DNA of 64,000 bases from a virus. Position numbers and translations under genes: made by a program. The notes below the pieces were generated by a model. It was not told the DNA's origin and did no database searches. It saw only the letters and a program-made list of their open reading frames with translations. The stretch's first letter is position 1; each line of letters opens with the position of its first letter. Where the stretch lies: the IMG/VR virus record IMGVR_UViG_3300031753_000002, positions 1-64,000 of that record. One strand, 5' to 3'. This document shows positions 1-64,000 of this stretch, one piece after another.

Positions 1-471
1 ATGGCCTTTGTGGCGCCCGCGATGTGGATGATGCTCGATCGCACGCCGCCGTATATCCGCGTATCCGGCTCGATCACACCGACCGAAGCTTCGCCGGGCG
101 AAACAGTCTCGGCTCATTGGACGATTCGTCCTATCCGGATTTGCGTTCCTCATGGCTACAAAAATACCGTGACTCGCTCGATCGTCGATAGTAAGGGTAT
201 CGTGCACCACTATGACCCGACTCCGATTACTGAGAGTGTCCAGCAAAACAGTCCGTCGATTGAAACGACGTTCCAACTACCGGCGTCGTTGCCGCCGGGG
301 CCTGCCCGCTACCATAGCGAGGCATGCTACGCCTGCAATCCGATTCAGGAATTCATGCCCGTATGCGTGACGGAGCCGGATATCACCTTTACGATCATGC
401 CCGCGCCGGTCGGCGAGGTCCCGCCCGACGTTCCGATCGTGACGGCACCTGTCACAGTGCTTCCGCCATGA
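1..471 (+). CDS. Putative membrane-anchored, exported phage protein (5' end may be outside window)
   Basis: A hydrophobic N-terminal stretch (residues 2-12) is followed by a beta-rich, Cys-containing domain (Cys at about 48, 109, 112, 122) and a Pro-rich tail, which suggests an anchored periplasmic protein. The ORF starts at base 1, so the true start may lie upstream. Its stop overlaps the convergent gene at 452-685 by 20 bp. It probably ends the rightward late region. I do not recognise a named family. Confidence 0.55.
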   Translation: MAFVAPAMWMMLDRTPPYIRVSGSITPTEASPGETVSAHWTIRPIRICVPHGYKNTVTRSIVDSKGIVHHYDPTPITESVQQNSPSIETTFQLPASLPPGPARYHSEACYACNPIQEFMPVCVTEPDITFTIMPAPVGEVPPDVPIVTAPVTVLPP

Positions 472-685
472 CGCAGCGATCCCACATCCGGTGAAAGCGC
501 TCTGGCGCAGGATCAATGCCCGCAAGCGGTTTTCCGTGTCGCATGCTCTCTTTGAGTTCCGCCTTAAGAGCTACCTCAAGGCGTGATATCAACGTGTCCA
601 CATCGGCAGCTTGCGCCCCGATATCGTGCTCAAGACATTGTGCAACCCAAAGACCGCCTTCCTGGAATACAATCACGCGAATCAT
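452..685 (-). CDS. HicB-like small protein (orphan)
   Basis: 77 aa. The N-terminus reads like the HicB/DUF1902 fold: a short beta strand, then GGLWVAQCLEHDIGAQA, then a helix. HicB proteins usually neutralise the HicA RNase, but no HicA-like ORF is next to it, so an antitoxin role is unproven. The start codon overlaps the stop of the phosphoesterase gene by 4 nt, indicating translational coupling. Last gene of the leftward operon in this window. Confidence 0.6.
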   Translation of the reverse strand: MIRVIVFQEGGLWVAQCLEHDIGAQAADVDTLISRLEVALKAELKESMRHGKPLAGIDPAPERFHRMWDRCVMAEAL

Positions 686-1932
686 TTCGCACCCCTTGTA
701 ACGTCAAGGATGGCTTCTCGCGCCCGGCCAGTCTCGCCGTAGTCGCGATGATAAGTGATCGTTTGCATTGAGCGGCCGGATAGATAACCGGACCCCCAAT
801 GCCACGCGTCGAGCGGGATGGGTGCTTGATGGGACTCACAGATGACGCCCCCGCCTTCGGTCGCGAGCATTTCCTTGTGGTGAATATGGAAGCCGTGAAC
901 GTAGCGAAATTTGGTCAAACCCCAATCCTCCGCGCGGCGGTGCGCCATTATTTGCGGCATCTGCGACAGCTTCACCGTATGGCCGTGCGTAGCCCCCAGC
1001 AAAACCTGCCCGAAGCGATGCCACCAAAACAAGGACGCGTCCAAGTCCACCGTCACGCGCGGCTCGTTGCGATACCACGCCGCGAGAAAGTGCCCGATCG
1101 CGACGCTTGAGTATTCGTCGTGATTGCCTTGGAGGACTCGCACGATGACTTGTTCGTGGTGCTGTAGGGCGGTGTCGATCGTGAGGACCTTAAGCCGTTG
1201 GGCGGCTTCGACGCCCTTCATGAAGCGGCCGTCGCAGTCGAGCACGTTGCCTGACTTAGCGGTGCGTCCGGTGTTGTCGTCATTGTGCATCAAGTCGCCG
1301 CCGCCGAGAACCACGGCGAGCTTGGCCGGCTTCGTGCGGAGAATAACCTCCGTAATCGCCGCACCAATGACTCGCTCGGCGATCTTCACATCCCAATTCT
1401 CGCCGACCTCGCGTTCCCATGCCATCATGTTTATATGCCAATCATTGCACGGAATGAGATTGAGAAGGTCGGCTTCCGACTTGGCCGGCGCGAGGATCGG
1501 CGCTGCGTGCCCGTCGAATCGTTTGAACGCCCTCTTGAAAAGCTTCTCCCAATCGACCGGATTCTGCGTGTCTTTGCGAGTGAGGACCCATTCCTGCTTC
1601 ACTTTGCCGTCTTCGTCGAGCAAAGCCGAGACACCCCTGACCATAAGCCCTTTCGGGACTTTGAATTGCTTCGACGGCTCGGGCTGTGTCTTGATGAAAT
1701 CACCCTTGGGGCCATTGCTGATGCTTTTGATTTGGAAACCGGGAAGGACCGGGGGCTTGAAGCCGAACAGGCCGCGCTGGGATGCTGTCTTCAAACGCCG
1801 CTGAATCTCACCATGCGACATACCGGTCGCTTCTTCCATTTTTCGGCCGGACCCGTGCGCCTTGTATTGCTCGACAGTGGCTTGGAGTTCTTCATCGGAC
1901 AGTTGCTCGATTCGCTTGCTCACTTTCAGCAT
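682..1932 (-). CDS. Calcineurin-like metallophosphoesterase with N-terminal HTH
   Basis: 416 aa. Residues about 10-50 look like a helix-turn-helix (GSGRKMEEATGMSHGEIQRR). The phosphoesterase motifs then appear in order: CNDWHIN (DxH), GGGDLMHND (GDxxH), GNHDE (GNHD), GATHGH and HGFHIHH. These bind a two-metal centre that cleaves phosphodiester or phosphomonoester bonds. In phages such proteins sit with DNA metabolism genes, as here. The natural substrate cannot be read from sequence. Start overlaps the previous gene by 7 nt. Confidence 0.88.
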   Translation of the reverse strand: MLKVSKRIEQLSDEELQATVEQYKAHGSGRKMEEATGMSHGEIQRRLKTASQRGLFGFKPPVLPGFQIKSISNGPKGDFIKTQPEPSKQFKVPKGLMVRGVSALLDEDGKVKQEWVLTRKDTQNPVDWEKLFKRAFKRFDGHAAPILAPAKSEADLLNLIPCNDWHINMMAWEREVGENWDVKIAERVIGAAITEVILRTKPAKLAVVLGGGDLMHNDDNTGRTAKSGNVLDCDGRFMKGVEAAQRLKVLTIDTALQHHEQVIVRVLQGNHDEYSSVAIGHFLAAWYRNEPRVTVDLDASLFWWHRFGQVLLGATHGHTVKLSQMPQIMAHRRAEDWGLTKFRYVHGFHIHHKEMLATEGGGVICESHQAPIPLDAWHWGSGYLSGRSMQTITYHRDYGETGRAREAILDVTRGAK

Positions 1933-2213
1933 GGTGTTCTCCCTCGCGGATAAGAATCAGGATTTGGCGTTTTCCGTGGACGCGTAGGGAGGCGAGTGCC
2001 GTCTCGGCTCAGCGCATAGGCGATCTTCTTAAGTTCTTTGATGGTCATCCGGCATTGATTTCCCTTGTGTGGGCCACCATACGTGATGGTGCGGCGAATA
2101 AGTTTGCGGCGAATACTTTCGTAACTGGAACCAACCTCGCGCCCGTCGTCGCCGATGCGCTCGACCCGCAACAGTAGCTCAATGGCATAGGCGCGGATCG
2201 TCTTGTGACGCAT
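1926..2213 (-). CDS. Hypothetical basic phage protein
   Basis: 95 aa from the ATG that lies one base after the stop of the VRR-NUC-like gene. The frame is open further upstream, but that would overlap the nuclease. Rich in Arg and Lys, with a possible helix-turn-helix near MTIKELKKIAYALSRDG. Nucleic-acid binding is only an inference; family not recognised. Confidence 0.6.
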   Translation of the reverse strand: MRHKTIRAYAIELLLRVERIGDDGREVGSSYESIRRKLIRRTITYGGPHKGNQCRMTIKELKKIAYALSRDGTRLPTRPRKTPNPDSYPRGRTPC

Positions 2214-2214
2214 G

Positions 2215-2637
2215 CTACCATCCTTGAGCCGCGCGCAATAGAATCTCATACGGGGAAGCGGCTGGGTCGTTGACGGCCAGAAGGGCAAGCATGTCTTCAG
2301 TATCCGTGATTAGCTCGTAATGTATGCCGGGAATCAAGTACAGCTTGGCCTTGTAGCTTTCACCGACTTGTATCAGAACCCATCCGGTTTTGCAACCGGC
2401 GTTGGCGCGACGTGTCTGCCATTCGGCTTGCTTCTCGCGCTTCGCCGGGCGGATCGGCGTGGTAGGCCGCATCGGGCGCTTGCAGGACTTTAGCTCAATC
2501 CAGATTTGCGCGCTCGCGACGAAACCCTCCACATCGGGGGTCCCCTCGCCGGCTGTATTTTCCAGCCGATTCAATTCGAGGTCATGATCCTTTTTCACTC
2601 TGGCGAGGCGCCCCCAAAGAGATTTCTCTTTAGCCAT
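2215..2637 (-). CDS. VRR-NUC-like PD-(D/E)XK endonuclease
   Basis: 140 aa. The catalytic pattern GTPDVEGF...IWIELK fits the PD-(D/E)XK core, followed by a Q-rich helix (KREKQAEWQTRRANAG) and a strand (GWVLIQVG), as in VRR-NUC and phage resolvase-like nucleases. Probable role: structure-specific DNA cleavage in replication or recombination. Overlaps the upstream gene by 8 nt. Confidence 0.8.
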   Translation of the reverse strand: MAKEKSLWGRLARVKKDHDLELNRLENTAGEGTPDVEGFVASAQIWIELKSCKRPMRPTTPIRPAKREKQAEWQTRRANAGCKTGWVLIQVGESYKAKLYLIPGIHYELITDTEDMLALLAVNDPAASPYEILLRAAQGW

Positions 2638-3133
2638 CGAAATTCTCCGGGAGTGGGGTCCGCGGCGGCTCGCGCCGGATCACGCGCACTCGCGACGGTT
2701 CTTTTGGAGTGGTGGTCGGGGCGAGCATGCCGGACGGCACCGGGTAGGCTGCAACGAGCGCGTATAACGCGCCGCGATAATAGTCGTCCCATTGCTCGCC
2801 GGGAAGCGCGTCATCCGGCACGACCTCGCGGAGCACATTGCGCACTGCCATGCCGACGCCGAAATGGAAGCGAAGGTCTGTGCTCCCGATACGGACGCCT
2901 CGCGCAGCTTGATCCTGCCATTCGGCGCGAGCGGTGTTGGGTACCTTCACGCGAAGATAGGCGATACACCGCTCTTGCTGATCCTGAGTGAGCCGGGCAA
3001 AGTTCTTGCGCTGCCATTCGTCATCGGCGTCTTGCTGATGTTCGGGCTCATACCAGTTCGGGCAGAATGCGCGCATCGCGCGCTTTTCTAATTGGCACTC
3101 GCACGCCTCGCCGTCGCTTCGCTTGCACGTCAT
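2630..3133 (-). CDS. DUF6794-like conserved phage protein
   Basis: 167 aa from the ATG overlapping the upstream stop (ATGA). The C-terminal half has the pattern LRFHFGVGMAVRN...WDDYYRGALYALV, which resembles DUF6794. The N-terminal half has a Cys cluster (C3, C11, C13, C24) that could bind zinc. Function unknown. Confidence 0.6.
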   Translation of the reverse strand: MTCKRSDGEACECQLEKRAMRAFCPNWYEPEHQQDADDEWQRKNFARLTQDQQERCIAYLRVKVPNTARAEWQDQAARGVRIGSTDLRFHFGVGMAVRNVLREVVPDDALPGEQWDDYYRGALYALVAAYPVPSGMLAPTTTPKEPSRVRVIRREPPRTPLPENFDG

Positions 3134-3564
3134 TTCGGTTCTCCACGCGCACGGGCCGCTTCGATTTCCAACTGCAACGCGGCGAGGATGCGCCACGCCG
3201 CCTTCGCCATGTGTCGGCAACCGTCATCATCCATCTTGCCCCGTTCGATGATGTGGCGCCCTGCTTCGTCGATATTGTTGCCGCCCTTGCCGCGCGCCCA
3301 ATGTAGCGGTTCGCCGGTATTGTGCTTTTCATTGCCGACATGCGAGACCTCTGCAACGGCAATCAACGCGTCGGGGAAATAGTCGAGCAAGCCGGTGACG
3401 ATAGGGATGCGTTTCCGGGCGACGGAATCGGTCGGCATTGTCGCGCCGCCGCCCCACTGTTGCGTGTCCTGTTCGTCCGTCGTCTTGACGCCGACTTGAT
3501 ACGGTTCACACAACGATACGGAAGGCGCCGGGCAAGTCGTGACGGGGCGGCTGGGATTTGACAT
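3130..3564 (-). CDS. dATP/dGTP pyrophosphohydrolase-like protein
   Basis: 144 aa from an internal ATG; the longer frame upstream overlaps two other genes. The region RKRIPIVTGLLDYFPDAL to HMAKAAWRILAALQLEIE, with PLHWARGKGGNN and DDDG in between, matches phage dATP/dGTP diphosphohydrolase (MazG-like, DUF5664-type) proteins. These are thought to trim the dNTP pool. It sits with other pool genes (dut, nrdJ, HD hydrolase). No PurZ gene is visible to link it to a modified-base genome. Confidence 0.72.
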   Translation of the reverse strand: MSNPSRPVTTCPAPSVSLCEPYQVGVKTTDEQDTQQWGGGATMPTDSVARKRIPIVTGLLDYFPDALIAVAEVSHVGNEKHNTGEPLHWARGKGGNNIDEAGRHIIERGKMDDDGCRHMAKAAWRILAALQLEIEAARARGEPK

Positions 3565-3712
3565 GTGTGATCCTATGATAGTGCTGGCAAATTCCAGGGG
3601 TCGGCGGTTCGGGAAGGTGTAGGCAATGGCAGCGCGAGCCGAGCGCGCACAACCATTTGGTCGGGCGCGCGGCCTCAATTACTGCGTCGAAGATTTCCTC
3701 AGGGGCGCTCAT
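3506..3712 (-). CDS. Small Cys/His-rich protein
   Basis: 68 aa. It begins at a TAATG junction with the upstream gene, which supports translation. A CALGSRCHCLHL...GICQHYH cluster could form a zinc site. The C-terminus overlaps the pyrophosphohydrolase start by 59 nt, so it may be longer than the functional product. No family recognised. Confidence 0.45.
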   Translation of the reverse strand: MSAPEEIFDAVIEAARPTKWLCALGSRCHCLHLPEPPTPGICQHYHRITHVKSQPPRHDLPGAFRIVV

Positions 3713-3927
3713 TACAGCCCCGTCTTGCGGATCATCGCCAACAAGCCGTCCGCGAATCCCAGCGCAAAGCTCGCAATTTCATCCGGCACGTCGGAAGCTT
3801 GCATCGCTGCGTCGGCATCCGCTTGGATTTTCTCGGCGCGGACATACACATCGCGAAAGCTGGCATTTTGCGTGAATGCGATGCGGCCTTCATTGTACCT
3901 CGCGTCGATAATTCGGAATTCTGACAT
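3712..3927 (-). CDS. Hypothetical acidic/helical phage protein
   Basis: 71 aa, with a GGGAGG ribosome site just before the ATG. Mostly helical (DVYVRAEKIQADADAAMQ). No recognised family. Its start lies inside the end of the small membrane gene at 3890-4039, so the pair is probably coupled. Confidence 0.6.
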   Translation of the reverse strand: MSEFRIIDARYNEGRIAFTQNASFRDVYVRAEKIQADADAAMQASDVPDEIASFALGFADGLLAMIRKTGL

Positions 3928-4039
3928 GGGGACCTCCCGCTAGGAAGAAAACAAGGAACATCACGGCGGAGGCGATAGCGCTACGGGTCACAATCCAGAA
4001 CAAGAAACTCGGGGCCAGTGCGGCTAACAGCCTATTCAT
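3890..4039 (-). CDS. Small membrane protein, 49 aa
   Basis: Short ORF with a clear ribosome site (TAGGAG, 8 nt before ATG). Residues 3-35 are strongly hydrophobic and could form a long span or a hairpin. The tail is basic. Overlaps the following gene out of frame. Function unknown. Confidence 0.5.
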   Translation of the reverse strand: MNRLLAALAPSFLFWIVTRSAIASAVMFLVFFLAGGPHVRIPNYRREVQ

Positions 4040-4045
4040 GACGTT

Positions 4046-4074
4046 CTCCTACGGGGGTCCGTAATAAAAGTCAA
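4046..4074 (-). promoter_or_regulatory. Possible leftward promoter
   Basis: On the minus strand TTGACT and TAGGAG are separated by 17 nt, directly after the terminator hairpin and before the 49-aa gene. TTGACTTTTA also occurs in the promoter-like site at 25035-25064. The -10 hexamer coincides with the ribosome site, so this is weak. Confidence 0.3.
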
Positions 4075-4102
4075 CCCCGGCGGGGGCGAAATCCCGCCGG
4101 GG
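4075..4102 (-). terminator. Intrinsic terminator after the DUF932 gene
   Basis: Perfect 10-bp GC stem (CCCCGGCGGG/CCCGCCGGGG) with an 8-nt loop. On the minus strand it is followed by TTGACTTTTATT. It lies 27 nt past the stop at 4130. A second, smaller inverted repeat (AATCGGG/CCCGATT, 4110-4131) overlaps that stop codon. Confidence 0.7.
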
Positions 4103-4129
4103 TCTCCATAATCGGGTCACCACTCCCGA

Positions 4130-5227
4130 TTACGCCGAAAGGCTAGGACGGAAGGGCTGCTTCAAGATCGCCCCTACGTCGGCAGTGGCGGCGGTCTTCG
4201 CGGCCACGGCTTTGAGCAAGGCACCATCGGTCAAGTCGTCCAGGAAGCTGACCGCGGTCGCCTTCATAACAGAGCCGGAACCAAACTGAGCGGACAAGAA
4301 GCGCTTTTCGTCTGCCCCGTCCGGGCCTTTGCTGTGGTCAACGTAGCGGGTCACTGCATTGAGCGCGGCCCAAGCGGTGCCCGGTTCGGTCCCTTCCCGA
4401 ACGGTTGCAGCGTATGCCTTGCCAAGGTCTTCGAATTGGTTCATCTTTCGACTGGAAATGTCAGTGCGCGGAGCATCGAACGGGATATCCAAGCACGTCT
4501 TGAACAGCCGAGAGATTTGATCCTTGGTCAAATGGGTCTGCACCATCGCGTCGCCCATGTTCTTGTACGCGGTGAAGCCCTTCACGATGGTCGCCAACTC
4601 ACGCCCGACCGCATACTTGTCAAACTTGGTGTTGTGCCGGGTCCGAACCTCGCAGCCCTTCTCGGCGAGCGCGCTGTCGAGCGTGTTGCTGCAGACAACG
4701 CGGGTCGCAACGGCCTTGTTGATCGTGGCGCCGGAACCGTCGAAGGTCGTGGTTGCGAGCAAGTGCGCCTTGTGCTTGTCGCCGCCGACAATCAGTTCAT
4801 CCCGATAGCGCAACGTGATGAAGATGATTTCACCCTGCTTAAGGCAGCCGGCCGTGTCGATTTCGAAGCGGTCGTCAACGGAGGCGTATTGGTCGGCCCA
4901 TTCAAGAAGCTGGACCGGCTGATGCGGCTGGTAGATTTTGGAGACCGACCGCGGAGCGAGGATGTGGCCATTGTCGCCGCGGACGATGAAACGGGTTCCA
5001 TCAACCGCAACCATGCCGAGATTGAGCGCGGCCAATTCCGGGTGACTAAAGTCGGCGAAGGCAGAGACTTTGATCGCGTGCCAGTCGAGACCAGCATCGT
5101 GCGCCCAAGAGGCGATGCTCTGGCCGGACTTCTTCTCTTGCCCGAAATGATGCCACCAATTCTTGCGAGACCCGAGGGCTGCGAAGCTGTGGCGACCGTC
5201 TGCGGTCGTACCGATGTTGTGTGCCAT
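4130..5227 (-). CDS. DUF932 phage/plasmid-like protein
   Basis: 365 aa from the ATG preceded by AAAGGAC; an upstream in-frame ATG at 5242 has a poorer site. The sequence has the features of the DUF932/TIGR03299 family: N-terminal PWHGLG-like region here reading RKNWWHHFGQE, internal VCSNTL and RHNTKF. The family is common near phage replication and recombination genes but has no settled function. Has its own terminator, so it may be separately controlled. Confidence 0.82.
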   Translation of the reverse strand: MAHNIGTTADGRHSFAALGSRKNWWHHFGQEKKSGQSIASWAHDAGLDWHAIKVSAFADFSHPELAALNLGMVAVDGTRFIVRGDNGHILAPRSVSKIYQPHQPVQLLEWADQYASVDDRFEIDTAGCLKQGEIIFITLRYRDELIVGGDKHKAHLLATTTFDGSGATINKAVATRVVCSNTLDSALAEKGCEVRTRHNTKFDKYAVGRELATIVKGFTAYKNMGDAMVQTHLTKDQISRLFKTCLDIPFDAPRTDISSRKMNQFEDLGKAYAATVREGTEPGTAWAALNAVTRYVDHSKGPDGADEKRFLSAQFGSGSVMKATAVSFLDDLTDGALLKAVAAKTAATADVGAILKQPFRPSLSA

Positions 5228-5314
5228 GTTCTGTCCTTTCAATTCGCCGCTATCGGCGACGCCCCCTACATGGCATGGGCGGCGGCCGGGTGCAAATCCA
5301 TTCTGCGGTCTTGG

Positions 5315-5605
5315 TTAAGGAAGGATTGGCTCATAATTGAGCCATGGCCCCGGTCGCCTGGGCTTGAAGCCCGGCGGCAGCTTCGGGAGGCTGGCGGCAG
5401 TGAGGACTCCGCCTGTAGCCGCTGTCTCAGGACCGGGCGCGACGAAGCTCGCCCACGGGCTTCCTACGGGCATCTGGCCGGTCAAAAAAGCCTCCATAAT
5501 CATCCTATCGAGGTCGCGCGTCATGTCGGCCGTGATCCGGGCAGCCGTCGCCTCGATCCGGCGCGGCTCGGGGTCTTCACCGGTCGGAACCTCGAATTGA
5601 ATCAC
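5315..5605 (-). CDS. Hypothetical protein, GTG start
   Basis: 96 aa. A GTG overlaps the HNH stop by 4 nt (GTGA), the same coupling used across this operon; the frame is open further upstream but overlaps the HNH gene. Helical centre (MTRDLDRMIMEAFLTGQMPVG) and a Pro-rich C-terminus. Not recognised. Confidence 0.5.
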   Translation of the reverse strand: MIQFEVPTGEDPEPRRIEATAARITADMTRDLDRMIMEAFLTGQMPVGSPWASFVAPGPETAATGGVLTAASLPKLPPGFKPRRPGPWLNYEPILP

Positions 5606-6150
5606 CAATCCCAGCCGGTCATACCGCACAAGTTCACCCGGTTCATGCTCGGCGTGGCCCACCGCAAATTGCCCCGCCGGCAGTTCATCGCGTCGCTGTC
5701 CCGATGGTCTACCATCTTGTGCAACAGGGATGGCGGTTCGATTCCTGTCCGCTGCATCACCGCCACGTGCAACCAAATCGTTCGCTGCACCCGGCAAGCT
5801 CCGGTACGGTCGCTCCCGACACGCCTGAGATAGAAGCGCCGCCCACCGCGGGACCATTTGACTGACCATCGCCATCGGATTGCCCACTCGTAATCGATTT
5901 CATCAACAACCGCCCAAACCGAGGCGCGGTCATCCCCATAGATGCGCCGCTCGGGCGCTGTCAGTTCCCAGGTGCGCGGGTCGAAGGGATCGTCGGCAGT
6001 TTCATATGGGCCGGGCCTGTCGCCTGAGAAAGTCCTGGGCCTGGGCAGCGCGAGCGTGGGGTGAGTCGTCAACGATGTGCCAAAGCCGGGTGTAGAAGCT
6101 GCGACCGTCGTGAACGACGAAGACCTCGCTAAAAGGGCATTGCTTGCCAT
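5602..6150 (-). CDS. HNH homing-type endonuclease
   Basis: Up to 182 aa. The C-terminal half carries the AP2/HNH pattern: a WRWSVKWSRGG...FYLRR strand region, then HKMVDHRDSDAMNCRRGNL and RWATPSMNRVN. This is typical of free-standing phage homing endonucleases. The N-terminal 60 residues overlap the 62-aa gene at 6002-6190 in another frame and look non-native, so the true start is probably internal (no good ATG or ribosome site there) or the gene is rearranged. Confidence 0.72.
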   Translation of the reverse strand: MASNALLARSSSFTTVAASTPGFGTSLTTHPTLALPRPRTFSGDRPGPYETADDPFDPRTWELTAPERRIYGDDRASVWAVVDEIDYEWAIRWRWSVKWSRGGRRFYLRRVGSDRTGACRVQRTIWLHVAVMQRTGIEPPSLLHKMVDHRDSDAMNCRRGNLRWATPSMNRVNLCGMTGWDW

Positions 6151-6190
6151 CAATCACGCGTTCCCGTTGCTCGATCCGTACCTCGGGCAT
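6002..6190 (-). CDS. Hypothetical 62-aa protein
   Basis: Good ribosome site (AAAGG, 8 nt before ATG) and tight spacing with the upstream gene. Contains ...SEVFVVHDGRSFYTRLWHI, a compact alpha/beta look. Its 3' part is overprinted by the HNH frame. Not recognised. Confidence 0.5.
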   Translation of the reverse strand: MPEVRIEQRERVIDGKQCPFSEVFVVHDGRSFYTRLWHIVDDSPHARAAQAQDFLRRQARPI

Positions 6191-6192
6191 TG

Positions 6193-6372
6193 TCAGCCTT
6201 TCTTTGGGTCATATTGCGCGCCCGGTCGCCAGCCGACTCGACCGCGGTCCACATGGCTTTCTTGCCGGCGTCCCTCGGGAGATGGGTTGCGCACGCCGTC
6301 GCGCAAGTGCGCCCGCATGTCTTTTTGCAGGCCGTTGTCGTCATCTCGGTCACGTCTCGGATCATCTTTCAT
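6193..6372 (-). CDS. Small charged protein, 59 aa
   Basis: ATG chosen because GGAGG lies 5 nt upstream; the frame is open to 6402. Very rich in Asp and Arg (MKDDPRRDRDDDN), probably disordered. Not recognised. Confidence 0.5.
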   Translation of the reverse strand: MKDDPRRDRDDDNGLQKDMRAHLRDGVRNPSPEGRRQESHVDRGRVGWRPGAQYDPKKG

Positions 6373-6464
6373 GTCGTCCTCCAAAAAGTCGCCGGGGGAC
6401 AACCACGGGAGGCTCCGCGCTGGTTCGCGATCCTCGGGCTACCAGCCCCCGGCGCCGGCTTGGG

Positions 6465-6719
6465 CTAATTCATCCCAAGCGCGTTCATGTACGTCTCGAC
6501 GATGGCTTGCTTCCGCAGGCGGATGATCGTACGCAGCGCCGCCACGTCGAAGCAGTTGCCTTTGGCTTCGGCGAAAATATCGCGAATGTCGTCCGCGATG
6601 CCCTTGCGTTCGCTGTCGAGCAACTCGATCCGCTCGACGAAGGCTTTCAATTGCCCTTTCGAAAATTCGGCGCTCTTGTCCACAACATTGTCTTTCTCAG
6701 CGGTTGCTGTCTTGCTCAT
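6465..6719 (-). CDS. GapR/DUF2312-like DNA-binding protein
   Basis: 84 aa from the ATG preceded by GAGG. The segment FSKGQLKAFVERIELLDSER and the following IADDIRDIFAEAKGN, with ALRTIIRLRKQ and a C-terminal ETYMNALGM, match alphaproteobacterial GapR. Cellular GapR binds overtwisted DNA ahead of replication and transcription. A phage copy could organise phage DNA or compete with host GapR; that part is inference. Confidence 0.88.
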   Translation of the reverse strand: MSKTATAEKDNVVDKSAEFSKGQLKAFVERIELLDSERKGIADDIRDIFAEAKGNCFDVAALRTIIRLRKQAIVETYMNALGMN

Positions 6720-6727
6720 GGGGGACC

Positions 6728-7306
6728 TCATGCCATGTGGAGTTCCATCTTCGCCCGAAGGCGCCGATCCATACGGTCGGCTCCGCCGTAGGGTGTCATG
6801 TCGAGAGTGCTCGGCACATGGCGTATCCGTTCGTCTTCGGCATGCTTGATTTGCGTTTGCATAAATCGGTTGTAGCTGTCAAGACCCGCTTGCCCAAATT
6901 CCAGCTTCACCGCGTATTCCTCCACTGCCGTTGCGACGCCGTGGCAGTGATAGTAGATTTGATCGTCCTTGGCTTTCATACGCAACAAGTGAAGCAGTAT
7001 AACAAGCGCATGGCCTTCGCTCTCTCGAATCGCATCAATCAAGGACTTTTCGACATGCTCATGTAGTTCGAGGAAACGGTTGCAAGTAATCGTGCGGGCG
7101 CGAAATGGCCATCCGGCGAGGTCACGATCAATAAAGATGATCGAACCGTCCTGACTGTAGCCGGCGAGGTAGGGTATATCCCAATCACTCGAATTCAGCG
7201 TATAGGAGCGTTTCATCATCTGCGCTACACTAGGCAGTGCGAGAATTATGTTAGCTTCGGCGATTGTGAATGGGTCTGGGTTATTCGATTTGTCTCCGGT
7301 GCTCAT
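6728..7306 (-). CDS. Conserved phage protein with HExxE-like motif
   Basis: 192 aa. Of a type found in many phages: IPYLAGYSQDGSIIFIDRDL, then FLELHEHVEKSLID, CHGVATAVEEYAV, KHAEDERIRHVP and a C-terminal LDMTPYGG. The HEHVE helix and later His/Glu residues would suit a metal site, so a metalloprotease-like role is possible, but the exact HExxH is absent. Ribosome site AGGGAAG precedes the ATG. Confidence 0.6.
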   Translation of the reverse strand: MSTGDKSNNPDPFTIAEANIILALPSVAQMMKRSYTLNSSDWDIPYLAGYSQDGSIIFIDRDLAGWPFRARTITCNRFLELHEHVEKSLIDAIRESEGHALVILLHLLRMKAKDDQIYYHCHGVATAVEEYAVKLEFGQAGLDSYNRFMQTQIKHAEDERIRHVPSTLDMTPYGGADRMDRRLRAKMELHMA

Positions 7307-7352
7307 GATTTATTCTTCCCTACGGCCGATTGCGACCTGCTGCGTATCGATA

Positions 7353-7771
7353 TTAAGACCCATGTTGTTCTTTTCTTGATTGCGTACAGAGAAACTCTCG
7401 TGGGGGCTTCGCCAGCACGCGGCGAAGCTCGGTTTCAAATAGTGCATCAGGGTCCTTATCGTTCGCCGCGCAGAACAGATAGATCGACATAAGGACTTGC
7501 CCAAGCTCGGTATCCATTGAACCTGTCGGCCGCGCATAGACGGCGTCAACAAGTTTGTGCATTGCGCAAACTCGGTCATTTCCTCGGCGGCGCGCAATGC
7601 ACGCACGGGTACGTTGAGCATGTGCACAATACCAAAGCACCACACCGCCCAATCGAGCGCGAGCCTATGAAGGATCGGACCTTGGAAGGATTTCTTCAGG
7701 ATAACATTGGATTGCGAGCCATTTGCCCGGTCCTTCGAATGCAACCAAGGTATGAGCGTGAACAGGTTCAT
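7353..7771 (-). pseudogene. MazG-like NTP pyrophosphohydrolase split by a -1 frame change
   Basis: Two overlapping frames together make one recognisable phage MazG-like protein. The upstream frame gives ALDWAVWCFG...RALRAAEEMTEFAQ; the downstream frame gives MHKLVDAVYARPTGSMDTE and ELGQVLMSIYLFC, then DALFETELRRVL. The switch falls near 7561-7571, where an ATG in the second frame could restart translation. Either one base was lost (mutation or sequencing error) or the two halves are made separately. The 5' end overlaps the gene at 7665-7934 and is uncertain. Confidence 0.6.
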
Positions 7772-7934
7772 TGGTTTCATCTCCAAATACATCAAACAGA
7801 TTCATAACTGGAAGCAAGCGTCCTTCATAATCAAATAGCCATCGGTAATCAGGCGGACAATGCTGTGCGTAATTGCCGGGCGTCTCGACTTGGATAGTCA
7901 AGGTGCAACCTCCCGCGGACCGGTCATCATTCAT
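7665..7934 (-). CDS. Hypothetical protein, 89 aa
   Basis: ATG overlaps the GcrA-like stop by 4 nt (ATGA), with AAGGGA upstream. Beta-rich sequence (CTLTIQVE...WLFDYEGRLLPVMNLFD). Not recognised. Confidence 0.55.
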   Translation of the reverse strand: MNDDRSAGGCTLTIQVETPGNYAQHCPPDYRWLFDYEGRLLPVMNLFDVFGDETNEPVHAHTLVAFEGPGKWLAIQCYPEEILPRSDPS

Positions 7935-8122
7935 TTCGCGAATCCCTTTCGAAGCCGCCGTATTTTTCCCGAGATTACATTCTTTGAACACTCAAGTTGA
8001 ATAGCAATTTGCAAAAAACTGTATCCGGCTTGATGCAATGATTTCAACAAAACGAGTTTTTCCTGTGTCCATTCAACTCGGCGGTCATAGGGACTGTAAT
8101 GACGGAAATCATGCAGTCTCAT
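7931..8122 (-). CDS. GcrA-like helix-turn-helix protein
   Basis: 63 aa with a strong GGGAGG ribosome site. WTQEKLVLLKSLHQAGYSFL and QIAIQLECSKNVISGKIRRL align with the N-terminal DNA-binding part of GcrA, the alphaproteobacterial cell-cycle sigma-cofactor. The C-terminal sigma-70 interaction region of GcrA is absent, so this could act as a DNA-binding competitor or a simple phage regulator. Confidence 0.72.
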   Translation of the reverse strand: MRLHDFRHYSPYDRRVEWTQEKLVLLKSLHQAGYSFLQIAIQLECSKNVISGKIRRLRKGFAK

Positions 8123-8210
8123 TCTTTCCTCCCTCGATCTGTTCTAGAAAGCGATCTTCATTCATCTTATCAGTTTGGATATTAGTTCGCAGCCATTTAC
8201 GCTTTTTCAT
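8109..8210 (-). CDS. Tiny basic protein, 33 aa
   Basis: ATG overlaps the previous stop by 4 nt (ATGA), and its end overlaps the GcrA-like start, placing it in a coupled chain. Lys/Arg-rich. Coding status rests on this architecture only. Confidence 0.35.
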   Translation of the reverse strand: MKKRKWLRTNIQTDKMNEDRFLEQIEGGKNETA

Positions 8211-8413
8211 CGGAGTGAAGCATCTCCATTGGTCGATTGAGAGCGGACCTTTTGCGCCGCCGCTAGGGCAGCCCAAGCTTCTAGCCGGCATCTCCCCTTT
8301 ACGCTCACATTCGCGTATATCCAATTTTGAGGATTCCACCATCGCCGTCTCCATCTGTAGATGGCCATTGCCGCTGCTTCTACCTCCAAAAACATCATCT
8401 CGTCTCGTGTCAC
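8207..8413 (-). CDS. Hypothetical protein, 68 aa, GTG start
   Basis: GTGA overlap with the upstream stop. Trp-rich motif IYRWRRRWWNPQNW and an Ala-rich helix. No family recognised. Confidence 0.5.
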   Translation of the reverse strand: MTRDEMMFLEVEAAAMAIYRWRRRWWNPQNWIYANVSVKGRCRLEAWAALAAAQKVRSQSTNGDASLR

Positions 8414-8709
8414 GGCACAAACGCCTTTCGCTGTCGTTTGTCATAGACCAGATTTTTCGGATCATGTCCAGTCATTCGTGCAAGTCGGTCCTTGGCGCGT
8501 CCGGCGCGCCCCATAGCCTCGCGTTCGCGGCCATGCGCTGTCAAGTGGCCTTGGGCATCAACCGAGCCCTGTTGCTGCAATATCTCGATCGCAAGTTGAT
8601 GTGCAGCAACCGGCGCATGACCCTTGGCGCGAAGCTGCCCCTCAAGGCTATCCACAAGTCCGTGCGTGAAGCGCCCATGGTCATCGCGGGGCTGATCGGG
8701 ATTTGCCAT
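8410..8709 (-). CDS. Hypothetical protein with RDDHGRFT N-terminal motif
   Basis: 99 aa with GAGG before the ATG. The N-terminal PRDDHGRFT resembles the RDxHGRWT motif at the starts of the head-region proteins at 45743 and 46624. The rest is helical and charged. Possibly a virion-targeted protein, but it lies in the replication arm; function unknown. Confidence 0.55.
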   Translation of the reverse strand: MANPDQPRDDHGRFTHGLVDSLEGQLRAKGHAPVAAHQLAIEILQQQGSVDAQGHLTAHGREREAMGRAGRAKDRLARMTGHDPKNLVYDKRQRKAFVP

Positions 8710-8887
8710 CTAACCTCACTCCACCTTGACGCGGAAGAGATAACGCATCCTCAAGAGAAAGTCCAGCCCGGAGCCGTTCATAAACCGTCGAATACGGCAC
8801 GCCGCGTGCCCGTGTTATGCTTTGCAACGAGTCTGGATTTGGTTTGCGACCTGCAATCGGTCCGCGCTTCTTGTTCCATTCCATCAT
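8681..8887 (-). CDS. Small protein with NUMOD-like/HTH repeat
   Basis: 68 aa. ITRARGVPYSTVYERLRAGL plus SLEDALSLP is the same repeat type as the two N-terminal repeats of the neighbouring Endo VII protein, which suggests DNA binding. A GGAG ribosome site lies just past the presumed original SNF2 stop at 8897. Overlaps the next gene by 29 nt. Confidence 0.5.
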   Translation of the reverse strand: MMEWNKKRGPIAGRKPNPDSLQSITRARGVPYSTVYERLRAGLSLEDALSLPRQGGVRLDGKSRSAPR

Positions 8888-8896
8888 ACATCTCCA

Positions 8897-8965
8897 TCAT
8901 ACATCCGTTGCTAGGAGAAGATCGCGCAGACCGCGGCCGGACACCGAATCAGCGAGCGCAGCCTT
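8897..8965 (-). repeat. Original SNF2 gene tail, now fused to Endo VII (copy A)
   Basis: Encodes LADSVSGRGLRDLLLATDV plus stop with GC-rich codons, in frame with the Endo VII ORF. The same residues end the SNF2 gene at 9402-9470, but 18 of the 19 codons differ. Interpreted as the ancestral helicase 3' end displaced by the insertion. Confidence 0.85.
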
Positions 8966-9409
8966 GCCGTGCTTTAGCAGATAGGCTATGGCCTTTGCAA
9001 GCCTCTCGGGATCATCTCCAAATTGGCCTAAACCTAGGTTGCACTCCGGGCATAGCCAACCCCGGAATTTTCCGGTTGCGTGGTCATGATCCGCGTGAAG
9101 CCGCGCCACCGCCTGCCCGCAACATTCACATTGACCATTTTCAGAAAGCGCTTGATCTAAAGTCAATCCGTATCGATTGCGTCGCTTATAGATGGTCGTT
9201 CGGTGTACTCCCGCCGCATCACATCGTCTCGAAATCTCGCCTTGCACCCGCAAGGGAATTGCGATGGCTTCGGCTACGGAAAGCCCTCGGTCAGTAATTC
9301 GTCGCCAAATCGTTTTTGGGTTGAACCCGGCGGCAATCGCCGCAGCGTGATACCCGCGCGTTCGCGGATCACCACAAAATCGGCCGTTTGCATCGCGTTT
9401 CTTAAACAT
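8897..9409 (-). CDS. Endonuclease VII-like homing nuclease carrying a captured helicase tail
   Basis: 170 aa from the ATG that overlaps the SNF2 stop by 8 nt; a GTG at 9445 is an alternative. Two NUMOD-like repeats (AAGFNPKTIWRRITDRGLS and AAGVHRTTIYKRRNRYGLT) probably bind DNA. The Endo VII zinc/catalytic region follows: CECCG, HADHDHATGKFRGWLC and CNLGLG, with D-H-D-H residues for metal and cleavage. After the natural end (about LLKHG) the protein continues into the old SNF2 C-terminus. Probable role: cutting SNF2 alleles that lack the insert. Confidence 0.85.
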   Translation of the reverse strand: MFKKRDANGRFCGDPRTRGYHAAAIAAGFNPKTIWRRITDRGLSVAEAIAIPLRVQGEISRRCDAAGVHRTTIYKRRNRYGLTLDQALSENGQCECCGQAVARLHADHDHATGKFRGWLCPECNLGLGQFGDDPERLAKAIAYLLKHGKAALADSVSGRGLRDLLLATDV

Positions 9410-9494
9410 CGGTCGCCAACAATAAGTCTCGTAATCCTCTTCCACTTACACTGTCCGCAAGCGTTGCTTTAGAGTCAACTATGGCCCAATTTCT
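9402..9494 (-). repeat. Recoded SNF2 tail (copy B)
   Basis: The last 31 codons of the SNF2 ORF switch to AT-type codons (AGA, ATA, TTA, AGT) from nt 9494 onward while keeping the protein sequence of copy A. The change in codon style marks the probable edge of the inserted cassette. Confidence 0.8.
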
Positions 9495-10847
9495 ATCGTC
9501 CACCGTGCCGGGCGTCGTGATTCGTACGATGCTCACTGTCTTGCCGCCCTTCACAGTCGCCCGTTCCTCCGATTGCCTGATTCGAATCGCATCCGGAATT
9601 GATGAAAAGTATATAACCGCATCTGCGGCCGAAAAGTCAAGCCCCTCGCCCCCGGCGCCCGGCTGGCCGACCTGGACTAGCTTACGCGGATTGTTCTGGA
9701 ATGCGAGTCGAGTCGGCTCGCGCTGGTCCTGCGGCACACCGCCATGGTACTCCAAGATGCTGTTCTTGTACCCATGGGATTGCAGGAACAAGACCACGCG
9801 GCGAATATCCTCCCGATAGCGGCACCACACAAGCGACTTGCCGGGAAGCGTCCCGTCTACTTGCTCTTTCAGCGCCCAATAAATCGGTGCGTCCGGGTCC
9901 ACCGTCACGATGCACCCATCCTTCATCATGTAGCCGTTGATGATTTGCTGTAGCTTCTGGACGCGGGCGCCCCCGTCGAGCGCTTCGACCTCGGTGCCCT
10001 CAATCTCGACAAGATGGTGGGAGACCATGGTCAGGTAGGCGCGTCGCTGAACCTCGCTCATGATGACCGGCCGCTCAGTCCGAATCAGCGCCGGCATATC
10101 GTGAAGCTCGCTGCGTAGGACGACAGAAGACCACGGAGCGAGCCGACTGCGCAATTCATCCATGTTTTTGTACTCGGCGAGCTTCCAATAATCCCGCCCG
10201 GAGTTGCGCTTCTGTTTCTCATATGTGGCATAGCGCGCCTGGAATTCGGTAAATGTTCGGAAGCCAAGCGCTTCCTTTTCGAGTAATTCGTATTGTGAAA
10301 AGGCCCTCAGAGGGCTGTTCAGCAATGGCGTTCCACTCTCGATCGTGCAGAATGTGGCGTGACGGGCGAGGCTACGGGCACGGAACGTACGTTTCGCCCC
10401 TGGCCGGCCAAAGTGGTGCGCCTCCGAAACAATCATCATGAACTTGCGATTGCAGGCTTTCAGAAACTCTCGAACGGCCTTTCTATTGTCATGATGTTCC
10501 AAAGCCTCTATATTAATCGCGAACCATTTGAGACCGCGGTGCGCCAGCAATGCACGCCACTTGTCAATCTGTGCGTTGTCGGCGCGGCGCCCTGTTTGCC
10601 ATGCGAAGCCTACGTGGCGCCCGTTCTCAGGCCACGCCCATTTAGGAACCTCATTTTGAATCCAATTGATATGCACGCCGTTCGGGGCGATGATGATGAC
10701 GCCTTCGATCGCGCCCTTACCATGTTGCCAACACGCCTTATCGATGCACGCCTTGCTTTTTCCTGAGCGCATCGGCCATATCAAAGCGCGAGATTTCTTC
10801 TCGCGATGGCGCTTGAATTCACGGGCTTGGTGAGGCCAGTCTTTCAT
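9402..10847 (-). CDS. SNF2-like DEAD/DEAH helicase/translocase
   Basis: 481 aa. Motif I PMRSGKS (Walker A), motif III SGTPLLNS, a C-terminal RecA domain with SLVWCRYREDIRRV, and motif VI RIRQSEERA are present. Motif II reads VSEAHHF where DEAH/DESH is usual, so the first Asp is Ser; activity may be altered. Likely a dsDNA translocase in replication or recombination. The C-terminus is supplied by a recoded segment associated with the Endo VII cassette. Starts inside the previous gene (29-nt overlap). Confidence 0.85.
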   Translation of the reverse strand: MKDWPHQAREFKRHREKKSRALIWPMRSGKSKACIDKACWQHGKGAIEGVIIIAPNGVHINWIQNEVPKWAWPENGRHVGFAWQTGRRADNAQIDKWRALLAHRGLKWFAINIEALEHHDNRKAVREFLKACNRKFMMIVSEAHHFGRPGAKRTFRARSLARHATFCTIESGTPLLNSPLRAFSQYELLEKEALGFRTFTEFQARYATYEKQKRNSGRDYWKLAEYKNMDELRSRLAPWSSVVLRSELHDMPALIRTERPVIMSEVQRRAYLTMVSHHLVEIEGTEVEALDGGARVQKLQQIINGYMMKDGCIVTVDPDAPIYWALKEQVDGTLPGKSLVWCRYREDIRRVVLFLQSHGYKNSILEYHGGVPQDQREPTRLAFQNNPRKLVQVGQPGAGGEGLDFSAADAVIYFSSIPDAIRIRQSEERATVKGGKTVSIVRITTPGTVDDRNWAIVDSKATLADSVSGRGLRDLLLATDV

Positions 10848-11043
10848 GGGGCACCTTGCACGCGTCTAGGAACGTGTCGCGTTTGAATCCGCCGGCTCCG
10901 CGCTCGCCCGCCAATTCGTCGGCGAGATGGTTCGCTATATACCGGCGGAGCGCTTCGCCGTCAACCGGGAGAGTCCCTCGGTTGCATCGCTTTTCAGCCT
11001 CACGAAGCACTCGAGCAATCAAATCATAATCGCGTCGATTCAT
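10819..11043 (-). CDS. Hypothetical protein, 74 aa
   Basis: Helical, Arg-rich (MNRRDYDLIARVLREAEKRC...). Overlaps the SNF2 start by 29 nt. Similar short proteins often precede phage nucleotide-metabolism genes, but no function is known. Confidence 0.6.
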   Translation of the reverse strand: MNRRDYDLIARVLREAEKRCNRGTLPVDGEALRRYIANHLADELAGERGAGGFKRDTFLDACKVPHERLASPSP

Positions 11044-11051
11044 TTCTTCGC

Positions 11052-11894
11052 CTATCCGATGTAGAGGTTAAACCTACCATGCACCCATTTCCAGGCGGGG
11101 GCTGGTGACGGCGCCGCGTTCCGATCGCGCTCAAGCATTCCGTCCGGAGAGCGCAGCTTGACGCGGCCGACACCGCCGCGGAGGTCAACCTCGATCACGT
11201 CCTCAATAACCGGATCGTCGGACGACGCCACCGCCGATTGCAAACTCGGAAAGAAGCGCCAGTCATCGCGGAGATATTGGTGCTGCTTGTCGTACACCGC
11301 ATACGAGTATGCGGCATAGAGCATCAAGAATTGCTGTTCAGCCCAAGCGGAGGTCCAGGGCTTGATTCGAATTCCGAGAGGTTTACCGGCGTGTTCCCAA
11401 TCGTTGCCGCTAGGATACATAAGCTGCGCCCGTTCGTCATGGATGATGCGACTGTCGATTTCATCCTGCCAAGGTGGGAACGGAATCGACTCCATGCCGA
11501 GCCACGACCGCACGACCATTTGAATGTCGTACTCAAGCCCGCGGAAATCCGGGAGGTACTGCTTGATCGGACGCTGCAAGTCCACAAGGTAAGCTTCGGC
11601 CGCGTCATGCATCAGGATTTGCAGGCAGTCGAGCGCGCTGGCCTTGAGAACATTCTGAGCGTAGTTCGCGAGCAAGCAACAGTGCTGTGCTGTCGGATAG
11701 AAAATATTCGTGTGTCCGCCATAGCGCGCCTGATTCGATAAGGCATGGGCGATATCGATGATCGTGACCATCGCCGGGTCCGGCGTCAGGATTTTGAACG
11801 GCCGCCCGGTGTAAGTCTCGATATAGTCGCACGCCGTGTATGCGGTGTCAGTCACTTTTGGTAGGTGCGCCACGGGATAAGCACGAGGCAGCAT
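11052..11894 (-). CDS. HD-domain phosphohydrolase (YfbR-like)
   Basis: 280 aa from the ATG 1 nt after the dut stop, preceded by AGGTG; a GTG at 11903 is possible. Pattern TGRPFKILTPDP, IIDIAHALSNQARYGGH, FYPTAQHCCLLANY, MHDAAEAYLVDLQRP and a later Asp/Glu cluster is that of HD hydrolases acting on (d)NMP or dNTP. The last ~90 residues are an extra tail. Fits the nucleotide-pool role of the neighbours. DatZ belongs to the same superfamily but cannot be distinguished here. Confidence 0.82.
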   Translation of the reverse strand: MLPRAYPVAHLPKVTDTAYTACDYIETYTGRPFKILTPDPAMVTIIDIAHALSNQARYGGHTNIFYPTAQHCCLLANYAQNVLKASALDCLQILMHDAAEAYLVDLQRPIKQYLPDFRGLEYDIQMVVRSWLGMESIPFPPWQDEIDSRIIHDERAQLMYPSGNDWEHAGKPLGIRIKPWTSAWAEQQFLMLYAAYSYAVYDKQHQYLRDDWRFFPSLQSAVASSDDPVIEDVIEVDLRGGVGRVKLRSPDGMLERDRNAAPSPAPAWKWVHGRFNLYIG

Positions 11895-11895
11895 T

Positions 11896-12336
11896 CTAAT
11901 CACCTGTTGAACCTAAGCCGCCTGCGCCTCGCTCTGTCTCCGACAGAATTCGGCTTGATATGACTCGCACTCTGGTCACGGGACTGATCACCAATTGAGC
12001 GATTCGAGCGCCTCGAATGATTTGGTAAGGGCCGGTCCCTAAATTGATCAACTGACAGAAAATCTCCCCACGGTAGTCAGAATCGATTGTTCCCGGAGCA
12101 TTAACGATCGAAATTCCGTACTTAGCGGCAAGCCCTGACCGTGGTCTTACTTGACCTTCGAAACCCGAAGGAATTTCAACCACTACACCCGTAGGAACAA
12201 GATAACTCTGAGTTGGCGCTAGCACGATACGCTCTCCGGCCTTTACAGCCGCGTAAAGGTCAAGACCAGAAGCTCCAGCGCTTTGATATTTTGGAACATG
12301 CCAGCTATGGGGCAACAACATCATTTTCAGGTTCAT
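11896..12336 (-). CDS. dut: dUTPase
   Basis: 146 aa, trimeric dUTPase family: motif 1 AGASGLDLYAA, motif 2 PRSGLA, motif 3 GTIDSDYRGE, motif 4 GARIAQLVI and motif 5 RGAGGLGSTG, where Leu replaces the usual Phe. Converts dUTP to dUMP and PPi, keeping uracil out of DNA and feeding dTMP synthesis. ATGA overlap with nrdJ upstream; the pair has visibly lower GC than the flanking genes. Confidence 0.95.
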   Translation of the reverse strand: MNLKMMLLPHSWHVPKYQSAGASGLDLYAAVKAGERIVLAPTQSYLVPTGVVVEIPSGFEGQVRPRSGLAAKYGISIVNAPGTIDSDYRGEIFCQLINLGTGPYQIIRGARIAQLVISPVTRVRVISSRILSETERGAGGLGSTGD

Positions 12337-14288
12337 AGATCACATCCTCCCGCAGTGCATGTCAGCTCTTGACTCCCGCTTGTCGAATCGTTTTCTTCAT
12401 ATCTTGGCAATGCGCTCCAGTCAATAGCGGGAATCTTAGATGTTAAAGCTGTATATTCAGCCTCCGTCAAATCCTGGTATGGAGCTTGTTCGTAAATATG
12501 ATCGGAGTTTGGCAAGAACGATACACCGCTCATATATTCGAAATTATCGAATACCCATGCACCGACGCGAAGCCACTCATGATCCTTCACACTAACCGTG
12601 ATCGATGGTTTATGGTCGGTCCAATACATTTGATAAAGCAACCATATTTTCAGTTGGCTGATAGCATCTCTGTCGTCACGAGTCAACGCTCCCCCAGGCG
12701 AACGCTGTGGAAACGAGAACACCCAATTATGATCTGGACGCATCTTGTCGGATTCATATGGCATGCCCGCATCGATCATGAGCGCCGCAACCGGGTCTTT
12801 TTTGTCAGACCTGATGCGCCTCAAATAATACGCAGAATGGCGTCCATGGATACCGGCAGCCGCATTCACTAAGGATGAAACTGTTCCGCTTGGTTTAACG
12901 CACGTCGAAGCTGTTGCCGAATGGATTCCGAGTGCCTTAGCCTGCGCAATATTTACCCTGATGACCTCACTGCGAAGAGCGGTCAGCCAGTCTTTTAATA
13001 ATGTTTCACCCTGTCGGCCCGACATTATGTTATGATCCATTTGACCTGTGAGGGACACCCCGAGAAGACGTTCATCTTCTGCGTTGAATTGCCATTTCTT
13101 CGGTAAGAACCGATAATTTGTCAAGGTCGATTGAAAGGTTCCAAGTATCGTCGCCGCTTTAGCCTTACGTAGTAAGTCATCCAATGTATCAGTTGCCCGC
13201 ACGACGATTTCTGTCAAATTACATACCTCGCGGTCCCGCAGAAGGATTTCAGAGCATGGATTGCAGCCCCATTCGTGGTCTAGATCACGATAGCGAATGC
13301 CATCTACACCACCAAAATTCAGCTTACGAAAAGCATTGCTGCGTTCAATGACGTTTCGTGCCGCGAAGCGTGAGAAAATTCCGCGTTCTCCGCTCTTAGA
13401 CTCGTATAGAGCCAGCCACTCATGCATGAACACATCCATCGACGGACGCCGATCAGTGTAGACTGCTGAATTATTAGCCAAAGACCTCCACGGCGTCATA
13501 GTCCACCATTGCCCGCTTTTAGCAGCTCGCATGCGATCGTCTGATAAGTTAGACAACGATATCAGAGCTGATCGCCTTACTCCACCGACTACAACAGCCT
13601 CTCCGATCATACATATAAGATCATGACATTCGATTGATGTGAGCTTTCGACCGACCGCTTGACGAAATATAGTGATGGCAAAGCTCAATAGCCGTCGCAA
13701 AGGCTCCGGACCAGAAGCCCGACCACCGAATATTCGGAGAATAGTACCTGCCGGCCGCACCCTGGAAAGATCGAGTCTCGGTATAGACCCGTTATATAGC
13801 ATCGTGATCAATTCATGCAGCGCTTTGGCCCACCCTATTTTAGAATCTGAGACTACGATGGTCGTATCGGAGTCATAGAGCTTCTCCGGAACCTCTGGCA
13901 ATTTTGAAATGAACTGTCTCTCGACAGAGAAACCAACTCCGGTTCCCACCATAAGAACATAAAGAATCTCCGAGAACGTTCGCGGCGAATCAACCATAAG
14001 GAATGAACAGTTAAAACCCGCCATCTCGTCGCGAGCTAAAGCTGCCCCGGCACTCATTAGGCAGCGCATCGATGGCATTACGCCGAGCATCATAACCTCA
14101 ATCCTCAACGCATCCAAGAGTTCCGAAGGCAGAATATACCCGCATCGATCTTTCAAATGCGCAGCCATAAAATCAAAATACCGATTAACCGTTTCAGGCC
14201 AAGTCTCGCGGCGTTTCTGATCATGCAGATATCGTGCATATCGGGAGATATACACATAATTCTGGAATTCAGTCGGGAATCTGGTCAT
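12333..14288 (-). CDS. nrdJ: Adenosylcobalamin-dependent (class II) ribonucleotide reductase
   Basis: 651 aa. Recognisable reductase features: RCLMSAG, FNCSFLMVDSPRTFSEIL, GTGVGFSVER, a CNPCSEILL finger-loop region and ASTCVKPSGTVSSLV with C-terminal CTAGGC, the Cys pair that re-reduces the active site. Single-chain, RTPR-like layout without ATP-cone. Makes deoxyribonucleotides using vitamin B12, as rhizobia and many marine bacteria do. Lower GC than its neighbours suggests acquisition with dut. Confidence 0.93.
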   Translation of the reverse strand: MTRFPTEFQNYVYISRYARYLHDQKRRETWPETVNRYFDFMAAHLKDRCGYILPSELLDALRIEVMMLGVMPSMRCLMSAGAALARDEMAGFNCSFLMVDSPRTFSEILYVLMVGTGVGFSVERQFISKLPEVPEKLYDSDTTIVVSDSKIGWAKALHELITMLYNGSIPRLDLSRVRPAGTILRIFGGRASGPEPLRRLLSFAITIFRQAVGRKLTSIECHDLICMIGEAVVVGGVRRSALISLSNLSDDRMRAAKSGQWWTMTPWRSLANNSAVYTDRRPSMDVFMHEWLALYESKSGERGIFSRFAARNVIERSNAFRKLNFGGVDGIRYRDLDHEWGCNPCSEILLRDREVCNLTEIVVRATDTLDDLLRKAKAATILGTFQSTLTNYRFLPKKWQFNAEDERLLGVSLTGQMDHNIMSGRQGETLLKDWLTALRSEVIRVNIAQAKALGIHSATASTCVKPSGTVSSLVNAAAGIHGRHSAYYLRRIRSDKKDPVAALMIDAGMPYESDKMRPDHNWVFSFPQRSPGGALTRDDRDAISQLKIWLLYQMYWTDHKPSITVSVKDHEWLRVGAWVFDNFEYMSGVSFLPNSDHIYEQAPYQDLTEAEYTALTSKIPAIDWSALPRYEENDSTSGSQELTCTAGGCDL

Positions 14289-14291
14289 TTT

Positions 14292-14618
14292 TCAAATACC
14301 CTCTAGCTTATCAAAGGCCCGCATCAGTTCCTCGGCTAGGCTTGATCCGGTGAGAGAATCGAGCACAACGAAAGAGAGTTCGCCACCTTCGTCATCGAGC
14401 AACATCAATCGCATCTTCTGGCCGGGCAGGTCAACATCAACGCGGACATCCTGCGCGGGAAAAACATCCCCGGATTCCAGAGCTTGTTCATTTCGCCCGA
14501 GCCGGCGCACCGCATCGGATGCAAGCTTCAAGACCATTTGATAGCAGGGCTCAAGGTCGTCCGCGCGTCGAATACGGTCCAGCCGGCGCGCGAGAGTTTG
14601 CGCAGTAGGGTCCATCAT
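14292..14618 (-). CDS. Hypothetical acidic protein between polymerase and nrdJ
   Basis: 108 aa; ATG overlaps the polymerase stop (ATGA). Helical N-terminus, then a beta segment (VRVDVDLPGQKMRLMLLDDE). Not recognised. Confidence 0.6.
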   Translation of the reverse strand: MMDPTAQTLARRLDRIRRADDLEPCYQMVLKLASDAVRRLGRNEQALESGDVFPAQDVRVDVDLPGQKMRLMLLDDEGGELSFVVLDSLTGSSLAEELMRAFDKLEGI

Positions 14619-17600
14619 TTTCGCAACCGGTGCCCTATCCAGCCTTCCGCCGCAATGGGCATCCCAGGCGCCCACCCCACGTCAGCCGCCATCATGGCTT
14701 CGAATTCCTTGACTGTGGCCGTGCCGATGGGGGCCTCGGCTATGACCTCGTCATGTATCGACAAGAGTAAGTCGAAATCGGGTTCCATGTCAACCCGGAA
14801 CATGGCCTCGGCCAATAAATCACGCGAAGACGCCTGATCCGCGTTTTCCACCAAAGTTCCGCCATGCGTGCCGCACCGCTGCCACTGCTTCGTGATGATA
14901 TTGCGGCCCATGAAACTCAGGTGTGGCGAGAGAAAATTCTCAGGTGGGTCCTGCGTCAGCCGCTTGCGCTGCTTATCAGCTAGCTTCTCGGCATGGTAGC
15001 GGGCGCTCGCTGTCGAGACGCCGATCTTCGCCTGGAAATTAACCTTGCACGGCTTGCTGCGCTCATTGATGGCGTTGAAGCGCCATGTGCATCGCGTATG
15101 AACCTCCGGATACAGATAGGCGAGTAATCGACCACTCGGCAGGCGGCAATGCAGGAAAGGGCCGGACACAAAATAGCTGACGGCGCCGATGCCTGTTTCG
15201 TCGCCTCCCGCGTAGCGCTCGCCACCAAGCATCACAGCATCGATCGCCGCGGCGTTGTAGTCTTTCCACAACCTGGGGACCTCGGGGCACTTGTCCTTGC
15301 GATAGACCTTCACGACCATCTGACAGAATTCGTCTTCAAGCCATATGCCTTCTTCTGCCCAAACGGTAGCCTGGAATTTCTCCCATCCCATGGAGTTATG
15401 AACGATCATAGGACCATCACAGGTCAAAATCATATATCGATTCCGTGGCCCTGAATCGATTAAATCATATACTTTTTCCTTTCTGCCGACGCGTATTTCT
15501 ACATTGCTCACTCCGAGTCGTGAAGCGAATATTGCCCGGCTCATAGCCGCAATCATTATCCCTTCGATCCATTTCAAGGTGTGAATCATCCCAACCTGGC
15601 AACGTCCGAATATGTCTGAGAAAAGCGGCTCGATCTTTGTACCAATCCAAGCAGACCTCGATCCCTCGGGCGCCGTAATCTTTGAATTTAGGATTTCGTG
15701 TGTTGTGGCATCGTCCGATTGCCGCGGATAATCGATTAAGGTGTCGTTCTCGGTGCTCACTTTCTGGCATTGCGGCTTTGTATGCCGCATGTCTTCGATC
15801 CGCTGCCGCATGTTTCGAACAGATGTTGCAACGCGTTGAGCGACCGGCGCGCCAATTCGCCAAATCGATTTGATGTTCCGGCGCTCCGCATTTGCACCGC
15901 ACCACGATCCGTTTGACGCCGTTGCGAGGACCGACGATATACCCAACAACGGTAAGGCTTCCTTGCCGGCTGCCAATGCGCGGGAGCGCAAGGTCTCGTT
16001 GGCGACCACTTTCCCGGCATGGTGGAACCGATCCTCGCACCATATGGGATGATCCATCGTCGAGAATGAATCGCCCAAATTCGTCACGGATTTTTCGCCG
16101 TTGCATACAAGTCCTTTATGACTCACCCATTCGATCCCATCCCATAGCATATCTGAATCGGCTTTGTCAATCCGAACCCATCCACGTTTCGTCAAGATAA
16201 GAGTGTCAGCGGCATGGCAATAGCCGAGACCAAGTATGGCTCGCTTGCCTAGAGCGCGCTTATCAGGATGATTGTTCTTGAACCACTTGATTTGCTCTTT
16301 GTCCGTGGCATCGCATTCCATCTTGTAGATGCCGCACGCCATATCGATATACGGGTCGCCGCCAGTTCGGAACAGAAGCAATTGCGATGCGCAACCAGAA
16401 AGCCACGCCAGTTTTCGGGCCTCGATTGCGTTGAAATCGGCGGCATAGAGTTCCTTTCCAGGCGACGCGACCAACGCGCCCCGACACGCCTTGGCAAGCG
16501 CGGGCAACGGCTCACCCCATATGAGCGTGATGTATTCGCGGTCTAACGTGAGAATGTCGTCCCACGCCTTGCACATATCCTTCGAATACCCGCGGACAAA
16601 GTTGTGAGGCTGTACGCCCTTGCCGGACCACCGGCCAGTTCGGTCGGCGCCGTTGTAGAGCATAATGTCGTGAAGGCGCCCGTCCGGGCACATCGATTCG
16701 ACCATCTGCTTATACTTGCTGACTGAGGTCCTGTTGACCTCAAGGCAGATTTCCAGCGCGCGATGCAGCGGCTCGCCGGCTTCGCCGAATTGTTCCCATT
16801 TTGCGTCAGTTGCCGGTCGTGCAGCATCCTTGGCTTCGTCACCGGCCTTCGTCGGCACACCGTATAACTCGAAGCTTAGCGTGTCGGCCTTGGTGTCGAG
16901 AAGCCCGACCGCTCCGGGATTTATCACTTGGATCGTTTCGTTAGCCCACTTTTTGAACACCGCTCGACGCGAACCGCGGTCAACTCGGCCGCCAGTGATT
17001 TCGAAAAGCTCCGAATTGAGCCTGTCAGTTTCGAGGCGGGCAAGTTCCAGCGCCTCTCGCGCCGCGGTTTCGTCGAGTAGGATGCCGCGCTGATTCATGC
17101 GGAAATCCATGCGCCAGTATTCTAGCTCTCTTTCTGTCATTTCGGGGCACCAATTGCTGTACTCGCGTTCGGTGCGCACGTCCTGTTTGCAGTAGTCCCA
17201 ATTGCGGCGATGCTCGATTTCTTCCTCGCAGAAACGAGCTATCTGCGGCTGACCGCGGCGGCGAGGCATCGGCTTACTGAGCTTGTTTATCAGTCGGCGC
17301 CCATCAACGAGCTTCTGGTTATCCAGGCCGATCGCCTTGGCCGCGTCACCGAGCGCGCGAGGCAGAGACATGCACGACCCTTTCGCAGCGGAGCACCGCA
17401 TTTGTTCTAAACGCAACGCCACGCGGAATTCCGGGAACTCGCGTAGGAGCGGGCCATTCCATATCGAGAACTCGAAATAGGAATTGTGAGCTTCGAAAAT
17501 CTCGCCGTCCGCGACGCGTTCGATTAATTCGAGAAAGTCAGGATCATCTTCAGGGGTCTTGTCAATCCAGGGATGACCACGATGCCAAAGTCTAATTCGA

Positions 17601-17722
17601 CCCTCTTGCCCGTAGGTCCAGCAGGCACAAAGAGCTTGAGTTTGATCATCGGTAGCGTAGCGTGTCGCCCCGAGCTTAATCAAGTCCACAACGCCCCGAG
17701 TCTCAAAATCAAAAAAGATCAT
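14615..17722 (-). CDS. Family A DNA polymerase with 3'-5' exonuclease and an intein
   Basis: 1035 aa precursor; 760 aa after removal of residues 502-776. N-terminal DnaQ-like exonuclease: FDFETRG (Exo I) and AHNSYFEFSIW (Exo II). Polymerase motif A ELYAADFNAIEARK; motif B KRALGKRAILGLGY interrupted by the intein, then SMGWEKF; motif C SIHDE. It copies phage DNA and needs protein splicing to rebuild the O-helix. The first ~65 codons use more AT-type codons than the rest. The start overlaps an Endo VII gene (ATGA). Confidence 0.93.
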   Translation of the reverse strand: MIFFDFETRGVVDLIKLGATRYATDDQTQALCACWTYGQEGRIRLWHRGHPWIDKTPEDDPDFLELIERVADGEIFEAHNSYFEFSIWNGPLLREFPEFRVALRLEQMRCSAAKGSCMSLPRALGDAAKAIGLDNQKLVDGRRLINKLSKPMPRRRGQPQIARFCEEEIEHRRNWDYCKQDVRTEREYSNWCPEMTERELEYWRMDFRMNQRGILLDETAAREALELARLETDRLNSELFEITGGRVDRGSRRAVFKKWANETIQVINPGAVGLLDTKADTLSFELYGVPTKAGDEAKDAARPATDAKWEQFGEAGEPLHRALEICLEVNRTSVSKYKQMVESMCPDGRLHDIMLYNGADRTGRWSGKGVQPHNFVRGYSKDMCKAWDDILTLDREYITLIWGEPLPALAKACRGALVASPGKELYAADFNAIEARKLAWLSGCASQLLLFRTGGDPYIDMACGIYKMECDATDKEQIKWFKNNHPDKRALGKRAILGLGYCHAADTLILTKRGWVRIDKADSDMLWDGIEWVSHKGLVCNGEKSVTNLGDSFSTMDHPIWCEDRFHHAGKVVANETLRSRALAAGKEALPLLGISSVLATASNGSWCGANAERRNIKSIWRIGAPVAQRVATSVRNMRQRIEDMRHTKPQCQKVSTENDTLIDYPRQSDDATTHEILNSKITAPEGSRSAWIGTKIEPLFSDIFGRCQVGMIHTLKWIEGIMIAAMSRAIFASRLGVSNVEIRVGRKEKVYDLIDSGPRNRYMILTCDGPMIVHNSMGWEKFQATVWAEEGIWLEDEFCQMVVKVYRKDKCPEVPRLWKDYNAAAIDAVMLGGERYAGGDETGIGAVSYFVSGPFLHCRLPSGRLLAYLYPEVHTRCTWRFNAINERSKPCKVNFQAKIGVSTASARYHAEKLADKQRKRLTQDPPENFLSPHLSFMGRNIITKQWQRCGTHGGTLVENADQASSRDLLAEAMFRVDMEPDFDLLLSIHDEVIAEAPIGTATVKEFEAMMAADVGWAPGMPIAAEGWIGHRLRK
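15395..16219 (-). mobile_element. Intein in polymerase motif B
   Basis: 275-residue intein: Cys1 begins block A (CHAADTLILTKRGW), block B contains STMDHPIW, block F is VYDLIDSGPRNRYMI, block G ends MIVHN, and the +1 extein residue is Ser. It sits between the Tyr and the Ser-Met-Gly of motif B. The frame shows no in-frame endonuclease; the ~145-residue middle has no recognisable fold and lies over the HNH gene, which is read in the -1 frame. Confidence 0.9.
15465..16106 (-). CDS. HNH endonuclease nested out of frame inside the intein
   Basis: 213 aa, read in the -1 frame relative to the polymerase. It has its own ATG with AAAGGA 5 nt upstream. Domain: CKCG...CNIC zinc knuckles, RLSAAIGRCHNTRNPKFKDYG, then GWDDSHLEMDRRDND and YEPGNIRFTT, a well-known phage HNH type. 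It spans intein residues about 38-252, including block B, so that DNA codes for two proteins. Probably the homing enzyme of the intein, made as a separate protein. Confidence 0.88.
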   Translation of the reverse strand: MQRRKIRDEFGRFILDDGSSHMVRGSVPPCRESGRQRDLALPRIGSRQGSLTVVGYIVGPRNGVKRIVVRCKCGAPEHQIDLANWRAGRSTRCNICSKHAAADRRHAAYKAAMPESEHRERHLNRLSAAIGRCHNTRNPKFKDYGARGIEVCLDWYKDRAAFLRHIRTLPGWDDSHLEMDRRDNDCGYEPGNIRFTTRSEQCRNTRRQKGKSI

Positions 17723-18135
17723 TTGGATTTCTCCAAATAATCAGCCATTCGCCGGAGTAGCTGTGGATCGTCTTTGACGCTGCCAAGAGTTAAGTTGCAC
17801 GCTCTACAAATCCAACCACGAAACCGCTTTGATGTATGGCAATGATCTAGCGCTAGAGATATGCGCTTGTCATAAAGCTCACACTTATCCGGCATCGGAC
17901 GATTTGGAATTTCACAACCCAAGCGACGCGCGATAATCTCGGGTCGCTTTCGATAAGCCTGTTGTTTCTCTCTATACCCGGAGTCATTGTTATAGTTGGT
18001 TTTCATCCAGGTTCGGTGCTTTTCTTTTACATCTGGACGCTGATTATAAATTATTCTTTTTGCTCGATACCGCTGAGCATAGAACTGGCGTTTTCGTTCT
18101 ATCATCTGATCGTATGAGAGGCCAAGAGATCGCAT
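17719..18135 (-). CDS. Endonuclease VII-like protein upstream of the polymerase
   Basis: 138 aa; TGATG start junction and ATGA overlap with the polymerase start. Endo VII core LDHCHTSKRFRGWICRACN with GSVKDDPQLLRRMADYL. The first zinc pair reads CELYD instead of CxxC, so one ligand is missing and the enzyme may be weakened. The N-terminal half is Lys/Arg/Tyr-rich. More AT-rich codons than the neighbouring genes, consistent with mobility. Confidence 0.78.
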   Translation of the reverse strand: MRSLGLSYDQMIERKRQFYAQRYRAKRIIYNQRPDVKEKHRTWMKTNYNNDSGYREKQQAYRKRPEIIARRLGCEIPNRPMPDKCELYDKRISLALDHCHTSKRFRGWICRACNLTLGSVKDDPQLLRRMADYLEKSK

Positions 18136-18620
18136 CAATACAGCGATGGATAGACGTAGCAGAACACATCGCGTCCAGTGGAGGTCATCCAAACCCAGCC
18201 GTGCCCCGTTATATTCGGATGCGCCGGGTCCGGCGGAACAATGCGGTCCTTCGGAATGAGGATGCGCGTGCCGGCCGGGATGCGAGTCTTGCAATCGCGT
18301 TCGCCGTCATTCTGACAATATGGCTGTTCGGCCTCTGCCGCGGCGGCCTTTTCCGGGGTGTCGCCCTCAGTGATGATCGCCCAAAGCTCGCCGCCCTGCG
18401 TATCCAGTTCGTCGGCCTCATAGGCATCGGCCGGACCGCAGCACGAATCGTGATTCCAATCGCCGGTCCATGGGCGCGTATTTGGCCGCTTCTGATTTGA
18501 GAGGAAATCTCTTGTCGCGTCGGCGATCCTATCCCAGGCGCCGGGATAGAGCGGACGCGCGGGTGCGTAAACGACTCCGATCACGAGACAGACCACAGTG
18601 CATATCGACAACACTTTCAT
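18135..18620 (-). CDS. Exported Cys-rich conserved protein
   Basis: 161 aa with a signal peptide (MKVLSICTVVCLVIGVVYA). The mature part has DSCCGPADAYEADEL, a second Cys pair (PYCQNDGERDC) and TGHGWVWM...VFCYV, a pattern seen in exported alphaproteobacterial and phage proteins of unknown role. Ends in a TGATG junction with the Endo VII gene. Confidence 0.65.
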   Translation of the reverse strand: MKVLSICTVVCLVIGVVYAPARPLYPGAWDRIADATRDFLSNQKRPNTRPWTGDWNHDSCCGPADAYEADELDTQGGELWAIITEGDTPEKAAAAEAEQPYCQNDGERDCKTRIPAGTRILIPKDRIVPPDPAHPNITGHGWVWMTSTGRDVFCYVYPSLY

Positions 18621-18811
18621 TGAGCTATCCTCAAAACCGGCTGTAGAAACTCGGTCAAGGCAGTTTTGATTTCCTCGCGGGCATCCTTTACCCGTTCGAA
18701 ATTCTTGGCCGGGCGCTTCGTGTCCATCACGGACACTGCGGTTGCTAGCGTGAGGCTTTCGATCGCCTCTGTCAAGCGCTCGATCTTGGTGTTGGTCGGC
18801 TCAATAGCCAT
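18617..18811 (-). CDS. Small helical protein, 64 aa
   Basis: Coupled to the exported protein gene by an ATGA overlap. Amphipathic helices (IERLTEAIESLTLATAVSVM). No family recognised. Confidence 0.55.
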   Translation of the reverse strand: MAIEPTNTKIERLTEAIESLTLATAVSVMDTKRPAKNFERVKDAREEIKTALTEFLQPVLRIAQ

Positions 18812-18832
18812 GGATTTACCTTTGCTTTTGCA

Positions 18833-18882
18833 CCGGGGAGAAAATCAGGCCGCAACCTGATTCCGCAAGGAAATCTCCCCGG
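18833..18882 (-). terminator. Nested hairpin after the SSB gene
   Basis: Outer 9-bp stem CCGGGGAGA/TCTCCCCGG encloses an inner 7-bp stem AATCAGG/CCTGATT. No clear T-run follows on the minus strand, so it may attenuate transcription or protect the mRNA end rather than terminate. Confidence 0.45.
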
Positions 18883-18895
18883 CGCAAAAACCTCT

Positions 18896-19513
18896 TTACG
18901 CGGTCGGATCATCCCCGAATTCGGAGCCGTCCGTACCGTCGCTTTCGTCGCCGTACTCAGCCGGATCGTCACCGAAATCATCCTCGGCATTCGTCCGGGC
19001 ATCAAGGCGCGGTCCATCGGCCAACTTTTGAAGGTTGTTCATGCCGATCGCAATGCTTTTCCATTTCACGTTTACAAACGGATTCACCGACGCGCGGGCA
19101 TAGCACCCGGCGTAGAATTCTTCCGCTCCGTCCTGCGTGATCCGGTTGCCGTCACGGTCCAAAATGCCGGGACGCGACGTGTAAGCGCTCATAGTAAAGT
19201 AGATGATGCCGGGACCGTAGCCTGCATACTGCTTTTCCTCGCCCTTGTGGAAAGGCACCTTCCAGCCGAGGTCCCTAGCCTCCTTCATGGTGGGCTTCTT
19301 GGCATACTCCCGCGCGAGCGCGTTACATGCCGCCAGAATCGCCTGCCACTTTTCCTTGTCCTTGTCCGTGAATTCGGCCGGATTGAACAAGGCGACGCAA
19401 CTGTAGCGTCCGGCTTGGCCCTCTTGAAAGGACCGCTTTTCCCAAACCTCGGGGAAGCTCACCCGGAACTTGGGAGTCAGTAGCACCTTCTTCGGTGCGG
19501 TCTTGTTTGCCAT
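18896..19513 (-). CDS. ssDNA-binding protein (DUF2815, gp2.5-like)
   Basis: 205 aa. TPKFRVSFPEVWEK, GRYSCVALFNPAEF, EFYAGCYARASVNPFVNV and IAIGMNNLQKLADG follow the DUF2815/T7 gp2.5 pattern, and the C-terminus is a long acidic tail (EFGDDPTA), as in SSBs that recruit partners. It coats single strands in replication and pairs genetically with the DUF2800 nuclease nearby. Confidence 0.87.
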   Translation of the reverse strand: MANKTAPKKVLLTPKFRVSFPEVWEKRSFQEGQAGRYSCVALFNPAEFTDKDKEKWQAILAACNALAREYAKKPTMKEARDLGWKVPFHKGEEKQYAGYGPGIIYFTMSAYTSRPGILDRDGNRITQDGAEEFYAGCYARASVNPFVNVKWKSIAIGMNNLQKLADGPRLDARTNAEDDFGDDPAEYGDESDGTDGSEFGDDPTA

Positions 19514-19554
19514 GTCGTTCTCCTATTCACATGATGTTGGCAACGAACTATCCC

Positions 19555-19956
19555 TTAACCCTGCGATTCAGTCGTGTCAATCCCCTTTTCGGGCACTAAG
19601 ACCGACAGTGAGCCGATGCGAGTACGAACTCGCATAGCTTCTTCTGACGGACTTTGCGGCCGGTCCTCTAAAACAAGAACGCCAGCCACGAGCTTCGCGA
19701 CGCTAGCTATAAGCTCGCGATCAATGTACTCCATGTAGAGGCCGTTCACTGCCATCTCGGAAAAGTACATATGAGCGATGGAAACGTTGCGGAGTCGGCC
19801 GCGCTGTTTCAGTTCGTCAATCAAGACCTGAGTGTCGGCGGCATGGACACAGCGGTTTATGATCGCTGTTGTTGAGTACGCTTCGGCGCCGGGTCCGGGA
19901 GTGTACGGCTTTTCGAGTTCTGCACCCGGGTAGCTAACGGCTGGGATCGCAGTCAT
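19555..19956 (-). CDS. Hypothetical protein, 133 aa
   Basis: Start at the ATGA overlap with the upstream gene. Contains NVSIAHMYFSEMAVNGLYME and a Val-rich segment. Not recognised. Confidence 0.55.
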   Translation of the reverse strand: MTAIPAVSYPGAELEKPYTPGPGAEAYSTTAIINRCVHAADTQVLIDELKQRGRLRNVSIAHMYFSEMAVNGLYMEYIDRELIASVAKLVAGVLVLEDRPQSPSEEAMRVRTRIGSLSVLVPEKGIDTTESQG

Positions 19957-20198
19957 AGCCCTAAGACCTTCATGGCGACCGGCGGCTGAATACCGACGCA
20001 TGTCAGTTCGATAACGGCGCCGGCTGCGAGGCGACGACATTCTTCGGGTGATGGCATCCACGTGCTGATGTGATGCACATGTCGGCCGATCCTTTCCTGC
20101 CGAACGGATAGCACGCCACACCGTCCATCTCGTTCCGGGTCCCATCCTTCGGGTTCAAAATAGCTCCAAGCAGCGCCTCTGGTCTCGACGGGGATCAT
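19953..20198 (-). CDS. Hypothetical protein, 81 aa
   Basis: ATG preceded by AGAGGA; the open frame upstream is longer but lacks a good start. Beta-rich with ELTCVGIQPP. Not recognised. Confidence 0.55.
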   Translation of the reverse strand: MIPVETRGAAWSYFEPEGWDPERDGRCGVLSVRQERIGRHVHHISTWMPSPEECRRLAAGAVIELTCVGIQPPVAMKVLGL

Positions 20199-20293
20199 GT
20201 CGCTTCCTCTCCAAGAATCATGATGATGCCGGCAATCGTGCCGAGCACGTAGGTTTAGTACCAGAACGCCAAGGTCGTGATCGTCGCTATCAT
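20195..20293 (-). pseudogene. Small membrane ORF with internal TAA
   Basis: ATG at 20293 reads MIATITTLAFWY, then TAA (20255-20257), then in the same frame TYVLGTIAGIIMILGEEAT and a TGA that overlaps the next ATG. Both halves are hydrophobic, which suggests a one-span protein broken by a point mutation, or two tiny products. Confidence 0.3.
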
Positions 20294-20319
20294 GACGATC
20301 TTCAATAGCTGTTATCCGG

Positions 20320-21606
20320 TCATTCCTCGGGTTCCTCCGCGAAATCTTCCGCGGCGATCGTGGCCGGATCAACCGCCGGCCGTGGGTCGCTATCCGGCGC
20401 GACTGTTAGTCGCCCTTCGGGTTTGACCGCCAGTTCCTTGACGGCTTCTTTGACTAGGGCACGTTGCTCTTTGCCGACGCCTAGCTTCTCGACTTGAGCC
20501 GGGGATTTCACTTTCGGCTCGGTAAGGAATGCGTCGATATCCATGCCGGTCATGTCGCGGAGCGCAAGCGCGGTCGTTTCGTGATCCTCTCGCCATTTTC
20601 GATTCGACTTGCCGCGAACCAGCTTATTACCGGCGACCGGGTTGCCACTCATAAGCTCGGCTTGAATGGCTGCGTTGATGTTGCGTGCCCACTGATCGAA
20701 CAACGGCACCCACCGTGCCTTTTCGGCGAGGTCGCGATTGTCCTTTGGCACGGGTAGCCCTTCGGCCACATAATCGTCCGGATCGTCCTTAAAATCCATT
20801 TGCGCTTGATCCATAAGCGCCTTGTCGAACTCGGGACAGCGCAGTTGCGCTGGGCACCACTTGCACCAGTCACCTGCGCGAAGCAGCGCATTCGGCTTGA
20901 CAGTCTCGGCGGCGGCCTCGCGCAATCGAATTTCAAATAGCTTCAATTCGTCGCGCGTGTATTCTACAGTGCGGACGGTGCCTTCTTCATGGAACGCATT
21001 CGGCTGCACGATCGTCACACGAACGCCTTCCGCATCCGGGTGCTCCCGCAAAATTCCGACTGCGTACGTCATGCACTGTTCGTTGTCGATATGCTCGACT
21101 ACGATATAGCCGTTCTTGTAATCGAGCAAGTGTGCCCATCCGAATGGCTCGACAAGCGTATAGTCCGCGGTACCGCCAAGCCGCGAGTCAAGCCAAGACA
21201 TATCGAGATAGCGTTCCGTGAATACCTCGGGATGGAACATGGTTTCACGGAGCCGATCGCATTCATCGATCGCGAGTTGCACGCCGTCGCACATCTGGTC
21301 ATCGACCACAAATGCGAACCAGCCGGAATTCGGCGCCACGTACTTGACCGGCAAAGCATCCCGCGAAGAGTAGATCATGGATTCTTCGTTGCCGTCCGCT
21401 TTAACCATCACGATCTTGCCGTGATAGGCCCTCGCGTCGTGCTGCCCGAGAAGGATCATGGTTTCGATGATCCTATGCGCGGCCGTACCCCGCATCGCGG
21501 CCTGACTTGCCGGCGACGACGCATCACCGATTAGCCGGATGCTACCTGGGCAATTCATCCACCGGCTTGCAGCCGATGGCGAGAGCTTAGCGTGAGTTTG
21601 AGGCAA
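20320..21606 (-). CDS. DUF2800 PD-(D/E)XK nuclease
   Basis: 428 aa. LSPSAASRWMNCPGSIRL and GTAAHRIIE at the N-terminus, GTADYTLVEPFGWAHLLDYK (catalytic D and D-x-K), and a Cys cluster (CKWCPAQLRCPEF) that may hold an Fe-S centre as in Cas4/AddB-like nucleases. Phages often pair DUF2800 with DUF2815 SSB; together they probably process DNA ends for recombination. The last 40 residues are acidic. Confidence 0.85.
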   Translation of the reverse strand: MPQTHAKLSPSAASRWMNCPGSIRLIGDASSPASQAAMRGTAAHRIIETMILLGQHDARAYHGKIVMVKADGNEESMIYSSRDALPVKYVAPNSGWFAFVVDDQMCDGVQLAIDECDRLRETMFHPEVFTERYLDMSWLDSRLGGTADYTLVEPFGWAHLLDYKNGYIVVEHIDNEQCMTYAVGILREHPDAEGVRVTIVQPNAFHEEGTVRTVEYTRDELKLFEIRLREAAAETVKPNALLRAGDWCKWCPAQLRCPEFDKALMDQAQMDFKDDPDDYVAEGLPVPKDNRDLAEKARWVPLFDQWARNINAAIQAELMSGNPVAGNKLVRGKSNRKWREDHETTALALRDMTGMDIDAFLTEPKVKSPAQVEKLGVGKEQRALVKEAVKELAVKPEGRLTVAPDSDPRPAVDPATIAAEDFAEEPEE

Positions 21607-21802
21607 CTCGATCCTCCAAGAATTCGACGTAATGGGCCTTCGTACGCCACACCGCGCCGCACGTCAAGCATTCACATGTGGAATACTTGCTCGGTGTTCG
21701 ACGATAGCCGTTGAAGGCGGAGTGATTACAGTTCCGATCGATAACGCGCCACTGATACGACGGCGCGTTACAGTGGAACTGCGTCTGCGGATGCTTGATC
21801 AT
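21587..21802 (-). CDS. Small zinc-ribbon-like protein
   Basis: 71 aa from the ATGA overlap. Cys residues in CNHSAFN...STCECLTCGAVW suit a zinc ribbon. Overlaps the DUF2800 start by 20 nt. Not further recognised. Confidence 0.55.
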   Translation of the reverse strand: MIKHPQTQFHCNAPSYQWRVIDRNCNHSAFNGYRRTPSKYSTCECLTCGAVWRTKAHYVEFLEDRVASNSR

Positions 21803-22428
21803 TCCCATATCCCCAAGGCGGCCGTCGTGGCGAATGTGATCTCGGTCGCCCTAGCCGGGCGTGGTTCTGCGTCAACCCACTGCCCGCCGCTAGGCCAGAA
21901 CACGCGGGCATGATCACCATCCGGCAGTCTTGTTCGATCGTTGAGCGTCACGGTCCCGTCATCATAATAGCTGGCATGGATTTCCGACGCTTCTTGGTGG
22001 TAAGTGTCCCCGGTGACGTAGTGCTCGGCGGAAGCACGAGAGATTAGGCGGATAGTACCGCTATCCCCTTCGGGACCGCCGCCGGGGCCGGTCTTGATAA
22101 CCTGCCAGTCATAGAGCGCGTCGCCAGCGCGAGGCGCATCCGAAATGCCGTAACGGACATTCGTGAACCGGCCGTTGACAATCCAGGAATCAAACGACCA
22201 CGGATGGTCGTGTATGATGCTCACGTTTGGAATCGTGAAGGCGCTGTGCCAGATATTCAAACGGAAGCGTTTGTCATCGTCCAAGTAGGTCCGCAGCATG
22301 CCGAAGCCTTGCACGGACCACTCATAATTAAGCGGCTTTTCTAGCATCGATTTGATCGTCGCGCGAAACGCCTCGGGTATCCATCTGTGCCAATGACAAG
22401 GGATATGCTCTTCTCGCCATGCGGTCAT
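21799..22428 (-). CDS. Cupin-like conserved phage protein
   Basis: 209 aa. NVSIIHDHPWSFDSWIVNGR and TYHQEASEIHASY place His and Glu residues as in a metal-binding double-stranded beta helix. Several alphaproteobacterial phages have similar proteins without a known reaction. Coupled at both ends. Confidence 0.6.
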   Translation of the reverse strand: MTAWREEHIPCHWHRWIPEAFRATIKSMLEKPLNYEWSVQGFGMLRTYLDDDKRFRLNIWHSAFTIPNVSIIHDHPWSFDSWIVNGRFTNVRYGISDAPRAGDALYDWQVIKTGPGGGPEGDSGTIRLISRASAEHYVTGDTYHQEASEIHASYYDDGTVTLNDRTRLPDGDHARVFWPSGGQWVDAEPRPARATEITFATTAALGIWE

Positions 22429-22435
22429 TTAGGTT

Positions 22436-22699
22436 TTATCTCCCTTCATGCGGGAACACGTTGCGGTTTTCCGGGTAGTAGACTAGTTCGAATCCGCCGT
22501 CAACGCCACGCTCTATACCGAGCTTCTGGCCGGCGGGTGGCGGCTCAATCTTGAGCCGGGTTGTTTCTGAAAAGTGCCGGTCAAGGACGACGCATTCGGC
22601 GCCGCCATCGTGGTGCCGGAACATGACAAGCTCATATCCCGTTTCGGCCGTGATGCGGATACGATCGCGCGAGACGGGGCGGACGCTGGCGACGCTCAT
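22436..22699 (-). CDS. Hypothetical beta-rich protein, 87 aa
   Basis: ATG overlaps the stop of the 22-aa gene (ATGA). Sequence rich in strands (YELVMFRHHDGGAECVVLD). Not recognised. Confidence 0.55.
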   Translation of the reverse strand: MSVASVRPVSRDRIRITAETGYELVMFRHHDGGAECVVLDRHFSETTRLKIEPPPAGQKLGIERGVDGGFELVYYPENRNVFPHEGR

Positions 22700-22764
22700 T
22701 TGACGACCTCTTGAAATACGGCCCCGAACGCGAAGCCGATCGCGACCACGGTTAGATAGCTCAT
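22696..22764 (-). CDS. 22-aa membrane micropeptide
   Basis: MSYLTVVAIGFAFGAVFQEV plus VK. Its start and stop each overlap a neighbouring gene by exactly 4 nt (ATGA), filling what would otherwise be a gap. It is mostly hydrophobic. Coding status is supported by architecture, not by homology. Confidence 0.45.
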   Translation of the reverse strand: MSYLTVVAIGFAFGAVFQEVVK

Positions 22765-23144
22765 TTGATTCTCACATCGTACGCGGCTCGGCGCTGAGGA
22801 ACGGCAATGGCCTTTTGTGGCACGGCGAGCGACGGACCGCCGAGACCGGGCAGTAATTTATTGCGCGCCTCGATCTTCTTTTTCAGGCCCGCGATTAGCT
22901 CTTGCTGCGCCTTGCACGCCGCTTCAAAAGCGACAAGGTAAGCGCCCCACGCTGTCGCGTTTGTATGGGTCGAGAGCGACCGCCACGTCCGCTCAAGCGG
23001 CATAAGCTGTTCCACACGGAAGGTCTTTTCGCTCGAATCGACGATGACTCGGATGATCCGAGTGGGTACCATGAACAACCAGACGCGCCAGCCCTCGGGG
23101 ACCGTGTCGAGCAATGCTTGCATTGCTGGGATGGGCGCGATCAT
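22761..23144 (-). CDS. Hypothetical protein, 127 aa
   Basis: N-terminal beta segment (WRVWLFMVPTRIIRVIVD), central helix with coiled-coil character (KAQQELIAGLKKKIEARNKL). Not recognised. Confidence 0.55.
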   Translation of the reverse strand: MIAPIPAMQALLDTVPEGWRVWLFMVPTRIIRVIVDSSEKTFRVEQLMPLERTWRSLSTHTNATAWGAYLVAFEAACKAQQELIAGLKKKIEARNKLLPGLGGPSLAVPQKAIAVPQRRAAYDVRIK

Positions 23145-23151
23145 GATATTC

Positions 23152-23361
23152 TCAGGAGCCGGCGCTTGCTATTGTCCGGCCGCGCGAGCCGGCGCCAGTA
23201 ACACAGCTTGTGCGCCGCGCGGGCCGCGTTGCGTCTTGCCGATCGGTAGCTCGATGCGTGTCGCATTTCAACCTCTTTACAATGCGGATCGATTCGCACT
23301 CCGCCCCGCTCCATAGCAGAGCGCGCACGACTGCGTCAATAGCGTCGTTCCATTCACTCAT
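23152..23361 (-). CDS. Hypothetical basic protein, 69 aa
   Basis: ATGA overlap with the upstream stop. A plausible folded N-terminus (MSEWNDAIDAVVRALLWSG), then an Arg/Thr-rich, probably disordered tail. Confidence 0.45.
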   Translation of the reverse strand: MSEWNDAIDAVVRALLWSGAECESIRIVKRLKCDTHRATDRQDATRPARRTSCVTGAGSRGRTIASAGS

Positions 23362-23627
23362 TTGAAATGCGTCGCCGTGAGTCGATGCGAACCGGGCGTG
23401 AGTTCAATGACAGTCGCACCGCATATGTGCAACTTTTTCCAAAGCCATTGCGGAATCGGGGGGTCTTTCACCTCAATGAATGTGATGTGATCGTATCCAA
23501 CAAGGTCTTTCGCGTATTTGATGACCCGAAGATGGGAATGAGAAGCGCTCGATCCAACCTCATGCAAGAAAGCCTCCACCGCGTCGCGGTGGAGATCGTA
23601 GCAGAATAGGTGCCGGGCGCTGGTCAC
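23358..23627 (-). CDS. Hypothetical protein, 89 aa, GTG start
   Basis: GTG lies one base after the upstream stop; the open frame upstream overlaps that gene. Beta/alpha sequence (LVGYDHITFIEVKDPPIPQW). Not recognised. Confidence 0.5.
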   Translation of the reverse strand: MTSARHLFCYDLHRDAVEAFLHEVGSSASHSHLRVIKYAKDLVGYDHITFIEVKDPPIPQWLWKKLHICGATVIELTPGSHRLTATHFK

Positions 23628-23628
23628 G

Positions 23629-23985
23629 TTAGCCCTGTCGTTCGAAGTCTTCGCGTTCGACAATGCCGCGGGCTTCCATGGCGTGCACCGCGATGCCGGC
23701 GATCTTACGAATGATGCTCATAGTCCGATACTCGGGATACTCGGGCGGCTGTTTTTCTTGCGACCATGAAAGCTTGGCTCGGGTGACGTATTCGTCGAGC
23801 AAGAGAATAAACTCGCCGATCCTTAGCGGCGGGTTGTGGCCCCAGCGTATGTCCTGATACTCGCGCTCGCCATCGATTGCATTGTACACCATGTCGCGGC
23901 GTTCGCTCCGCGTCACTCTTGTCGGGAATTTTCCCGATACGCGCGATGCGGATCGGTGGGGCTGTGTAGCGTTCTCTATCGTCAT
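23629..23985 (-). CDS. MazG-like/phage all-alpha NTP pyrophosphatase-like protein
   Basis: 118 aa. AIDGEREYQDIRWG, IGEFILLLDEYVTRAKLSW and MSIIRKIAGIAVHAMEARG follow a pattern of short all-alpha phage proteins related to MazG-type pyrophosphohydrolases. Catalytic Glu residues are plausible but the assignment is by pattern only. Coupled to the HIRAN gene by ATGA. Confidence 0.55.
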   Translation of the reverse strand: MTIENATQPHRSASRVSGKFPTRVTRSERRDMVYNAIDGEREYQDIRWGHNPPLRIGEFILLLDEYVTRAKLSWSQEKQPPEYPEYRTMSIIRKIAGIAVHAMEARGIVEREDFERQG

Positions 23986-24266
23986 TGGGGGACCTCGTAT
24001 GTTATCGTGATGGTACAGCCGGCAATGGCAGCCTTCGCCGCCTTGATCGGCATTCCTCTATCCATCAGCGGTGCCAATTCCTCAGCGAGGCCGCGCGGCA
24101 AATAGCCGAGTATGCGATTACCCCACTGCACCGCGATGGCGTTCTTGTCGTACTTATTCGTCGGCTCACGCTTAAGCGCCAAACCAGTGCCAATCTTCAA
24201 GCTCTGCACAAAGTCAGTGGCGCCTCTGTGGAACGACGTGCCTACGATCGCTGCGTTCTTGATCAT
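23982..24266 (-). CDS. HIRAN-domain protein
   Basis: 94 aa, a stand-alone HIRAN domain: AAIVGTSFHRGATDFVQSL, LKREPTNKYDKNAIAVQWGN and ILGYLPRGLAEELAPLMD. HIRAN domains recognise 3' ssDNA ends or stalled forks. Fits the recombination/replication genes downstream. GAGG lies before the ATG. Confidence 0.85.
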   Translation of the reverse strand: MIKNAAIVGTSFHRGATDFVQSLKIGTGLALKREPTNKYDKNAIAVQWGNRILGYLPRGLAEELAPLMDRGMPIKAAKAAIAGCTITITYEVPQ

Positions 24267-24278
24267 CGCGGGACCTCG

Positions 24279-24365
24279 TTAGGCGTATGTAGGCGCCCAA
24301 TCGTTGACCTTGATAAAGAAGACCTTCGTGAAGGGTTCATCATCCTTCAAGCCGGAACCGTACAC
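24279..24365 (-). CDS. Tiny protein, 28 aa, GTG start
   Basis: GTG with AGGGGG upstream, reading YGSGLKDDEPFTKVFFIKV. It fills the gap between two coupled genes. Coding status uncertain. Confidence 0.3.
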   Translation of the reverse strand: MYGSGLKDDEPFTKVFFIKVNDWAPTYA

Positions 24366-24378
24366 GCCCCCTACCGGC

Positions 24379-24864
24379 TCACGCGAGCGGGTCGTCGTCG
24401 TTGGCGTCGTCCGCCCCGTCAGGGTCACCGAGAAGACCAGCGCAAGCCTCATAAACCGCATCGTAAAACTCAGGCTTCAATTGACCAACGTTGGTCACGT
24501 TCCCGATTTCGTCGAGCAAATTCAGCGCCAGCTTCGTGCCTTCGCCCTTCTTGCCTCCGGTGCTTTCGTTGCCCTTTTCGATCACGACTCGACGTATGAT
24601 ATCGCGAACCTCGTCTTGAGTATGCTTGCCGCCCGGACCCTTGGTCTGACCGGAGGGCGCCGAACCTGATGCGCCCTTGCCTGCCGCCGGCTTCGCGGCG
24701 GGCTTACCGCCCGGCGTACCGCCCGGCGCTGCACCGGCCGGCTTGTCAGGCTTGACCGTCGCCGCTTTTGCGGGGGCTGCCTCGGGCACGTCTAAGGCGC
24801 GTGGCCTTTTCGCAGCAATCGTTTCGAGAGCGGCTGCGATTCGCTCCAAGAGTTTGTCGGACAT
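24379..24864 (-). CDS. Hypothetical protein with Ala/Pro/Gly-rich linker
   Basis: 161 aa, first gene of the leftward run. A short N-terminal helix (MSDKLLERIAAALETIAAK), a disordered linker (residues ~30-80) and a C-terminal helical domain (LALNLLDEIGNV...FYDAVYEACAGLL) with an acidic tail. Function unknown. Confidence 0.65.
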   Translation of the reverse strand: MSDKLLERIAAALETIAAKRPRALDVPEAAPAKAATVKPDKPAGAAPGGTPGGKPAAKPAAGKGASGSAPSGQTKGPGGKHTQDEVRDIIRRVVIEKGNESTGGKKGEGTKLALNLLDEIGNVTNVGQLKPEFYDAVYEACAGLLGDPDGADDANDDDPLA

Positions 24865-24899
24865 TTGAAAAGGGACCTTTCGTTGGATTCGATATCGGC

Positions 24900-24929
24900 T
24901 TCCTAACCGCTGAATTTCAGCTTGTCAAG
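24900..24929 (-). promoter_or_regulatory. Main leftward early promoter with operator-like dyad
   Basis: On the minus strand TTGACA and TAGGAA are 18 nt apart. Between them lies the dyad GCTGAATTTCAGC (24909-24921). The position just upstream of the first leftward gene suits a regulated early promoter. Confidence 0.65.
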
Positions 24930-25034
24930 TGCGTTCGCAAAATCGGATAGGGTACCGGCATGCATGAGGATGACCATGAAGCTGGATCGCGCGGCATATC
25001 CGGTCGGCCAAGGTCTTACTCATATGTGTTGAGT

Positions 25035-25064
25035 CCTCTACAGCCGACGCCGGGTAAAAGTCAA
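25035..25064 (-). promoter_or_regulatory. Second leftward promoter-like site
   Basis: On the minus strand TTGACT and TAGAGG are 18 nt apart. The -35 region overlaps the dyad AAGTC-AA-GACTT (about 25058-25069), which could be an operator. Confidence 0.45.
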
Positions 25065-25107
25065 GACTTGCAATCTGTAAATCGGAATGATAAGGCGGAT
25101 CATGGGA

Positions 25108-27336
25108 ACTCTCGATATCGCCCTCGATTGGTTGCGCCGTCATCCCGGCCACCACCTGTTTCCGACGAAAAACAAGTCGCAACCGCTTCTCGCGGAATAC
25201 TTGAAAGCGTCCAGCAACAACCCTACGCAAATCCGCACATGGCACGCCTATTGGACTCAGCGGCTAGGCGAGGAACCGTGGTGGGGCCTCGCGCCCGAAC
25301 TGTCCAAGATCGTGCCTGTTGATATTGATACCAAGCCGGGCAAGAGCGGGCAAGAAACATATGAGGCGCTCAACCTCGCCTATGGACCTTGGCCGCCGAC
25401 GCTCGCCGTCGAGACGCCAAGTGGCGGCCGGCATCTGTGGTATGAGGGACCGCACCTATTCGCGCTTGGCTCTCCCAAATCTCAGCACCCTGGCATCGAC
25501 TTTGCGCAGTTCATTCTCCTTCCCGGTTGCGGCGCTTACAAAGCGCTTAACGCTCGCCCAATCGCACCCGCGCCTGAGTGGTTTTACACTATCGCCAAGA
25601 AGCCCGAACGCGACATTGCGGAAACGCAAGAGCCTTCGACAGACCTCGATACCGACGCGGCGATCAAAGAAGCCACGTATTATCTGATCCATGACGCTAA
25701 GCCGTCCGTCCTGTATCAAAATGGCGAGAAGGCGCTGTATAATACGGCGTGTTGGCTCAAGGACCATAGCATCTCGTTTCAGACGGCGTGCGAACTGCTT
25801 CAAGAACACTACAACGTTTTCCCCACATGCGACCCGCTGTGGAATTACGACGATGGTCCGGCGGCTGACCAGCTTGTCGTCAAAGTCCGCAACACCTACA
25901 CCTACGCCAAAGAGAACGCGCCGGGCGAGAAGACGCCTGAGTCAGAATTCCGCGATGATGCGCCCGAACCGTTGACGCCGGCAGAGAAGAAAGCCGAGAA
26001 GAAAGCCACCAAGGAAAAGGCGCAAACTGAGAAGCTAGTCAAGCGCCCTCCCGAGGAACGTAGCCGCATCTGGACCTTCGCCGAGCTTTGCGATGAATGG
26101 GTTTGGCTGACCGTAATTGACCGCTTCTTGTTGCGCGCCGAGCCGGACATGATGTTGAAAACGGAAATCTTCGACAAGGCGTTCGCGTATGCTCGACCGG
26201 GCAAGGCAACGAAGCTCTCAAAGGCCATGTTCGATAAAGCGACCAAAACAATCCGAAAGCTCAAACGATCTGTGTTCATGCCCGGCAAACCAGAATTCCT
26301 TAATCACGGCCTCGATTACAATCTGTGGCGCCCTTCGTTGATCGTGCCCGCGCAAGGCGACACGACGCTTTGGAATGCGCATCTCGACTATCTCTTTCCT
26401 GATTCAGTGGACCGCGACCATGTGCTGAATTGGCTGGCGTGGTTCCTACAAAATATTGGCTTGAAACCGAAGCATGCATTGCTGATTGCCGGCCGTATCC
26501 AAGGTACAGGCAAGAGCTTCATCGCCGAGGTTCTATCGCACATTATCGGAACAAAGAACGTTTCACCTATCGGTTCTGCCGAACTGTCTAGTACGTTCAA
26601 CAAATGGGCCATGGGATGTAAGCTTTTGTTATGCGAGGAACTGCGCGCGCTTGAAAGGGGCGAGGTCGCAAAGAAGCTGCACCCGATCATCACGCAAGAG
26701 GCAATCCCGATCAACAACAAGAACCAAGAGACGTTTGTTGCCGACAACTGCTTTGGCGTGTTTGCGATGACAAATGACGATGCCGCCATTCCACTTGACG
26801 GGACAGACCGCCGCTACCTTGTCGTGCGGACCAAGGCCAAGCCGAACCCCGATGCCTACTACAAGACGCTCTATGGTATTCTCAAAGATCAAAGCGCACT
26901 TGGCGCTATCGCCTGGGAGTTGATGCACCGCGACGTTGGCGCTTACGACGGTCAAGCCAAGGCGCCCTACACGGTCGCTAAGGGCGATATGATAGAGGCT
27001 GGCCTGAGCGATCTTGAACATTGGATAGTCGAGCATTCGAAGCAGCCACCATTCACGCGGCGCGTCATCTGCATTGACGACGTGATCGAAATACTGCCAG
27101 CGCGCTTGCATCGGCAACAGCGTCTTGGCAATACGATTGCCTCGATCTTGCGTTCACGATTCCAAGGGGAAAAGATAGGGCAATACCGCTGCGGCGGGGA
27201 ATTCAAGATGTTGTGGGGTATCAACGGATTTAAGCCGTGGAAGGAAGATGGCAGCCTCGGGAAAATCTATATGAAAGACCGCCAGGACGGTCCCGCCCCG
27301 GCGGCCCAAGACTTTGCAGAAGATGCCGGCGCCTAG
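25108..27336 (+). CDS. Bifunctional primase-polymerase / SF3 helicase
   Basis: 742 aa from the ATG at MGTLDIALDW. Residues ~10-190 form an AEP prim-pol domain: PVDIDTKPGK (catalytic D-x-D), VETPSGGRHLWY and an IDFAQFILLPG strand. A charged linker (~280-320) follows, then a DUF5906-type superfamily 3 helicase: Walker A AGRIQGTGKSF, Walker B KLLLCEEL, sensor FAMTNDDAAIPLDGTDRRY. It primes and unwinds phage DNA, probably starting in the AT-rich region downstream at 28.4 kb. It is the only large rightward gene in the left half. Confidence 0.93.
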   Translation, partial: TLDIALDWLRRHPGHHLFPTKNKSQPLLAEYLKASSNNPTQIRTWHAYWTQRLGEEPWWGLAPELSKIVPVDIDTKPGKSGQETYEALNLAYGPWPPTLAVETPSGGRHLWYEGPHLFALGSPKSQHPGIDFAQFILLPGCGAYKALNARPIAPAPEWFYTIAKKPERDIAETQEPSTDLDTDAAIKEATYYLIHDAKPSVLYQNGEKALYNTACWLKDHSISFQTACELLQEHYNVFPTCDPLWNYDDGPAADQLVVKVRNTYTYAKENAPGEKTPESEFRDDAPEPLTPAEKKAEKKATKEKAQTEKLVKRPPEERSRIWTFAELCDEWVWLTVIDRFLLRAEPDMMLKTEIFDKAFAYARPGKATKLSKAMFDKATKTIRKLKRSVFMPGKPEFLNHGLDYNLWRPSLIVPAQGDTTLWNAHLDYLFPDSVDRDHVLNWLAWFLQNIGLKPKHALLIAGRIQGTGKSFIAEVLSHIIGTKNVSPIGSAELSSTFNKWAMGCKLLLCEELRALERGEVAKKLHPIITQEAIPINNKNQETFVADNCFGVFAMTNDDAAIPLDGTDRRYLVVRTKAKPNPDAYYKTLYGILKDQSALGAIAWELMHRDVGAYDGQAKAPYTVAKGDMIEAGLSDLEHWIVEHSKQPPFTRRVICIDDVIEILPARLHRQQRLGNTIASILRSRFQGEKIGQYRCGGEFKMLWGINGFKPWKEDGSLGKIYMKDRQDGPAPAAQDFAEDAGA

Positions 27337-27563
27337 TCAGTCAAGACGCCGACCGCCAAAATCCAATCGTCGAAATTCTCGATGACCTCCGCGATGGCAT
27401 CGGCCGCTTCCAACGATTCGGTCGCTTCGTCTTCCCGGCCTTCCTTGGATTCGAGCCGCTCGGCGCGCTCCCGTTCGCTGGCCTCCGCCTTTTCCAGCTT
27501 GCCCTTGGCCTTCTCCAAGAACGCGCCGGCTTCGTTGATTGCCTTCACACTGCTAGCCTTCAT
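27333..27563 (-). CDS. Coiled-coil protein, 76 aa
   Basis: ATG with GGGAGAAG upstream. Long heptad-like helix (AGAFLEKAKGKLEKAEASER and following). Converges with and overlaps the primase gene by 4 nt. Function unknown. Confidence 0.55.
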   Translation of the reverse strand: MKASSVKAINEAGAFLEKAKGKLEKAEASERERAERLESKEGREDEATESLEAADAIAEVIENFDDWILAVGVLTD

Positions 27564-27626
27564 GATCTTCTCCCATTGGGGTTTGAGTGCAACGGCGCGA
27601 ACATGACGCGCCGTTTACGTTTTTGT

Positions 27627-27651
27627 CAAGTCGCTTTCACACAGCGACTTG
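27627..27651. repeat. Inverted repeat overlapping a possible -35 box
   Basis: Arms CAAGTCGCT/AGCGACTTG (9 bp) with a 7-nt loop. On the minus strand the right edge forms TTGACA (27624-27629), so it may be an operator for the 76-aa gene. Nothing else is evident in 27652-27764. Confidence 0.45.
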
Positions 27652-27764
27652 TCTCATTTGGTCCGCCGCGCTCTTAGCGATGAACCCCCTGTGCACGCTC
27701 CAAGGTTCAATCCTCGGGCTTGGCGTTTTGAATTTCTTGATTTTGGCGGTGCGTAATAGCTATG

Positions 27765-28016
27765 TCAAGACCGTCGAGAGAACTGGCGCAGTCGGGTGCC
27801 GGCCCCGGTGTAAAGCTTGAGCATCTCTTGGACCGCCGCGGTGTCGATTCGAAGGCGGGTTACCGCCTCGCCGACCGTCTCGCCGGATAGCAGGCAAACG
27901 GAGGCGAGCGCCCCGGCGGCCATGGAAAGGGCATGTTCGCGGTTCCAGGGCTGGCATGTCGCGGCCCGCCGCAGGAAGGCGAGCGTTTGCTGTTCGGAGG
28001 TTTTTTGCGTCCTCAT
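27765..28016 (-). CDS. Hypothetical helical protein, 83 aa
   Basis: Start at the ATG preceded by GAGG; the frame is open to 28244 through a repeated segment beginning MNLPGDLLKNRLDA, so a longer form is possible. Helical, Ala/Leu-rich (ALSMAAGALASVCLLSGETV). Perhaps a regulator next to the origin region; not recognised. Confidence 0.45.
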   Translation of the reverse strand: MRTQKTSEQQTLAFLRRAATCQPWNREHALSMAAGALASVCLLSGETVGEAVTRLRIDTAAVQEMLKLYTGAGTRLRQFSRRS

Positions 28017-28158
28017 AGGATGAAATCCTCGCGAAGCTTTTTGGCTAGACCGATATTCGCTCCGCCAGGTCTTTGTTGACTTGGGCATCGGTCCCTGGTC
28101 AGCGCGAGCGATGAGTGAGATCAACATTTTGGTGGACTTGGACCCTTCGGTGACTATG

Positions 28159-28286
28159 GCATCTAGCCGATTTTTTAGCAGATCACCGGGCAAATTCATG
28201 AATGATTTCAGAGTGCATCTAGCCGATTTTTTAGGTGGTGTCAACGGCGTGATCGCAGGTCACCGGGCAAATTCATGAATGATTTC
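28159..28286. repeat. Paired direct repeats upstream of the 83-aa gene
   Basis: A 20-bp repeat (28159-28178 and 28215-28234) is interleaved with a 27-bp repeat (28183-28209 and 28260-28286). On the minus strand each 27-bp copy carries ATG-AAT-TTG-CCC-GGT. Only the first copy continues in frame into the gene. Confidence 0.75.
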
Positions 28287-28312
28287 GGCGTAGTGCATAT
28301 GCTGTCCGGTTC

Positions 28313-28486
28313 TATGGTCACCATAAATTCGTTTGTTATTTCAATTGGCTATCATATGGGTGACCCTGTTTACCCTATATTACTATATATAGGAATTATA
28401 ATATATGTATGTATGAAGTGGAAATTCGCACTCTGGGTCACCTATACGTTAAGTTATTGTTTTATCAGAGTAAAATATGGTGACCT
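28313..28486. other. Candidate replication origin: symmetric GGTSACC array around an AT-rich core
   Basis: GGTCACC (28316), GGTGACC (28359), GGTCACC (28436) and GGTGACC (28479) are spaced 43, 77 and 43 nt. Both the outer and inner pairs centre on the same point (28400.5), and their flanks are inverted copies of each other. The core (28366-28435) is very AT-rich. A fifth site is at 28258. An 83-codon ORF crosses this area (28275-28526) but looks like chance. Confidence 0.6.
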
Positions 28487-28544
28487 AGGGCCAAGCTCTG
28501 GGTACGACATCGGGCGCCTCGACTAAAAGTGGATTTTATGCCAT

Positions 28545-28605
28545 GTTAACCATTTTTGTTCACCATTTACACCTGCGTTAACCATTTTTGTTCACCATTT
28601 ACACC
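28545..28605. repeat. Tandem 29-bp direct repeat
   Basis: Two identical 29-bp copies at 28545-28573 and 28577-28605, period 32, each with GTTAACC and TTCACC elements. Confidence 0.85.
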
Positions 28606-28667
28606 CATGTGTACCCACTTAAATCACTGATTTTGCTCACGAAATCGGTTCTTTAGGTACCTCGGGC

Positions 28668-29096
28668 GGGTCCTGGCGTACCGGAAAGGCTAAAAATTAA
28701 CATTAATGACCATGGCTCCCCCGTCGTTAACCATGCAGGAGCCGGGGCAGGCGGTCGCGCATTAACGTTAATTTTTAGTCTTATCTTGCGATATGCCATA
28801 GCACCCGTTAAGGTTAATTCGCGGCCCCACCTCCGGCCAGCCGCGCATTAATATTAATTTTTAGTCTTACCTTGCGATGCCATAGCACTCGTTAAGGTTA
28901 ATTCGGGTCCTGGCGTACTATAAAGGCTAAAAATTACCGTTAATGACCATGGCACCCCGTCGTTAACCATGTTTAATAAGTTTAATTTTTAAGGTTACCA
29001 CGGAAGGCCCGGGGCAGGTAAAGGCTCTACCGCCGGCCAGCCGCGCATTAACGTTAATTTTACACTGCGATGGCCATAGCACCCGATACTTAAAGA
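28668..29096. repeat. Non-coding repeat field with inverted 19-bp boxes
   Basis: Box CTAAAAATTAACRTTAATG occurs forward at 28690 and 28927, reversed at 28760, 28846 and (partly) 29046. Longer units repeat around them: about 69 bp at 28668 and 28905, about 65 bp at 28757, 28843 and in part 29043. Many boxes contain the palindrome ATTAACGTTAAT. No gene is convincing from 28245 to 29472; this field and the promoter at 29339 are what it holds. Confidence 0.75.
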
Positions 29097-29338
29097 TTGA
29101 TGCATTAACCCAAGCGAGGCACCCCGTACGGGGAGCAGCCCAAGTTGGGGTCAGTTTGGGGGTGTCTGCGAGCTACGGGGTAGGACCCAATTAACCACAT
29201 CGAGCGAAAAATGCTATGTGCCCTACGGTATGCTCTCTTTCAGAAATTCCTAAAAATAAACGAAAAATAATAAAAATGAAAAGTGGAAAAATCTCGCCCC
29301 CTCGTTGTCTAAAAATTAACAACGAATCCAGGTCTCGC

Positions 29339-29367
29339 TTGACGCGCGCCTAACCGGCTGCCATACG
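29339..29367 (+). promoter_or_regulatory. Rightward promoter-like sequence
   Basis: TTGACG and CATACG are 17 nt apart, about 105 nt before the first gene of the rightward run. A GTTGT/ACAAC inverted repeat lies just upstream (about 29304-29323). Confidence 0.5.
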
Positions 29368-29472
29368 TTGAATCCGTTGCAACCCGGAACAGGGCGGCGC
29401 GTTGTGGTGCCCTCCTAACAACTCTCTGGTGATGATCGAGGGCTCCGTTGAAGCGTTAAAAGGGAGCATGCT

Positions 29473-29649
29473 ATGAGTCGATATATCGTTTCAACTGAAG
29501 ATGTGCACCACTCGTGCTGCTACGCGGCGGAGGTTCTCGATACAGAGACACTCGATCGCCACGACAATCCGGAGCGGATTTGCGAGTGTTTCGACCGTGC
29601 CACTGCGGAGAAAATCGCAGCGGCGCTCAACACAACGGAGGTGACATGA
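29473..29649 (+). CDS. Hypothetical protein, 58 aa
   Basis: GGGAG before the ATG. Compact sequence with two Cys pairs (HHSCCYAAEVL, ICECF). First gene of the rightward small-gene run; ATGA overlap with the next. Confidence 0.55.
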   Translation: MSRYIVSTEDVHHSCCYAAEVLDTETLDRHDNPERICECFDRATAEKIAAALNTTEVT

Positions 29650-29855
29650 CTCGTATCGTTAAACGTGGTGCGAACCTTCTCGACTGCCAACGTCTCGCGC
29701 GCGAGCTTGGCGCCGAGATTTCTTTTTACCGCAAAACGGGCGAGCTTCGTTTTTGGCATCCGGCAGTGCCTGTCACGATGCGCGTCAATAGCCGGCGCAA
29801 GGACGCGCCGCGGGCCTTGACACATTGGCTCAATCGTGTAGGGAGTGCGTTATGA
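29646..29855 (+). CDS. Hypothetical basic protein, 69 aa
   Basis: ATGA overlaps at both ends. Likely small alpha/beta fold (AEISFYRKTGELRFWHP). Not recognised. Confidence 0.55.
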   Translation: MTRIVKRGANLLDCQRLARELGAEISFYRKTGELRFWHPAVPVTMRVNSRRKDAPRALTHWLNRVGSAL

Positions 29856-30061
29856 GTTTTGATCGTGATCAATTTTGGCTTCAACCCCGTGTCGAAGGCG
29901 CGACTGGTATTACCTCGTACAATCACGAGCTTGACATATCAATCGGATGTCTGCTTGATTCACTCTTGCGCGACTCGGCGCGACTGACTGGCGACAATGC
30001 GACGTGGTTTCGAAGCCGCTTGAAATTCATCAAGCAAGCATGGGAGCATCAGCATGGATAG
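29852..30061 (+). CDS. Hypothetical protein sharing a domain with the 30849 product
   Basis: 69 aa. ELDISIGCLLDSLL and RSRLKFIKQAWEHQ closely match ELDISIGSLIDLAL and RQRLRFIRQAWEHQ in the protein at 30849-31421, indicating an internal gene duplication. Function unknown. Confidence 0.55.
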   Translation: MSFDRDQFWLQPRVEGATGITSYNHELDISIGCLLDSLLRDSARLTGDNATWFRSRLKFIKQAWEHQHG

Positions 30062-30161
30062 GCAGATCATTCAAATCGCGGCTGCGGACAAGAACTTGTA
30101 CGCGTTGTGTGATGACGGCACCGTATGGGTTTTCCTAGACGCGCCGGTTAGTGGAGGATGA
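30054..30161 (+). CDS. Small protein, 35 aa
   Basis: Reads IAAADKNLYALCDDGTVWVF, a single beta-propeller-like blade seen in many tiny phage proteins. Overlaps the previous gene by 8 nt. Confidence 0.5.
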   Translation: MDRQIIQIAAADKNLYALCDDGTVWVFLDAPVSGG

Positions 30162-30202
30162 ATTTGGGAGCGGATAGTGCGCATTCCGCAGGGGAGGCGC
30201 CA

Positions 30203-30592
30203 ATGAGTGCCGCCCTGGACAAGCTGCACGTCGCGGCCGTGCGCCGTATGTACGGAGTGAAGCGGCAAACAATCAGCACGGACACGCCGTGGGCTGTAGT
30301 CGAGCAAGGCCGTGAGATAAAGCTCGTGCGGACGCGGCGGGAAGCGCGGCGCATTGCAGAGTATCTCAACTCAATGCGGGCTACTCGCTTGCGGGCGCAG
30401 TTCGGTGTTCCTGATCCTGCACTGATGCGTGAGGCGGCTGCGGCGCTGCGGGCGTTTAGAGAAGACGGCGACGACCCCGGCGATCGTTACAAGAATGTTG
30501 CGGAGTGGATCGACGAAGAAGCGTATGACCGCGAACGAATGATCGAGGAAGCGCGAGCGTTCGTCGCGTCGATCGAACCACCACTGGTTTGA
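30203..30592 (+). CDS. Hypothetical protein, 129 aa
   Basis: Start chosen for GGGGAGG 7 nt upstream; an ATG at 30158 overlapping the previous stop would add 15 residues. Basic N-terminus (VRRMYGVKRQTIS), helical acidic C-terminus. Confidence 0.55.
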   Translation: MSAALDKLHVAAVRRMYGVKRQTISTDTPWAVVEQGREIKLVRTRREARRIAEYLNSMRATRLRAQFGVPDPALMREAAAALRAFREDGDDPGDRYKNVAEWIDEEAYDRERMIEEARAFVASIEPPLV

Positions 30593-30655
30593 TCTTCGCG
30601 GAGTGGCGGTCCGGGCCGGCGCGCTGAATCACGTCCGGACCGTCCTGATGATTCG

Positions 30656-30763
30656 GTGACAGTGGCTCGCCTCGCGCAGATCGTCAAGCAGTACGGAACA
30701 CGCGTTCAGATTTTCTTCTACAAGGATGGCGACGTGATCGAATCGTTAACGATGCTTCCATGA
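30656..30763 (+). CDS. Tiny protein, 35 aa, GTG start
   Basis: Reads ARLAQIVKQYGTRVQIFFYK and ends in an ATGA overlap with the next tiny ORF. Coding by architecture only. Confidence 0.35.
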   Translation: MTVARLAQIVKQYGTRVQIFFYKDGDVIESLTMLP

Positions 30764-30852
30764 TCCGCTTGCGCGTCCGAAGAATGCTTACTATCTTCGG
30801 ACTGCCTTACTGGGCGCCAGTGAAGCCCATACCGCAAAGGAAAATCTCATGA
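30760..30852 (+). CDS. Tiny basic protein, 30 aa
   Basis: Linked to genes on both sides by ATGA overlaps. MIRLRVRRMLTIFGLPYWAP; basic then hydrophobic. Confidence 0.35.
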   Translation: MIRLRVRRMLTIFGLPYWAPVKPIPQRKIS

Positions 30853-31421
30853 CATGGGGTGCAACCGGATGGATGTTCCGTGGCGGCGCGACCGGTCCGA
30901 CCACCTGTTGGCCCGCGAGTGGTCCCTCGCAAGAGGCGCTCGACCAAGCTGGTGTGCAGTCGCCCGATGTGGAGGTCAGCGTGGGCGCGACCGGAATCGT
31001 CATGGGCAACGGTGAGCTTGACATATCGATCGGCTCGCTTATTGACTTGGCGCTGTACGATGGGGCCAACACAGACAGCGCCGAATTCTTTCGCCAACGT
31101 CTCAGATTCATTAGGCAAGCATGGGAACATCAACGTGGCAACAGCCGCGGCTGGTATCGGCGCTTTGCGTTCCCCTGGCCTGTCCCTGTCCGAATTATGC
31201 GGCATCCTTCGGACGTGACACTTGACCGAATCGAATATGTGTGGTTTGGAGCCTTCTGGCGTCGCTATGTCACGACTACTGAAGGGAATGGGGCCGGCGG
31301 CGACCGCTACATTATCGAGCACGTGCCGGCCTGGAAGAAAGAAGGTTTGCATTGGCTCGCAATTGAGCCGCACCACACTCATAAGAGCGAACGCTGGCGC
31401 AGTGAGGAAAGGGAAGGCTAA
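30849..31421 (+). CDS. Hypothetical protein, 190 aa
   Basis: The N-terminal Gly/Thr-rich part is followed by the ELDISIGSL/RLRFIRQAWEHQ module shared with 29852-30061, then a Trp-rich beta part (YVWFGAFWRRYV). Not recognised. Confidence 0.6.
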   Translation: MTWGATGWMFRGGATGPTTCWPASGPSQEALDQAGVQSPDVEVSVGATGIVMGNGELDISIGSLIDLALYDGANTDSAEFFRQRLRFIRQAWEHQRGNSRGWYRRFAFPWPVPVRIMRHPSDVTLDRIEYVWFGAFWRRYVTTTEGNGAGGDRYIIEHVPAWKKEGLHWLAIEPHHTHKSERWRSEEREG

Positions 31422-31648
31422 TGGGCAAGCCCACGAATCTCCCGATGAAAACGGCTCAGATCATGGGCCGCAAGACCTTCACTGCCTCGCCGTGCTTCTG
31501 TGGCTGTACGGAATTCTATGCGTCGAATGGCGGATGCGTCGAGTGCGCCAAGGCGCGCTCTCGCGCCCGCTATGCAACTCCCGAGGGGAAGCGGGCGCAA
31601 CGGGAAGGCGACAAGCAGCGGTATCGCGTAAGGACCGGCAAGTCATGA
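31421..31648 (+). CDS. Zinc-finger fragment of an Endo VII/HNH-type protein
   Basis: 75 aa. PCFCGCTEFYASNGGCVECAKARSRARYA looks like the N-terminal Cys4 knuckle found ahead of phage HNH/Endo VII domains, but the nuclease part is missing. Possibly a remnant, or a small zinc protein in its own right. Confidence 0.5.
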   Translation: MGKPTNLPMKTAQIMGRKTFTASPCFCGCTEFYASNGGCVECAKARSRARYATPEGKRAQREGDKQRYRVRTGKS

Positions 31649-31731
31649 CGTGCACTGGCACCGCTGTTTTGATCAGGGCCTTGGTGTACTATACCCGAAA
31701 GATGGCGCGCGACGTGTACGGACTCAAGTGA
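31645..31731 (+). CDS. Tiny protein, 28 aa
   Basis: ATGA overlap at its start and TGATG junction at its end. TAVLIRALVYYTRKMARDV, amphipathic. Confidence 0.35.
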   Translation: MTCTGTAVLIRALVYYTRKMARDVYGLK

Positions 31732-31910
31732 TGGGACGAAAGATCGTAGGTCAGCTTCAAGCGCCGATAGCGATCGACAAAAACTCGGCGCTCTACCACT
31801 ACGTTCGATCGCTTACGCATCAGTGGATAGGAAACATGGAGGTCCCGCGGATCGACGCAACCGAAGCAGTGTGCCGCGCTCTTATCGAGGAAGGTATTCG
31901 AGTGAAATGA
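31731..31910 (+). CDS. Hypothetical protein, 59 aa
   Basis: TGATG start junction. IAIDKNSALYHYVRSLTHQW suggests a short helical fold. Not recognised. Confidence 0.5.
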   Translation: MGRKIVGQLQAPIAIDKNSALYHYVRSLTHQWIGNMEVPRIDATEAVCRALIEEGIRVK

Positions 31911-32110
31911 ACCGCCGAAAGGTCTTAACTGGACTAGCAGCCGTAGGTGTCGCCGGCGTGCGTCGCTGTAGTGTTCGCAGGACCGATCGAGACGTTCTGG
32001 CCGCTGGGCAATTGCTACAGCAAGATCATAGCGAGCTTCGGCGCGGCACCCGCAATCCGGTATTCGAGCGAGCCCTTGGCACTGGACTGAAAAATAAAAT
32101 TTCGCGCTAG
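31907..32110 (+). CDS. Possible exported protein with frame break
   Basis: The ATG frame starts MNRRKVLTGLAAVGVAGV, a twin-Arg/lipoprotein-like signal, then turns Arg-rich. Another frame from about 31956 reads CVAVVFAGPIETFWPLGN and continues plausibly to LALD-stop (about 32089). The signal and the mature part therefore seem to be in different frames. Confidence 0.4.
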   Translation: MNRRKVLTGLAAVGVAGVRRCSVRRTDRDVLAAGQLLQQDHSELRRGTRNPVFERALGTGLKNKISR

Positions 32111-32194
32111 GAAGCTTTAACTATATCCAGCGGTACGTGTTGCACCGGGCTGCGCAGGTGCTAATCTAGCTTGTGTAGCGAACAGGAGGACACC

Positions 32195-32380
32195 ATGATC
32201 GACAGTCGGGTACAGCGACAAGAGCCGCAACATCCCACTTTCGAACAACGGATAGTGGCGTTGCAGCGGACGGCGGAGCGCTTCCACGAAGCCTACATTG
32301 AGCAAGTTGCGGACTTCCATGCCGAGCGGTGTATAGCGCGACAACGTGCCAATCGGCCTTGGGATGCGAATGGTCAGTGA
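32195..32380 (+). CDS. Hypothetical protein, 61 aa
   Basis: Strong AGGAGG site. Helical (FEQRIVALQRTAERFHEAYI). A TTGCAC/TAATCT pair 16 nt apart just upstream (about 32138-32165) looks like a promoter. Confidence 0.6.
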   Translation: MIDSRVQRQEPQHPTFEQRIVALQRTAERFHEAYIEQVADFHAERCIARQRANRPWDANGQ

Positions 32381-32534
32381 GTGTGGCGGAAATGGTAAAC
32401 GCTGAAAGTCGGTTGCCGCCGGCAAAGCTGGACGCGGGTGAGATGACATGGCTTCAGCCCTCCGGAGCCACAAGCCCAATGCGGAGGACCAGCGTATTGC
32501 AGAGTTCGAACCCTGCCGCTCATTGACCGTTAAC

Positions 32535-32573
32535 CACGACCGCCGATTTTCCTTGTGAAAGTCGGCGGTCGTG
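32535..32573. terminator. 12-bp hairpin, likely terminator
   Basis: Perfect stem CACGACCGCCGA/TCGGCGGTCGTG with a 15-nt loop in the gap before the 57-aa gene. The T-tract is short, so efficiency is uncertain; it could act in both directions. Confidence 0.55.
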
Positions 32574-32614
32574 TCATATTCGGGGCGATGACCAAGCGTA
32601 TCGGAGGGACCTCT

Positions 32615-32788
32615 ATGACCAAGTTTAGAGAACGGCGGGAATCATGGCCGGCGAATGCGCCGCGCCTGAGCGACCGGGAGCGCGGCTATCGGCAACGAGA
32701 AGATATCCGTATGGTCGCCTCGCTAGTCTTCGCCTTCGGGATCGCATGCGTTCTGTGGATCGTTGGCTGGGGTTTAGGTCAATGGTAG
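32615..32788 (+). CDS. Small membrane protein, 57 aa
   Basis: GGAGG site before the ATG. Charged N-terminus, one C-terminal membrane span (MVASLVFAFGIACVLWIVGW). Confidence 0.6.
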   Translation: MTKFRERRESWPANAPRLSDRERGYRQREDIRMVASLVFAFGIACVLWIVGWGLGQW

Positions 32789-32815
32789 CACCGCCATTTG
32801 AGAGGAATACGGGAC

Positions 32816-33055
32816 ATGATCAAGTGCAAGAATGCCGACCAATCAAATGCCGATACGGTCAAGCCGGGCGATATCCTAATCGCGGATGCTGGCTTTACTT
32901 GCCTCAAGGAAGGCCGCCCGCTGGTAGTCCAGGAAGACCCAACCAAGGTCGGTGAGCGCATTTCGCGGCTCTATGTCCAGTGTAACGACGGGCGGCATTA
33001 CCTCGATGGGCAACTCGGTGAAGAAAGCGCGCTGATCGGGTTCTATTTCGCGTGA
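32816..33055 (+). CDS. Hypothetical beta-rich protein, 79 aa
   Basis: ATG start MIKCKN. Strands TVKPGDILIADAGFTCL and RLYVQCNDGRHYLDGQL; such sequences recur in small phage proteins of unknown function. Confidence 0.6.
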   Translation: MIKCKNADQSNADTVKPGDILIADAGFTCLKEGRPLVVQEDPTKVGERISRLYVQCNDGRHYLDGQLGEESALIGFYFA

Positions 33056-33354
33056 GGGAATTTGAATTCAGTTCCGGGGCCTATCAGGACGACCCCGCCT
33101 CGCCGGCCATGAGCTTCCGTGCGGACACCATGCACGGACCTGCCGCGGTGTGGACTCTCAAAGACGTGCATGCTGCAATCCAAGCGTATGCCCGAAAGTT
33201 CGGCCCGTACCGCACAACCGCAGCGCTGGTTTTGGTCACAGACCTTTATGACGCCAACAAGATACCCACTAGGCTCTATGGGGTGCTAATCTGCTATCTT
33301 TGTCAGAACATGACTAGTCGGCCACACAGGAGACGTGAGAATGTCAGGACTTGA
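33052..33354 (+). CDS. Hypothetical protein, 100 aa, GTG start
   Basis: GTGA overlap with the previous stop; an internal ATG (MSFRADTM) is an alternative. Not recognised. Confidence 0.5.
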   Translation: MREFEFSSGAYQDDPASPAMSFRADTMHGPAAVWTLKDVHAAIQAYARKFGPYRTTAALVLVTDLYDANKIPTRLYGVLICYLCQNMTSRPHRRRENVRT

Positions 33355-33607
33355 AGAACGAATTCGGGACTTAGCTGAGCGCGGAAATCTCACGCATATC
33401 TCCCTCACGCCGCGGCATGATGGCCGGAAGCTCTTGGGCTGGGCAGCCTCCTACTCCCCAGCGACGGGGTGGGGTCAAGGATTTGGACTTGACGCCGACC
33501 CGGTTACGGCTATCTTGACGGCGATCGACGATTGGAAGCCGGCGAGGAAGCCGCGGAAAACTAAGGTGGTGCCCGACGATGACGACCTCCCCGACCCCAC
33601 GGCGTAA
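33341..33607 (+). CDS. Hypothetical protein, 88 aa
   Basis: GGAG before the ATG. LEERIRDLAERGNLTHISLT then a Gly/Trp-rich segment, the look of a small conserved phage domain. Not recognised. Confidence 0.55.
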   Translation: MSGLEERIRDLAERGNLTHISLTPRHDGRKLLGWAASYSPATGWGQGFGLDADPVTAILTAIDDWKPARKPRKTKVVPDDDDLPDPTA

Positions 33608-33863
33608 GCGACCCGGCTTTACACAAGTCATTCATGGCGACACGATCGTCATGGGCGACCGCAAAGTCGAATACAAGGGTAAGTATGTTCGGCTCGAATC
33701 TGTGCGGTGCTGCGATTGCGGTTTGACGCACGTGTTGTTATTCAATCGCGCAGTCAAGATGCAGGTTCTTGTCAATACTGTTTCGACTCGGCTTGCTCGC
33801 CGATCGAAGAAATGTCGAAAGCGCATCGCCGCGCTTGCGACCAAGGTCAAGAGGGCGAAATGA
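33579..33863 (+). CDS. Basic protein with Cys pair, 94 aa
   Basis: Overlaps the previous gene by 29 nt. VRCCDCGLTHVLLF plus a Lys/Arg-rich tail (RLARRSKKCRKRIAAL) suggest nucleic-acid binding. Confidence 0.55.
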   Translation: MTTSPTPRRKRPGFTQVIHGDTIVMGDRKVEYKGKYVRLESVRCCDCGLTHVLLFNRAVKMQVLVNTVSTRLARRSKKCRKRIAALATKVKRAK

Positions 33864-33961
33864 GGTACGCCAACTTTGAGCATAGACGTGCGCATGCACG
33901 AGCAATGTCAGGCACGACTCAATGCGCCCGGACAGAACTGAGCGCTCGCCTGAACCGCTGA
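33860..33961 (+). CDS. Tiny basic protein, 33 aa
   Basis: ATGA overlap with the gene upstream; partly overlaps the zinc-ribbon ORF that follows. Low support. Confidence 0.25.
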   Translation: MRYANFEHRRAHARAMSGTTQCARTELSARLNR

Positions 33962-34086
33962 GATGCCAGTGCGGTGGGACCATCAACGTCCAGGACTCGC
34001 AAGGCCGGTGGATCGTGTGCCCCCTGCTTCGCGGCAAGCACTGTGACGGCGCACCGAAGGCACGGGAGCCTAAGCCATGGGAGTGA
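33922..34086 (+). CDS. Zinc-ribbon-like protein, 54 aa
   Basis: Cys spacing CQC...C...C within RCQCGGTINV and WIVCPLLRGKHC resembles a small zinc ribbon. Overlaps the next gene by 10 nt. Confidence 0.4.
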   Translation: MRPDRTERSPEPLRCQCGGTINVQDSQGRWIVCPLLRGKHCDGAPKAREPKPWE

Positions 34087-34268
34087 GCATCAAAGATCGT
34101 GTCGCGGCACAGCACAGGCGGATCACGGCTGCGAAGCGCGCTGTGGAGGTAGCCTGGGCAGAGCTTCGCGTGATCCAAGCCGATTGCCCACATGAGAGGA
34201 TCGTCGGGACGATGACCATGGGCGAGAGTGGAAGCAAGTGTGTCGAATGCGGTCAGGTGTTCTCATGA
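34077..34268 (+). CDS. Small protein with C-terminal zinc ribbon, 63 aa
   Basis: Helical N-terminus (AAQHRRITAAKRAVEVAWAE), then CPHERI...KCVECGQVF, a C-x2-H/C-x2-C site. Confidence 0.6.
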   Translation: MGVSIKDRVAAQHRRITAAKRAVEVAWAELRVIQADCPHERIVGTMTMGESGSKCVECGQVFS

Positions 34269-34367
34269 AGCATTTCAGCACGTGCCGACCGAGAAGCACG
34301 AGAGCCGCTAACACTTTCTTAACCGGCGTGTGCTATGATGCTCCCTATTTGGAGGAGCCTGCAAACA

Positions 34368-34465
34368 TGGATGCCGCCTTGATTGCGTTATTGAAGCAAA
34401 TCGAAAAAGAGAAGGCCGCGAAGATTAAGGAAAAGTTCACGAAGCTTCGGGAGAAGACCAAATGA
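34368..34465 (+). CDS. Tiny Lys-rich helix protein, 32 aa
   Basis: GGAGGAG lies 10 nt before the ATG; an ATGA-coupled start at 34265 would add 34 residues. An extended -10-like box (TGCTATGAT, about 34330) sits upstream. Confidence 0.45.
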
Positions 34466-34587
34466 AAATCTTTCTGATGATCATGATCTTACTCGCCCTC
34501 TATGGCGAGTATAATCGACCATCTTGCGGGACGGCCGCGGTGTGCGGCGCTCCGGTTCATGATTTCCTGCATCAGGTGATCGGATGA
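34462..34587 (+). CDS. Small membrane/secreted peptide, 41 aa
   Basis: Hydrophobic N-terminus (MKIFLMIMILLALYGEY), then a short Cys-containing tail. ATGA overlaps at both ends. Confidence 0.45.
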   Translation: MKIFLMIMILLALYGEYNRPSCGTAAVCGAPVHDFLHQVIG

Positions 34588-34751
34588 CCGTCGAGCAAGC
34601 GCGCAACGCGGACTACGCCGCGATCGAGGCGCGGGTCTTGGCGCACTTTGCCGCCACGGACCTACCGCGCCCGGAGCGCCGCCTGAGCGAGGGTGATCGC
34701 CGGGCGATCGAGCGATGGTTCCCCGGAAGGCGAGCCGAACACGAACACTGA
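34584..34751 (+). CDS. Hypothetical protein, 55 aa
   Basis: ATGA-coupled. Charged helical protein (NADYAAIEARVLAHFAATDL). Not recognised. Confidence 0.45.
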   Translation: MTVEQARNADYAAIEARVLAHFAATDLPRPERRLSEGDRRAIERWFPGRRAEHEH

Positions 34752-34767
34752 AAGGGAGAAAAGCAAA

Positions 34768-35067
34768 ATGCCACGCAATGGACACTCGGGCCGATGTTTC
34801 CGTGATCGGCGCCGGACCTATGCCCGCAAGGAACGTCAAGGCGTAATCACTGACCAGCGCAAGTTCGCTGAGCTAGCTGTCAGCGCCGGGTTTTTCAAGA
34901 CAATCTCGTCGGCGCTCTGGTATGCTCCCCGGTTCGATACCGACTTTTTCAGGTGGATCGTCAAGCAGGCGCCGGGCATCGTGCGGAAGCTTGATGGCAA
35001 GCTCGGGGTCTTGCATCCCAAGAACAAGTTCACAGCCGCACCGGCTAAAAACCCGGTTGCCGGGTGA
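34768..35067 (+). CDS. Hypothetical basic protein, 99 aa
   Basis: GGGAG site before ATG. FAELAVSAGFFKTISSALWY and a Lys-rich tail. The C-terminal codons form repeat R1 (AKNPVAG). Confidence 0.55.
   Translation: MPRNGHSGRCFRDRRRTYARKERQGVITDQRKFAELAVSAGFFKTISSALWYAPRFDTDFFRWIVKQAPGIVRKLDGKLGVLHPKNKFTAAPAKNPVAG
35045..35060 (+). repeat. Interspersed repeat R1
   Basis: CTAAAAACCCGGTTGC, upstream of the 35122 gene; here it also forms the last codons of the previous ORF. Confidence 0.7.
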
Positions 35068-35121
35068 GGTGATTCGGGCTAGGAAAGCCATGGTCCCCCT
35101 CCCCAATTTCGGGAGTATGCC

Positions 35122-35355
35122 ATGGCTACCCTTACAACGAAGGCTCGCAACAAGCTTCCCGCGTCCAAGTTTGCGCTGTCCGGCGAGCGCTATCCGGTCG
35201 AAGACAAGGCGCACGCTCGCGCCGCGCTCTCGCGTGTGAGCCACGCGGCCAAGGTCGGCAATGTGACGCCCGCCGAAGCCGCGAAGGTTCGCCACAAAGC
35301 GGAGCATGTTCTCGGCGAGACAGATTCCACTTACCATAATACTCCCGGAAGATGA
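35122..35355 (+). CDS. DUF6582-like protein
   Basis: 77 aa. LPASKFALSGERYPVEDKAH and ARAALSRVSHAAKVG are typical of a domain that phages encode alone or fused to prohead proteases. Probably virion-associated; GGGAG precedes the ATG. Confidence 0.6.
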   Translation: MATLTTKARNKLPASKFALSGERYPVEDKAHARAALSRVSHAAKVGNVTPAEAAKVRHKAEHVLGETDSTYHNTPGR

Positions 35356-35425
35356 CAGCGAAGATATCGGTTGCGCTTCCGTGAGCGCGGTGTTAGTGTC
35401 TACGGGCAAGGCGAAAGGAACGCCA

Positions 35426-35755
35426 ATGTTCAAGACAAACCGCCGCATCGCGGCACTGGAAAAGTGGAGAAGATTCATGGATGCTCAAGTGCAAGCCCTG
35501 ACCGACAACGAGAAGGCTCTCGCCGACAATGTGGCTAAGCTGATCGCCGATGTCGGCGATTTGCAAAAGCAACTCGCCGCTGGTATCGACGCGGGCGATG
35601 AAGCCGCAATCGCGGCCGTCAATGTCGGCTTGACCGATTTGGTGACTCGCACCGCCGCCGCTCTGGCGACCGGTGCCTCTGGCGCCTCCGGTGCCTCTGG
35701 CGCCTCCGGTGCCTCCGGTGCCTCTGGCGCCTCCGGTGCCTCTGGCGCCAGCTAA
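35426..35755 (+). CDS. Coiled-coil protein with collagen-like C-terminus
   Basis: 109 aa. Coiled coil (residues ~5-70, ALEKWRRFMDAQVQALTDNE), then repeated Gly-Ala-Ser triplets to the C-terminus. Likely a trimeric fibre on the virion. Starts the block of probable structural or accessory genes. Confidence 0.65.
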   Translation: MFKTNRRIAALEKWRRFMDAQVQALTDNEKALADNVAKLIADVGDLQKQLAAGIDAGDEAAIAAVNVGLTDLVTRTAAALATGASGASGASGASGASGASGASGASGAS

Positions 35756-35765
35756 GGCGAGAACG

Positions 35766-35987
35766 ATGGCAAAGGACGCCAAGGGTCACGGTAGCGAATC
35801 GCGGCGCGATGCAGTCGCAGCGGGCCGTGCCTTGGCGTCCCATCAACTCAAAATTCAGCATCTCGACACGTCGCTGCTTGGCAATCCATGGCGCACGGTC
35901 GGGGCGAAGACGAACCGAGCCACTGCCGAGCGCATTGCGCAGCATATGCGCACGGACAACGCTGATACTCTTGTGAGGGTACGATAA
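35766..35987 (+). CDS. KDAKGHGS-family protein 1
   Basis: 73 aa. N-terminus MAKDAKGHGSESR is shared with five other ORFs in this region. The remainder (TVGAKTNRATAERIAQHMRT) is unlike them. Function unknown; the common tag may target the products. Confidence 0.6.
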   Translation: MAKDAKGHGSESRRDAVAAGRALASHQLKIQHLDTSLLGNPWRTVGAKTNRATAERIAQHMRTDNADTLVRVR

Positions 35988-36334
35988 TGGCCAAGGATGC
36001 AAAAGGACACGGCTCCGAAAGCCGCGGCATCGCCTCGATTACCGGCGCATCGACAACGATGCTCGACGGTCAGCTTCACGGCTCCGTCAGTTGGAAGGAT
36101 CACGGCGGCCGAACCGGCACGACCTCCGGACTCATGGACAACGCGCACATGCAAGCGCTTATGGCGCGAGCCGGTCGCGAAGGCATCACCGATCGGAACG
36201 CAGCCGGCGCGCTTGCGCAAGGTCACCCCAAATCAGCGCCCGTGGCAGTGCATCCGGCTATCAAAGCGGATAACGATGCGGCAATTTCCAGATTGAGGCC
36301 TGCCTACGGAGCCGGCGTCGGATATCGAAAGTAA
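35987..36334 (+). CDS. KDAKGHGS-family protein 2
   Basis: 115 aa, TAATG junction with the previous gene. Same N-terminal tag, then a Gly/His-rich sequence with AAGALAQGHPKSAPVAV, a motif also found in the 37414 product. Confidence 0.6.
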   Translation: MAKDAKGHGSESRGIASITGASTTMLDGQLHGSVSWKDHGGRTGTTSGLMDNAHMQALMARAGREGITDRNAAGALAQGHPKSAPVAVHPAIKADNDAAISRLRPAYGAGVGYRK

Positions 36335-36374
36335 ACTGGCATCACGGCCATACCGAGGCATCTAGGAGTGTGAA

Positions 36375-36665
36375 ATGGCCAAGGACAGGTTCGGACATGG
36401 AAGCGACGGACGCGGCGGAAGCCGCGGGAGCTTTGGGCAGGGCAATGCACGGTACGGCGGCTATCAGGGGCCGGGCACGCAACGGCTCATGGATTTGCTT
36501 CACGGCACGCACGCCGAGCGCTACGGCGCGGGCCTTAGCCGGGCCTCGGGTGATTCCGATTTCTCTCGCAAGGGCGGGAATCTCTATCTAGGGCCTACCC
36601 CGCCCCCGGCGCATGTCAGCACGCGAGAGCAATTCGCCTCGGCATTGAAGGGAATACGGTCATGA
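36375..36665 (+). CDS. KDAKGHGS-family protein 3 (variant tag)
   Basis: 96 aa. N-terminus MAKDRFGHGSDGRGG; Gly/Arg-rich start, then a short C-terminal helix. Confidence 0.6.
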   Translation: MAKDRFGHGSDGRGGSRGSFGQGNARYGGYQGPGTQRLMDLLHGTHAERYGAGLSRASGDSDFSRKGGNLYLGPTPPPAHVSTREQFASALKGIRS

Positions 36666-36938
36666 AAGACGCAAAGGGTCACGGCAGCGCTTCAGCGGCC
36701 GGGTCCGGTACCACCGAATTCCATGGATGCCATCCGCGCGCATGTCGGCGCTGGCGGAGTTGTCAGTGTCTTGACGCAAACCCGATCGACCGTGATGGAG
36801 AAGAAACATTTTGACAAGTGGGACAAGGCAGGCACGCCGCTCTTGAAGCCCGAGGGCGAGGGCTATCGAATGCACACTGAAGGGGAGCGTGGCGTCTATT
36901 TGCTGCCCGATCAGTTGCGTTACGGAGTTCGGCAATGA
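36662..36938 (+). pseudogene. KDAKGHGS-family protein 4, frame broken
   Basis: ATG at 36662 (ATGA overlap) reads MKDAKGHGSASAAGSG in one frame. The conserved-looking body (IRAHVGAGGVVSVLTQTRST to LLPDQLRYGVRQ) is in the +1 frame from an ATG at 36723. Either a one-base insertion broke the gene, or the body is translated from 36723. Confidence 0.55.
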
Positions 36939-37375
36939 AGGACGCGAAAGGACATGGTAGCGATGCACACGGGGCCGGGGTTGCGCAAGTCGGGCAACCG
37001 ATTCCGGTAGCTGCGAAGGTGGCGGGCGTTATCCAACGTAACCCGAACGGTTTCTCTGTGACGCCAAGCGGGCAAGTGCCAACCAACGGCTTCATGGTTT
37101 CTGTGCCGGGCCGGACGCGCTTCTTGAACCCAGGCGAGGTCACGCCTCAACACGTGGCGGAGTTCGCCAATCAGCACGCCGACCTCTTTCGGGACAACCC
37201 GAATATGCACGTCGGCATGTGGCACGATCCGGCGACCGAAAGGGTCCATCTTGACCCATCCGAGAATTTCAAGAGTCGATCATCGGCCGAAACCGCCGGA
37301 AAGTCGCGTAACCAGATTGCGATTTGGGACGTGCAGAACCGGCGGTCGATTCCGACCGGAGGTACAGGCGGCTAG
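36935..37375 (+). CDS. KDAKGHGS-family protein 5
   Basis: 146 aa. Tag, then a domain found in several phage and polyvalent proteins: GFMVSVPGRTRFLN, NPNMHVGMWHDPATERVHLD, SENFKSRSSAETAGKSRNQ and IPTGGTG. Likely an injected or capsid-internal protein; role unknown. Confidence 0.62.
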   Translation: MKDAKGHGSDAHGAGVAQVGQPIPVAAKVAGVIQRNPNGFSVTPSGQVPTNGFMVSVPGRTRFLNPGEVTPQHVAEFANQHADLFRDNPNMHVGMWHDPATERVHLDPSENFKSRSSAETAGKSRNQIAIWDVQNRRSIPTGGTGG

Positions 37376-37413
37376 CAGAAAGTCTTGCGCACGTGAAAGT
37401 TAGGAAGGTTCCG

Positions 37414-37575
37414 ATGAATGGATGCTATCAAGACGGCGGAGAGCCGACCACAAAGTCGGCCGCCGCGGCGCTCGCTCAGGGTCATCCGAAGGCGACGCCC
37501 GTGCCTGTCAAGTGGGGCATGAAGGATCAACAGGACCCGAGTATAGTCAAGCCCAAGGGGAAACGTGAGGGCTAG
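37414..37575 (+). CDS. Hypothetical protein, 53 aa
   Basis: GGAAGG before the ATG. AAAALAQGHPKATPVPVKWG and MKDQQDP recur in the 35987 and 38721 products, so it belongs to the same shuffled set. Confidence 0.5.
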   Translation: MNGCYQDGGEPTTKSAAAALAQGHPKATPVPVKWGMKDQQDPSIVKPKGKREG

Positions 37576-37576
37576 C

Positions 37577-37825
37577 ATGTTATCTTTTGTCGGATATGGT
37601 CTCACGACTGCCGACATTCTGTATCATCGGCCGGATCATCTGTGGCTTCTCCAAAGGTACCTCTGGCAAGCATTCGATCAAGCCCCGAGTTTCCCTCGCT
37701 TGCATCGATTCCTGGATTTCTGGCAGAGCAATCTCGACGGTCCGCTGCATTCGGTCACGATCACGCATGCGACGTTGGTTATGCCAGCGGAGTTGCGATA
37801 TGCGAGTAATCATTTTCTGATGTGA
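37577..37825 (+). CDS. Usg-like protein
   Basis: 82 aa. FVGYGLTTADILYHRPDHLW, LLQRYLWQAFDQAPSFP, LHRFLDFW and LDGPLHSVTITHATLVMPAE align with Usg, a small alphaproteobacterial protein of unknown function encoded near trpF. Complete length. A phage copy suggests capture from an alphaproteobacterial host. Confidence 0.85.
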   Translation: MLSFVGYGLTTADILYHRPDHLWLLQRYLWQAFDQAPSFPRLHRFLDFWQSNLDGPLHSVTITHATLVMPAELRYASNHFLM

Positions 37826-37832
37826 GGGGCAC

Positions 37833-38057
37833 ATGCCTGTCGTCAGTCGAGCCCAAGCTGGCTTTGTCGCCATGAGTAAGACCGCTCAGGGCCGCGCCAA
37901 GTTGCGCGCTCATGGCAAGCGGCCAATGCCGGTCAAGGTCGCGACCGAGTTTCAGACGGCAAGCCGAGGCTTGTCGGTCAAGAGCTTGCCTATGCGCAAG
38001 AAGCGGCCGGCGCACGAAGCCGGCATACACACTGCAACGCGGAGGTCCCGCCTATGA
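37833..38057 (+). CDS. Basic phage protein, 74 aa
   Basis: VVSRAQAGFVAMSKTAQGRA and VATEFQTASRGLSVKSLP are a recurrent motif of small Lys/Arg-rich phage proteins, possibly DNA-condensing. ATGA overlap with the next gene. Confidence 0.6.
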   Translation: MPVVSRAQAGFVAMSKTAQGRAKLRAHGKRPMPVKVATEFQTASRGLSVKSLPMRKKRPAHEAGIHTATRRSRL

Positions 38058-38275
38058 CGACAAAGATCAAGATCGAGAATGATGGTACCAGCAACGGCGA
38101 CGTTGTGGTGCGTGCTTTCAATTCGTGCGAGGGTACGATCGCATTCGAGTTGCTCCCGGGCGAAGCTCGGGAGTTGTGGATCACAGACAATACCGGACTG
38201 TTCGTGACGGAGACGTGGCCGACCAAGAAGCCGAATCCCGATAGTCCGGCGCCAGCCGAGCCCGGCGAGGATTGA
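38054..38275 (+). CDS. Hypothetical beta-rich protein, 73 aa
   Basis: Short beta sandwich-like sequence (FELLPGEARELWITDNTGLF) with a Pro-rich acidic tail. Perhaps decoration. Confidence 0.55.
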   Translation: MTTKIKIENDGTSNGDVVVRAFNSCEGTIAFELLPGEARELWITDNTGLFVTETWPTKKPNPDSPAPAEPGED

Positions 38276-38283
38276 TCCGACCG

Positions 38284-38299
38284 CTAAAAGCCCGGTTGC
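38284..38299 (+). repeat. Interspersed repeat R2
   Basis: CTAAAAGCCCGGTTGC, 14 nt before the Endo VII start at 38313; pairs with R3 as a direct repeat flanking that gene. Confidence 0.75.
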
Positions 38300-38312
38300 A
38301 TATAGAGCCGCG

Positions 38313-38642
38313 ATGGTGAATCAGCGTAAAGTTCGTGCTCGCTCTGTTCGATATCGGGCTGCACATCCGCAACGCGTGCGCGATTCGGATAGATCACGCC
38401 GCGCTCGAAAAATGGGCTATGAACCGCCACCTTCTGAAAAGGATTGTTCGGCACGACCACGTGATGGTCGATGCGATTGTTGTTTACGGCCGACAATACG
38501 ATTTCATTTAGATCACGACCATGTAACCGGCGCGTTTCGCGGCTGGGTTTGTGGTCCGTGCAATCAATCAGCTTTTCCTGATGATCCGGTGCGATTGCGA
38601 GAACGCGCCGATTTTCTGGATCGTAAATTACCTTGGCAGTGA
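38313..38642 (+). CDS. Endonuclease VII-like protein
   Basis: 109 aa. Basic N-terminus, then CDCCLRPTIRFHLDHDHVTG, AFRGWVCGPCNQ and DDPVRLRERADFL, giving both zinc Cys pairs and the D-H-D-H catalytic stretch. Direct repeats R2 and R3 flank it and its codons are more AT-rich, so it looks like an inserted homing gene. Confidence 0.85.
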   Translation: MVNQRKVRARSVRYRAAHPQRVRDSDRSRRARKMGYEPPPSEKDCSARPRDGRCDCCLRPTIRFHLDHDHVTGAFRGWVCGPCNQSAFPDDPVRLRERADFLDRKLPWQ

Positions 38643-38645
38643 CGG

Positions 38646-38661
38646 CTAAAAACCCGGTTGC
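38646..38661 (+). repeat. Interspersed repeat R3
   Basis: CTAAAAACCCGGTTGC, 4 nt after the Endo VII stop and about 60 nt before the 38721 gene. Confidence 0.75.
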
Positions 38662-38720
38662 GCATAGCTTGGCTCCCAGCTAAGTTATCGCGACGGTTTT
38701 TCTTTATTTTGGAGGTCACC

Positions 38721-39230
38721 ATGGCTGTATCTGGCAGTGGCACGGCAGTCCGTGCAAATAACCCCGACCCGCCGATGGTGGATCAGACCAAGTATGACGC
38801 ACGTTCCGGTGCTCCGAAGCGTCCGCAGACCACGTACCCGGTCAAGTGGGGCATGAAGGATCAGACAACCATGTCCGGCCTCGGCGTAGGTATTGGCGGG
38901 CCAGCCGGCGCGCCGGATGCAAGCTCGCCGAATCCGCTCGACCCGGAGCCCCGCGTCAAGAATTTGCGACGCCAGCCGGTCAAACTCGAAGCCAAGTGGG
39001 GAATGCGCGGAGCGTCGCAGACGGACGGCATGAGTGATAGTCATGTCACCGGCAAGACTCTCGAAACCACGATGCCAGATGGCAGCAAGCTCGGTGCGGA
39101 GGCGATGGCAGGCAAGGTTCTCGGTGAGGCAATTCTCTCGGGATCGAGCAAGCTCCCGGCTTCGCAGAGCGCGAAGACCGACAGTGGTACCGCCCCGAAG
39201 CCTTGGCCGGCGCAAGATCGCGGCGGGTAA
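38721..39230 (+). CDS. Hypothetical low-complexity virion-type protein
   Basis: 169 aa, GGAGG before ATG. Two repeats of a K-W-G-M unit (YPVKWGMKDQTT, LEAKWGMRGASQT) in a Pro/Gly/Ser-rich chain. Probably unstructured; role unknown. Confidence 0.55.
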   Translation: MAVSGSGTAVRANNPDPPMVDQTKYDARSGAPKRPQTTYPVKWGMKDQTTMSGLGVGIGGPAGAPDASSPNPLDPEPRVKNLRRQPVKLEAKWGMRGASQTDGMSDSHVTGKTLETTMPDGSKLGAEAMAGKVLGEAILSGSSKLPASQSAKTDSGTAPKPWPAQDRGG

Positions 39231-39233
39231 CGT

Positions 39234-39536
39234 ATGCGCGCCGTCCGCAGTACGCGGCCGGGCTACGCGGACCCGAGCAATCCTTGGGCGATCGCCAAGC
39301 AGCCGGCATCTCAAGGCGCTGAGGCGGTCAGTGTCATCGGGCACGGGCATGTTGCGCCTGAATTCGCCGCGGCCGTCATGCATAACGATTTGTCGGATGA
39401 CGAACGCAATTTGATGCAGGGCTACAAACCTACGCCGTTGCCTTGGTCTCAAGTGCCGACCGAAGGGTCAGATACAAATGAGACCGAGGGAGACGGGAGT
39501 GTAAGAGACCCTACAGGACAGGGATTCGGGACATGA
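39234..39536 (+). CDS. Hypothetical protein, 100 aa
   Basis: Contains SVIGHGHVAPEFAAAVMHND, acidic Gly-rich C-terminus. ATGA overlap with the DUF3309-like gene. Confidence 0.55.
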   Translation: MRAVRSTRPGYADPSNPWAIAKQPASQGAEAVSVIGHGHVAPEFAAAVMHNDLSDDERNLMQGYKPTPLPWSQVPTEGSDTNETEGDGSVRDPTGQGFGT

Positions 39537-39676
39537 GCCTCATTATTTTGATTATCGTGCTTTTGCTGCTTTTCGGCGGCGCCGGGCATTATTATGGCGG
39601 CCCGGCTTGGGGCGGGGGCGGCATCGGGCTTGTGCTCCTGATTTTGCTTATCCTGTTTTTGTTCGGTCGAATCTAG
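39533..39676 (+). CDS. DUF3309-like small membrane protein
   Basis: 47 aa. Two hydrophobic stretches (LIILIIVLLLLFGGAGHYYG and IGLVLLILLILFLFGR) around a Gly-rich turn, the pattern of DUF3309, common in Alphaproteobacteria. Role unknown. Confidence 0.7.
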   Translation: MSLIILIIVLLLLFGGAGHYYGGPAWGGGGIGLVLLILLILFLFGRI

Positions 39677-39685
39677 GAGGACGCC

Positions 39686-39838
39686 ATGGCGCCTATCGCA
39701 GCCGTCAAGTTCATTGGTTCGTGGGGATGCATCGTCGGCGCCGTCGTGCTCATGGTGCTCGGGCATGAGACGTTCGGGCTGCCCGGCGTGCTTGCGCTTC
39801 TCTCGATAGCATTTTCTCAAGCCCCGGTGACGTGGTGA
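39686..39838 (+). CDS. Small membrane protein, 50 aa
   Basis: Strong AGGAGG site. Two spans (FIGSWGCIVGAVVLMVLG and LPGVLALLSIAFS). Could be holin-sized, but context gives no support for lysis. Confidence 0.5.
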   Translation: MAPIAAVKFIGSWGCIVGAVVLMVLGHETFGLPGVLALLSIAFSQAPVTW

Positions 39839-40032
39839 AAGACGCAAAGGGACATGGCAGCGATCCGCGTAATGCCGGCGGATCGAAAGCGTCGCATGAG
39901 CGCGCGGCACCTTCGGTTCGTCCAGCGATTCAGATGATGGCTAAGCACGGGGACCTCTTTGACCCAGCGACGATATCTGAGGCACCCACTACGCACCTAG
40001 CCGCGCACATCGCGCACTTTATGGGACTGTGA
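39835..40032 (+). CDS. KDAKGHGS-family protein 6, GTG start
   Basis: 65 aa, GTGA overlap with the membrane gene. Tag KDAKGHGSDPRNAGG, then two short helices. Confidence 0.55.
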   Translation: MKDAKGHGSDPRNAGGSKASHERAAPSVRPAIQMMAKHGDLFDPATISEAPTTHLAAHIAHFMGL

Positions 40033-40038
40033 ACGGCT

Positions 40039-40503
40039 ATGATCCGCGGAAAACGACAATATGGAGCACGGCAGCAATATGGCATTCCCTTTGGAGGATT
40101 GAATTCTACGCGCCCGGCACAGAGCCCCGAAAGTGATTTGCAAAATTTAGGCGGCACGGCGCCGGGGGGATTAGTTGGGTTTCCTGGTGGAAATTCACAA
40201 TGGAACACACCAAACGCCGCAGTGCATGCCGATGCAAATTTGCCGCCCGGCGCAACAGTCAATCCGTTGCACAAGGCGTTGGCGTATAGCCATGCGACGG
40301 CTGCGGATGGCGCACCGGATGTGGCGCGCAACGTACCAATTCACCCCGGCCTTCGGCCGGGCCTGTTCCGCACGGCGAGCGATGCCAATCCGCGCGCCCC
40401 GGACGGGCAGATAACAACGCAGGGGCCGATCGCTCCGAATGGTAGGTACCGCGGCGACTCGCCTGAGATACCGAAGCAGCCGAAAGGCACGTACGTCCGA
40501 TGA
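40039..40503 (+). CDS. Hypothetical Gly/Pro/Asn-rich protein, 154 aa
   Basis: Low-complexity sequence without a clear domain (NLPPGATVNPLHKALAYSHA is the only helix-like part). Somewhat lower GC than neighbours. Confidence 0.5.
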   Translation: MIRGKRQYGARQQYGIPFGGLNSTRPAQSPESDLQNLGGTAPGGLVGFPGGNSQWNTPNAAVHADANLPPGATVNPLHKALAYSHATAADGAPDVARNVPIHPGLRPGLFRTASDANPRAPDGQITTQGPIAPNGRYRGDSPEIPKQPKGTYVR

Positions 40504-40556
40504 TAATGCTCTATGTGGCATATGTCGCGACGATACAGGCAATGTGGGAGATTGTG

Positions 40557-40892
40557 ATGGCACAAGAAATCGTTGGTTCTCGGATGCCGACGTTGGCGTC
40601 CGATGCGCTTCACCCGTCCGATCGCGGCTATGGACAGAACGGCTTTGCCGGGCCGTCGAGTGATGAACCGGGACAGAACAGCAAGAGCGGTTTCCTGCCC
40701 GGTGTCGATCTAGCCGCGGCTGTGGCCGATAATGGGCTGCGATCGGCTCCGCAAGAGCTTTCGCGTTCGGGAATGGAGCGTCCGCGGGGTGAGAAGGGCG
40801 GCCACATTCAAGGGCCGCAGACGCGCCACGTCAGCGATGCCGGTTATCCGCCGTCGTTTGGGATGACCTCGCGGTCGCCTCGCGACCGATAA
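40557..40892 (+). CDS. Hypothetical protein, 111 aa
   Basis: ATG with GGGAG 7 nt upstream; a start at 40500 (ATGA overlap) is possible. VGSRMPTLASDALHPSDRGY then low complexity. Not recognised. Confidence 0.5.
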   Translation: MAQEIVGSRMPTLASDALHPSDRGYGQNGFAGPSSDEPGQNSKSGFLPGVDLAAAVADNGLRSAPQELSRSGMERPRGEKGGHIQGPQTRHVSDAGYPPSFGMTSRSPRDR

Positions 40893-40905
40893 GACGCGTC
40901 TTATC
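40888..40905 (+). terminator. Perfect 18-bp palindrome at a stop codon
   Basis: GATAAGACGCGTCTTATC, followed by TTTGCC; it overlaps the TAA of the gene. Weak terminator or regulatory site. A related GATAA...TTATC pair follows at about 40921-40938. Confidence 0.4.
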
Positions 40906-40938
40906 TTTGCCGCTAACCCTGATAAGGGAAACGTTATC

Positions 40939-41070
40939 ATGCGAAAAGCTCCGCCCCGCCCGGCAACCCCTCAACCTCAAACCCAAGCGGGTCAAGCTGC
41001 GGGCGCGGGCAAGCTAAACCTCGCGAACGCGAGCGCGGCCGGGACAACGGCCGGCTACGCGCTATCGTGA
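40939..41070 (+). CDS. Small Ala/Pro-rich protein, 43 aa
   Basis: AAGGGAA upstream. Ends LNLANASAAGTTAGYALS, nearly the same as LANASAASTTAG in the next gene, so the two are related. Confidence 0.5.
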   Translation: MRKAPPRPATPQPQTQAGQAAGAGKLNLANASAAGTTAGYALS

Positions 41071-41088
41071 GAGGATGAGAGGCGTTAG

Positions 41089-41391
41089 ATGAGCAAAAAT
41101 AAATCGGCATTGCAAACGGCTTCATCTCCGACTCGTATGACTTTAGCTAACGCCTCAGCGGCGTCAACTACCGCTGGGGCACCGACTCCATTAAGTATGG
41201 GACCACAAGGCGGCCCCGCACTTAGTGTCGGACCGCAGACAAGCCCGAGCCCAAAAGGTTCGAATCAACCACTGCCCGCTTCAGCGCCACGGCCGCCCGT
41301 CGCGCCGCATGGCGGCACCAAGTCTCTCGGGACGCACCAATCCGCCTCGCCGAACAAGAAGGGCAATCCGGTACACGGTATGTCAAAATAA
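41089..41391 (+). CDS. Hypothetical Ser/Pro-rich protein, 100 aa
   Basis: Shares the LANASAAxTTAG segment with the 43-aa protein; otherwise disordered. Lies directly before the terminase genes. Confidence 0.5.
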   Translation: MSKNKSALQTASSPTRMTLANASAASTTAGAPTPLSMGPQGGPALSVGPQTSPSPKGSNQPLPASAPRPPVAPHGGTKSLGTHQSASPNKKGNPVHGMSK

Positions 41392-41447
41392 GGCGCGCAT
41401 GGGCGCGCACGTCGGCATGGGCCGGCGCAGAAGATTAGGAGGCTGAC

Positions 41448-42182
41448 ATGGGTCAGAACCGGCAAGCCAAATATAGACCCGGCTTTGATAAAAGTTCGCA
41501 TGGGCACGTTCGATCTTCGCAGGCTATCATCGGAGTTGACGCCCGCGGTCGGCCAGTAATTCAGAAGCGTCCCGGCGCCCCCACCAAGTACACCCCCGAA
41601 CTATGTCAACGTATTCTAACCGCTATTGAGCGATGGGCAAACGTGACGCATGCGTGCGCCATGAACGGCATCATATATCCGACGTTTCGGCATTGGCTCC
41701 TAAAAAGTAGGAACGGTCGGGTCGGCGACGGATTCGATGTAGAGTTCGATGGCCGCGTTGATAGGCTCCACGTTCATTATGACGATTGCCTGGACGCGTC
41801 AGTGCAGCGAATCGAAGAAAATCTCATGGATCGTGCAATCGGCTGGAAAGAGGTCCTGACGGATAAGGGCCGTGTGCAATACCAGTTCGATGAAGACTTG
41901 CTTAGTCTCGGGTTCACGGGATACGAGGCGTATCTCCGCGATGAAAACGGCAAACCTATTCCCGAGACTGTGGACAAGCAGGACCCCGAGGTCATGCTCA
42001 TGGTTTTGAAACATTTCCGTCCTGAGCGCTGGACGACGAAGATCGATATGGATGTGACGCACAAGGGCGGCGTCCTTGTAGTCGGTGTGAAGGCAACATC
42101 CGAAGAACTGACTGACCTCGCCAAGAAGGCGCGTGACAACCCGGTTGAGATCGAGTTTCGTGAAGACGGGGAGGACGTGTGA
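41448..42182 (+). CDS. Terminase small subunit-like protein
   Basis: 244 aa. A helix-turn-helix near residues 45-85 (YTPELCQRILTAIERWANVT followed by HACAMNGIIYPTFRHWLLK), an oligomerisation-like helical middle and a C-terminal DPEVMLMVLKHFRPERW segment common in small terminases. Recognises phage DNA for packaging and loads the large subunit. TGATG junction with TerL. Confidence 0.75.
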   Translation: MGQNRQAKYRPGFDKSSHGHVRSSQAIIGVDARGRPVIQKRPGAPTKYTPELCQRILTAIERWANVTHACAMNGIIYPTFRHWLLKSRNGRVGDGFDVEFDGRVDRLHVHYDDCLDASVQRIEENLMDRAIGWKEVLTDKGRVQYQFDEDLLSLGFTGYEAYLRDENGKPIPETVDKQDPEVMLMVLKHFRPERWTTKIDMDVTHKGGVLVVGVKATSEELTDLAKKARDNPVEIEFREDGEDV

Positions 42183-43729
42183 TGCACACCATCCACGCCT
42201 TTCGCAAAGTCGGGAATGAATACATCCCGCTGGTCTATGACGATCATGGCAAGGAAATCGAAGCTGTGTGGGCGCCGCAGCCCGGTTCGCAAGAGCTATT
42301 TCTCAAGGCGTCTGAAATCGAGGTTCTGTACGAAGGAACACGCGGTCCCGGCAAGACCGACGCTCTGATTATGGATTTTTGTCAGGACGTGGGCAAGGGC
42401 TGGGGCGCGGAATGGAAGGGCGTGCTGTTTCGGCAAACGCATCCACAGTTGAGAGACGTGATCGAGAAATCAAAAAAGTGGATCAAACGTATCTGGCCCG
42501 GCGCTTTCTACAACGAGATCAAATTCTTCTGGGAGTGGGAATCGGGCGAACGCTTGTATTTTTCACATTTCAACGTTCCGTCGCAGTATTCCGACTATCA
42601 CGGCCATGCGTACCCGTGGATCGGCTGGGAGGAATTGACAACGTGGCCGAACCCAGACTGCTTCAAAGTCATGTTCGCATGCTCGCGCTCGACGATAGCA
42701 AAGATGCCGAGAAAAGTCCGGGCGACAACGAATCCCTACGGAGTCGGGCATAATTGGGTAAAGTCACGCTACCGACTGCCTGTGCCGCCGGGCGATATCG
42801 TTGGGCCGGTCATTGCTGATAGCATTGACGATCAAGGAAACCCGGAGCCGCCGCGCCGCGCAGTTCACGGCTACCTCGACGAAAATAAAATTCTTGCGCA
42901 TACGGACCCCGGCTACAAAAGTCGGATTCGGGCTGCGGCTCGAAACGAGAGCGAGCTTCGGGCGTGGCTCGACGGATCGTGGGATATCGTCGCAGGCGGC
43001 ATGTTCGACGATATTTGGTATGAATACAGGCACGCAATCGTGGTGCAGCCTTTCGAGGTTCCGCCGGGATGGAAGATCACGCGGGCGTACGATCACGGGT
43101 CTTCGAAGCCGTTTAGCGTCGGCTGGTATGCTGAGAGCGACGGCACTGATTTGGCATTCCCGGATGGTACTGTGCGCGCCACACTCCGCGGCGATATCTT
43201 TCGGATCAAAGAGTGGTACGGCTGGCGCGGGCAACCGAACGAAGGCTCACGCATGTTGGTCCCCGATATCGCCAAGGGTATCGTCGAGCGGGAAATCAAG
43301 TGGGAATGGCGGGCGCCTGATGGTTCATCCAATCGTGTCAAGCGTGGCCCCGCCGACAGTTCGATCTTCGACGATTCGAACGGCATCAGCATCGCCGAAG
43401 ATTTCGAGAAGCCGATCATGTTCAACGGCGTGAAGCACAAGGGCATCGTGTGGGAGAAAGCCGACAAGGGACACGGGTCGCGCGAACAAGGATGGGAGCA
43501 AATCCGAAAGAGGCTCAAGGCCACGAAGCGTCCGCCGGGCGGCTATCGCGAGGTTCCTGGCCTATTCATTACGAAGGATTGCGTCCATTGGCTTCGCACG
43601 GTTCCTACTCTGCCGCGTGATGAAAAGAAGATCGATGATGTTAATGATGAAGCCGAGGATCACACTGGCGACGAAACCCGATATCGATTGCGTTTTGAAA
43701 GTCGCACCGTGACAAGTAGGAGGGCATAA
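42182..43729 (+). CDS. Terminase large subunit
   Basis: 515 aa. ATPase: Walker A EGTRGPGKTD, Walker B-like YPWIGWEEL. C-terminal nuclease: RAYDHGSSKPFSVGW (first Asp), GPADSSIFDD and the DDVNDEAEDH region. It drives DNA into the prohead and cuts it. The last ~40 codons are AT-richer than the rest. Stop overlaps the next ATG (TAATG). Confidence 0.93.
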   Translation: MHTIHAFRKVGNEYIPLVYDDHGKEIEAVWAPQPGSQELFLKASEIEVLYEGTRGPGKTDALIMDFCQDVGKGWGAEWKGVLFRQTHPQLRDVIEKSKKWIKRIWPGAFYNEIKFFWEWESGERLYFSHFNVPSQYSDYHGHAYPWIGWEELTTWPNPDCFKVMFACSRSTIAKMPRKVRATTNPYGVGHNWVKSRYRLPVPPGDIVGPVIADSIDDQGNPEPPRRAVHGYLDENKILAHTDPGYKSRIRAAARNESELRAWLDGSWDIVAGGMFDDIWYEYRHAIVVQPFEVPPGWKITRAYDHGSSKPFSVGWYAESDGTDLAFPDGTVRATLRGDIFRIKEWYGWRGQPNEGSRMLVPDIAKGIVEREIKWEWRAPDGSSNRVKRGPADSSIFDDSNGISIAEDFEKPIMFNGVKHKGIVWEKADKGHGSREQGWEQIRKRLKATKRPPGGYREVPGLFITKDCVHWLRTVPTLPRDEKKIDDVNDEAEDHTGDETRYRLRFESRTVTSRRA

Positions 43730-43884
43730 TGGCTGCGTTGTTAGGTTCTGTAGCTCTTACGGGCGCGGAAAAGAGTGCTCGATATGATGTTAAGCATCGT
43801 ATCGAACGCGCCGAAGACGGCACCGCCGAAGAACATGAAGCGATTGCCGCATGGATGAAAGGGTACTCTCATGGCTCTCGATGA
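43729..43884 (+). CDS. Small protein between terminase and portal, 51 aa
   Basis: AGGAGG precedes the ATG at the TAATG junction. ARYDVKHRIERAEDGTAEEH and a C-terminal AAWMKGYSHGSR; AT-type codons (TTG TTA GGT TCT). Overlaps the portal start by 14 nt. Not recognised. Confidence 0.55.
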   Translation: MAALLGSVALTGAEKSARYDVKHRIERAEDGTAEEHEAIAAWMKGYSHGSR

Positions 43885-45514
43885 TCGTCATCCTGAATAT
43901 GTGCAAAGACTCGGAGAGTGGATACAATGCCGAGATTGCTACGCTGGGGAGCGAGCAATCAAGCGTAAGCGCTTAGATTATCTTCCTCCAAGTGAGGCGA
44001 TGGTGCAAGACGGAATGACTACACCAACATCCCCAGGCTGGAAAGACTATGAAGCATATCTGACCAGAGCTTACTTTCATGACGTTATGCGAGATGCTGT
44101 GAAAGCAATGGTTGGAATTATGCATATGAAACCCGCCGTCATCAAACTGCCGCCGAAGCTTGCCCCAATGGTGGACAAGGCTACGATCCAAGGCGAGGGC
44201 CTGCAAATGCTCATGCGCCGAATCAATGAGGCGCAGCTTGTGTTCGGCCGCTGCGGCTTGCTTGTTGATGCGCCAACCGGAGTGGACCCCTACAAGGCGC
44301 TTCCCTACATCGCGTTTTACGAACCCGAGCGCATCATCAATTGGGATGCCGGCCGACGCGACGAAGGCCGCAATTTGCTTGAACTTGTCGTGCTCGACGA
44401 AAGTGGGTTTCAGCGCGAGGGCTTCACATGGGTCAACGAGCGCAAACATCGCGTCCTGACGCGCGGCATTCCTGGTTCTCTCGAAAGTGGATGGACCCGC
44501 CCAGAACCTACCGACAAGTTCGCATTGTGCGTCAAAGTCAACGATATGTCGATGCCGATTCCCGACGATTTCATCGTGCCATCGATAGGCGGCCGGCCGA
44601 TGGATGAAATCCCATTCGTCTTCATCGGCGCGACCGATCTTGTGCCTGAGCCGGACCTGCCGCCCTTGCTTGGACTCAGCAATCTCGCGCTTGCGATCTA
44701 CCGCGGCGAAGCCGATTATCGGCAGACGCTTTTCATGCAAGGACAGAGCACTCTCGTTATCATCGGCGGCGCCGCCGACGATGACGACAAGCAGCTTCGC
44801 GTCGGCGCGAAGGGCCTCATTTCCCTCCGCATCGGGGGCGACGCCAAATACATCGGCGTCCCTGCCGCTGGCCTCGGTGAAATGCGGACCTCGCTCAAGA
44901 CTGATCAAGAGAACGCAGCTATGATGGGCGTTGCATTCATGGACGTGGGCAACGCTCGTGGCGAGTCAGGCGAGGCGCTGCGTATCCGCGTCGCTGCACG
45001 CACGACAACGATTTCCGCCATCGCTCAAGCGGCTGGCGCCGGTTTGGAGCAAGTTCTCAAGCTGTGCGCCATATGGGTCGGCGAAGACCCGGACACCGTG
45101 AGCGTGACGCCGCAGACCGATTTCGCGGACCAGAACGTCGCGGGTGCGAGCCTGTTGGCCTTCATGCAAGCGAAGCAACTCGGCTTGCCGCTCAGTCTCA
45201 AGAGCTTGCATCGCATGATGCATCTCAACGACATGACTGAGATGGATTTCGACACCGAGAACCAACAGATCGAAGAAGAAGCCGAGAGCTTGATCGGCAC
45301 AATGGTTCACGGCGCCGCGTTCGGCGTGACCGACGAAACCTTCCTCGATACCCAACAGGGAAGCGGAGCGGACCCGGTAGACCCCGAAGATGCTGCCGCG
45401 ACCATTCCGCCTATCCCGCCGAATCAAAACGTTCCGATCAAGCCGCACACACGCGGCTCGCCCGTTCCGCTCAAACGCAAGGTAGGCAAGAAGGGCGCGT
45501 CCAATGGTAAATGA
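43871..45514 (+). CDS. Portal protein (DUF4055)
   Basis: 547 aa. HPEYVQRLGEWIQCRDCYAG, YEAYLTRAYFHDVMRDAVKA, FGRCGLLVDAPTG and the long central helices match DUF4055 portals. Forms the dodecameric gate for DNA entry and the tail joint. The first ~90 codons are AT-rich, then usage switches to GC-rich near 44140. Confidence 0.92.
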   Translation: MALDDRHPEYVQRLGEWIQCRDCYAGERAIKRKRLDYLPPSEAMVQDGMTTPTSPGWKDYEAYLTRAYFHDVMRDAVKAMVGIMHMKPAVIKLPPKLAPMVDKATIQGEGLQMLMRRINEAQLVFGRCGLLVDAPTGVDPYKALPYIAFYEPERIINWDAGRRDEGRNLLELVVLDESGFQREGFTWVNERKHRVLTRGIPGSLESGWTRPEPTDKFALCVKVNDMSMPIPDDFIVPSIGGRPMDEIPFVFIGATDLVPEPDLPPLLGLSNLALAIYRGEADYRQTLFMQGQSTLVIIGGAADDDDKQLRVGAKGLISLRIGGDAKYIGVPAAGLGEMRTSLKTDQENAAMMGVAFMDVGNARGESGEALRIRVAARTTTISAIAQAAGAGLEQVLKLCAIWVGEDPDTVSVTPQTDFADQNVAGASLLAFMQAKQLGLPLSLKSLHRMMHLNDMTEMDFDTENQQIEEEAESLIGTMVHGAAFGVTDETFLDTQQGSGADPVDPEDAAATIPPIPPNQNVPIKPHTRGSPVPLKRKVGKKGASNGK

Positions 45515-45746
45515 GCGAGCGCGTCGGGTCTCGGTTTGGAATGCAGTCATCGCCATCATTGACCAAACCGAGCTTGAAATGCGCGATATCATAGAGCGAG
45601 AGTTCGTCAACACCGCGGGCCTGGACGGGCTTCGGCTCGGCGAGGCCATGACGGCAGCGAACCGCGCCATGAAGCAAATCACGCCGTTGCGCGTTCGGGC
45701 AATCAAGCGCGCGTTCCGATTGATCCGTGACAAGGGCATGGCATGA
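45504..45746 (+). CDS. Hypothetical helical protein, 80 aa
   Basis: Overlaps the portal end by 11 nt and the next gene by 4. Helical (WNAVIAIIDQTELEMRDIIE). Probably a head accessory. Confidence 0.55.
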   Translation: MVNERARRVSVWNAVIAIIDQTELEMRDIIEREFVNTAGLDGLRLGEAMTAANRAMKQITPLRVRAIKRAFRLIRDKGMA

Positions 45747-46627
45747 CCTTCGACCCGAACGAAGCACGTGACTATCACGGCCGCTGGACGGCTGGGAGCG
45801 GGAGCGTGGCGGAAGCACAGGCGCAGGCCATGAAGATTGCCGGCGGGCGCCAGCCGCTCGCCGGACTGCTGCAGAAGCCTATCAAGCTCGGCGACGAATG
45901 GTATGTGCCCGGCCCGAACGCGCGTATCGCCGACGCGGCTGAAGCGTACATGAAGGCCGCGGGCCTGCCGTATGATCCGCCAAAGACTTACCAGAAGGTT
46001 GACTCCGAGCGCGCCACGAAGATCGCGCAAGCCTTTGAAGACATGAAGCATGATCCGAACGACCCGGCCGTCAAGGCATCTTATGAAGCGATGGCGCGTG
46101 AAACCCTCGCCCAATGGCAGGCGCTCAAGGCGACTGGCCTTCAAGTCGAGTGGATCAAGCCCGGCCAGCCGGACCCCTATGCAGACAGTCCACGTCGCGC
46201 CGCGATGGATATGAGTCTGCATAATCATTGGTGGGGCTTTCCGACCGACATGGGCTTTGGCACTGGACCCGAAGCCGAGAAGGCCATGAAGGATAACCCG
46301 TTACTCGCGCCGACCAATGAGGTTGTAGGTGGGCGCCACTTGGTCGTCAACGATGTGTTCCGAATCGTGCATGACCAGTTCGGGCATTTCAAAGAGGGCA
46401 ATGGCTTCCGGGCGGACGGCGAGGAAAACGCGTGGCGCTCGCACGTGGCGATGTATTCGCCGCTTGCCCGCGGCGCGATGACCTCCGAAACTCGGGGGCA
46501 AAATTCGTGGGTAAATTTTGGGCCGTATGGGGCGGCGAACAAGCACGCGAGCGCGGCCGATACTCACTACGCCGATCAAAAGGTCGGTCTCATGCCGGAA
46601 TGGACCCGGACTGAGGGTGCGAAATGA
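45743..46627 (+). CDS. Minor head protein with RDxHGRWT motif
   Basis: 294 aa. N-terminal FDPNEARDYHGRWTAGSGS, then a conserved C-terminal domain: HLVVNDVFRIVHDQFGHFKE, ENAWRSHVAMYSPLARGAM, TETRGQNSWVNFGPYG-type. The ordered His, Glu and Arg residues suggest an enzyme, unknown which. Between portal and MuF-like genes, so possibly capsid cargo. Confidence 0.62.
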   Translation: MTFDPNEARDYHGRWTAGSGSVAEAQAQAMKIAGGRQPLAGLLQKPIKLGDEWYVPGPNARIADAAEAYMKAAGLPYDPPKTYQKVDSERATKIAQAFEDMKHDPNDPAVKASYEAMARETLAQWQALKATGLQVEWIKPGQPDPYADSPRRAAMDMSLHNHWWGFPTDMGFGTGPEAEKAMKDNPLLAPTNEVVGGRHLVVNDVFRIVHDQFGHFKEGNGFRADGEENAWRSHVAMYSPLARGAMTSETRGQNSWVNFGPYGAANKHASAADTHYADQKVGLMPEWTRTEGAK

Positions 46628-47541
46628 ATGATGTGACAACCGAACCGCGTGACGAACACGGTCGCTGGACCTCTGGCAGCGGGAGTACCAAGCCGAGCGA
46701 CAAGCTTTGGGCGACGCTTCACGGCGATCCTAATGGGCCGTTCGTGAGTCTCGCAGACCCGGAGAGTAACGCCGCGCATGCGAGAGCCATTTCTGACATT
46801 GCCGGGAGTGTCGCCAAAGAGCTTGGGTTCAATCCATCTAAGATCAACATCACGGATGGCGAGCATAAGTTCACAGTCAACGGGAAAGACATGACGGCGG
46901 CGGGCCTCGCGCATCGGGAAACAGGATTGATAACGCTCTACACGAAGCAGCTTACCGAGTCCTTCACTCCTGGCGCCACGGCGCACGAAATCATGCATCA
47001 AAAATGGAACGCATACCTCGAAGATTATCGAGCGGAGGCGGCCAAAGTCATGACGGACCCGGATGGTGCAAACTCACCGTACCGCGGGCCAGATGCCTTC
47101 ATGAAGGCTGACGGAACCCTTGGCGAAAAGTACGCCGCTCGGTATCCGATCTATCAAGAATACACGAAGCTCATGATGAATTCGGAGAAGATGCGCGCCG
47201 AGGATGGGGTATCCGATTACAGCCGGGAATATTGGAATGCCGTCAACAGCGGCGAAGCTAACCGTGTCAAGGGCACGTACATCAACTCGCAAGGCAATGT
47301 GCAAGAATACACGACAAGCCGCATCACTCTCGACCAGTGCTACCATGAGACGCTCGCAGAGATGGCGAGGCTCGACTATGAGAATAAGAAGGCCAAGGAA
47401 AAGGGCAGCGCGATCTTCAATCCAGTTGCCCCGCCGGCCCGGCTGAAAAGCGGCAAGGCTTCGACGGCTCGGAGGTCGAAGGATTGGGAGGCTTTGTACG
47501 AAGCGATCAACCGCAACTGGGATAAGCGGAGCAAAGCATGA
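46624..47541 (+). CDS. Zincin-like minor head protein with RDxHGRWT motif
   Basis: 305 aa. N-terminal EPRDEHGRWTSGSGS as in the previous product. Metal site TAHEIMHQKW (HExxH) and a later ETLAEMARLD that may give the third ligand. A metalloprotease-like cargo or maturation enzyme is inferred. Overlaps both neighbours by 4 nt. Confidence 0.68.
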   Translation: MNDVTTEPRDEHGRWTSGSGSTKPSDKLWATLHGDPNGPFVSLADPESNAAHARAISDIAGSVAKELGFNPSKINITDGEHKFTVNGKDMTAAGLAHRETGLITLYTKQLTESFTPGATAHEIMHQKWNAYLEDYRAEAAKVMTDPDGANSPYRGPDAFMKADGTLGEKYAARYPIYQEYTKLMMNSEKMRAEDGVSDYSREYWNAVNSGEANRVKGTYINSQGNVQEYTTSRITLDQCYHETLAEMARLDYENKKAKEKGSAIFNPVAPPARLKSGKASTARRSKDWEALYEAINRNWDKRSKA

Positions 47542-48020
47542 TCGAGCGACAGACCATCAACGGTCGCCCCGCGACCGTCGCCTACATGACAGCCGATTTC
47601 GTGCCGGCCGACAAAGACACCGCGCCGTATGCGAAAGTGCTGTTCGATGACGGTGAGATGCTATTGCTCGCGAGCGGGAACGCTGATGACGGCGCCGAGG
47701 AAGCCGCCGCGTGGAATCGGCACCGCATGCAACAACAGAAGCCATATGGGCAGCCGCCGCGAAAAACCTTGCTGGGGTACAGCCTTGCGAGATGGGCAGC
47801 TTTTTTCGCCAAGACCGACATAGCCCGGATTGACAACGCGATCAAAACAGGACTTATCGCTGGCCTAGACAACACTGAAATCGCCCGCCGCGTCATTGGC
47901 AGTATCGGACTACGCGGTATTGATGGCGTAACGGAGGTTACTAGGCGCCGCATAGCTGAATTAGGGCGTCTTGCTCTCAAAGAACGTAAAGGACGTGGAG
48001 TGCCTTATGTCACTAAATGA
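47538..48020 (+). CDS. MuF-like head morphogenesis protein with replaced C-terminus
   Basis: 160 aa. Residues ~80-145 (ARWAAFFAKTDIARIDNAIK, GLIAGLDNTEIARRVIGSIG, EVTRRRIAELGRLALKERK) resemble the start of MuF domains. Codons become AT-rich near the end (ACT AGG CGC CGC ATA GCT GAA TTA). A homologous tail (TRQQIAHIGRIALKSRRKS) lies beyond the HNH remnant at 48165-48254, so this end seems to be a substitute. Confidence 0.65.
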   Translation: MIERQTINGRPATVAYMTADFVPADKDTAPYAKVLFDDGEMLLLASGNADDGAEEAAAWNRHRMQQQKPYGQPPRKTLLGYSLARWAAFFAKTDIARIDNAIKTGLIAGLDNTEIARRVIGSIGLRGIDGVTEVTRRRIAELGRLALKERKGRGVPYVTK

Positions 48021-48165
48021 TCTAGCCGCTAGACGAAATTATAACCGGGCATATCGAGCAGTCCATCGTGAGCAAATCAATGCTCAGGGCCGGTCGCATC
48101 GCGCGGCTAATCGTGAGCAAATAAATGCTCGGGCACGAATCAACTTAAAAGAGATGGGACCTTAG
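48007..48165 (+). pseudogene. N-terminal fragment of an HNH homing endonuclease
   Basis: 52 aa: RRNYNRAYRAVHREQINAQG and NREQINARARINLKE form the basic helical repeats that precede HNH domains in phage nucleases. The catalytic part is missing. AT-rich codons. Starts within the MuF-like stop region. Confidence 0.6.
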
Positions 48166-48254
48166 CAGAGTTTCAAGCTATCGTTCGCTACATCACCCGG
48201 CAGCAAATTGCCCACATCGGCCGAATTGCCCTCAAGTCTCGGAGAAAATCATGA
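48165..48254 (+). pseudogene. Displaced original 3' end of the MuF-like gene
   Basis: Frame reading AEFQAIVRYITRQQIAHIGR and IALKSRRKS-stop, homologous to the end of the 47538 product. Its TGA forms a normal ATGA overlap with the 48251 gene, which is what the uninterrupted operon would look like. Confidence 0.68.
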
Positions 48255-48676
48255 GCGGGAACCAAATTGGCTTATTGGTAAGCGTTGCAGTTGTCATTGG
48301 CATCCTTGCGTTCTCGCATGACGGCTTGCGACCCGCATCGGCGCCTGTCGAGCTTCCCGAAATCGTGGTTGATCCCGAGGTCACTCCGCTGCCTACGCCA
48401 GCGCCCATGCCCGAAGCGGTCTCGCCCGAGAGTGTTGTCGGGCCCCTGCCCGTACCGGCACCCGGCGCACCGAAAAAGATAGGTCCGAAAGTCGTCCCGG
48501 TCGTGCCGCCGGTCTACCACAAAGTCCTGCCCGGCGGGAAGATCGGGCCGAAGATTGATTGTGCGCGAGTCCCAGCGGTTGCGTGGCTTTATCCGCAGGC
48601 CGCTGTCGAGCAATATGCGCGTTCCTACGGGCTGACGGAATCACAGATTCGGCAACTACGCGTTTGCCTGAATTGA
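48251..48676 (+). CDS. Membrane-anchored Pro-rich protein, 141 aa
   Basis: N-terminal span (IGLLVSVAVVIGILAF), a Pro/Val-rich periplasmic spacer (~residues 35-95), and a small C-terminal domain with two Cys residues (IDCARVP...RVCLN). Resembles a spanin or envelope-anchored protein in layout only. Confidence 0.55.
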   Translation: MSGNQIGLLVSVAVVIGILAFSHDGLRPASAPVELPEIVVDPEVTPLPTPAPMPEAVSPESVVGPLPVPAPGAPKKIGPKVVPVVPPVYHKVLPGGKIGPKIDCARVPAVAWLYPQAAVEQYARSYGLTESQIRQLRVCLN

Positions 48677-48734
48677 AAGGCGGCATGGGCCGCGCTCGGT
48701 AGCATGTGCTCCCGAGAAACTGACGGAGAGTACA

Positions 48735-49592
48735 ATGCCTAAGCTCAAGACCATCTATGAGAAAGAGGAAGACGTTCCCGAAGGTTTCGGCGAGTTGTAC
48801 GTCGAGCGCAACGGGAAATGGGAGTTGACCGGAGTCGAAGGCGTGAAGACGCAGGCTGATATCGACCGGGTGAATGAAGCCCTCCGCAAGGAAAAGGCCG
48901 ACCACAAAGCGCTCAAGGAAAAACACGTCAAAGTAGCTGATCTTGACCCCGAAAAGGTCGCTGAACAGGCTGCCGAACTTGAAGCTGCGCAAGCACAGCT
49001 TGCCGCATTCACGAAGGATGGCAATCTTGACGAAACGAAACTTGAGCCGATCATTGAGGCGCGAATCAAGCGCGCCCTCGGGCCGATCGAGCGCGACAAG
49101 GCCGCGCTTGAACGCAAGCTCGCCGATGAAGCCAAGGCTAAGGAACTGGCACTCGGCGAGGTCGTGTCCCTGAAAACTAGCATCACGCAGCGCACGATCG
49201 AGAACGCGCTTCGCGATGCCGCAACCGCCGGCAAGGTCCTGATCACCGCGGTTGACGATGCCGTATCCATCGGTTCCCGGTATTTCGAGACAACCGAAGA
49301 CGGCCGCGTGTTGACTCGTGACAACATGGGAATCACGCCGGGCTTGAAACCGACCGAGTGGCTCAAGGACATGCAAGAGCACAAGCCGCATTGGTGGCCT
49401 GCTTCTCAGGGCGGTGGTTCGCGCGGCGGTTCTGGCGGCACTGGCGGCCGGGCCGACAATCCGTGGATGCCTGAGAATTGGAACGTCACCAAGCAGGGCG
49501 CCTATATCCAGCAACACGGCATTGAGAAAGCCGCGCAAGCGGCTGCGACCGCTGGCAGTAAGGTTGGCGCCACTAAGCCGAAAGCTGCGTAA
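48735..49592 (+). CDS. Scaffolding protein
   Basis: 285 aa. Typical scaffold layout: small N-terminal domain (FGELYVERNGKWEL), long coiled coil (residues ~45-155), then a Gly-rich linker and a C-terminal NPWMPENWNVTKQG...AGSKVG segment that probably binds capsid protein. Placed before the capsid genes. A hairpin follows. Confidence 0.85.
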   Translation: MPKLKTIYEKEEDVPEGFGELYVERNGKWELTGVEGVKTQADIDRVNEALRKEKADHKALKEKHVKVADLDPEKVAEQAAELEAAQAQLAAFTKDGNLDETKLEPIIEARIKRALGPIERDKAALERKLADEAKAKELALGEVVSLKTSITQRTIENALRDAATAGKVLITAVDDAVSIGSRYFETTEDGRVLTRDNMGITPGLKPTEWLKDMQEHKPHWWPASQGGGSRGGSGGTGGRADNPWMPENWNVTKQGAYIQQHGIEKAAQAAATAGSKVGATKPKAA

Positions 49593-49604
49593 ACCGCCTA
49601 AGGA

Positions 49605-49634
49605 CCTTCGCGTGCCCTTAAAAGTACGCGAAGG
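49605..49634 (+). terminator. Hairpin after the scaffold gene
   Basis: Stem CCTTCGCGT/ACGCGAAGG with a 12-nt loop, followed by TTGTCATT. Partial terminator or attenuator between scaffold and decoration genes. Confidence 0.5.
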
Positions 49635-49656
49635 TTGTCATTCAGGGATGTAAGTG

Positions 49657-50019
49657 ATGATTAACCCGTGGGCGGCCGATACTTGGAATCTCACCAAACA
49701 AGGCAGCATTGTCAGCAATTTCGGTTTTGCTGCGGCTGAGAAAATGGCGAGAGAGGCGGGCACGACAGTCGGCGGCTTGAAGCCTAAGATCGCGCCCGCA
49801 AAGCTCACGGTTCTAATTCAGCGGAGATTTTTGGGCGCAAGTGGGGGCAGCGGGACCGGAGCGACTGGCGCAACGGGCGCAACGGGCGCCACGGGGGCAA
49901 GTACAAATTGGCTTGAGGGACACGGGGTTCCTAGTGATTCGATCGGAAATAATGGTGATTTGTATCTTGACCTCGACACGGGAAACGTCTACCAGAAGGC
50001 AGGTGGAACGTGGTTCTGA
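49657..50019 (+). CDS. Collagen-like decoration protein with scaffold-type capsid-binding motif
   Basis: 120 aa. N-terminal NPWAADTWNLTKQG...AGTTVG matches the scaffold C-terminus. Then Gly-Ala-Thr triplets and a C-terminal GNNGDLYLDLDTGNVYQKAG cap seen in phage fibres. Likely bound to the capsid by the first part and displayed as a trimeric fibre. Confidence 0.75.
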   Translation: MINPWAADTWNLTKQGSIVSNFGFAAAEKMAREAGTTVGGLKPKIAPAKLTVLIQRRFLGASGGSGTGATGATGATGATGASTNWLEGHGVPSDSIGNNGDLYLDLDTGNVYQKAGGTWF

Positions 50020-50026
50020 GGTCCTC

Positions 50027-51133
50027 ATGCGCTTTCATGTGTTGGCTATTCCCCATACGATTTCGATGCCTGAATATTCTTCTTGCGCCTTCACGTCGAA
50101 GGTCGTGAAGCTATGCAAGATGCTCATGCGTCGGGGCCATACCGTCATCCACTATGGGCATCAGGACTCGCAAGTGGAGGCGACGCAGCACGTCACGGTC
50201 ACGGGGCGGTACGACCTAGACAAGAGCTACAAAAACCACGATTGGCGCAAGCTCGGCTGGCCCAAGTACAACGAGAAAGAGGATTGGGTCTATCAGGTGT
50301 TCTATAAGAACGCCATAGAGGCTCTCGCGGGCCATAAACAGCCCGGCGATTTCCTGCTTTGCCAGTTCGGCTTCATGCACAAGCCGGTCGCCGATGCGCA
50401 CAAGGACCTGATCATTGTAGAGCCGGGCATCGGGTACCCGGACGGGGGCTTCGCGCCCTACCGCGTGTTCGAGAGCTACTCGATCCAATCAGCCTACCAA
50501 GGCAAGAACGCGATCGGGTGGGCCAAGAACAATTTCTGGTACGACACGGTTATCCCCAACTATTTTGACCTCGACGAATTTGACTTTAGCCCATGTGTCA
50601 AGCGAGACTATTTCCTGTTCTGTGGCCGTGTTAATTCCGGTAAAGGCATCCACATTGCGGAGCAAATCTCCGCAGCGACGAATGTGCCACTAATCGTGGC
50701 AGGTGCCGGGGATTTCAAGCTCAAGCCGACTACGCAGAGGGTCGGGGTCGTCGGTCCTGTCGAGCGTGCTTCACTCATGTCCGGTGCACGGGCTCTGCTT
50801 TGCCCCTCGACTTTTATGGAGCCGTTCTGTGGCGTGCAAGTCGAAGCCTACCTGTCGGGCGTCCCCGTAATATCGTCCGATTGGGGCGCGTTCGCTGAAT
50901 ACAACATCCATGGTGTCACCGGCTTTCGATGCAAGACGTTTGAACAATTCGTGTGGGCTGCGAATCACGTCGGCGAGCTAAATCCGCAGGACTGCCGCGA
51001 TCATGGCGTCGCGTTCTCCCTGGAACGAATCGGACCCATGTACGAAGAATTTTTTGAGAACATCGCTCGCGGCGGCTGGTATGCCGAGAACCCCGATAGA
51101 AAAGACTTGACGCGCACAGTTTTTCGGCCGTAA
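50027..51133 (+). CDS. Glycosyltransferase (GT-B, family 4-like)
   Basis: 368 aa from the ATG with TGAGG upstream. N-terminal Rossmann domain (LAIPHTISMPEYSSCAFTSK, RRGHTVIHYGH), C-terminal nucleotide-sugar domain with FLFCGRVNSGKGIHIAEQI, LLCPSTFMEPFCGVQVEAYL (E-x7-E) and GVPVISSDWGAF. Transfers a sugar from an activated donor. Its position next to a collagen-like protein suggests glycosylation of that virion fibre. Confidence 0.85.
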   Translation: MRFHVLAIPHTISMPEYSSCAFTSKVVKLCKMLMRRGHTVIHYGHQDSQVEATQHVTVTGRYDLDKSYKNHDWRKLGWPKYNEKEDWVYQVFYKNAIEALAGHKQPGDFLLCQFGFMHKPVADAHKDLIIVEPGIGYPDGGFAPYRVFESYSIQSAYQGKNAIGWAKNNFWYDTVIPNYFDLDEFDFSPCVKRDYFLFCGRVNSGKGIHIAEQISAATNVPLIVAGAGDFKLKPTTQRVGVVGPVERASLMSGARALLCPSTFMEPFCGVQVEAYLSGVPVISSDWGAFAEYNIHGVTGFRCKTFEQFVWAANHVGELNPQDCRDHGVAFSLERIGPMYEEFFENIARGGWYAENPDRKDLTRTVFRP

Positions 51134-51236
51134 GATAATCGTAGCGGAGAAGGCCGGTTTGAGTCCGGCCCGGCAATTCGGGCCGGGTAGTGTCAGTGGC
51201 GCACGCCCCGCACTTTTTCGCCCTATGGAGGCACCC

Positions 51237-51611
51237 ATGCGCAAGTACACAATTATGCTACTCGCGGCTGCGACATTCTCATGGATACCAAGCAGTGTTC
51301 AGGCGGCTGGGTGCGACGGCAGCCCGACGTTCACAGTGCAGCGGGAAGCGATAGAGGCGGCGAATCCAGGCTATCAGCACATCGAGTTGACCGCCGAACA
51401 GCGTGCCGTTTTTCTCAAAGCGATGGCCGAATATGCTGGGCACAATCTCAATTTCGCTCACGTGTGGGTCGGTGTGAACGTCAATCCGAGCGAGGTTGCC
51501 ATCGCATTCGTTGAGGAAAATGATTGCGTCAATGGGGCGGCGCTCATGCCATTGGACATATTCGAACAGATGCTCGGGTACGACTCCGGACCGGAGAAAC
51601 GGAGTCTCTAA
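51237..51611 (+). CDS. Exported protein with signal peptide, 124 aa
   Basis: GGAGG site before the ATG. Signal peptide (MLLAAATFSWIPSSVQAA), mature domain with two Cys residues and a helix-rich AEQRAVFLKAMAEYAG. Secreted into the host periplasm; role unknown, perhaps exclusion. Confidence 0.65.
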   Translation: MRKYTIMLLAAATFSWIPSSVQAAGCDGSPTFTVQREAIEAANPGYQHIELTAEQRAVFLKAMAEYAGHNLNFAHVWVGVNVNPSEVAIAFVEENDCVNGAALMPLDIFEQMLGYDSGPEKRSL

Positions 51612-51614
51612 AGC

Positions 51615-51782
51615 CATGGTAGGCAGCGCTTGATGTAACCATGTTGCATCATCGGCCCACCCTTGACCAGTGTTGCAAGTAGCGTGGCACCATCCAAGAA
51701 ATTGTCCTGTATCGTGACAGTGGTCCATATGTAGGGCGGCTGGGTCCGCATAAAAGCCCGGTTGCGTTACAGCTTGCTGCAT
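51615..51782 (-). pseudogene. Endonuclease VII remnant, antisense to the capsid operon
   Basis: Minus-strand frame reads DPAALHMDHCHDTGQFLGWC, HATCNTGQGWADDATWLHQA, clearly the Endo VII core, but there is no normal N-terminal Cys pair or natural end. Repeat R4 lies within its start. This fills most of the 318-nt gap before the capsid gene. Confidence 0.6.
51750..51765 (+). repeat. Interspersed repeat R4
   Basis: ATAAAAGCCCGGTTGC, 165 nt upstream of the capsid gene and inside the Endo VII remnant. Confidence 0.7.
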
Positions 51783-51873
51783 GATACCTCTATCCAATAA
51801 TTGACGTGATCCCTCTGTCTTGAGCGGCCCATGCGGGGCGACTCGGCGAGGCTTTCCCGACAATATTCCGCGA

Positions 51874-51885
51874 CCCCCATGGGGG
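51874..51885. promoter_or_regulatory. 12-bp palindrome upstream of the capsid gene
   Basis: CCCCCATGGGGG, 44 nt before the capsid ATG; possible operator or mRNA 5' structure. Confidence 0.35.
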
Positions 51886-51929
51886 AGGTTGACGGTCCCT
51901 GACCAGTCAGCAACCCAAGGGGCTTTGTC

Positions 51930-53069
51930 ATGACAAACGTTTCGACGCAAATCGCGGATGTGATCGTCCCCGCAATTTTCACTCCCTACACACAGCAATT
52001 GACGATGGAGAAGACCGCCATCGTTCAGTCCGGAATCGCGGCTCGGGATGACTTTCTCGACAACCTGCTTGCCGGCGGCGGTCTGACGTTCACCGTTCCG
52101 TCCTGGCAGGATATCGGGGACCCCGCCGAGAACATTTCGAGCGATGACCCGAACACCAATTCTCAGCCGAACATCACGCAAACCTCCGCCGAGGTCGCGG
52201 TCCGGCTGTCCCGCAACAGTTCGTGGAGCACCATGCGGCTCGCAACAGCCCTGGCCGGCGCCGACCCGATGCAGAGCATCGCCTCGCGCGTTTCCGACTA
52301 TTGGGTCCGTCGTCTTCAGCGCGCGTTTGTCGCCGTCGCTCAGGGCGTGTTCACGACCAACGCCGCGGCCAACGCGGGCGCGACTCCGGGCCTGGGCCTC
52401 ACCGCTCAGTACGGCACGCAGAATGACCTGACGAACGACATTTCGGCCGGCGGGTACTCCAGCGGCGTCACCGACTTTTCCGCCTCCGCGTTTATCGACG
52501 CATGCACTCTGTTGGGCGATGCGGCCGAAGACGTGACTGCCGTCTTCATGCACTCGATCGTGTATGCGAAGGCGCAGAAGAACAACCTCATTGACTTTAT
52601 TCCGGACGCTGAAGGCCACATCAACATCCCGACTTTCTTGGGTCGGCGCGTGATCGTTGACGACGGCATGCCGAATCCGTCCGGCGACAACAGCAACGGC
52701 GCTGCCACCGCCTCGGGTGTCTATCACACTTGGCTTGTTGGCCCCGCCAGCTTCCGACTTGGTGTCGGCACCCCCGTCGTCCCGACCGAGGTCTTCCGTT
52801 ACCCGGATCGAGGCAACGGCGCCGGCTCCGATATCCTGTACAACCGCGTCGAATGGTGCATCCATCCGGTCGGCCATGCGTACAGCGGTTCGACCGCAAG
52901 TAAGGGCGGACCGTCCAACAACACTCTCTCGGCAAACGGCGCCTTCGTGCGTGTGTTCCCCGAGCGCAAGCAGATCAAGCTCGCTCGCCTGATCACCGCC
53001 GAAAGCATCGCGACTCCGGGTCCGTATCGCGCTGATCCGTTCGTGAGCGGCGGCAACGCGGAGGTCTGA
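51930..53069 (+). CDS. Major capsid protein
   Basis: 379 aa. Order and sequence fit an HK97-type coat protein of the non-cleaved kind: FTPYTQQLTMEKTAIVQSGI, SWQDIGDPAENISSDD, a spine-like helix (DPMQSIASRVSDYWVRRLQR), VFMHSIVYAKAQKNNLIDFI and a P-domain with GVGTPVVPTEVFRYPD. AAGGGG precedes the ATG. GC-rich, smooth codon use as expected of an abundant product. Confidence 0.9.
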   Translation: MTNVSTQIADVIVPAIFTPYTQQLTMEKTAIVQSGIAARDDFLDNLLAGGGLTFTVPSWQDIGDPAENISSDDPNTNSQPNITQTSAEVAVRLSRNSSWSTMRLATALAGADPMQSIASRVSDYWVRRLQRAFVAVAQGVFTTNAAANAGATPGLGLTAQYGTQNDLTNDISAGGYSSGVTDFSASAFIDACTLLGDAAEDVTAVFMHSIVYAKAQKNNLIDFIPDAEGHINIPTFLGRRVIVDDGMPNPSGDNSNGAATASGVYHTWLVGPASFRLGVGTPVVPTEVFRYPDRGNGAGSDILYNRVEWCIHPVGHAYSGSTASKGGPSNNTLSANGAFVRVFPERKQIKLARLITAESIATPGPYRADPFVSGGNAEV

Positions 53070-53141
53070 GGTTTGAATTCTGCCCCGGAAGCGTAATTAG
53101 ACTACGCTTCCGGCCACTTTTTCAAACCGGGAGTTCCCAAC

Positions 53142-53351
53142 ATGACCGACGCCAACGCGACTCCCCGTCTCTATCGTCGCCATCAGCGTCATGCGAGTCT
53201 TGCTCGTATGCGCTACAGCGATCAAGCGGATGCGTTCCTGGACAAGCAGGCGACGCGCCTTGGACTGACCGAAGCGCAAGTGTTCGCCGACTTGAAAAAG
53301 AACACTGCACAACGAATCAAGGACGCGCCCAATTCGGGCGCCCTGAGTTAA
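53142..53351 (+). CDS. Hypothetical protein after capsid, 69 aa
   Basis: Basic N-terminus and a helical C-terminus (LDKQATRLGLTEAQVFADLK). Probably co-transcribed with the capsid gene. Confidence 0.55.
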   Translation: MTDANATPRLYRRHQRHASLARMRYSDQADAFLDKQATRLGLTEAQVFADLKKNTAQRIKDAPNSGALS

Positions 53352-53356
53352 AGCTT

Positions 53357-53397
53357 GGCGTCCCGGTCCCGCGGGGGACCGTACGGGCCGGGACGCC
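53357..53397 (+). repeat. 10-bp inverted repeat
   Basis: GGCGTCCCGG/CCGGGACGCC with an inner GGTCCC/GGGACC arm; no T-tract. May stabilise the capsid transcript end. Confidence 0.5.
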
Positions 53398-53437
53398 GAC
53401 CGCTGGCACGGGTGCTTAGTCGCCCACCGCCCGCACA

Positions 53438-53490
53438 GGCGGGGTCGCCGGGGGCGCTTCGGCGGCCTTGGGCGGCCCCGCCGCATTTTT
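53438..53490 (+). terminator. Intrinsic terminator after the capsid unit
   Basis: GGCGGGG/CCCCGCC stem with an internal GC-rich stem, followed by GCATTTTT. Ends the highly expressed capsid unit. Confidence 0.65.
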
Positions 53491-53514
53491 ACTCAAGCCC
53501 CCTGAGAGGATACT

Positions 53515-54192
53515 ATGAACGACGCACAACGAGAGAAGATTCGAGCCGCACTAGCGCAGCTTGACAACGATGACAATGCGCACTGGACCGATGATGGCCT
53601 TCCGCGCACCGGCACCGTCCAGAAGCTCGCCAATGATACCACGATCAAGCGGTCGGATATCCATGAGGCGTACCCCGGCTTTGCGCGCAAGGTCGGCGAT
53701 GCGATGGGCGACCCGCCCGAAAGTGTCACCGGAGCCGAGGTTCCCAGTGCCAAGCCGGTGACCGAAGGCGCGGGCGAGTTGATGACCGAAGCCGAGGTTC
53801 ACGCGATTCTCACGCAGAACATCGTCGCAGCTACCGAAGCCGTCAAGGCGGCTCAGCGCAAGATTTTCGAAGGCCACGCCGACGAAAAGAAGGCACTTGC
53901 CGCCCTCACCGCGGCCCGGCAGGACCTCGCGCAAAAATTCCCGCCGATGACCCCGATGGAAAATATCAAGCAGTTCCTCGCCACCGAAAACGCGCGCCGC
54001 GCCGCGGCAGCCGGGGTGCCGGGCCACTACCAGCCGGCACAGGTCGATATGGCGGCAGCGCGGGGTAACTCCCGCGGATGGAAGCGGCCGGTACGCCCCG
54101 CGATGGGTGTTGATGGCAAGCTAGTCATGCCCGAGAAGCGCGAGACCCGATCGTTCCCGTCGCAGGGCGTGGGGGCTGTACCGCAGAGGTAA
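53515..54192 (+). CDS. Structural protein, 225 aa
   Basis: N-terminal HWTDDGLPRTGTVQKLANDT followed by IHEAYPGFAR, a small domain repeated in phage virion proteins; middle helices (EAVKAAQRKIFEGHADEKKA) and a Pro/Arg-rich C-terminus. Head accessory by position. Confidence 0.6.
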   Translation: MNDAQREKIRAALAQLDNDDNAHWTDDGLPRTGTVQKLANDTTIKRSDIHEAYPGFARKVGDAMGDPPESVTGAEVPSAKPVTEGAGELMTEAEVHAILTQNIVAATEAVKAAQRKIFEGHADEKKALAALTAARQDLAQKFPPMTPMENIKQFLATENARRAAAAGVPGHYQPAQVDMAAARGNSRGWKRPVRPAMGVDGKLVMPEKRETRSFPSQGVGAVPQR

Positions 54193-54198
54193 TCCACC

Positions 54199-54468
54199 GT
54201 GGCTTTCACCGCCCGCACTCAGGCCGGCCTCTATTACCGGCGAAAAAACAACCGCTCGCGAGCCTTAGTGGGAAACCTCACTAAATGGCGCACGGGTCTT
54301 GTCGTTACGGCTGGTCACTATGTACAAAGCTTCGGTCAGGCTTACGTCGCATTGACTAGCGCCACGGCTGGCTCGACTCCGCCGTCAGGAACCGGCCGGA
54401 TATCAGATGGCGCTGTCACTTGGCAATTCGTTGACACTCAAGCCATTCTCGTCCCTCCGGTGACCTAA
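54199..54468 (+). CDS. Carbohydrate-binding-like virion protein, 89 aa
   Basis: Beta-rich: GLVVTAGHYVQSFGQAYVAL and GRISDGAVTWQFV are the pattern of small phage surface domains. Stop directly adjoins the next ATG. Confidence 0.55.
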   Translation: MAFTARTQAGLYYRRKNNRSRALVGNLTKWRTGLVVTAGHYVQSFGQAYVALTSATAGSTPPSGTGRISDGAVTWQFVDTQAILVPPVT

Positions 54469-54870
54469 ATGACCGCCCCGGCCCCGACTGTCAGCATTGT
54501 CAATCTCGCTGTTTTGAACAATGCGTGGTTTCTCCAGTCATTTCGATTCGGAACGACTGGCGACTTGTCGTGGAGTTTTGCACATCAGGAATTCTTGTGC
54601 GACTGGAAGCTCGATCCTACCTCGGCGCTGCCTGACCTTGCACTATCATCTGTGGCCGTCCCGGCCACGATTGTCGTGGATGATCCGATTGCTCGTATTC
54701 TTCATTTCGAGGTCAATGATGAGGTTTTCGATTCGATGACGGCGGCGCCCGATCCAGGCATTCCCTACAATTACGATTTGCTCATGGTCGATTTGACGAC
54801 TGGTGTTCGCATCGCGCTCATGCGCGGCCTGATTTATCTAGTTCAAGGGATAACCATAGAGGACAGCTAA
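54469..54870 (+). CDS. Virion protein, 133 aa
   Basis: Beta-rich with LSWSFAHQEFLCDWKLD and YNYDLLMVDLTTGVRIALMR, the style of phage fibre or lysozyme-inhibitor-like surface proteins that read DLxV..G.R..L. Not precisely recognised. Confidence 0.55.
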   Translation: MTAPAPTVSIVNLAVLNNAWFLQSFRFGTTGDLSWSFAHQEFLCDWKLDPTSALPDLALSSVAVPATIVVDDPIARILHFEVNDEVFDSMTAAPDPGIPYNYDLLMVDLTTGVRIALMRGLIYLVQGITIEDS

Positions 54871-54874
54871 GCGA

Positions 54875-55153
54875 ATGGAAATTACAACTGTTCAAGTTCC
54901 GGTCCCGTCGAGCGCACCGATAGTTGTAGCCGGCGGCGCGGTGTCGCCGACGTTGCCGCCGGTCATAGGCGCGTTGCCTGTTCCAGTCCTCGCGATGGGG
55001 CCGGCCGGATCGCCGGGCGCATCTGGAGCATCGGGCACAACATGGTATGAAGGTTCGGGAGTGCCAAACAACACGTTCGGAATAAATGGTGATTTTTATC
55101 TCGATACATCAACCGGGAATATCTACCAAAAAGCCGTAGGAACTTGGTTCTAA
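54875..55153 (+). CDS. Collagen-like fibre protein, 92 aa
   Basis: Pro/Val-rich start, a short Gly-x-y stretch (GPAGSPGASGASG), then the cap TWYEGSGVPNNTFGINGDFY and GNIYQKAVGTWF, paralogous to the end of the 49657 product. Confidence 0.65.
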   Translation: MEITTVQVPVPSSAPIVVAGGAVSPTLPPVIGALPVPVLAMGPAGSPGASGASGTTWYEGSGVPNNTFGINGDFYLDTSTGNIYQKAVGTWF

Positions 55154-55216
55154 AATGCCCCTAATTTGTAATCTACCGTGAATATCTACTGAAAAGCCGT
55201 AGAAAGTTGGTTCTAA
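55154..55216 (+). repeat. Decayed tandem copy of a gene end
   Basis: After ATGCCCCTAATTTG, this stretch repeats the 3' end of the 54875 gene (AATATCTAC...AAAGCCGTAG...TTGGTTCTAA) with a TGA inside. It looks like the collapsed remains of a second collagen-like gene. Confidence 0.7.
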
Positions 55217-55666
55217 ATGCCTCTGATTGGCAATATACGCGGCGCAAGTGGCGCAAGCGGTGCAGTCGGCGCTGACGGCGAAGACGGAGAGGACGGCCAA
55301 CCCGGACCGGCGGGAGGCGGCGCTACGGGTGCATCCGGCGCCAGCGGCGCGACCGGCGCCAGCGGCGCGACCGGCGCCAGCGGCGCGACCGGCGCCAGCG
55401 GCGCCAGCGGCGCGACCGGCGCGACGGGCGTGGCTGGTACGGCCGGGGCGAGTGGCATTCCGGGACTCGACGGGCAAGACGGAGAGGACGGGTTGCAAGG
55501 TGGCACGGGTGGCGTCGGCGCTACGGGTGCATCCGGCGCCAGCGGCGCGACCGGCGCCAGCGGCGCGACCGGCGCCAGCGGCGCGACCGGCGCGACGGGA
55601 CCAACGTCCTCGTTTATTCTTGCGATGTGTTGTGATCTTGCGAAACTTTGTCCAGGAGGTATATAA
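55217..55666 (+). CDS. Collagen-like protein, 149 aa
   Basis: About 40 Gly-x-y triplets ([13 protein letters not shown] units, [13 protein letters not shown]) cover residues ~9-130. The C-terminus has Cys residues ([10 protein letters not shown]). Likely trimeric virion fibre. The DNA repeats make length variation likely. TAATG junction with the next gene. Confidence 0.7.
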
Positions 55667-56091
55667 TGTCTACAACTCCGAATTCTGTAGTTTCTGTTCA
55701 AACCCCAAATCACGGATTAATCCAAATTGCGAATGCGGATGCGCAAGCGCAAAAAACGGTTTATACTGGAGGTTCAAACGGCAGCAAAATTACGAGTTTA
55801 GTTCTTCAATCAACTGATACATCGGCTCGGGATGTTCAGATATCCATTACAAAATCGGGCACGTCTTACCCGCTCGGAACTGTTACTGTTCCGATTGGTG
55901 CTGGTAATTCTGGTACTGTGCCAAGTGTTAATGCGTTGAATAGTTCTCAAATTCCCGGACTTCCTCTTGATAGCGATAATAACCCATATATTTTTCTAGC
56001 TGGCTCTTCTGAAACTTTGACGATTTCAGCACTGACAACTGTCACATCAACTAAATTGATTACTGCAAACGCCTTTGCAGGAGATTTCTAA
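55666..56091 (+). CDS. Surface protein, 141 aa
   Basis: AGGAGG precedes the ATG. Beta-rich, Ser/Thr-rich ([20 protein letters not shown]). First gene of a distinctly lower-GC cassette that runs to about 58020. Confidence 0.6.
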
Positions 56092-56092
56092 A

Positions 56093-56869
56093 ATGTTTAC
56101 TATGCCGGGTGGGAAGGTTGTATCTAGACCGCGACTTGGCGTGGTAAAAACCTATGCCGCATCCGTAGACCCGGGAACTGCGAACGACAATACGCAGGGC
56201 TATTCGCCCGGATCGATCGGAGTTAATACTGGAACAGGGCGCGCTTTTATTTGTCGAAGTGCTGCTACAGCCTCGGCTAAATGGGGTGCGCTTGATTCAA
56301 CGAATTTTGATACTTACGCGGCGAACAATTGGTATCCATCCTTTTTTGCTCCACTACCCGTTAACGGGTCAACGCTAGCTACCGGTACATCAAGTTTTTC
56401 TCCGTTCCTTGTTAAGGAGCGATCAACTTGGGGGTCGCTTGGAATCCATATTGGCACTCTAAAAGCGTCGGGTAATCTTCAACTTGCTCTATATAACGAT
56501 TCAGCAAGTCAGCCAAGTACTCTTGTCGATAATACCGCGAGTATTACAACTGGTGCGACTGGATTTGTTTCGGCATCGTTTTCCGGCGGAAATCATACAT
56601 TAGAACCGGGTCTTTATTGGTTTGGTCTCGCTTATGATGCGACTGCCAGCAGTTCAGCGATTTGTGATTCATGGCCAAATATTGCATCATCATTTGTTGC
56701 AGGGTTACTTGGTTCTGCCACAGGAGATACGGTTGCAGGGTTTACTCAATTGCCTACCGGCTGGACTTTTGGTCAGACGTTCGGTACTTGGGCTACTGTC
56801 TCTAGTGCGACGGCGACTACTGTCAAGAACACCCCATTTGGCGTCATGCAAAATGTGAGTAGTCCTTAA
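56093..56869 (+). CDS. Tandem-duplicated surface protein A
   Basis: 258 aa. TYAASVDPGTANDNTQGYSP, FICRSAATASAKW, ERSTWGSLGIHIGTLKASGN and LEPGLYWFGLAYDAT are shared, partly at identical DNA level, with the next gene. Beta-rich, lower GC; likely tail or capsid surface protein, perhaps for receptor contact. Confidence 0.68.
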   Translation: MFTMPGGKVVSRPRLGVVKTYAASVDPGTANDNTQGYSPGSIGVNTGTGRAFICRSAATASAKWGALDSTNFDTYAANNWYPSFFAPLPVNGSTLATGTSSFSPFLVKERSTWGSLGIHIGTLKASGNLQLALYNDSASQPSTLVDNTASITTGATGFVSASFSGGNHTLEPGLYWFGLAYDATASSSAICDSWPNIASSFVAGLLGSATGDTVAGFTQLPTGWTFGQTFGTWATVSSATATTVKNTPFGVMQNVSSP

Positions 56870-56870
56870 A

Positions 56871-57647
56871 ATGTTTACGCTTCCCGCCGGAAAAATTATA
56901 CCTAAACAACAACTTGGTGTATTGAACACCTATGCCGCATCCGTAGACCCGGGAACTGCGAACGACAATACCCAGGGCTATTCGCCCGGATCGATCGGAG
57001 TTAATACTGGAACAGGGTGTGCTTTTATTTGTCGAAGTGCTGCAACAGCCGCCGCTAAATGGGAAGCAATTGGTGCGAATAATTTTGATACCTATCAAGT
57101 GAATAATTGGTATCCATCACTATTTGCACCATTACCTACCAGCGGGACAACGCTAGCCACCGGTACATCGAGTTTTGCACCATTTATCATAAAGGAGCGA
57201 TCAACTTGGGGGTCGCTTGGAATCCATATTGGCACTCTAAAAGCGTCGGGTAATCTTCAACTTGCTCTATATAACGATTCAGCAAGTCAGCCAAGTACTC
57301 TTGTCGATAATACCGCGAGTATTACAACTGGTGCGACTGGATTTGTTTCAGCGGCTTTTTCTAATGGAAATCATCAACTAGAACCAGGTCTTTATTGGTT
57401 TGGTCTCGCTTATGATGCGACTGCCGGCGGTTCAGCCATTTGTAATTCATGGCCAAATGCTACATCGACAATTATTCCAGGATTACTTGGTTCGGCCACT
57501 GGAGATACGGTTGCGCATTCTTCTGCTCTACCTACGGGTTGGACCTTTAACCAGACGTTCGGTACTTGGGGTACTGTCTCTAGTCCGACGGCAATTACTA
57601 CCAAGAATGTGCCATTTGGCGTCCTTCAAAATGTGAGTGTCCCATGA
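56871..57647 (+). CDS. Tandem-duplicated surface protein B
   Basis: 258 aa paralogue of A. Near-identical DNA blocks (about 56933-57050 and 57192-57350) alternate with diverged blocks, which suggests gene conversion or selection for variation in the other parts. Confidence 0.68.
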   Translation: MFTLPAGKIIPKQQLGVLNTYAASVDPGTANDNTQGYSPGSIGVNTGTGCAFICRSAATAAAKWEAIGANNFDTYQVNNWYPSLFAPLPTSGTTLATGTSSFAPFIIKERSTWGSLGIHIGTLKASGNLQLALYNDSASQPSTLVDNTASITTGATGFVSAAFSNGNHQLEPGLYWFGLAYDATAGGSAICNSWPNATSTIIPGLLGSATGDTVAHSSALPTGWTFNQTFGTWGTVSSPTAITTKNVPFGVLQNVSVP

Positions 57648-58021
57648 GTATCAATTATAGACATGACGGTACGATTCTTTTCATCTCCGACGCGGATTCA
57701 ACTGTTACACAGATTGAACCGGCAGGAAAAACGCCAGCGCAGATTTTGGCGGACTATACCACCTTCCAGAATAGTTGGCCTCTTGCGTGGTGGAAAACCT
57801 ATTGGCAGTTACAGCTTGATACGCTTTTAGATAATAATTTTGATTTGAAAGCGTTTATACGCGCAGGTAATTCTACTAGTGTGACAGGAACCCAAGTTGG
57901 AAATTTTTTGGCGACGATAACTGATAATTATCGCTCGTTGCGTGCGTCCATTGCAGCGGCGGCGAGTGTAGCCGCAGTGCAAGCAATTAATATCAACAAT
58001 GGGTGGCCCTCTAATCCGTGA
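57644..58021 (+). CDS. Surface-cassette protein, 125 aa
   Basis: ATGA overlap with gene B. Helical C-terminal half (NYRSLRASIAAAASVAAVQA). End of the lower-GC cassette. Perhaps a chaperone or partner of A and B; not recognised. Confidence 0.55.
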   Translation: MSINYRHDGTILFISDADSTVTQIEPAGKTPAQILADYTTFQNSWPLAWWKTYWQLQLDTLLDNNFDLKAFIRAGNSTSVTGTQVGNFLATITDNYRSLRASIAAAASVAAVQAININNGWPSNP

Positions 58022-58035
58022 AAGAAGAAACCTAA

Positions 58036-58953
58036 ATGACTCAAACCACAATTTTCTGCGTTCAAGACCGCAGTGGGACCTCGGCTCAACTCGTAATGGC
58101 TTCGGCGATGCCTCACCCCATCGCCGTCGGCGACACGGGCGTCTATGCTGGTACGGATTCCGTTGATGACATTGGACAAGGCGTTACCGACACTCCGGTA
58201 TCGCTCGCATTCACGGTTGGGCAGATTCTAGACCCGCTTAACTTTGGCATATACACCAAGGCCGCGTTAGCCTCGGGATGGCCACCGTCCGGCGTCGTAA
58301 CGTGGAAGACTGGAGCTAACACGACCTCACCAAACACATCGTCCATTATTCAGATGGTCCCAGCGAATGCGTATATAACTGTGGCGTTTCTCAAGGAATA
58401 CCATGCGAGCCGAGGTAATGCTCTCGGGTTCCCGCTCACATCGGCTGCGCAAGCGGCCATCGTTCAATCGAGTGATTATATAGACCAGCGTTACCGGTTC
58501 AAGGGCATTAAGCTACTTCAATTTCTTACAAACCCAACGCTCGATCCTATGTTGCCATTTATAGACCCGTGGCTTTCACCTTTCGGGTTTGCGCAGATGA
58601 ATTTTTTCACTCCGAGCACTACGCAGCAACACACAGAATGGCCGCGACAGGGCGTCGTCGATTGGAGTGGAGATTCGGTCTATGACGTGCCCAAGGCTGT
58701 CAAGTTCGCATGCGCCGAGCTTGCCTTTCGAGTCCTCGCCGGCACCATCTTGATGCCGGATTATGATCCAAACGTCTCATCTGGGGGCGGAGTCATTCAA
58801 ACTCGGACAGAAGATGTGGGGCCGATTCGAACAACTTACACGTATGATACCAAATTCGGTCTTGGCTTCTTCCCGGACTTTCCGCAAGTTACCCGGATGC
58901 TGTCCAGCGCGGGCCTTTTGGTCGCGGCCGGCGGCCGGACAATTATCCGCTGA
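58036..58953 (+). CDS. Head-tail connector with DnaT-like domain
   Basis: 305 aa. N-terminal ~110 residues form a beta domain. The C-terminal part (AYITVAFLKEYHASRGNALG, DYIDQRYRFKG, WPRQGVVDWSGDSVYDVP, KAVKFACAELAFRVLAG) matches the phage DnaT-like ssDNA-binding/adaptor family often annotated as head-tail connector. Confidence 0.78.
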   Translation: MTQTTIFCVQDRSGTSAQLVMASAMPHPIAVGDTGVYAGTDSVDDIGQGVTDTPVSLAFTVGQILDPLNFGIYTKAALASGWPPSGVVTWKTGANTTSPNTSSIIQMVPANAYITVAFLKEYHASRGNALGFPLTSAAQAAIVQSSDYIDQRYRFKGIKLLQFLTNPTLDPMLPFIDPWLSPFGFAQMNFFTPSTTQQHTEWPRQGVVDWSGDSVYDVPKAVKFACAELAFRVLAGTILMPDYDPNVSSGGGVIQTRTEDVGPIRTTYTYDTKFGLGFFPDFPQVTRMLSSAGLLVAAGGRTIIR

Positions 58954-58958
58954 CCCGG

Positions 58959-58974
58959 ATAAAAGGCCGGTTGC
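58959..58974 (+). repeat. Interspersed repeat R5
   Basis: ATAAAAGGCCGGTTGC, 25 nt before the ATG at 58999. Confidence 0.65.
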
Positions 58975-58998
58975 GCCATTAACCATATGGGGCTAGAC

Positions 58999-59367
58999 AT
59001 GGCAGGATTCAACTACCTGGGTACACGGGCGACAGCGGACAAGTTGATCAAACGGTTCGGTATGAAGGCAGCCCTTCGCCGAGCCGGCGACACCCCAACG
59101 GATCGTGAGTGCTGGGTATGCATCTATGACTACATGCCGAGCGACAAAGCGACGGCGCTAGCGAACCCGACCGACCGCAAAGTCATCATGTCGGTAGGAC
59201 TAGGCGCGGTGCTCAATGAGCCGCCCGACAACGAGAAGGACCAGCTTGTGACGTTTATCCAGCCGGCAGGCACGGTTCAAAACGAGGTTCTGCCGTTCAC
59301 ATGCCCTCCGAAGCCGTTCGCCCCAGCGGGGGTTAATGTGCTTTGGGAGTTCACCGTTCGGCGTTAA
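58999..59367 (+). CDS. Head closure/completion protein, 122 aa
   Basis: Start at the second Met (an ATG at 58987 is possible). TRATADKLIKRFGMKAALRR and a beta-barrel-like C-terminus fit small head-closure proteins in this genome position. Overlaps the convergent Endo VII gene by 17 nt. Confidence 0.6.
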   Translation: MAGFNYLGTRATADKLIKRFGMKAALRRAGDTPTDRECWVCIYDYMPSDKATALANPTDRKVIMSVGLGAVLNEPPDNEKDQLVTFIQPAGTVQNEVLPFTCPPKPFAPAGVNVLWEFTVRR

Positions 59368-59737
59368 GATAGGAGACCGCGCGCATCAGAGATTCGGCGT
59401 CATCGCCAAGCAGCCCCAAACCGGCATTGCAGTTGCGACAAAGCCATCCTCGAAACCGTCCGGTAACATGGTCATGATCTATGCAAAGCACCGCCCTCTT
59501 GTGGCAAAGCTCGCAACAGCCATCTTCGGGCGGGGAGCGAAGCGTGCTTTCATCGAGCAATGCATGCCCTTCATTAAGGGCACGCCTCTGAATTGCGGCC
59601 ACTCGTATCTTGACTCGGTTTATGGTCTGGTACGTATGATTTTTGGCGCGACCACGGGGCGTCTTCCCGTAGTCGCTTTGGCTCTTTCGAATGCGGTCGG
59701 GATGGCGCGCTTTGTATCGAGTATGCCGTTCGGACAT
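59351..59737 (-). CDS. Endonuclease VII-like gene inserted antisense in the tail operon
   Basis: 128 aa, opposite to all neighbours. CCELCHKRAVLCIDHDHVTG, RFRGWLCRNCNAGLG and GDDAESLMRAVSYL give the full Endo VII set. Basic N-terminus. Its orientation and isolation fit a free-standing homing gene. Confidence 0.87.
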   Translation of the reverse strand: MSERHTRYKARHPDRIRKSQSDYGKTPRGRAKNHTYQTINRVKIRVAAIQRRALNEGHALLDESTLRSPPEDGCCELCHKRAVLCIDHDHVTGRFRGWLCRNCNAGLGLLGDDAESLMRAVSYLNAER

Positions 59738-59775
59738 GCTGCATTCTACATGGTCGGCTTGGGGCGGTCAAGCCG

Positions 59776-60282
59776 ATGACAACAATTCGCGACCGCCGTG
59801 AGGAAATTTTGGAACGACTCGACGCGCTTCTCGCCGGAACGACGATCATGTTGTCGAGTGGAACAATACCAGCCGGGAACTACGTGCACAATCGCAACGA
59901 GCTTCCGGCGTCCTTGGTGCCGGGGATCATTCTTCTGGACGGGGACGAAACGAATGACACCCGCCTAACGCGGGCACCGGGGCTGCAACAGGGTCAAGTG
60001 CCGACGCAGTTGGTCAAGATGACCCCGGAGATTTATGTGGTTCTCGACGTGCGAAAGCCCTTGAACCTCAATGTAGGAGCGGACTTGAACTTGGCGCGAC
60101 GTGTAATCCTGGCGGCCATTCTGCCGGACCCGTCCTTACAGGCCAGTGTGGGCGCCAACGGGAACATCGTGTACGACGGATGCGTCACAGACCTCGCACG
60201 CAACCGCCAAATGCAAGGGCAACTCGGGATAAGCATCACGTTCACTTATCCACTGCTTCCTTGGGAAACTGTCGGCCAATAG
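59776..60282 (+). CDS. Tail terminator-like protein
   Basis: 168 aa. RDRREEILERLDALLAGTTI at the start and a beta-rich core ending LGISITFTYPLLPW suit phage tail completion/terminator proteins, as does the place before the tail tube gene. Confidence 0.65.
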   Translation: MTTIRDRREEILERLDALLAGTTIMLSSGTIPAGNYVHNRNELPASLVPGIILLDGDETNDTRLTRAPGLQQGQVPTQLVKMTPEIYVVLDVRKPLNLNVGADLNLARRVILAAILPDPSLQASVGANGNIVYDGCVTDLARNRQMQGQLGISITFTYPLLPWETVGQ

Positions 60283-60291
60283 GAGTGTTCC

Positions 60292-60861
60292 ATGCCCCAA
60301 AATTCCAATCGGCTTGTAGAGGGCAGCCTTACCAGTCCTAATATCGGAAATTATTACATCGGCAAAGGCGCGGTGTGGATCAAGGTGCTCGGCGAGACCG
60401 TGTTCACGCACGCTGGAAACTGCCCGATATTCGAATTCATGGCGAAGGTCACGCAGCTTGATCACTACAGTTCGATGACCGGCGTCAAGGTAAAAGATTT
60501 CGTGGCCGTGACCGAACTTTCAGGCACGCTGACCATGGTGCTTGAAGAATTGACTGCACGCAATGTCGGCTTCGGATTGCTTGGCCTGCCGTACGGCGGC
60601 CCATCCCCGGCTCAAGAGGAAATCGACATTTTCGCGAATCCGGTCATTTACGCGGCAATTCAGTTCATCGGCGCCAACGATATCGGCCCGGTGTGGACTG
60701 TCCATTTTCCGCTTGTGAAGCTGTCGCCGAACAAGGCCCTCAGCCTAATCGGCAACACGTGGGGTACCGTTGATCTCGAAGGCGACGTGCTCTTTGACCA
60801 CACGACAGGCACCTTCGGACAAGCCTACGTGTCCTTGCCGACCTCGCCGGTCCCGGACTAA
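60292..60861 (+). CDS. Major tail (tube) protein
   Basis: 189 aa. IGNYYIGKGAVWIKVLGETV, FEFMAKVTQLDHYSSMTGVK and VTELSGTLTMVLEELTARNV have the look of tail tube proteins. Polymerises into the non-contractile tube. The gap 60862-61095 holds a CTCGGG/CCCGAG hairpin and no gene. Confidence 0.8.
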   Translation: MPQNSNRLVEGSLTSPNIGNYYIGKGAVWIKVLGETVFTHAGNCPIFEFMAKVTQLDHYSSMTGVKVKDFVAVTELSGTLTMVLEELTARNVGFGLLGLPYGGPSPAQEEIDIFANPVIYAAIQFIGANDIGPVWTVHFPLVKLSPNKALSLIGNTWGTVDLEGDVLFDHTTGTFGQAYVSLPTSPVPD

Positions 60862-61095
60862 ACTAGCGTCTGCGTATATGTTGACGTTATGCGCGTTTTC
60901 GTATAGAGCGAATCATGTCGCGTCGCCATTCGCCCTATTCGCAAGCAGCTTATTCTCGGGCCAAATAGAAAACCCGAGCCATCTTGCATGAATTCCGCAA
61001 GGACGGGTGCGCAACATGCGGGGAGCGCGGTGCGGGCGTTCGATTCGTCCCGCCGGCTCTCCCTTTTATCTGCAACTCCCAAACGAGGCCCCCAA

Positions 61096-61569
61096 ATGGC
61101 AAAGGAACAAGGTCTTAGCTTGCTCGATATCGGCGTTCCTACTGAGCAAATCATGATCGGCAACCGACCCCTGAGAGTGACTGGAATCGCGGCTGAAGAT
61201 GTGTTCGCTCTGTTTCAGCGCTTCCCCGAGGTCCAAGCATTGATCGGAGGCCGCGTGAAGCTTTCCGACTTAGCGACGACAGCCCCCGAGGCTCTCTCCG
61301 CCGTAATCGCGGCCGGCTCCGGAAATCCCGGCGATGAGGCGGCCGAAGCAATTGCCCGCCGCCTCCCGGTCGAAGCACAACTCGATATCCTTGAGGCGAT
61401 CGGGAGGCTCACATTCAAGAGTGGCTTCGGCCCTTTCGTCGAGAGAGTGATAGTTCTCGCCAACGTAGTCGCCTCCGCAAACTTTGGAAGGGCGCCGGAT
61501 ATGAACTCGCCGCCTCAATCGAAGCCCTCATTGCCACCGGATTCGACTACCGAACCGTCTGGTCCTTGA
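61096..61569 (+). CDS. Tail assembly chaperone, short form
   Basis: 157 aa. Helical protein (EDVFALFQRFPEVQALIGG, LDILEAIGRLTF) between tail tube and tape measure, the classic site of gpG. Its last ~25 residues look like off-frame sequence, consistent with a shift into the 61488-61718 frame. Confidence 0.75.
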   Translation: MAKEQGLSLLDIGVPTEQIMIGNRPLRVTGIAAEDVFALFQRFPEVQALIGGRVKLSDLATTAPEALSAVIAAGSGNPGDEAAEAIARRLPVEAQLDILEAIGRLTFKSGFGPFVERVIVLANVVASANFGRAPDMNSPPQSKPSLPPDSTTEPSGP

Positions 61570-61718
61570 CGCCCCGTCAGATTGCTGCATACCTTTTTCT
61601 GTCGGAACGTCGGCGCGAACGCGAGAATTACGCGGCTCTTGCTATCGCCGCGCTAGGGGCAAGTGGGGACGGAAAACAGATTCAGAAGCAGCTTGATGAA
61701 TGGGAAAAACAACAATGA
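61488..61718 (+). CDS. Tail assembly chaperone extension (frameshift product)
   Basis: Frame reading KGAGYELAASIEALIATGFD, VWSLTPRQIAAYLFLSERRR and ending EWEKQQ. It lacks a start codon and lies -1 relative to the short form, so it is probably made by programmed frameshifting as gpGT. The one canonical slip heptamer I see is CCCTTTC at 61431-61437. Confidence 0.68.
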   Translation, partial: KGAGYELAASIEALIATGFDYRTVWSLTPRQIAAYLFLSERRRERENYAALAIAALGASGDGKQIQKQLDEWEKQQ

Positions 61719-62179
61719 CGCGGAGAAAAGTCTGGCCTCGGTTATTGTTCAATGAACACCGATGCGCCGCCCGAAAGCGCGGTATAGATTTTTATTTAAC
61801 ATTCACAGAATGGTGGAAGATTTGGCAGGATTCCGGTCACTGGAACGACCGCGGGATTTACTTAGGACAGTATGTGATGGCGCGGCCCGGAGATTCCGGC
61901 CCTTACGCAATCGAAAATGTGAAGATCATAACCTGTTCTGAAAATCATTCGGAGGGAAATCTAGGACACCACCGCTCTACCCTCGCAATGGCGAAAGCTC
62001 AACAAGGGATGAAGCGCCCACTAAAAGCACGTCAACATATGTCTGAAGCACAACGCCGCCGTTGGGCATCACCTGCGGCTCGACAAGAATCTTCAATAAT
62101 CCAGCGCGGTAAGAAACGATCCGCTGAAACTCGTCAACGAATGGTAGCCGCCTGGGTTGAACGAAGGGCAGCCCTATGA
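61715..62179 (+). CDS. NUMOD3-like homing-endonuclease-type protein
   Basis: 154 aa, ATGA junctions at both ends. N-terminal FNEHRCAARKRGIDFYLTFT, EWWKIWQ, GQYVMARPGDSGPYAIENVK is a small domain common in phage free-standing nuclease-like genes. C-terminal NUMOD3-like repeats (MKRPLKARQHMSEAQRRRW, KKRSAETRQRMVAAW) bind DNA. Nuclease residues are not certain. Confidence 0.65.
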   Translation: MTRRKVWPRLLFNEHRCAARKRGIDFYLTFTEWWKIWQDSGHWNDRGIYLGQYVMARPGDSGPYAIENVKIITCSENHSEGNLGHHRSTLAMAKAQQGMKRPLKARQHMSEAQRRRWASPAARQESSIIQRGKKRSAETRQRMVAAWVERRAAL

Positions 62180-62703
62180 GGTTCATCGTTTCCAAAGCCG
62201 CCGCCCCAAAGTTCAAGCAGAACCTAGCTGGTCTCGCCGACCGTTTTGAACAAGCCCTGATCACGGCCGCCAATATGGCCGCGAGCATGATCGAAGCGGG
62301 CGCTCGCGCCAGCATTGCTCAAGCCGGAAATTTCGGCGGATCATGGATATCGGGATTACAGGTACGGGTCGAAGGGTCGCTCCAAAACATGCGCATAAGC
62401 ATGACCCATGAAGACCCTCGCGTTGCGATCTTCGAAACCGGGGGAGAGATACACGGTAATCCGCTTTTATGGATTCCCATCAGCGGCACCGATGCTGCGG
62501 GCCGATCGGCGTCAAGCTACGGCGGCCTGTATTCCGGCAATCCGCCCGGTCATCCGCCGTTGCTATTCTCTATCAGCGATCGGCAACCAAAGTATTTTGG
62601 TATAAGTCGCGTCATCATCCCGCAAAAATTCTTCTTGCGAGAACGGCAAATGGAGGTCATGAGCAATTTTCGCTCGATCTTCGAAACGGCATTTAGAGGC
62701 TGA
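62176..62703 (+). CDS. Minor tail protein, 175 aa
   Basis: DRFEQALITAANMAASMIEA, FGGSWISGLQVRVEG and FETGGEIHGNPLLWIPI resemble the gp10/DUF-type tail component that follows the chaperones in many siphoviruses. Coupled to the inserted NUMOD gene. Confidence 0.65.
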   Translation: MRFIVSKAAAPKFKQNLAGLADRFEQALITAANMAASMIEAGARASIAQAGNFGGSWISGLQVRVEGSLQNMRISMTHEDPRVAIFETGGEIHGNPLLWIPISGTDAAGRSASSYGGLYSGNPPGHPPLLFSISDRQPKYFGISRVIIPQKFFLRERQMEVMSNFRSIFETAFRG

Positions 62704-62705
62704 TC

Positions 62706-64000
62706 ATGGCCGGCTTGGAAGACGTTATCCAAGGTATAGGCATCGAAGGTGGCACCGAGGTTCTCGAAACGTTGCGGCGTATCGAGGAAACCGGCGTACG
62801 CACTTTCGAGAACATTGCGCAGGCAGCGGAAGCCGGCGGCGGAGGCTTGGAGAAATTCGAGTTGGTGGTTGCCGGCATTGAAGCCGCCATGGGGGTCGCC
62901 GCGGGCGCAGCGCTCCTATTTGTTGAGTCGCAAGATCGCCTTATACAGCGCCTCAGCGCTTTGAGCGAGGCGTTCGGCGGATCGATAGATCAAATTGAAG
63001 GTATCAAGGAAGCCTTTGCGTCGATCGGCGTCGGCGGGCAGATGTTGGAACGGTCCTTGAACCGATTGGCGATAAGCATCGGCCAGCAATGGGCTGAAAT
63101 CCAGCGAGAAATGAGTGGGGCGGCCGACGTACAAGAACGCGACATGATGCGAGTGCAAGAGGCAGCTTTGGGCCTCGAAAAGGCTTATGATCGGGTTCAG
63201 GAAGCCGCAACCTCAGCGGCTCAAACGTCCGCCCACGACGCGCTGTCGCAGCGCGGTGCCGCGCTCGCACTTGAGGCGGCGCAAAATAAATTGTACGAAA
63301 CTCCCGGTGCGAAAAAGTACGGGGATGTTGCATCGAAAGCCGCGAAAGAGGAACTGCAATATAAGCAGGATAGCTTCGCTGTTGACAAAGCGATCCAGGC
63401 CGTCGCCGATGCGAACCTGAAATCGGCAGAGGACTCACACAAAGCGATGATGGCGCAGAAGGAAGCTGCGCTTGGGCTCAAGAAAGCGAGGGAGGCCGAA
63501 GCTGAGGCAGCGGATAAACAGCGTGAGGACGACCTTAAGAACCTTCCGAAGATTGCCGAGAAGGTGGACCAAATTTCCAAAGGCTACGGGAACATAAAAG
63601 ACGGCCTTGATCTCAGTTTGGTGCCCGCGCAGAAATTGGCGCAAGCAGTCATTCAATCGGCGTCGGCGGGAGGCGAGAAGCCGACTGGCCTCCAAGTCTT
63701 CACGAAGATGACGGAACTGTTCCATCAACTCGGCAATTCCGCCGATGATATGAGCATCAAGATGGAACTGGTCCAGCGCCTCATGGGCGCCGGTTTCCGG
63801 GCGGGCACGTCTTCGGCTTCGGAGTTGGTCGCGGCCATTAGCAAAGGGCCGGAAGCAATCGAGGCGATGGTAGAGAAGGCGAAGAATTCCGCATTCGCGT
63901 TGTCGGGGGCGAACGTCACCGCTGCAAAAGATACGGTCTCGGCATGGGCGAGTTTCGGCGCCGAAATGGACCGAGTTCAAAACAAAATTTCGGCTGAACT
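62706..64000 (+). CDS. Tape measure protein (partial, runs off the window)
   Basis: At least 431 aa, open to the last base. Helical throughout with a hydrophobic patch (AGIEAAMGVAAGAALLF) and long coiled-coil segments (DVASKAAKEELQYKQDSFAV). Sets tail length and helps DNA entry. Start ATG 2 nt after the previous stop. Confidence 0.85.
   Translation, partial: MAGLEDVIQGIGIEGGTEVLETLRRIEETGVRTFENIAQAAEAGGGGLEKFELVVAGIEAAMGVAAGAALLFVESQDRLIQRLSALSEAFGGSIDQIEGIKEAFASIGVGGQMLERSLNRLAISIGQQWAEIQREMSGAADVQERDMMRVQEAALGLEKAYDRVQEAATSAAQTSAHDALSQRGAALALEAAQNKLYETPGAKKYGDVASKAAKEELQYKQDSFAVDKAIQAVADANLKSAEDSHKAMMAQKEAALGLKKAREAEAEAADKQREDDLKNLPKIAEKVDQISKGYGNIKDGLDLSLVPAQKLAQAVIQSASAGGEKPTGLQVFTKMTELFHQLGNSADDMSIKMELVQRLMGAGFRAGTSSASELVAAISKGPEAIEAMVEKAKNSAFALSGANVTAAKDTVSAWASFGAEMDRVQNKISAE

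What the first reader, a model, noticed from the sequence alone, without database searches (positions are those of the whole stretch)
8897..9494. Endo VII cassette that rebuilds the helicase gene it interrupts with a recoded tail
The SNF2 ORF ends LADSVSGRGLRDLLLATDV, and the Endo VII ORF just downstream ends with exactly the same 19 residues. Of these 19 codons 18 differ, often using other codon boxes (TCG/AGT, CGC/AGA, CTG/TTA); only one GAT is unchanged. The copy on Endo VII has the phage's GC-rich style, the copy on SNF2 is AT-type from nt 9494. Reading: the nuclease inserted near the 3' end of SNF2, brought a synonymous replacement end, and the old end was fused to the nuclease. Synonymous recoding would remove the cut site and block recombination between the two copies. 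Duplicated gene ends beside endonuclease ORFs are known from fungal mitochondrial genes; I do not know of a described phage Endo VII example with near-total recoding.
Basis: partly seen in the sequence, partly recalled or inferred. Interest (0 to 1): 0.93.

Follow-up and report, generated by a model that had tools for sequence, protein, structure and literature searches.

The report
Phage nuclease cassette replaces helicase gene end
A phage carries a selfish DNA-cutting gene that has split the end off a helicase gene and, upstream of itself, carries a substitute end that spells the same protein in almost completely different DNA letters; a second phage shows the same arrangement, a trick so far described mainly from yeast nuclei and fungal mitochondria.

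Summary
Observation confirmed. SNF2 helicase (9402-10847, -) and the Endonuclease VII-type ORF behind it (8897-9445, -) both end LADSVSGRGLRDLLLATDV; 18/19 codons and 27/57 bases differ (30 possible), longest shared run 5 nt. Between related phage genomes, 19 composition-matched shared residues differ by 13.6 bases on average, never 27 in 100,000 draws. I found a second example (L007, 56% SNF2 identity): SNF2 with a new end, a 52%-identical nuclease, then the old SNF2 end as a relic still overlapping the gene that overlaps SNF2 itself in nuclease-free relatives. None of the 13 nuclease-free loci has a relic. In both phages new end plus nuclease are codon-foreign while the body is native. Best reading: a homing cassette that cuts the SNF2 3' end and replaces it with a cut-resistant substitute, as yeast WHO elements and fungal mitochondrial mobile ORFs do, but with an HNH/EndoVII nuclease, in phages, and here with hyper-divergent synonymous recoding. 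Cutting, resistance and mobility are inferred, not shown. New variant of a known kind.

The parts
9495..10847 (-). SNF2-type helicase gene, native body (codons 1-451)
   Evidence: Pfam SNF2-rel_dom and Helicase_C; PHROG DNA helicase 1e-69; codon usage ordinary for the genome
9402..9494 (-). Replacement 3' end of SNF2 (codons 452-481 + stop), synonymously recoded, low GC3
   Evidence: codon-usage z about -5 from 9494; 27/57 bases differ from the second copy
8897..9445 (-). Endonuclease VII (HNH, PF02945) ORF; GTG at 9445, more likely start ATG at 9409 overlapping the SNF2 stop
   Evidence: Pfam 8e-19; Zn cysteines and catalytic D119 H120 N136 conserved in 12 homologues; residues 1-13 unstructured in model
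9260..9352 (-). first helix-turn-helix-like DNA-binding module of the nuclease (residues about 32-62)
   Evidence: AlphaFold pLDDT 88-90 for residues 31-60; PHROG 1065 match 34-102
9146..9232 (-). second HTH-like module (residues about 72-100), conserved with the L007 nuclease
   Evidence: A1 alignment; HTH_23/HTH_8 hits at the same place in L007
8966..9145 (-). EndoVII/HNH nuclease domain (residues 101-160); family members end here
   Evidence: PHROG EndoVII families and Hpy99I (3fc3) align to residue 160-161 only; alignment A4
8897..8968 (-). Old, native SNF2 3' end (relic), fused in frame to the nuclease
   Evidence: native codon usage (z -0.4); closer to 11 of 13 nuclease-free relatives; keeps the G of DGK found in most relatives
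8880..8905 (-). perfect 13-bp tandem repeat GATGTATGATGGA at the relic stop; one unit fewer would give an ATGA overlap with the next ORF
8681..8887 (-). short ORF in the place of gene X (the gene that overlaps the SNF2 stop in nuclease-free relatives), weakly similar to it
   Evidence: blastp 43% over 35 aa, E 1e-4 to L013 gene X
8410..8709 (-). next conserved syntenic gene downstream of SNF2 in the family
   Evidence: 45-55% identity to the corresponding gene in L017, L020, L011 and others

Best explanation
A homing cassette made of (replacement SNF2 3' end + EndoVII-type nuclease gene). Inferred cycle: in a mixed infection the nuclease binds and cuts the native SNF2 gene near codons 452-460 (about NWA/IVDGK). 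The break is repaired from the cassette-bearing genome, using SNF2 body homology on one side and the relic plus downstream genes on the other. The product is SNF2 body + cassette-borne recoded end (protein unchanged, site destroyed), then the nuclease gene, then the recipient's own old end as a relic. The recoding protects the carrier from its own nuclease and keeps the two copies too different to recombine and eject the nuclease; because the relic is renewed at each homing event it stays fresh, while the cassette end can become very divergent. Shown here: duplication, foreign block, native relic, same site in two phages. Inferred: cutting, resistance, mobility, selection for recoding.
For: Identical 19-aa ends, 18/19 codons recoded. 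Second example in L007 (IMGVR_UViG_3300037147_000032): SNF2 2540-4087, nuclease 4084-4587 (52% identical), relic 4588-4671. Gene X, which overlaps the SNF2 stop in nuclease-free relatives, directly follows the relic in L007 (37-46% identity): by position the downstream copy is the old end. Relics in 2 of 2 nuclease-bearing and 0 of 13 nuclease-free loci. 11 of 13 nuclease-free tails are closer to the relic copy; nearest tail L091 45/57 vs 33/57. New end + nuclease codon-foreign in both phages: window z -4.4 to -5.5 and -4.9; L007 z -3.1 and -5.4, body 0. The two relics begin within about 4 codons of each other (456 in L007, 459/460 in the window), as expected for one cut site. Nuclease motifs intact; nearest solved relative by sequence is the sequence-specific nuclease Hpy99I. 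Divergence exceeds the family's natural range.
Against: No cleavage, resistance or transfer assay. No same-species empty allele found, so the native site is known only from relatives of 64% SNF2 identity or less. Only two examples; about 25 other EndoVII loci show no tail duplication, so it is not general for this nuclease type. The L007 pair shows only ordinary divergence (17/19 aa, 10 synonymous differences), so near-total recoding is seen once. The two cassette ends are not especially alike, so descent from one travelling cassette end is not shown. L007's relic is also somewhat codon-atypical (z -2.1).
Confidence: 0.82

Rival explanations
1. Ordinary import: the cassette end is simply the SNF2 end of a donor phage with AT-biased codon use, co-converted with a homing nuclease; same homing layout, but no selection for recoding.
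For: Nuclease and new end share low GC3; L007's pair looks like plain orthologue divergence.
Against: Orthologous tails that share 16-18 of 19 residues differ by 8-14 bases, not 27; donor base composition alone gives P of about 0.001 or less at any GC content tried; zero amino-acid changes with saturated synonymous change.
Confidence: 0.35
2. The tail on the nuclease is a functional C-terminal peptide (a shared partner-binding motif) and the likeness is kept by selection on both proteins.
For: All 19 residues identical; the motif is conserved across SNF2 relatives.
Against: In L007 the nuclease stops (TAG) before the relic; other EndoVII proteins end at residue about 160; the tail is low-confidence in the model; does not explain foreign codon use of the SNF2 end or gene X next to the relic.
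Confidence: 0.06
3. Insertion with a long target-site duplication, after which the upstream copy drifted.
For: Two flanking copies of the same gene end.
Against: Drift at 27 synonymous sites would also have broken the unselected downstream copy, which is intact and natively coded; the upstream copy shares foreign style with the nuclease.
Confidence: 0.08
4. Group I intron or intein rather than an end-replacing insert.
For: EndoVII/HNH nucleases can ride in introns (general knowledge).
Against: SNF2 is complete without the insert; no Rfam match; nuclease has its own start and stop; no splicing domains.
Confidence: 0.02
5. Assembly or chimera artefact.
For: Metagenomic contig.
Against: Copies share at most 5 consecutive bases, so assembly cannot confuse them; an independent contig (L007) has the same layout.
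Confidence: 0.01

Closest known systems
WHO elements of Torulaspora and Lachancea yeasts (PMC7282813)
   Same: Nuclease gene behind the target gene; target's 3' end replaced by a divergent, resistant end; old 3' end left downstream as a fragment beginning near the cut site; repeated insertion at one site.
   Different: LAGLIDADG/intein-derived with zinc finger versus HNH/EndoVII with HTH modules; yeast gene FBA1; resistant and sensitive ends 85% identical versus 53% identical with unchanged protein here; replaced part is some 400 bp versus about 93 bp.
Fungal mitochondrial mobile ORFs with C-terminal duplication (Allomyces atp6; Glomus atp6, atp9, cox2, nad3; PMC3630166)
   Same: Endonuclease ORF plus foreign gene end; native end downstream; native copy matches insert-free relatives, inserted copy does not; for Glomus atp6 the two copies are only 63.5% identical.
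   Different: LAGLIDADG/GIY-YIG nucleases in mitochondria; the two Glomus atp6 ends also differ in protein (91% identity).
Free-standing phage homing endonucleases (T4 seg and mob genes; PMC2988022)
   Same: Phage nuclease gene next to the gene it cuts; spread through co-conversion of flanking DNA.
   Different: They lie between genes; no duplicated gene end was found in that review by word search.
Endonuclease VII / beta-beta-alpha-Me nucleases (PF02945; Hpy99I, PDB 3fc3)
   Same: Nuclease domain, zinc and catalytic residues.
   Different: Added N-terminal HTH modules and the appended SNF2 tail.

Membership tests
WHO element | fragment of the target gene's 3' end directly behind the nuclease gene | tested here: met
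   window 8968-8897; L007 4588-4671
WHO element | full-length target gene carries a divergent replacement 3' end | tested here: met
WHO element | fragments of independent insertions begin near the same position | tested here: met
   codon 456 (L007) and 459/460 (window), two cases only
WHO element | nuclease cuts the empty allele and not the resistant allele | not testable with these tools
   needs a cleavage assay
WHO element | LAGLIDADG/intein-derived endonuclease with zinc finger | tested here: not met
   PF02945 EndoVII/HNH: works like WHO, is not a member
Fungal mitochondrial mobile ORF with C-terminal duplication | inserted gene end + endonuclease ORF, native end downstream and closest to insert-free relatives | tested here: met
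   as a layout only: nuclease type and genome differ
Free-standing phage homing endonuclease | nuclease gene adjacent to its presumed target gene, absent from related genomes at that locus | tested here: met
   adjacency and 13 empty relatives; cutting specificity untested
Free-standing phage homing endonuclease | lies between intact genes without a duplicated gene end | tested here: not met
   duplicated SNF2 end
Group I intron / intein | splicing element that rejoins the host gene | tested here: not met
   SNF2 complete without it; no Rfam hit; no splicing domain
Endonuclease VII family (PF02945) | CxxC..DHxH..CxxCN zinc/HNH core | tested here: met
   8e-19; D119 H120 H122 R128 C106 C132 C135 N136 invariant, C109 nearly so, in A4

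The most novel reading that the evidence does not exclude
A natural 'recoded-rescue' homing drive in phages: the cassette's copy of the gene end has been driven by selection to near-maximal synonymous difference, so that it is both cut-proof and recombination-proof while the protein stays the same.
Probability: 0.5. Interest if true: 0.87.

Novelty: new variant of a known kind. Interest (0 to 1): 0.76.

Why it matters
End-replacing homing elements have been described from yeast nuclei and fungal mitochondria. Finding the same architecture in dsDNA phages with a structurally unrelated nuclease points to convergent evolution of one solution to a general problem: how a nuclease can live inside a needed gene without an intron or intein. 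The near-total synonymous recoding mirrors the recoded rescue copy that engineers build into synthetic gene drives, and it makes a testable prediction about which bases the nuclease reads. It also warns annotators: the last residues of such a nuclease are an old piece of another gene.

Tried and rejected
tblastn of a 37-aa SNF2-tail peptide against the phage collection: no match even at E 10, too short for that search. Degenerate DNA pattern for the AGR/TTR-coded tail in IMG/VR: 14 loci, none encoding SNF2. Genome-contig scan for SNF2 relatives: none. DNA search of named phages: none. Other EndoVII loci (21 in IMG/VR, 4 in this record, others in relatives, Gordonia OneUp and SteveFrench) checked for duplicated neighbour ends: none convincing. 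L048's tail (GGALADRVGLSGAG) looked similar by eye, but its upstream neighbour is a capsid-like gene, not SNF2. A shared cassette ancestry of the two replacement ends was looked for and not seen. Fold search of the nuclease model gave only a weak Hpy99I match, E 0.037; the sequence search is the firmer evidence.

Full report
Observation. The SNF2-type helicase gene (9402-10847, minus strand) and the Endonuclease VII-type ORF behind it (8897-9445, minus) end in the same 19 residues, LADSVSGRGLRDLLLATDV; including the preceding KAT/KAA the likeness is 21 of 22 residues. 18 of 19 codons differ and 27 of 57 bases, where the code allows 30 at most. 7 of 9 Leu/Arg/Ser codons lie in the other codon box, and the longest identical run is 5 nt in any register.

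Is the recoding more than age? I compared SNF2 genes of 12 nuclease-free relatives, L007 and the window. Between genomes, 19 residues of the same composition differ by 13.6 bases on average; 27 was never reached in 100,000 draws, nor in 1,230 windows of 19 conserved codons. Tail pairs sharing 16-18 of 19 residues differ synonymously by 8-14 bases. A donor with biased base composition does not explain it: P is about 0.001 or less at every GC content from 0.65 to 0.20. These P values concern a pattern chosen after seeing it, so I take them as strong but not final; conditioning on the SNF2 copy instead gave P of 0.004-0.009.

Which copy is old? Three independent lines. (1) Codon style: SNF2 is ordinary up to codon 451 and turns foreign at codon 452 (nt 9494); the nuclease ORF is foreign too (z -4.9); the copy at the nuclease's end is ordinary (z -0.4). 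(2) Relatives: of 13 nuclease-free relatives, 11 are closer at synonymous sites to the nuclease-borne copy, 2 to the SNF2-borne copy; the closest tail, L091 (17/19 residues), matches 45 versus 33 of 57 bases. The signal of most single relatives is weak because they are distant. The nuclease-borne copy also keeps the G of the DGK motif that most relatives have, where the SNF2 copy has S. (3) Position, from the second example below.

Second example. A search with the nuclease found L007 (IMGVR_UViG_3300037147_000032; SNF2 56% identical, nuclease 52%). There SNF2 (2540-4087) ends IIDGKISLADTVSGTGLRDLLMKTDI, the nuclease (4084-4587) stops with TAG, and directly behind it stands GIVDGKVTLADTVSGTGLRDLLRSTDI*, a relic of an SNF2 end in the same frame. 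The gene behind the relic, whose start overlaps the relic's stop, is homologous (35-46%) to the gene whose start overlaps the SNF2 stop itself in six nuclease-free relatives. So the relic is the original end in its original place, and the block inserted is 'new end + nuclease'. Codon style repeats the window's pattern: body z 0, new end -3.1, nuclease -5.4, relic -2.1; GC3 0.67, 0.48, 0.44, 0.60. Here the two ends differ in the ordinary way (17 of 19 residues, 10 synonymous differences), so the extreme recoding is a property of the window's cassette, not of the arrangement.

Distribution. No relic in any of the 13 nuclease-free close relatives or in the more distant SNF2 loci; relics in both nuclease-bearing ones. 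None at some 25 other EndoVII loci, including four others in this record.

The nuclease. PF02945 at 8e-19, zinc cysteines and D119/H120/N136 kept in all or nearly all of 12 homologues. Two HTH-like modules precede the nuclease domain; the first is modelled with pLDDT near 90. Homologues, PHROG models and Hpy99I (PDB 3fc3, 1.5e-9) end at residue 160-161, exactly where the SNF2 relic begins, and the relic part is poorly modelled. The likely start is ATG 9409, overlapping the SNF2 stop, as gene X does in empty relatives. The SNF2 part supplied by the cassette, residues 452-481, is the low-confidence tail behind the helicase core (pLDDT below 50): the cassette enters just where the folded core ends.

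Mechanism. I propose homing with end replacement: cut in the native site around codons 452-460, repair from the cassette genome, recipient's own end left as the relic. The relics begin at about codon 456 (L007) and 459/460 (window), while recoding begins at 452, so each surviving copy lacks an intact site: the SNF2 copy by recoding, the relic by lacking its upstream half. The model explains why the relic is intact and natively coded (it is renewed at each homing) while the functional copy is highly diverged yet protein-identical (always under selection as SNF2). Steps shown: duplication, foreign block, native relic, same site twice. Steps inferred: cutting, immunity, transfer, selection for recoding.

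Comparison. This is the logic of yeast WHO elements, whose unit is a nuclease gene plus the upstream resistant 3' end of FBA1 (PMC7282813), and of fungal mitochondrial mobile ORFs with C-terminal duplications (PMC3630166). It is not a member of the WHO family: the nuclease is EndoVII/HNH. T4 free-standing nucleases (PMC2988022) share the neighbourhood effect, but a word search of that review found no gene-end duplication. My paper searches found no phage case, but cover only open-licence PMC papers.

Noticed in passing
L008 1347-3206 (Gordonia phage Malisha, OP434458): An EndoVII ORF (2249-2788) lies out of frame inside the annotated helicase gene 71, between its DEAD-type N part and its Helicase_C part: probably a nuclease-bearing insert (possibly an intron) read through by the annotation.
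   Followed up: partly
window 8880-8905: Perfect 13-bp tandem repeat GATGTATGATGGA right at the stop of the relic; one unit fewer would give an ATGA stop-start overlap with the next ORF.
   Followed up: partly
window 17719-18294, 38208-38642, about 51597-51734, 59351-59767, 5602-6153: Four further EndoVII homologues and one HNH_3 protein in the same phage; one abuts the start of the DNA polymerase gene. None carries a duplicated neighbour end.
   Followed up: partly
L011 4540-5169: The gene behind SNF2 in the closest SNF2 relative consists of three HTH modules of the same type as the nuclease's DNA-binding part, without a nuclease domain; the nuclease may share its DNA-binding modules with the neighbour it displaces.
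   Followed up: no
window record G000, 1-74 and 86712-86784: About 72 bp of identical sequence at both ends of the record: the contig is probably complete with a terminal overlap.
   Followed up: no
L007 4585-4671: In L007 the relic is in frame with the nuclease behind a single TAG, as it is in frame without a stop in the window.
   Followed up: no
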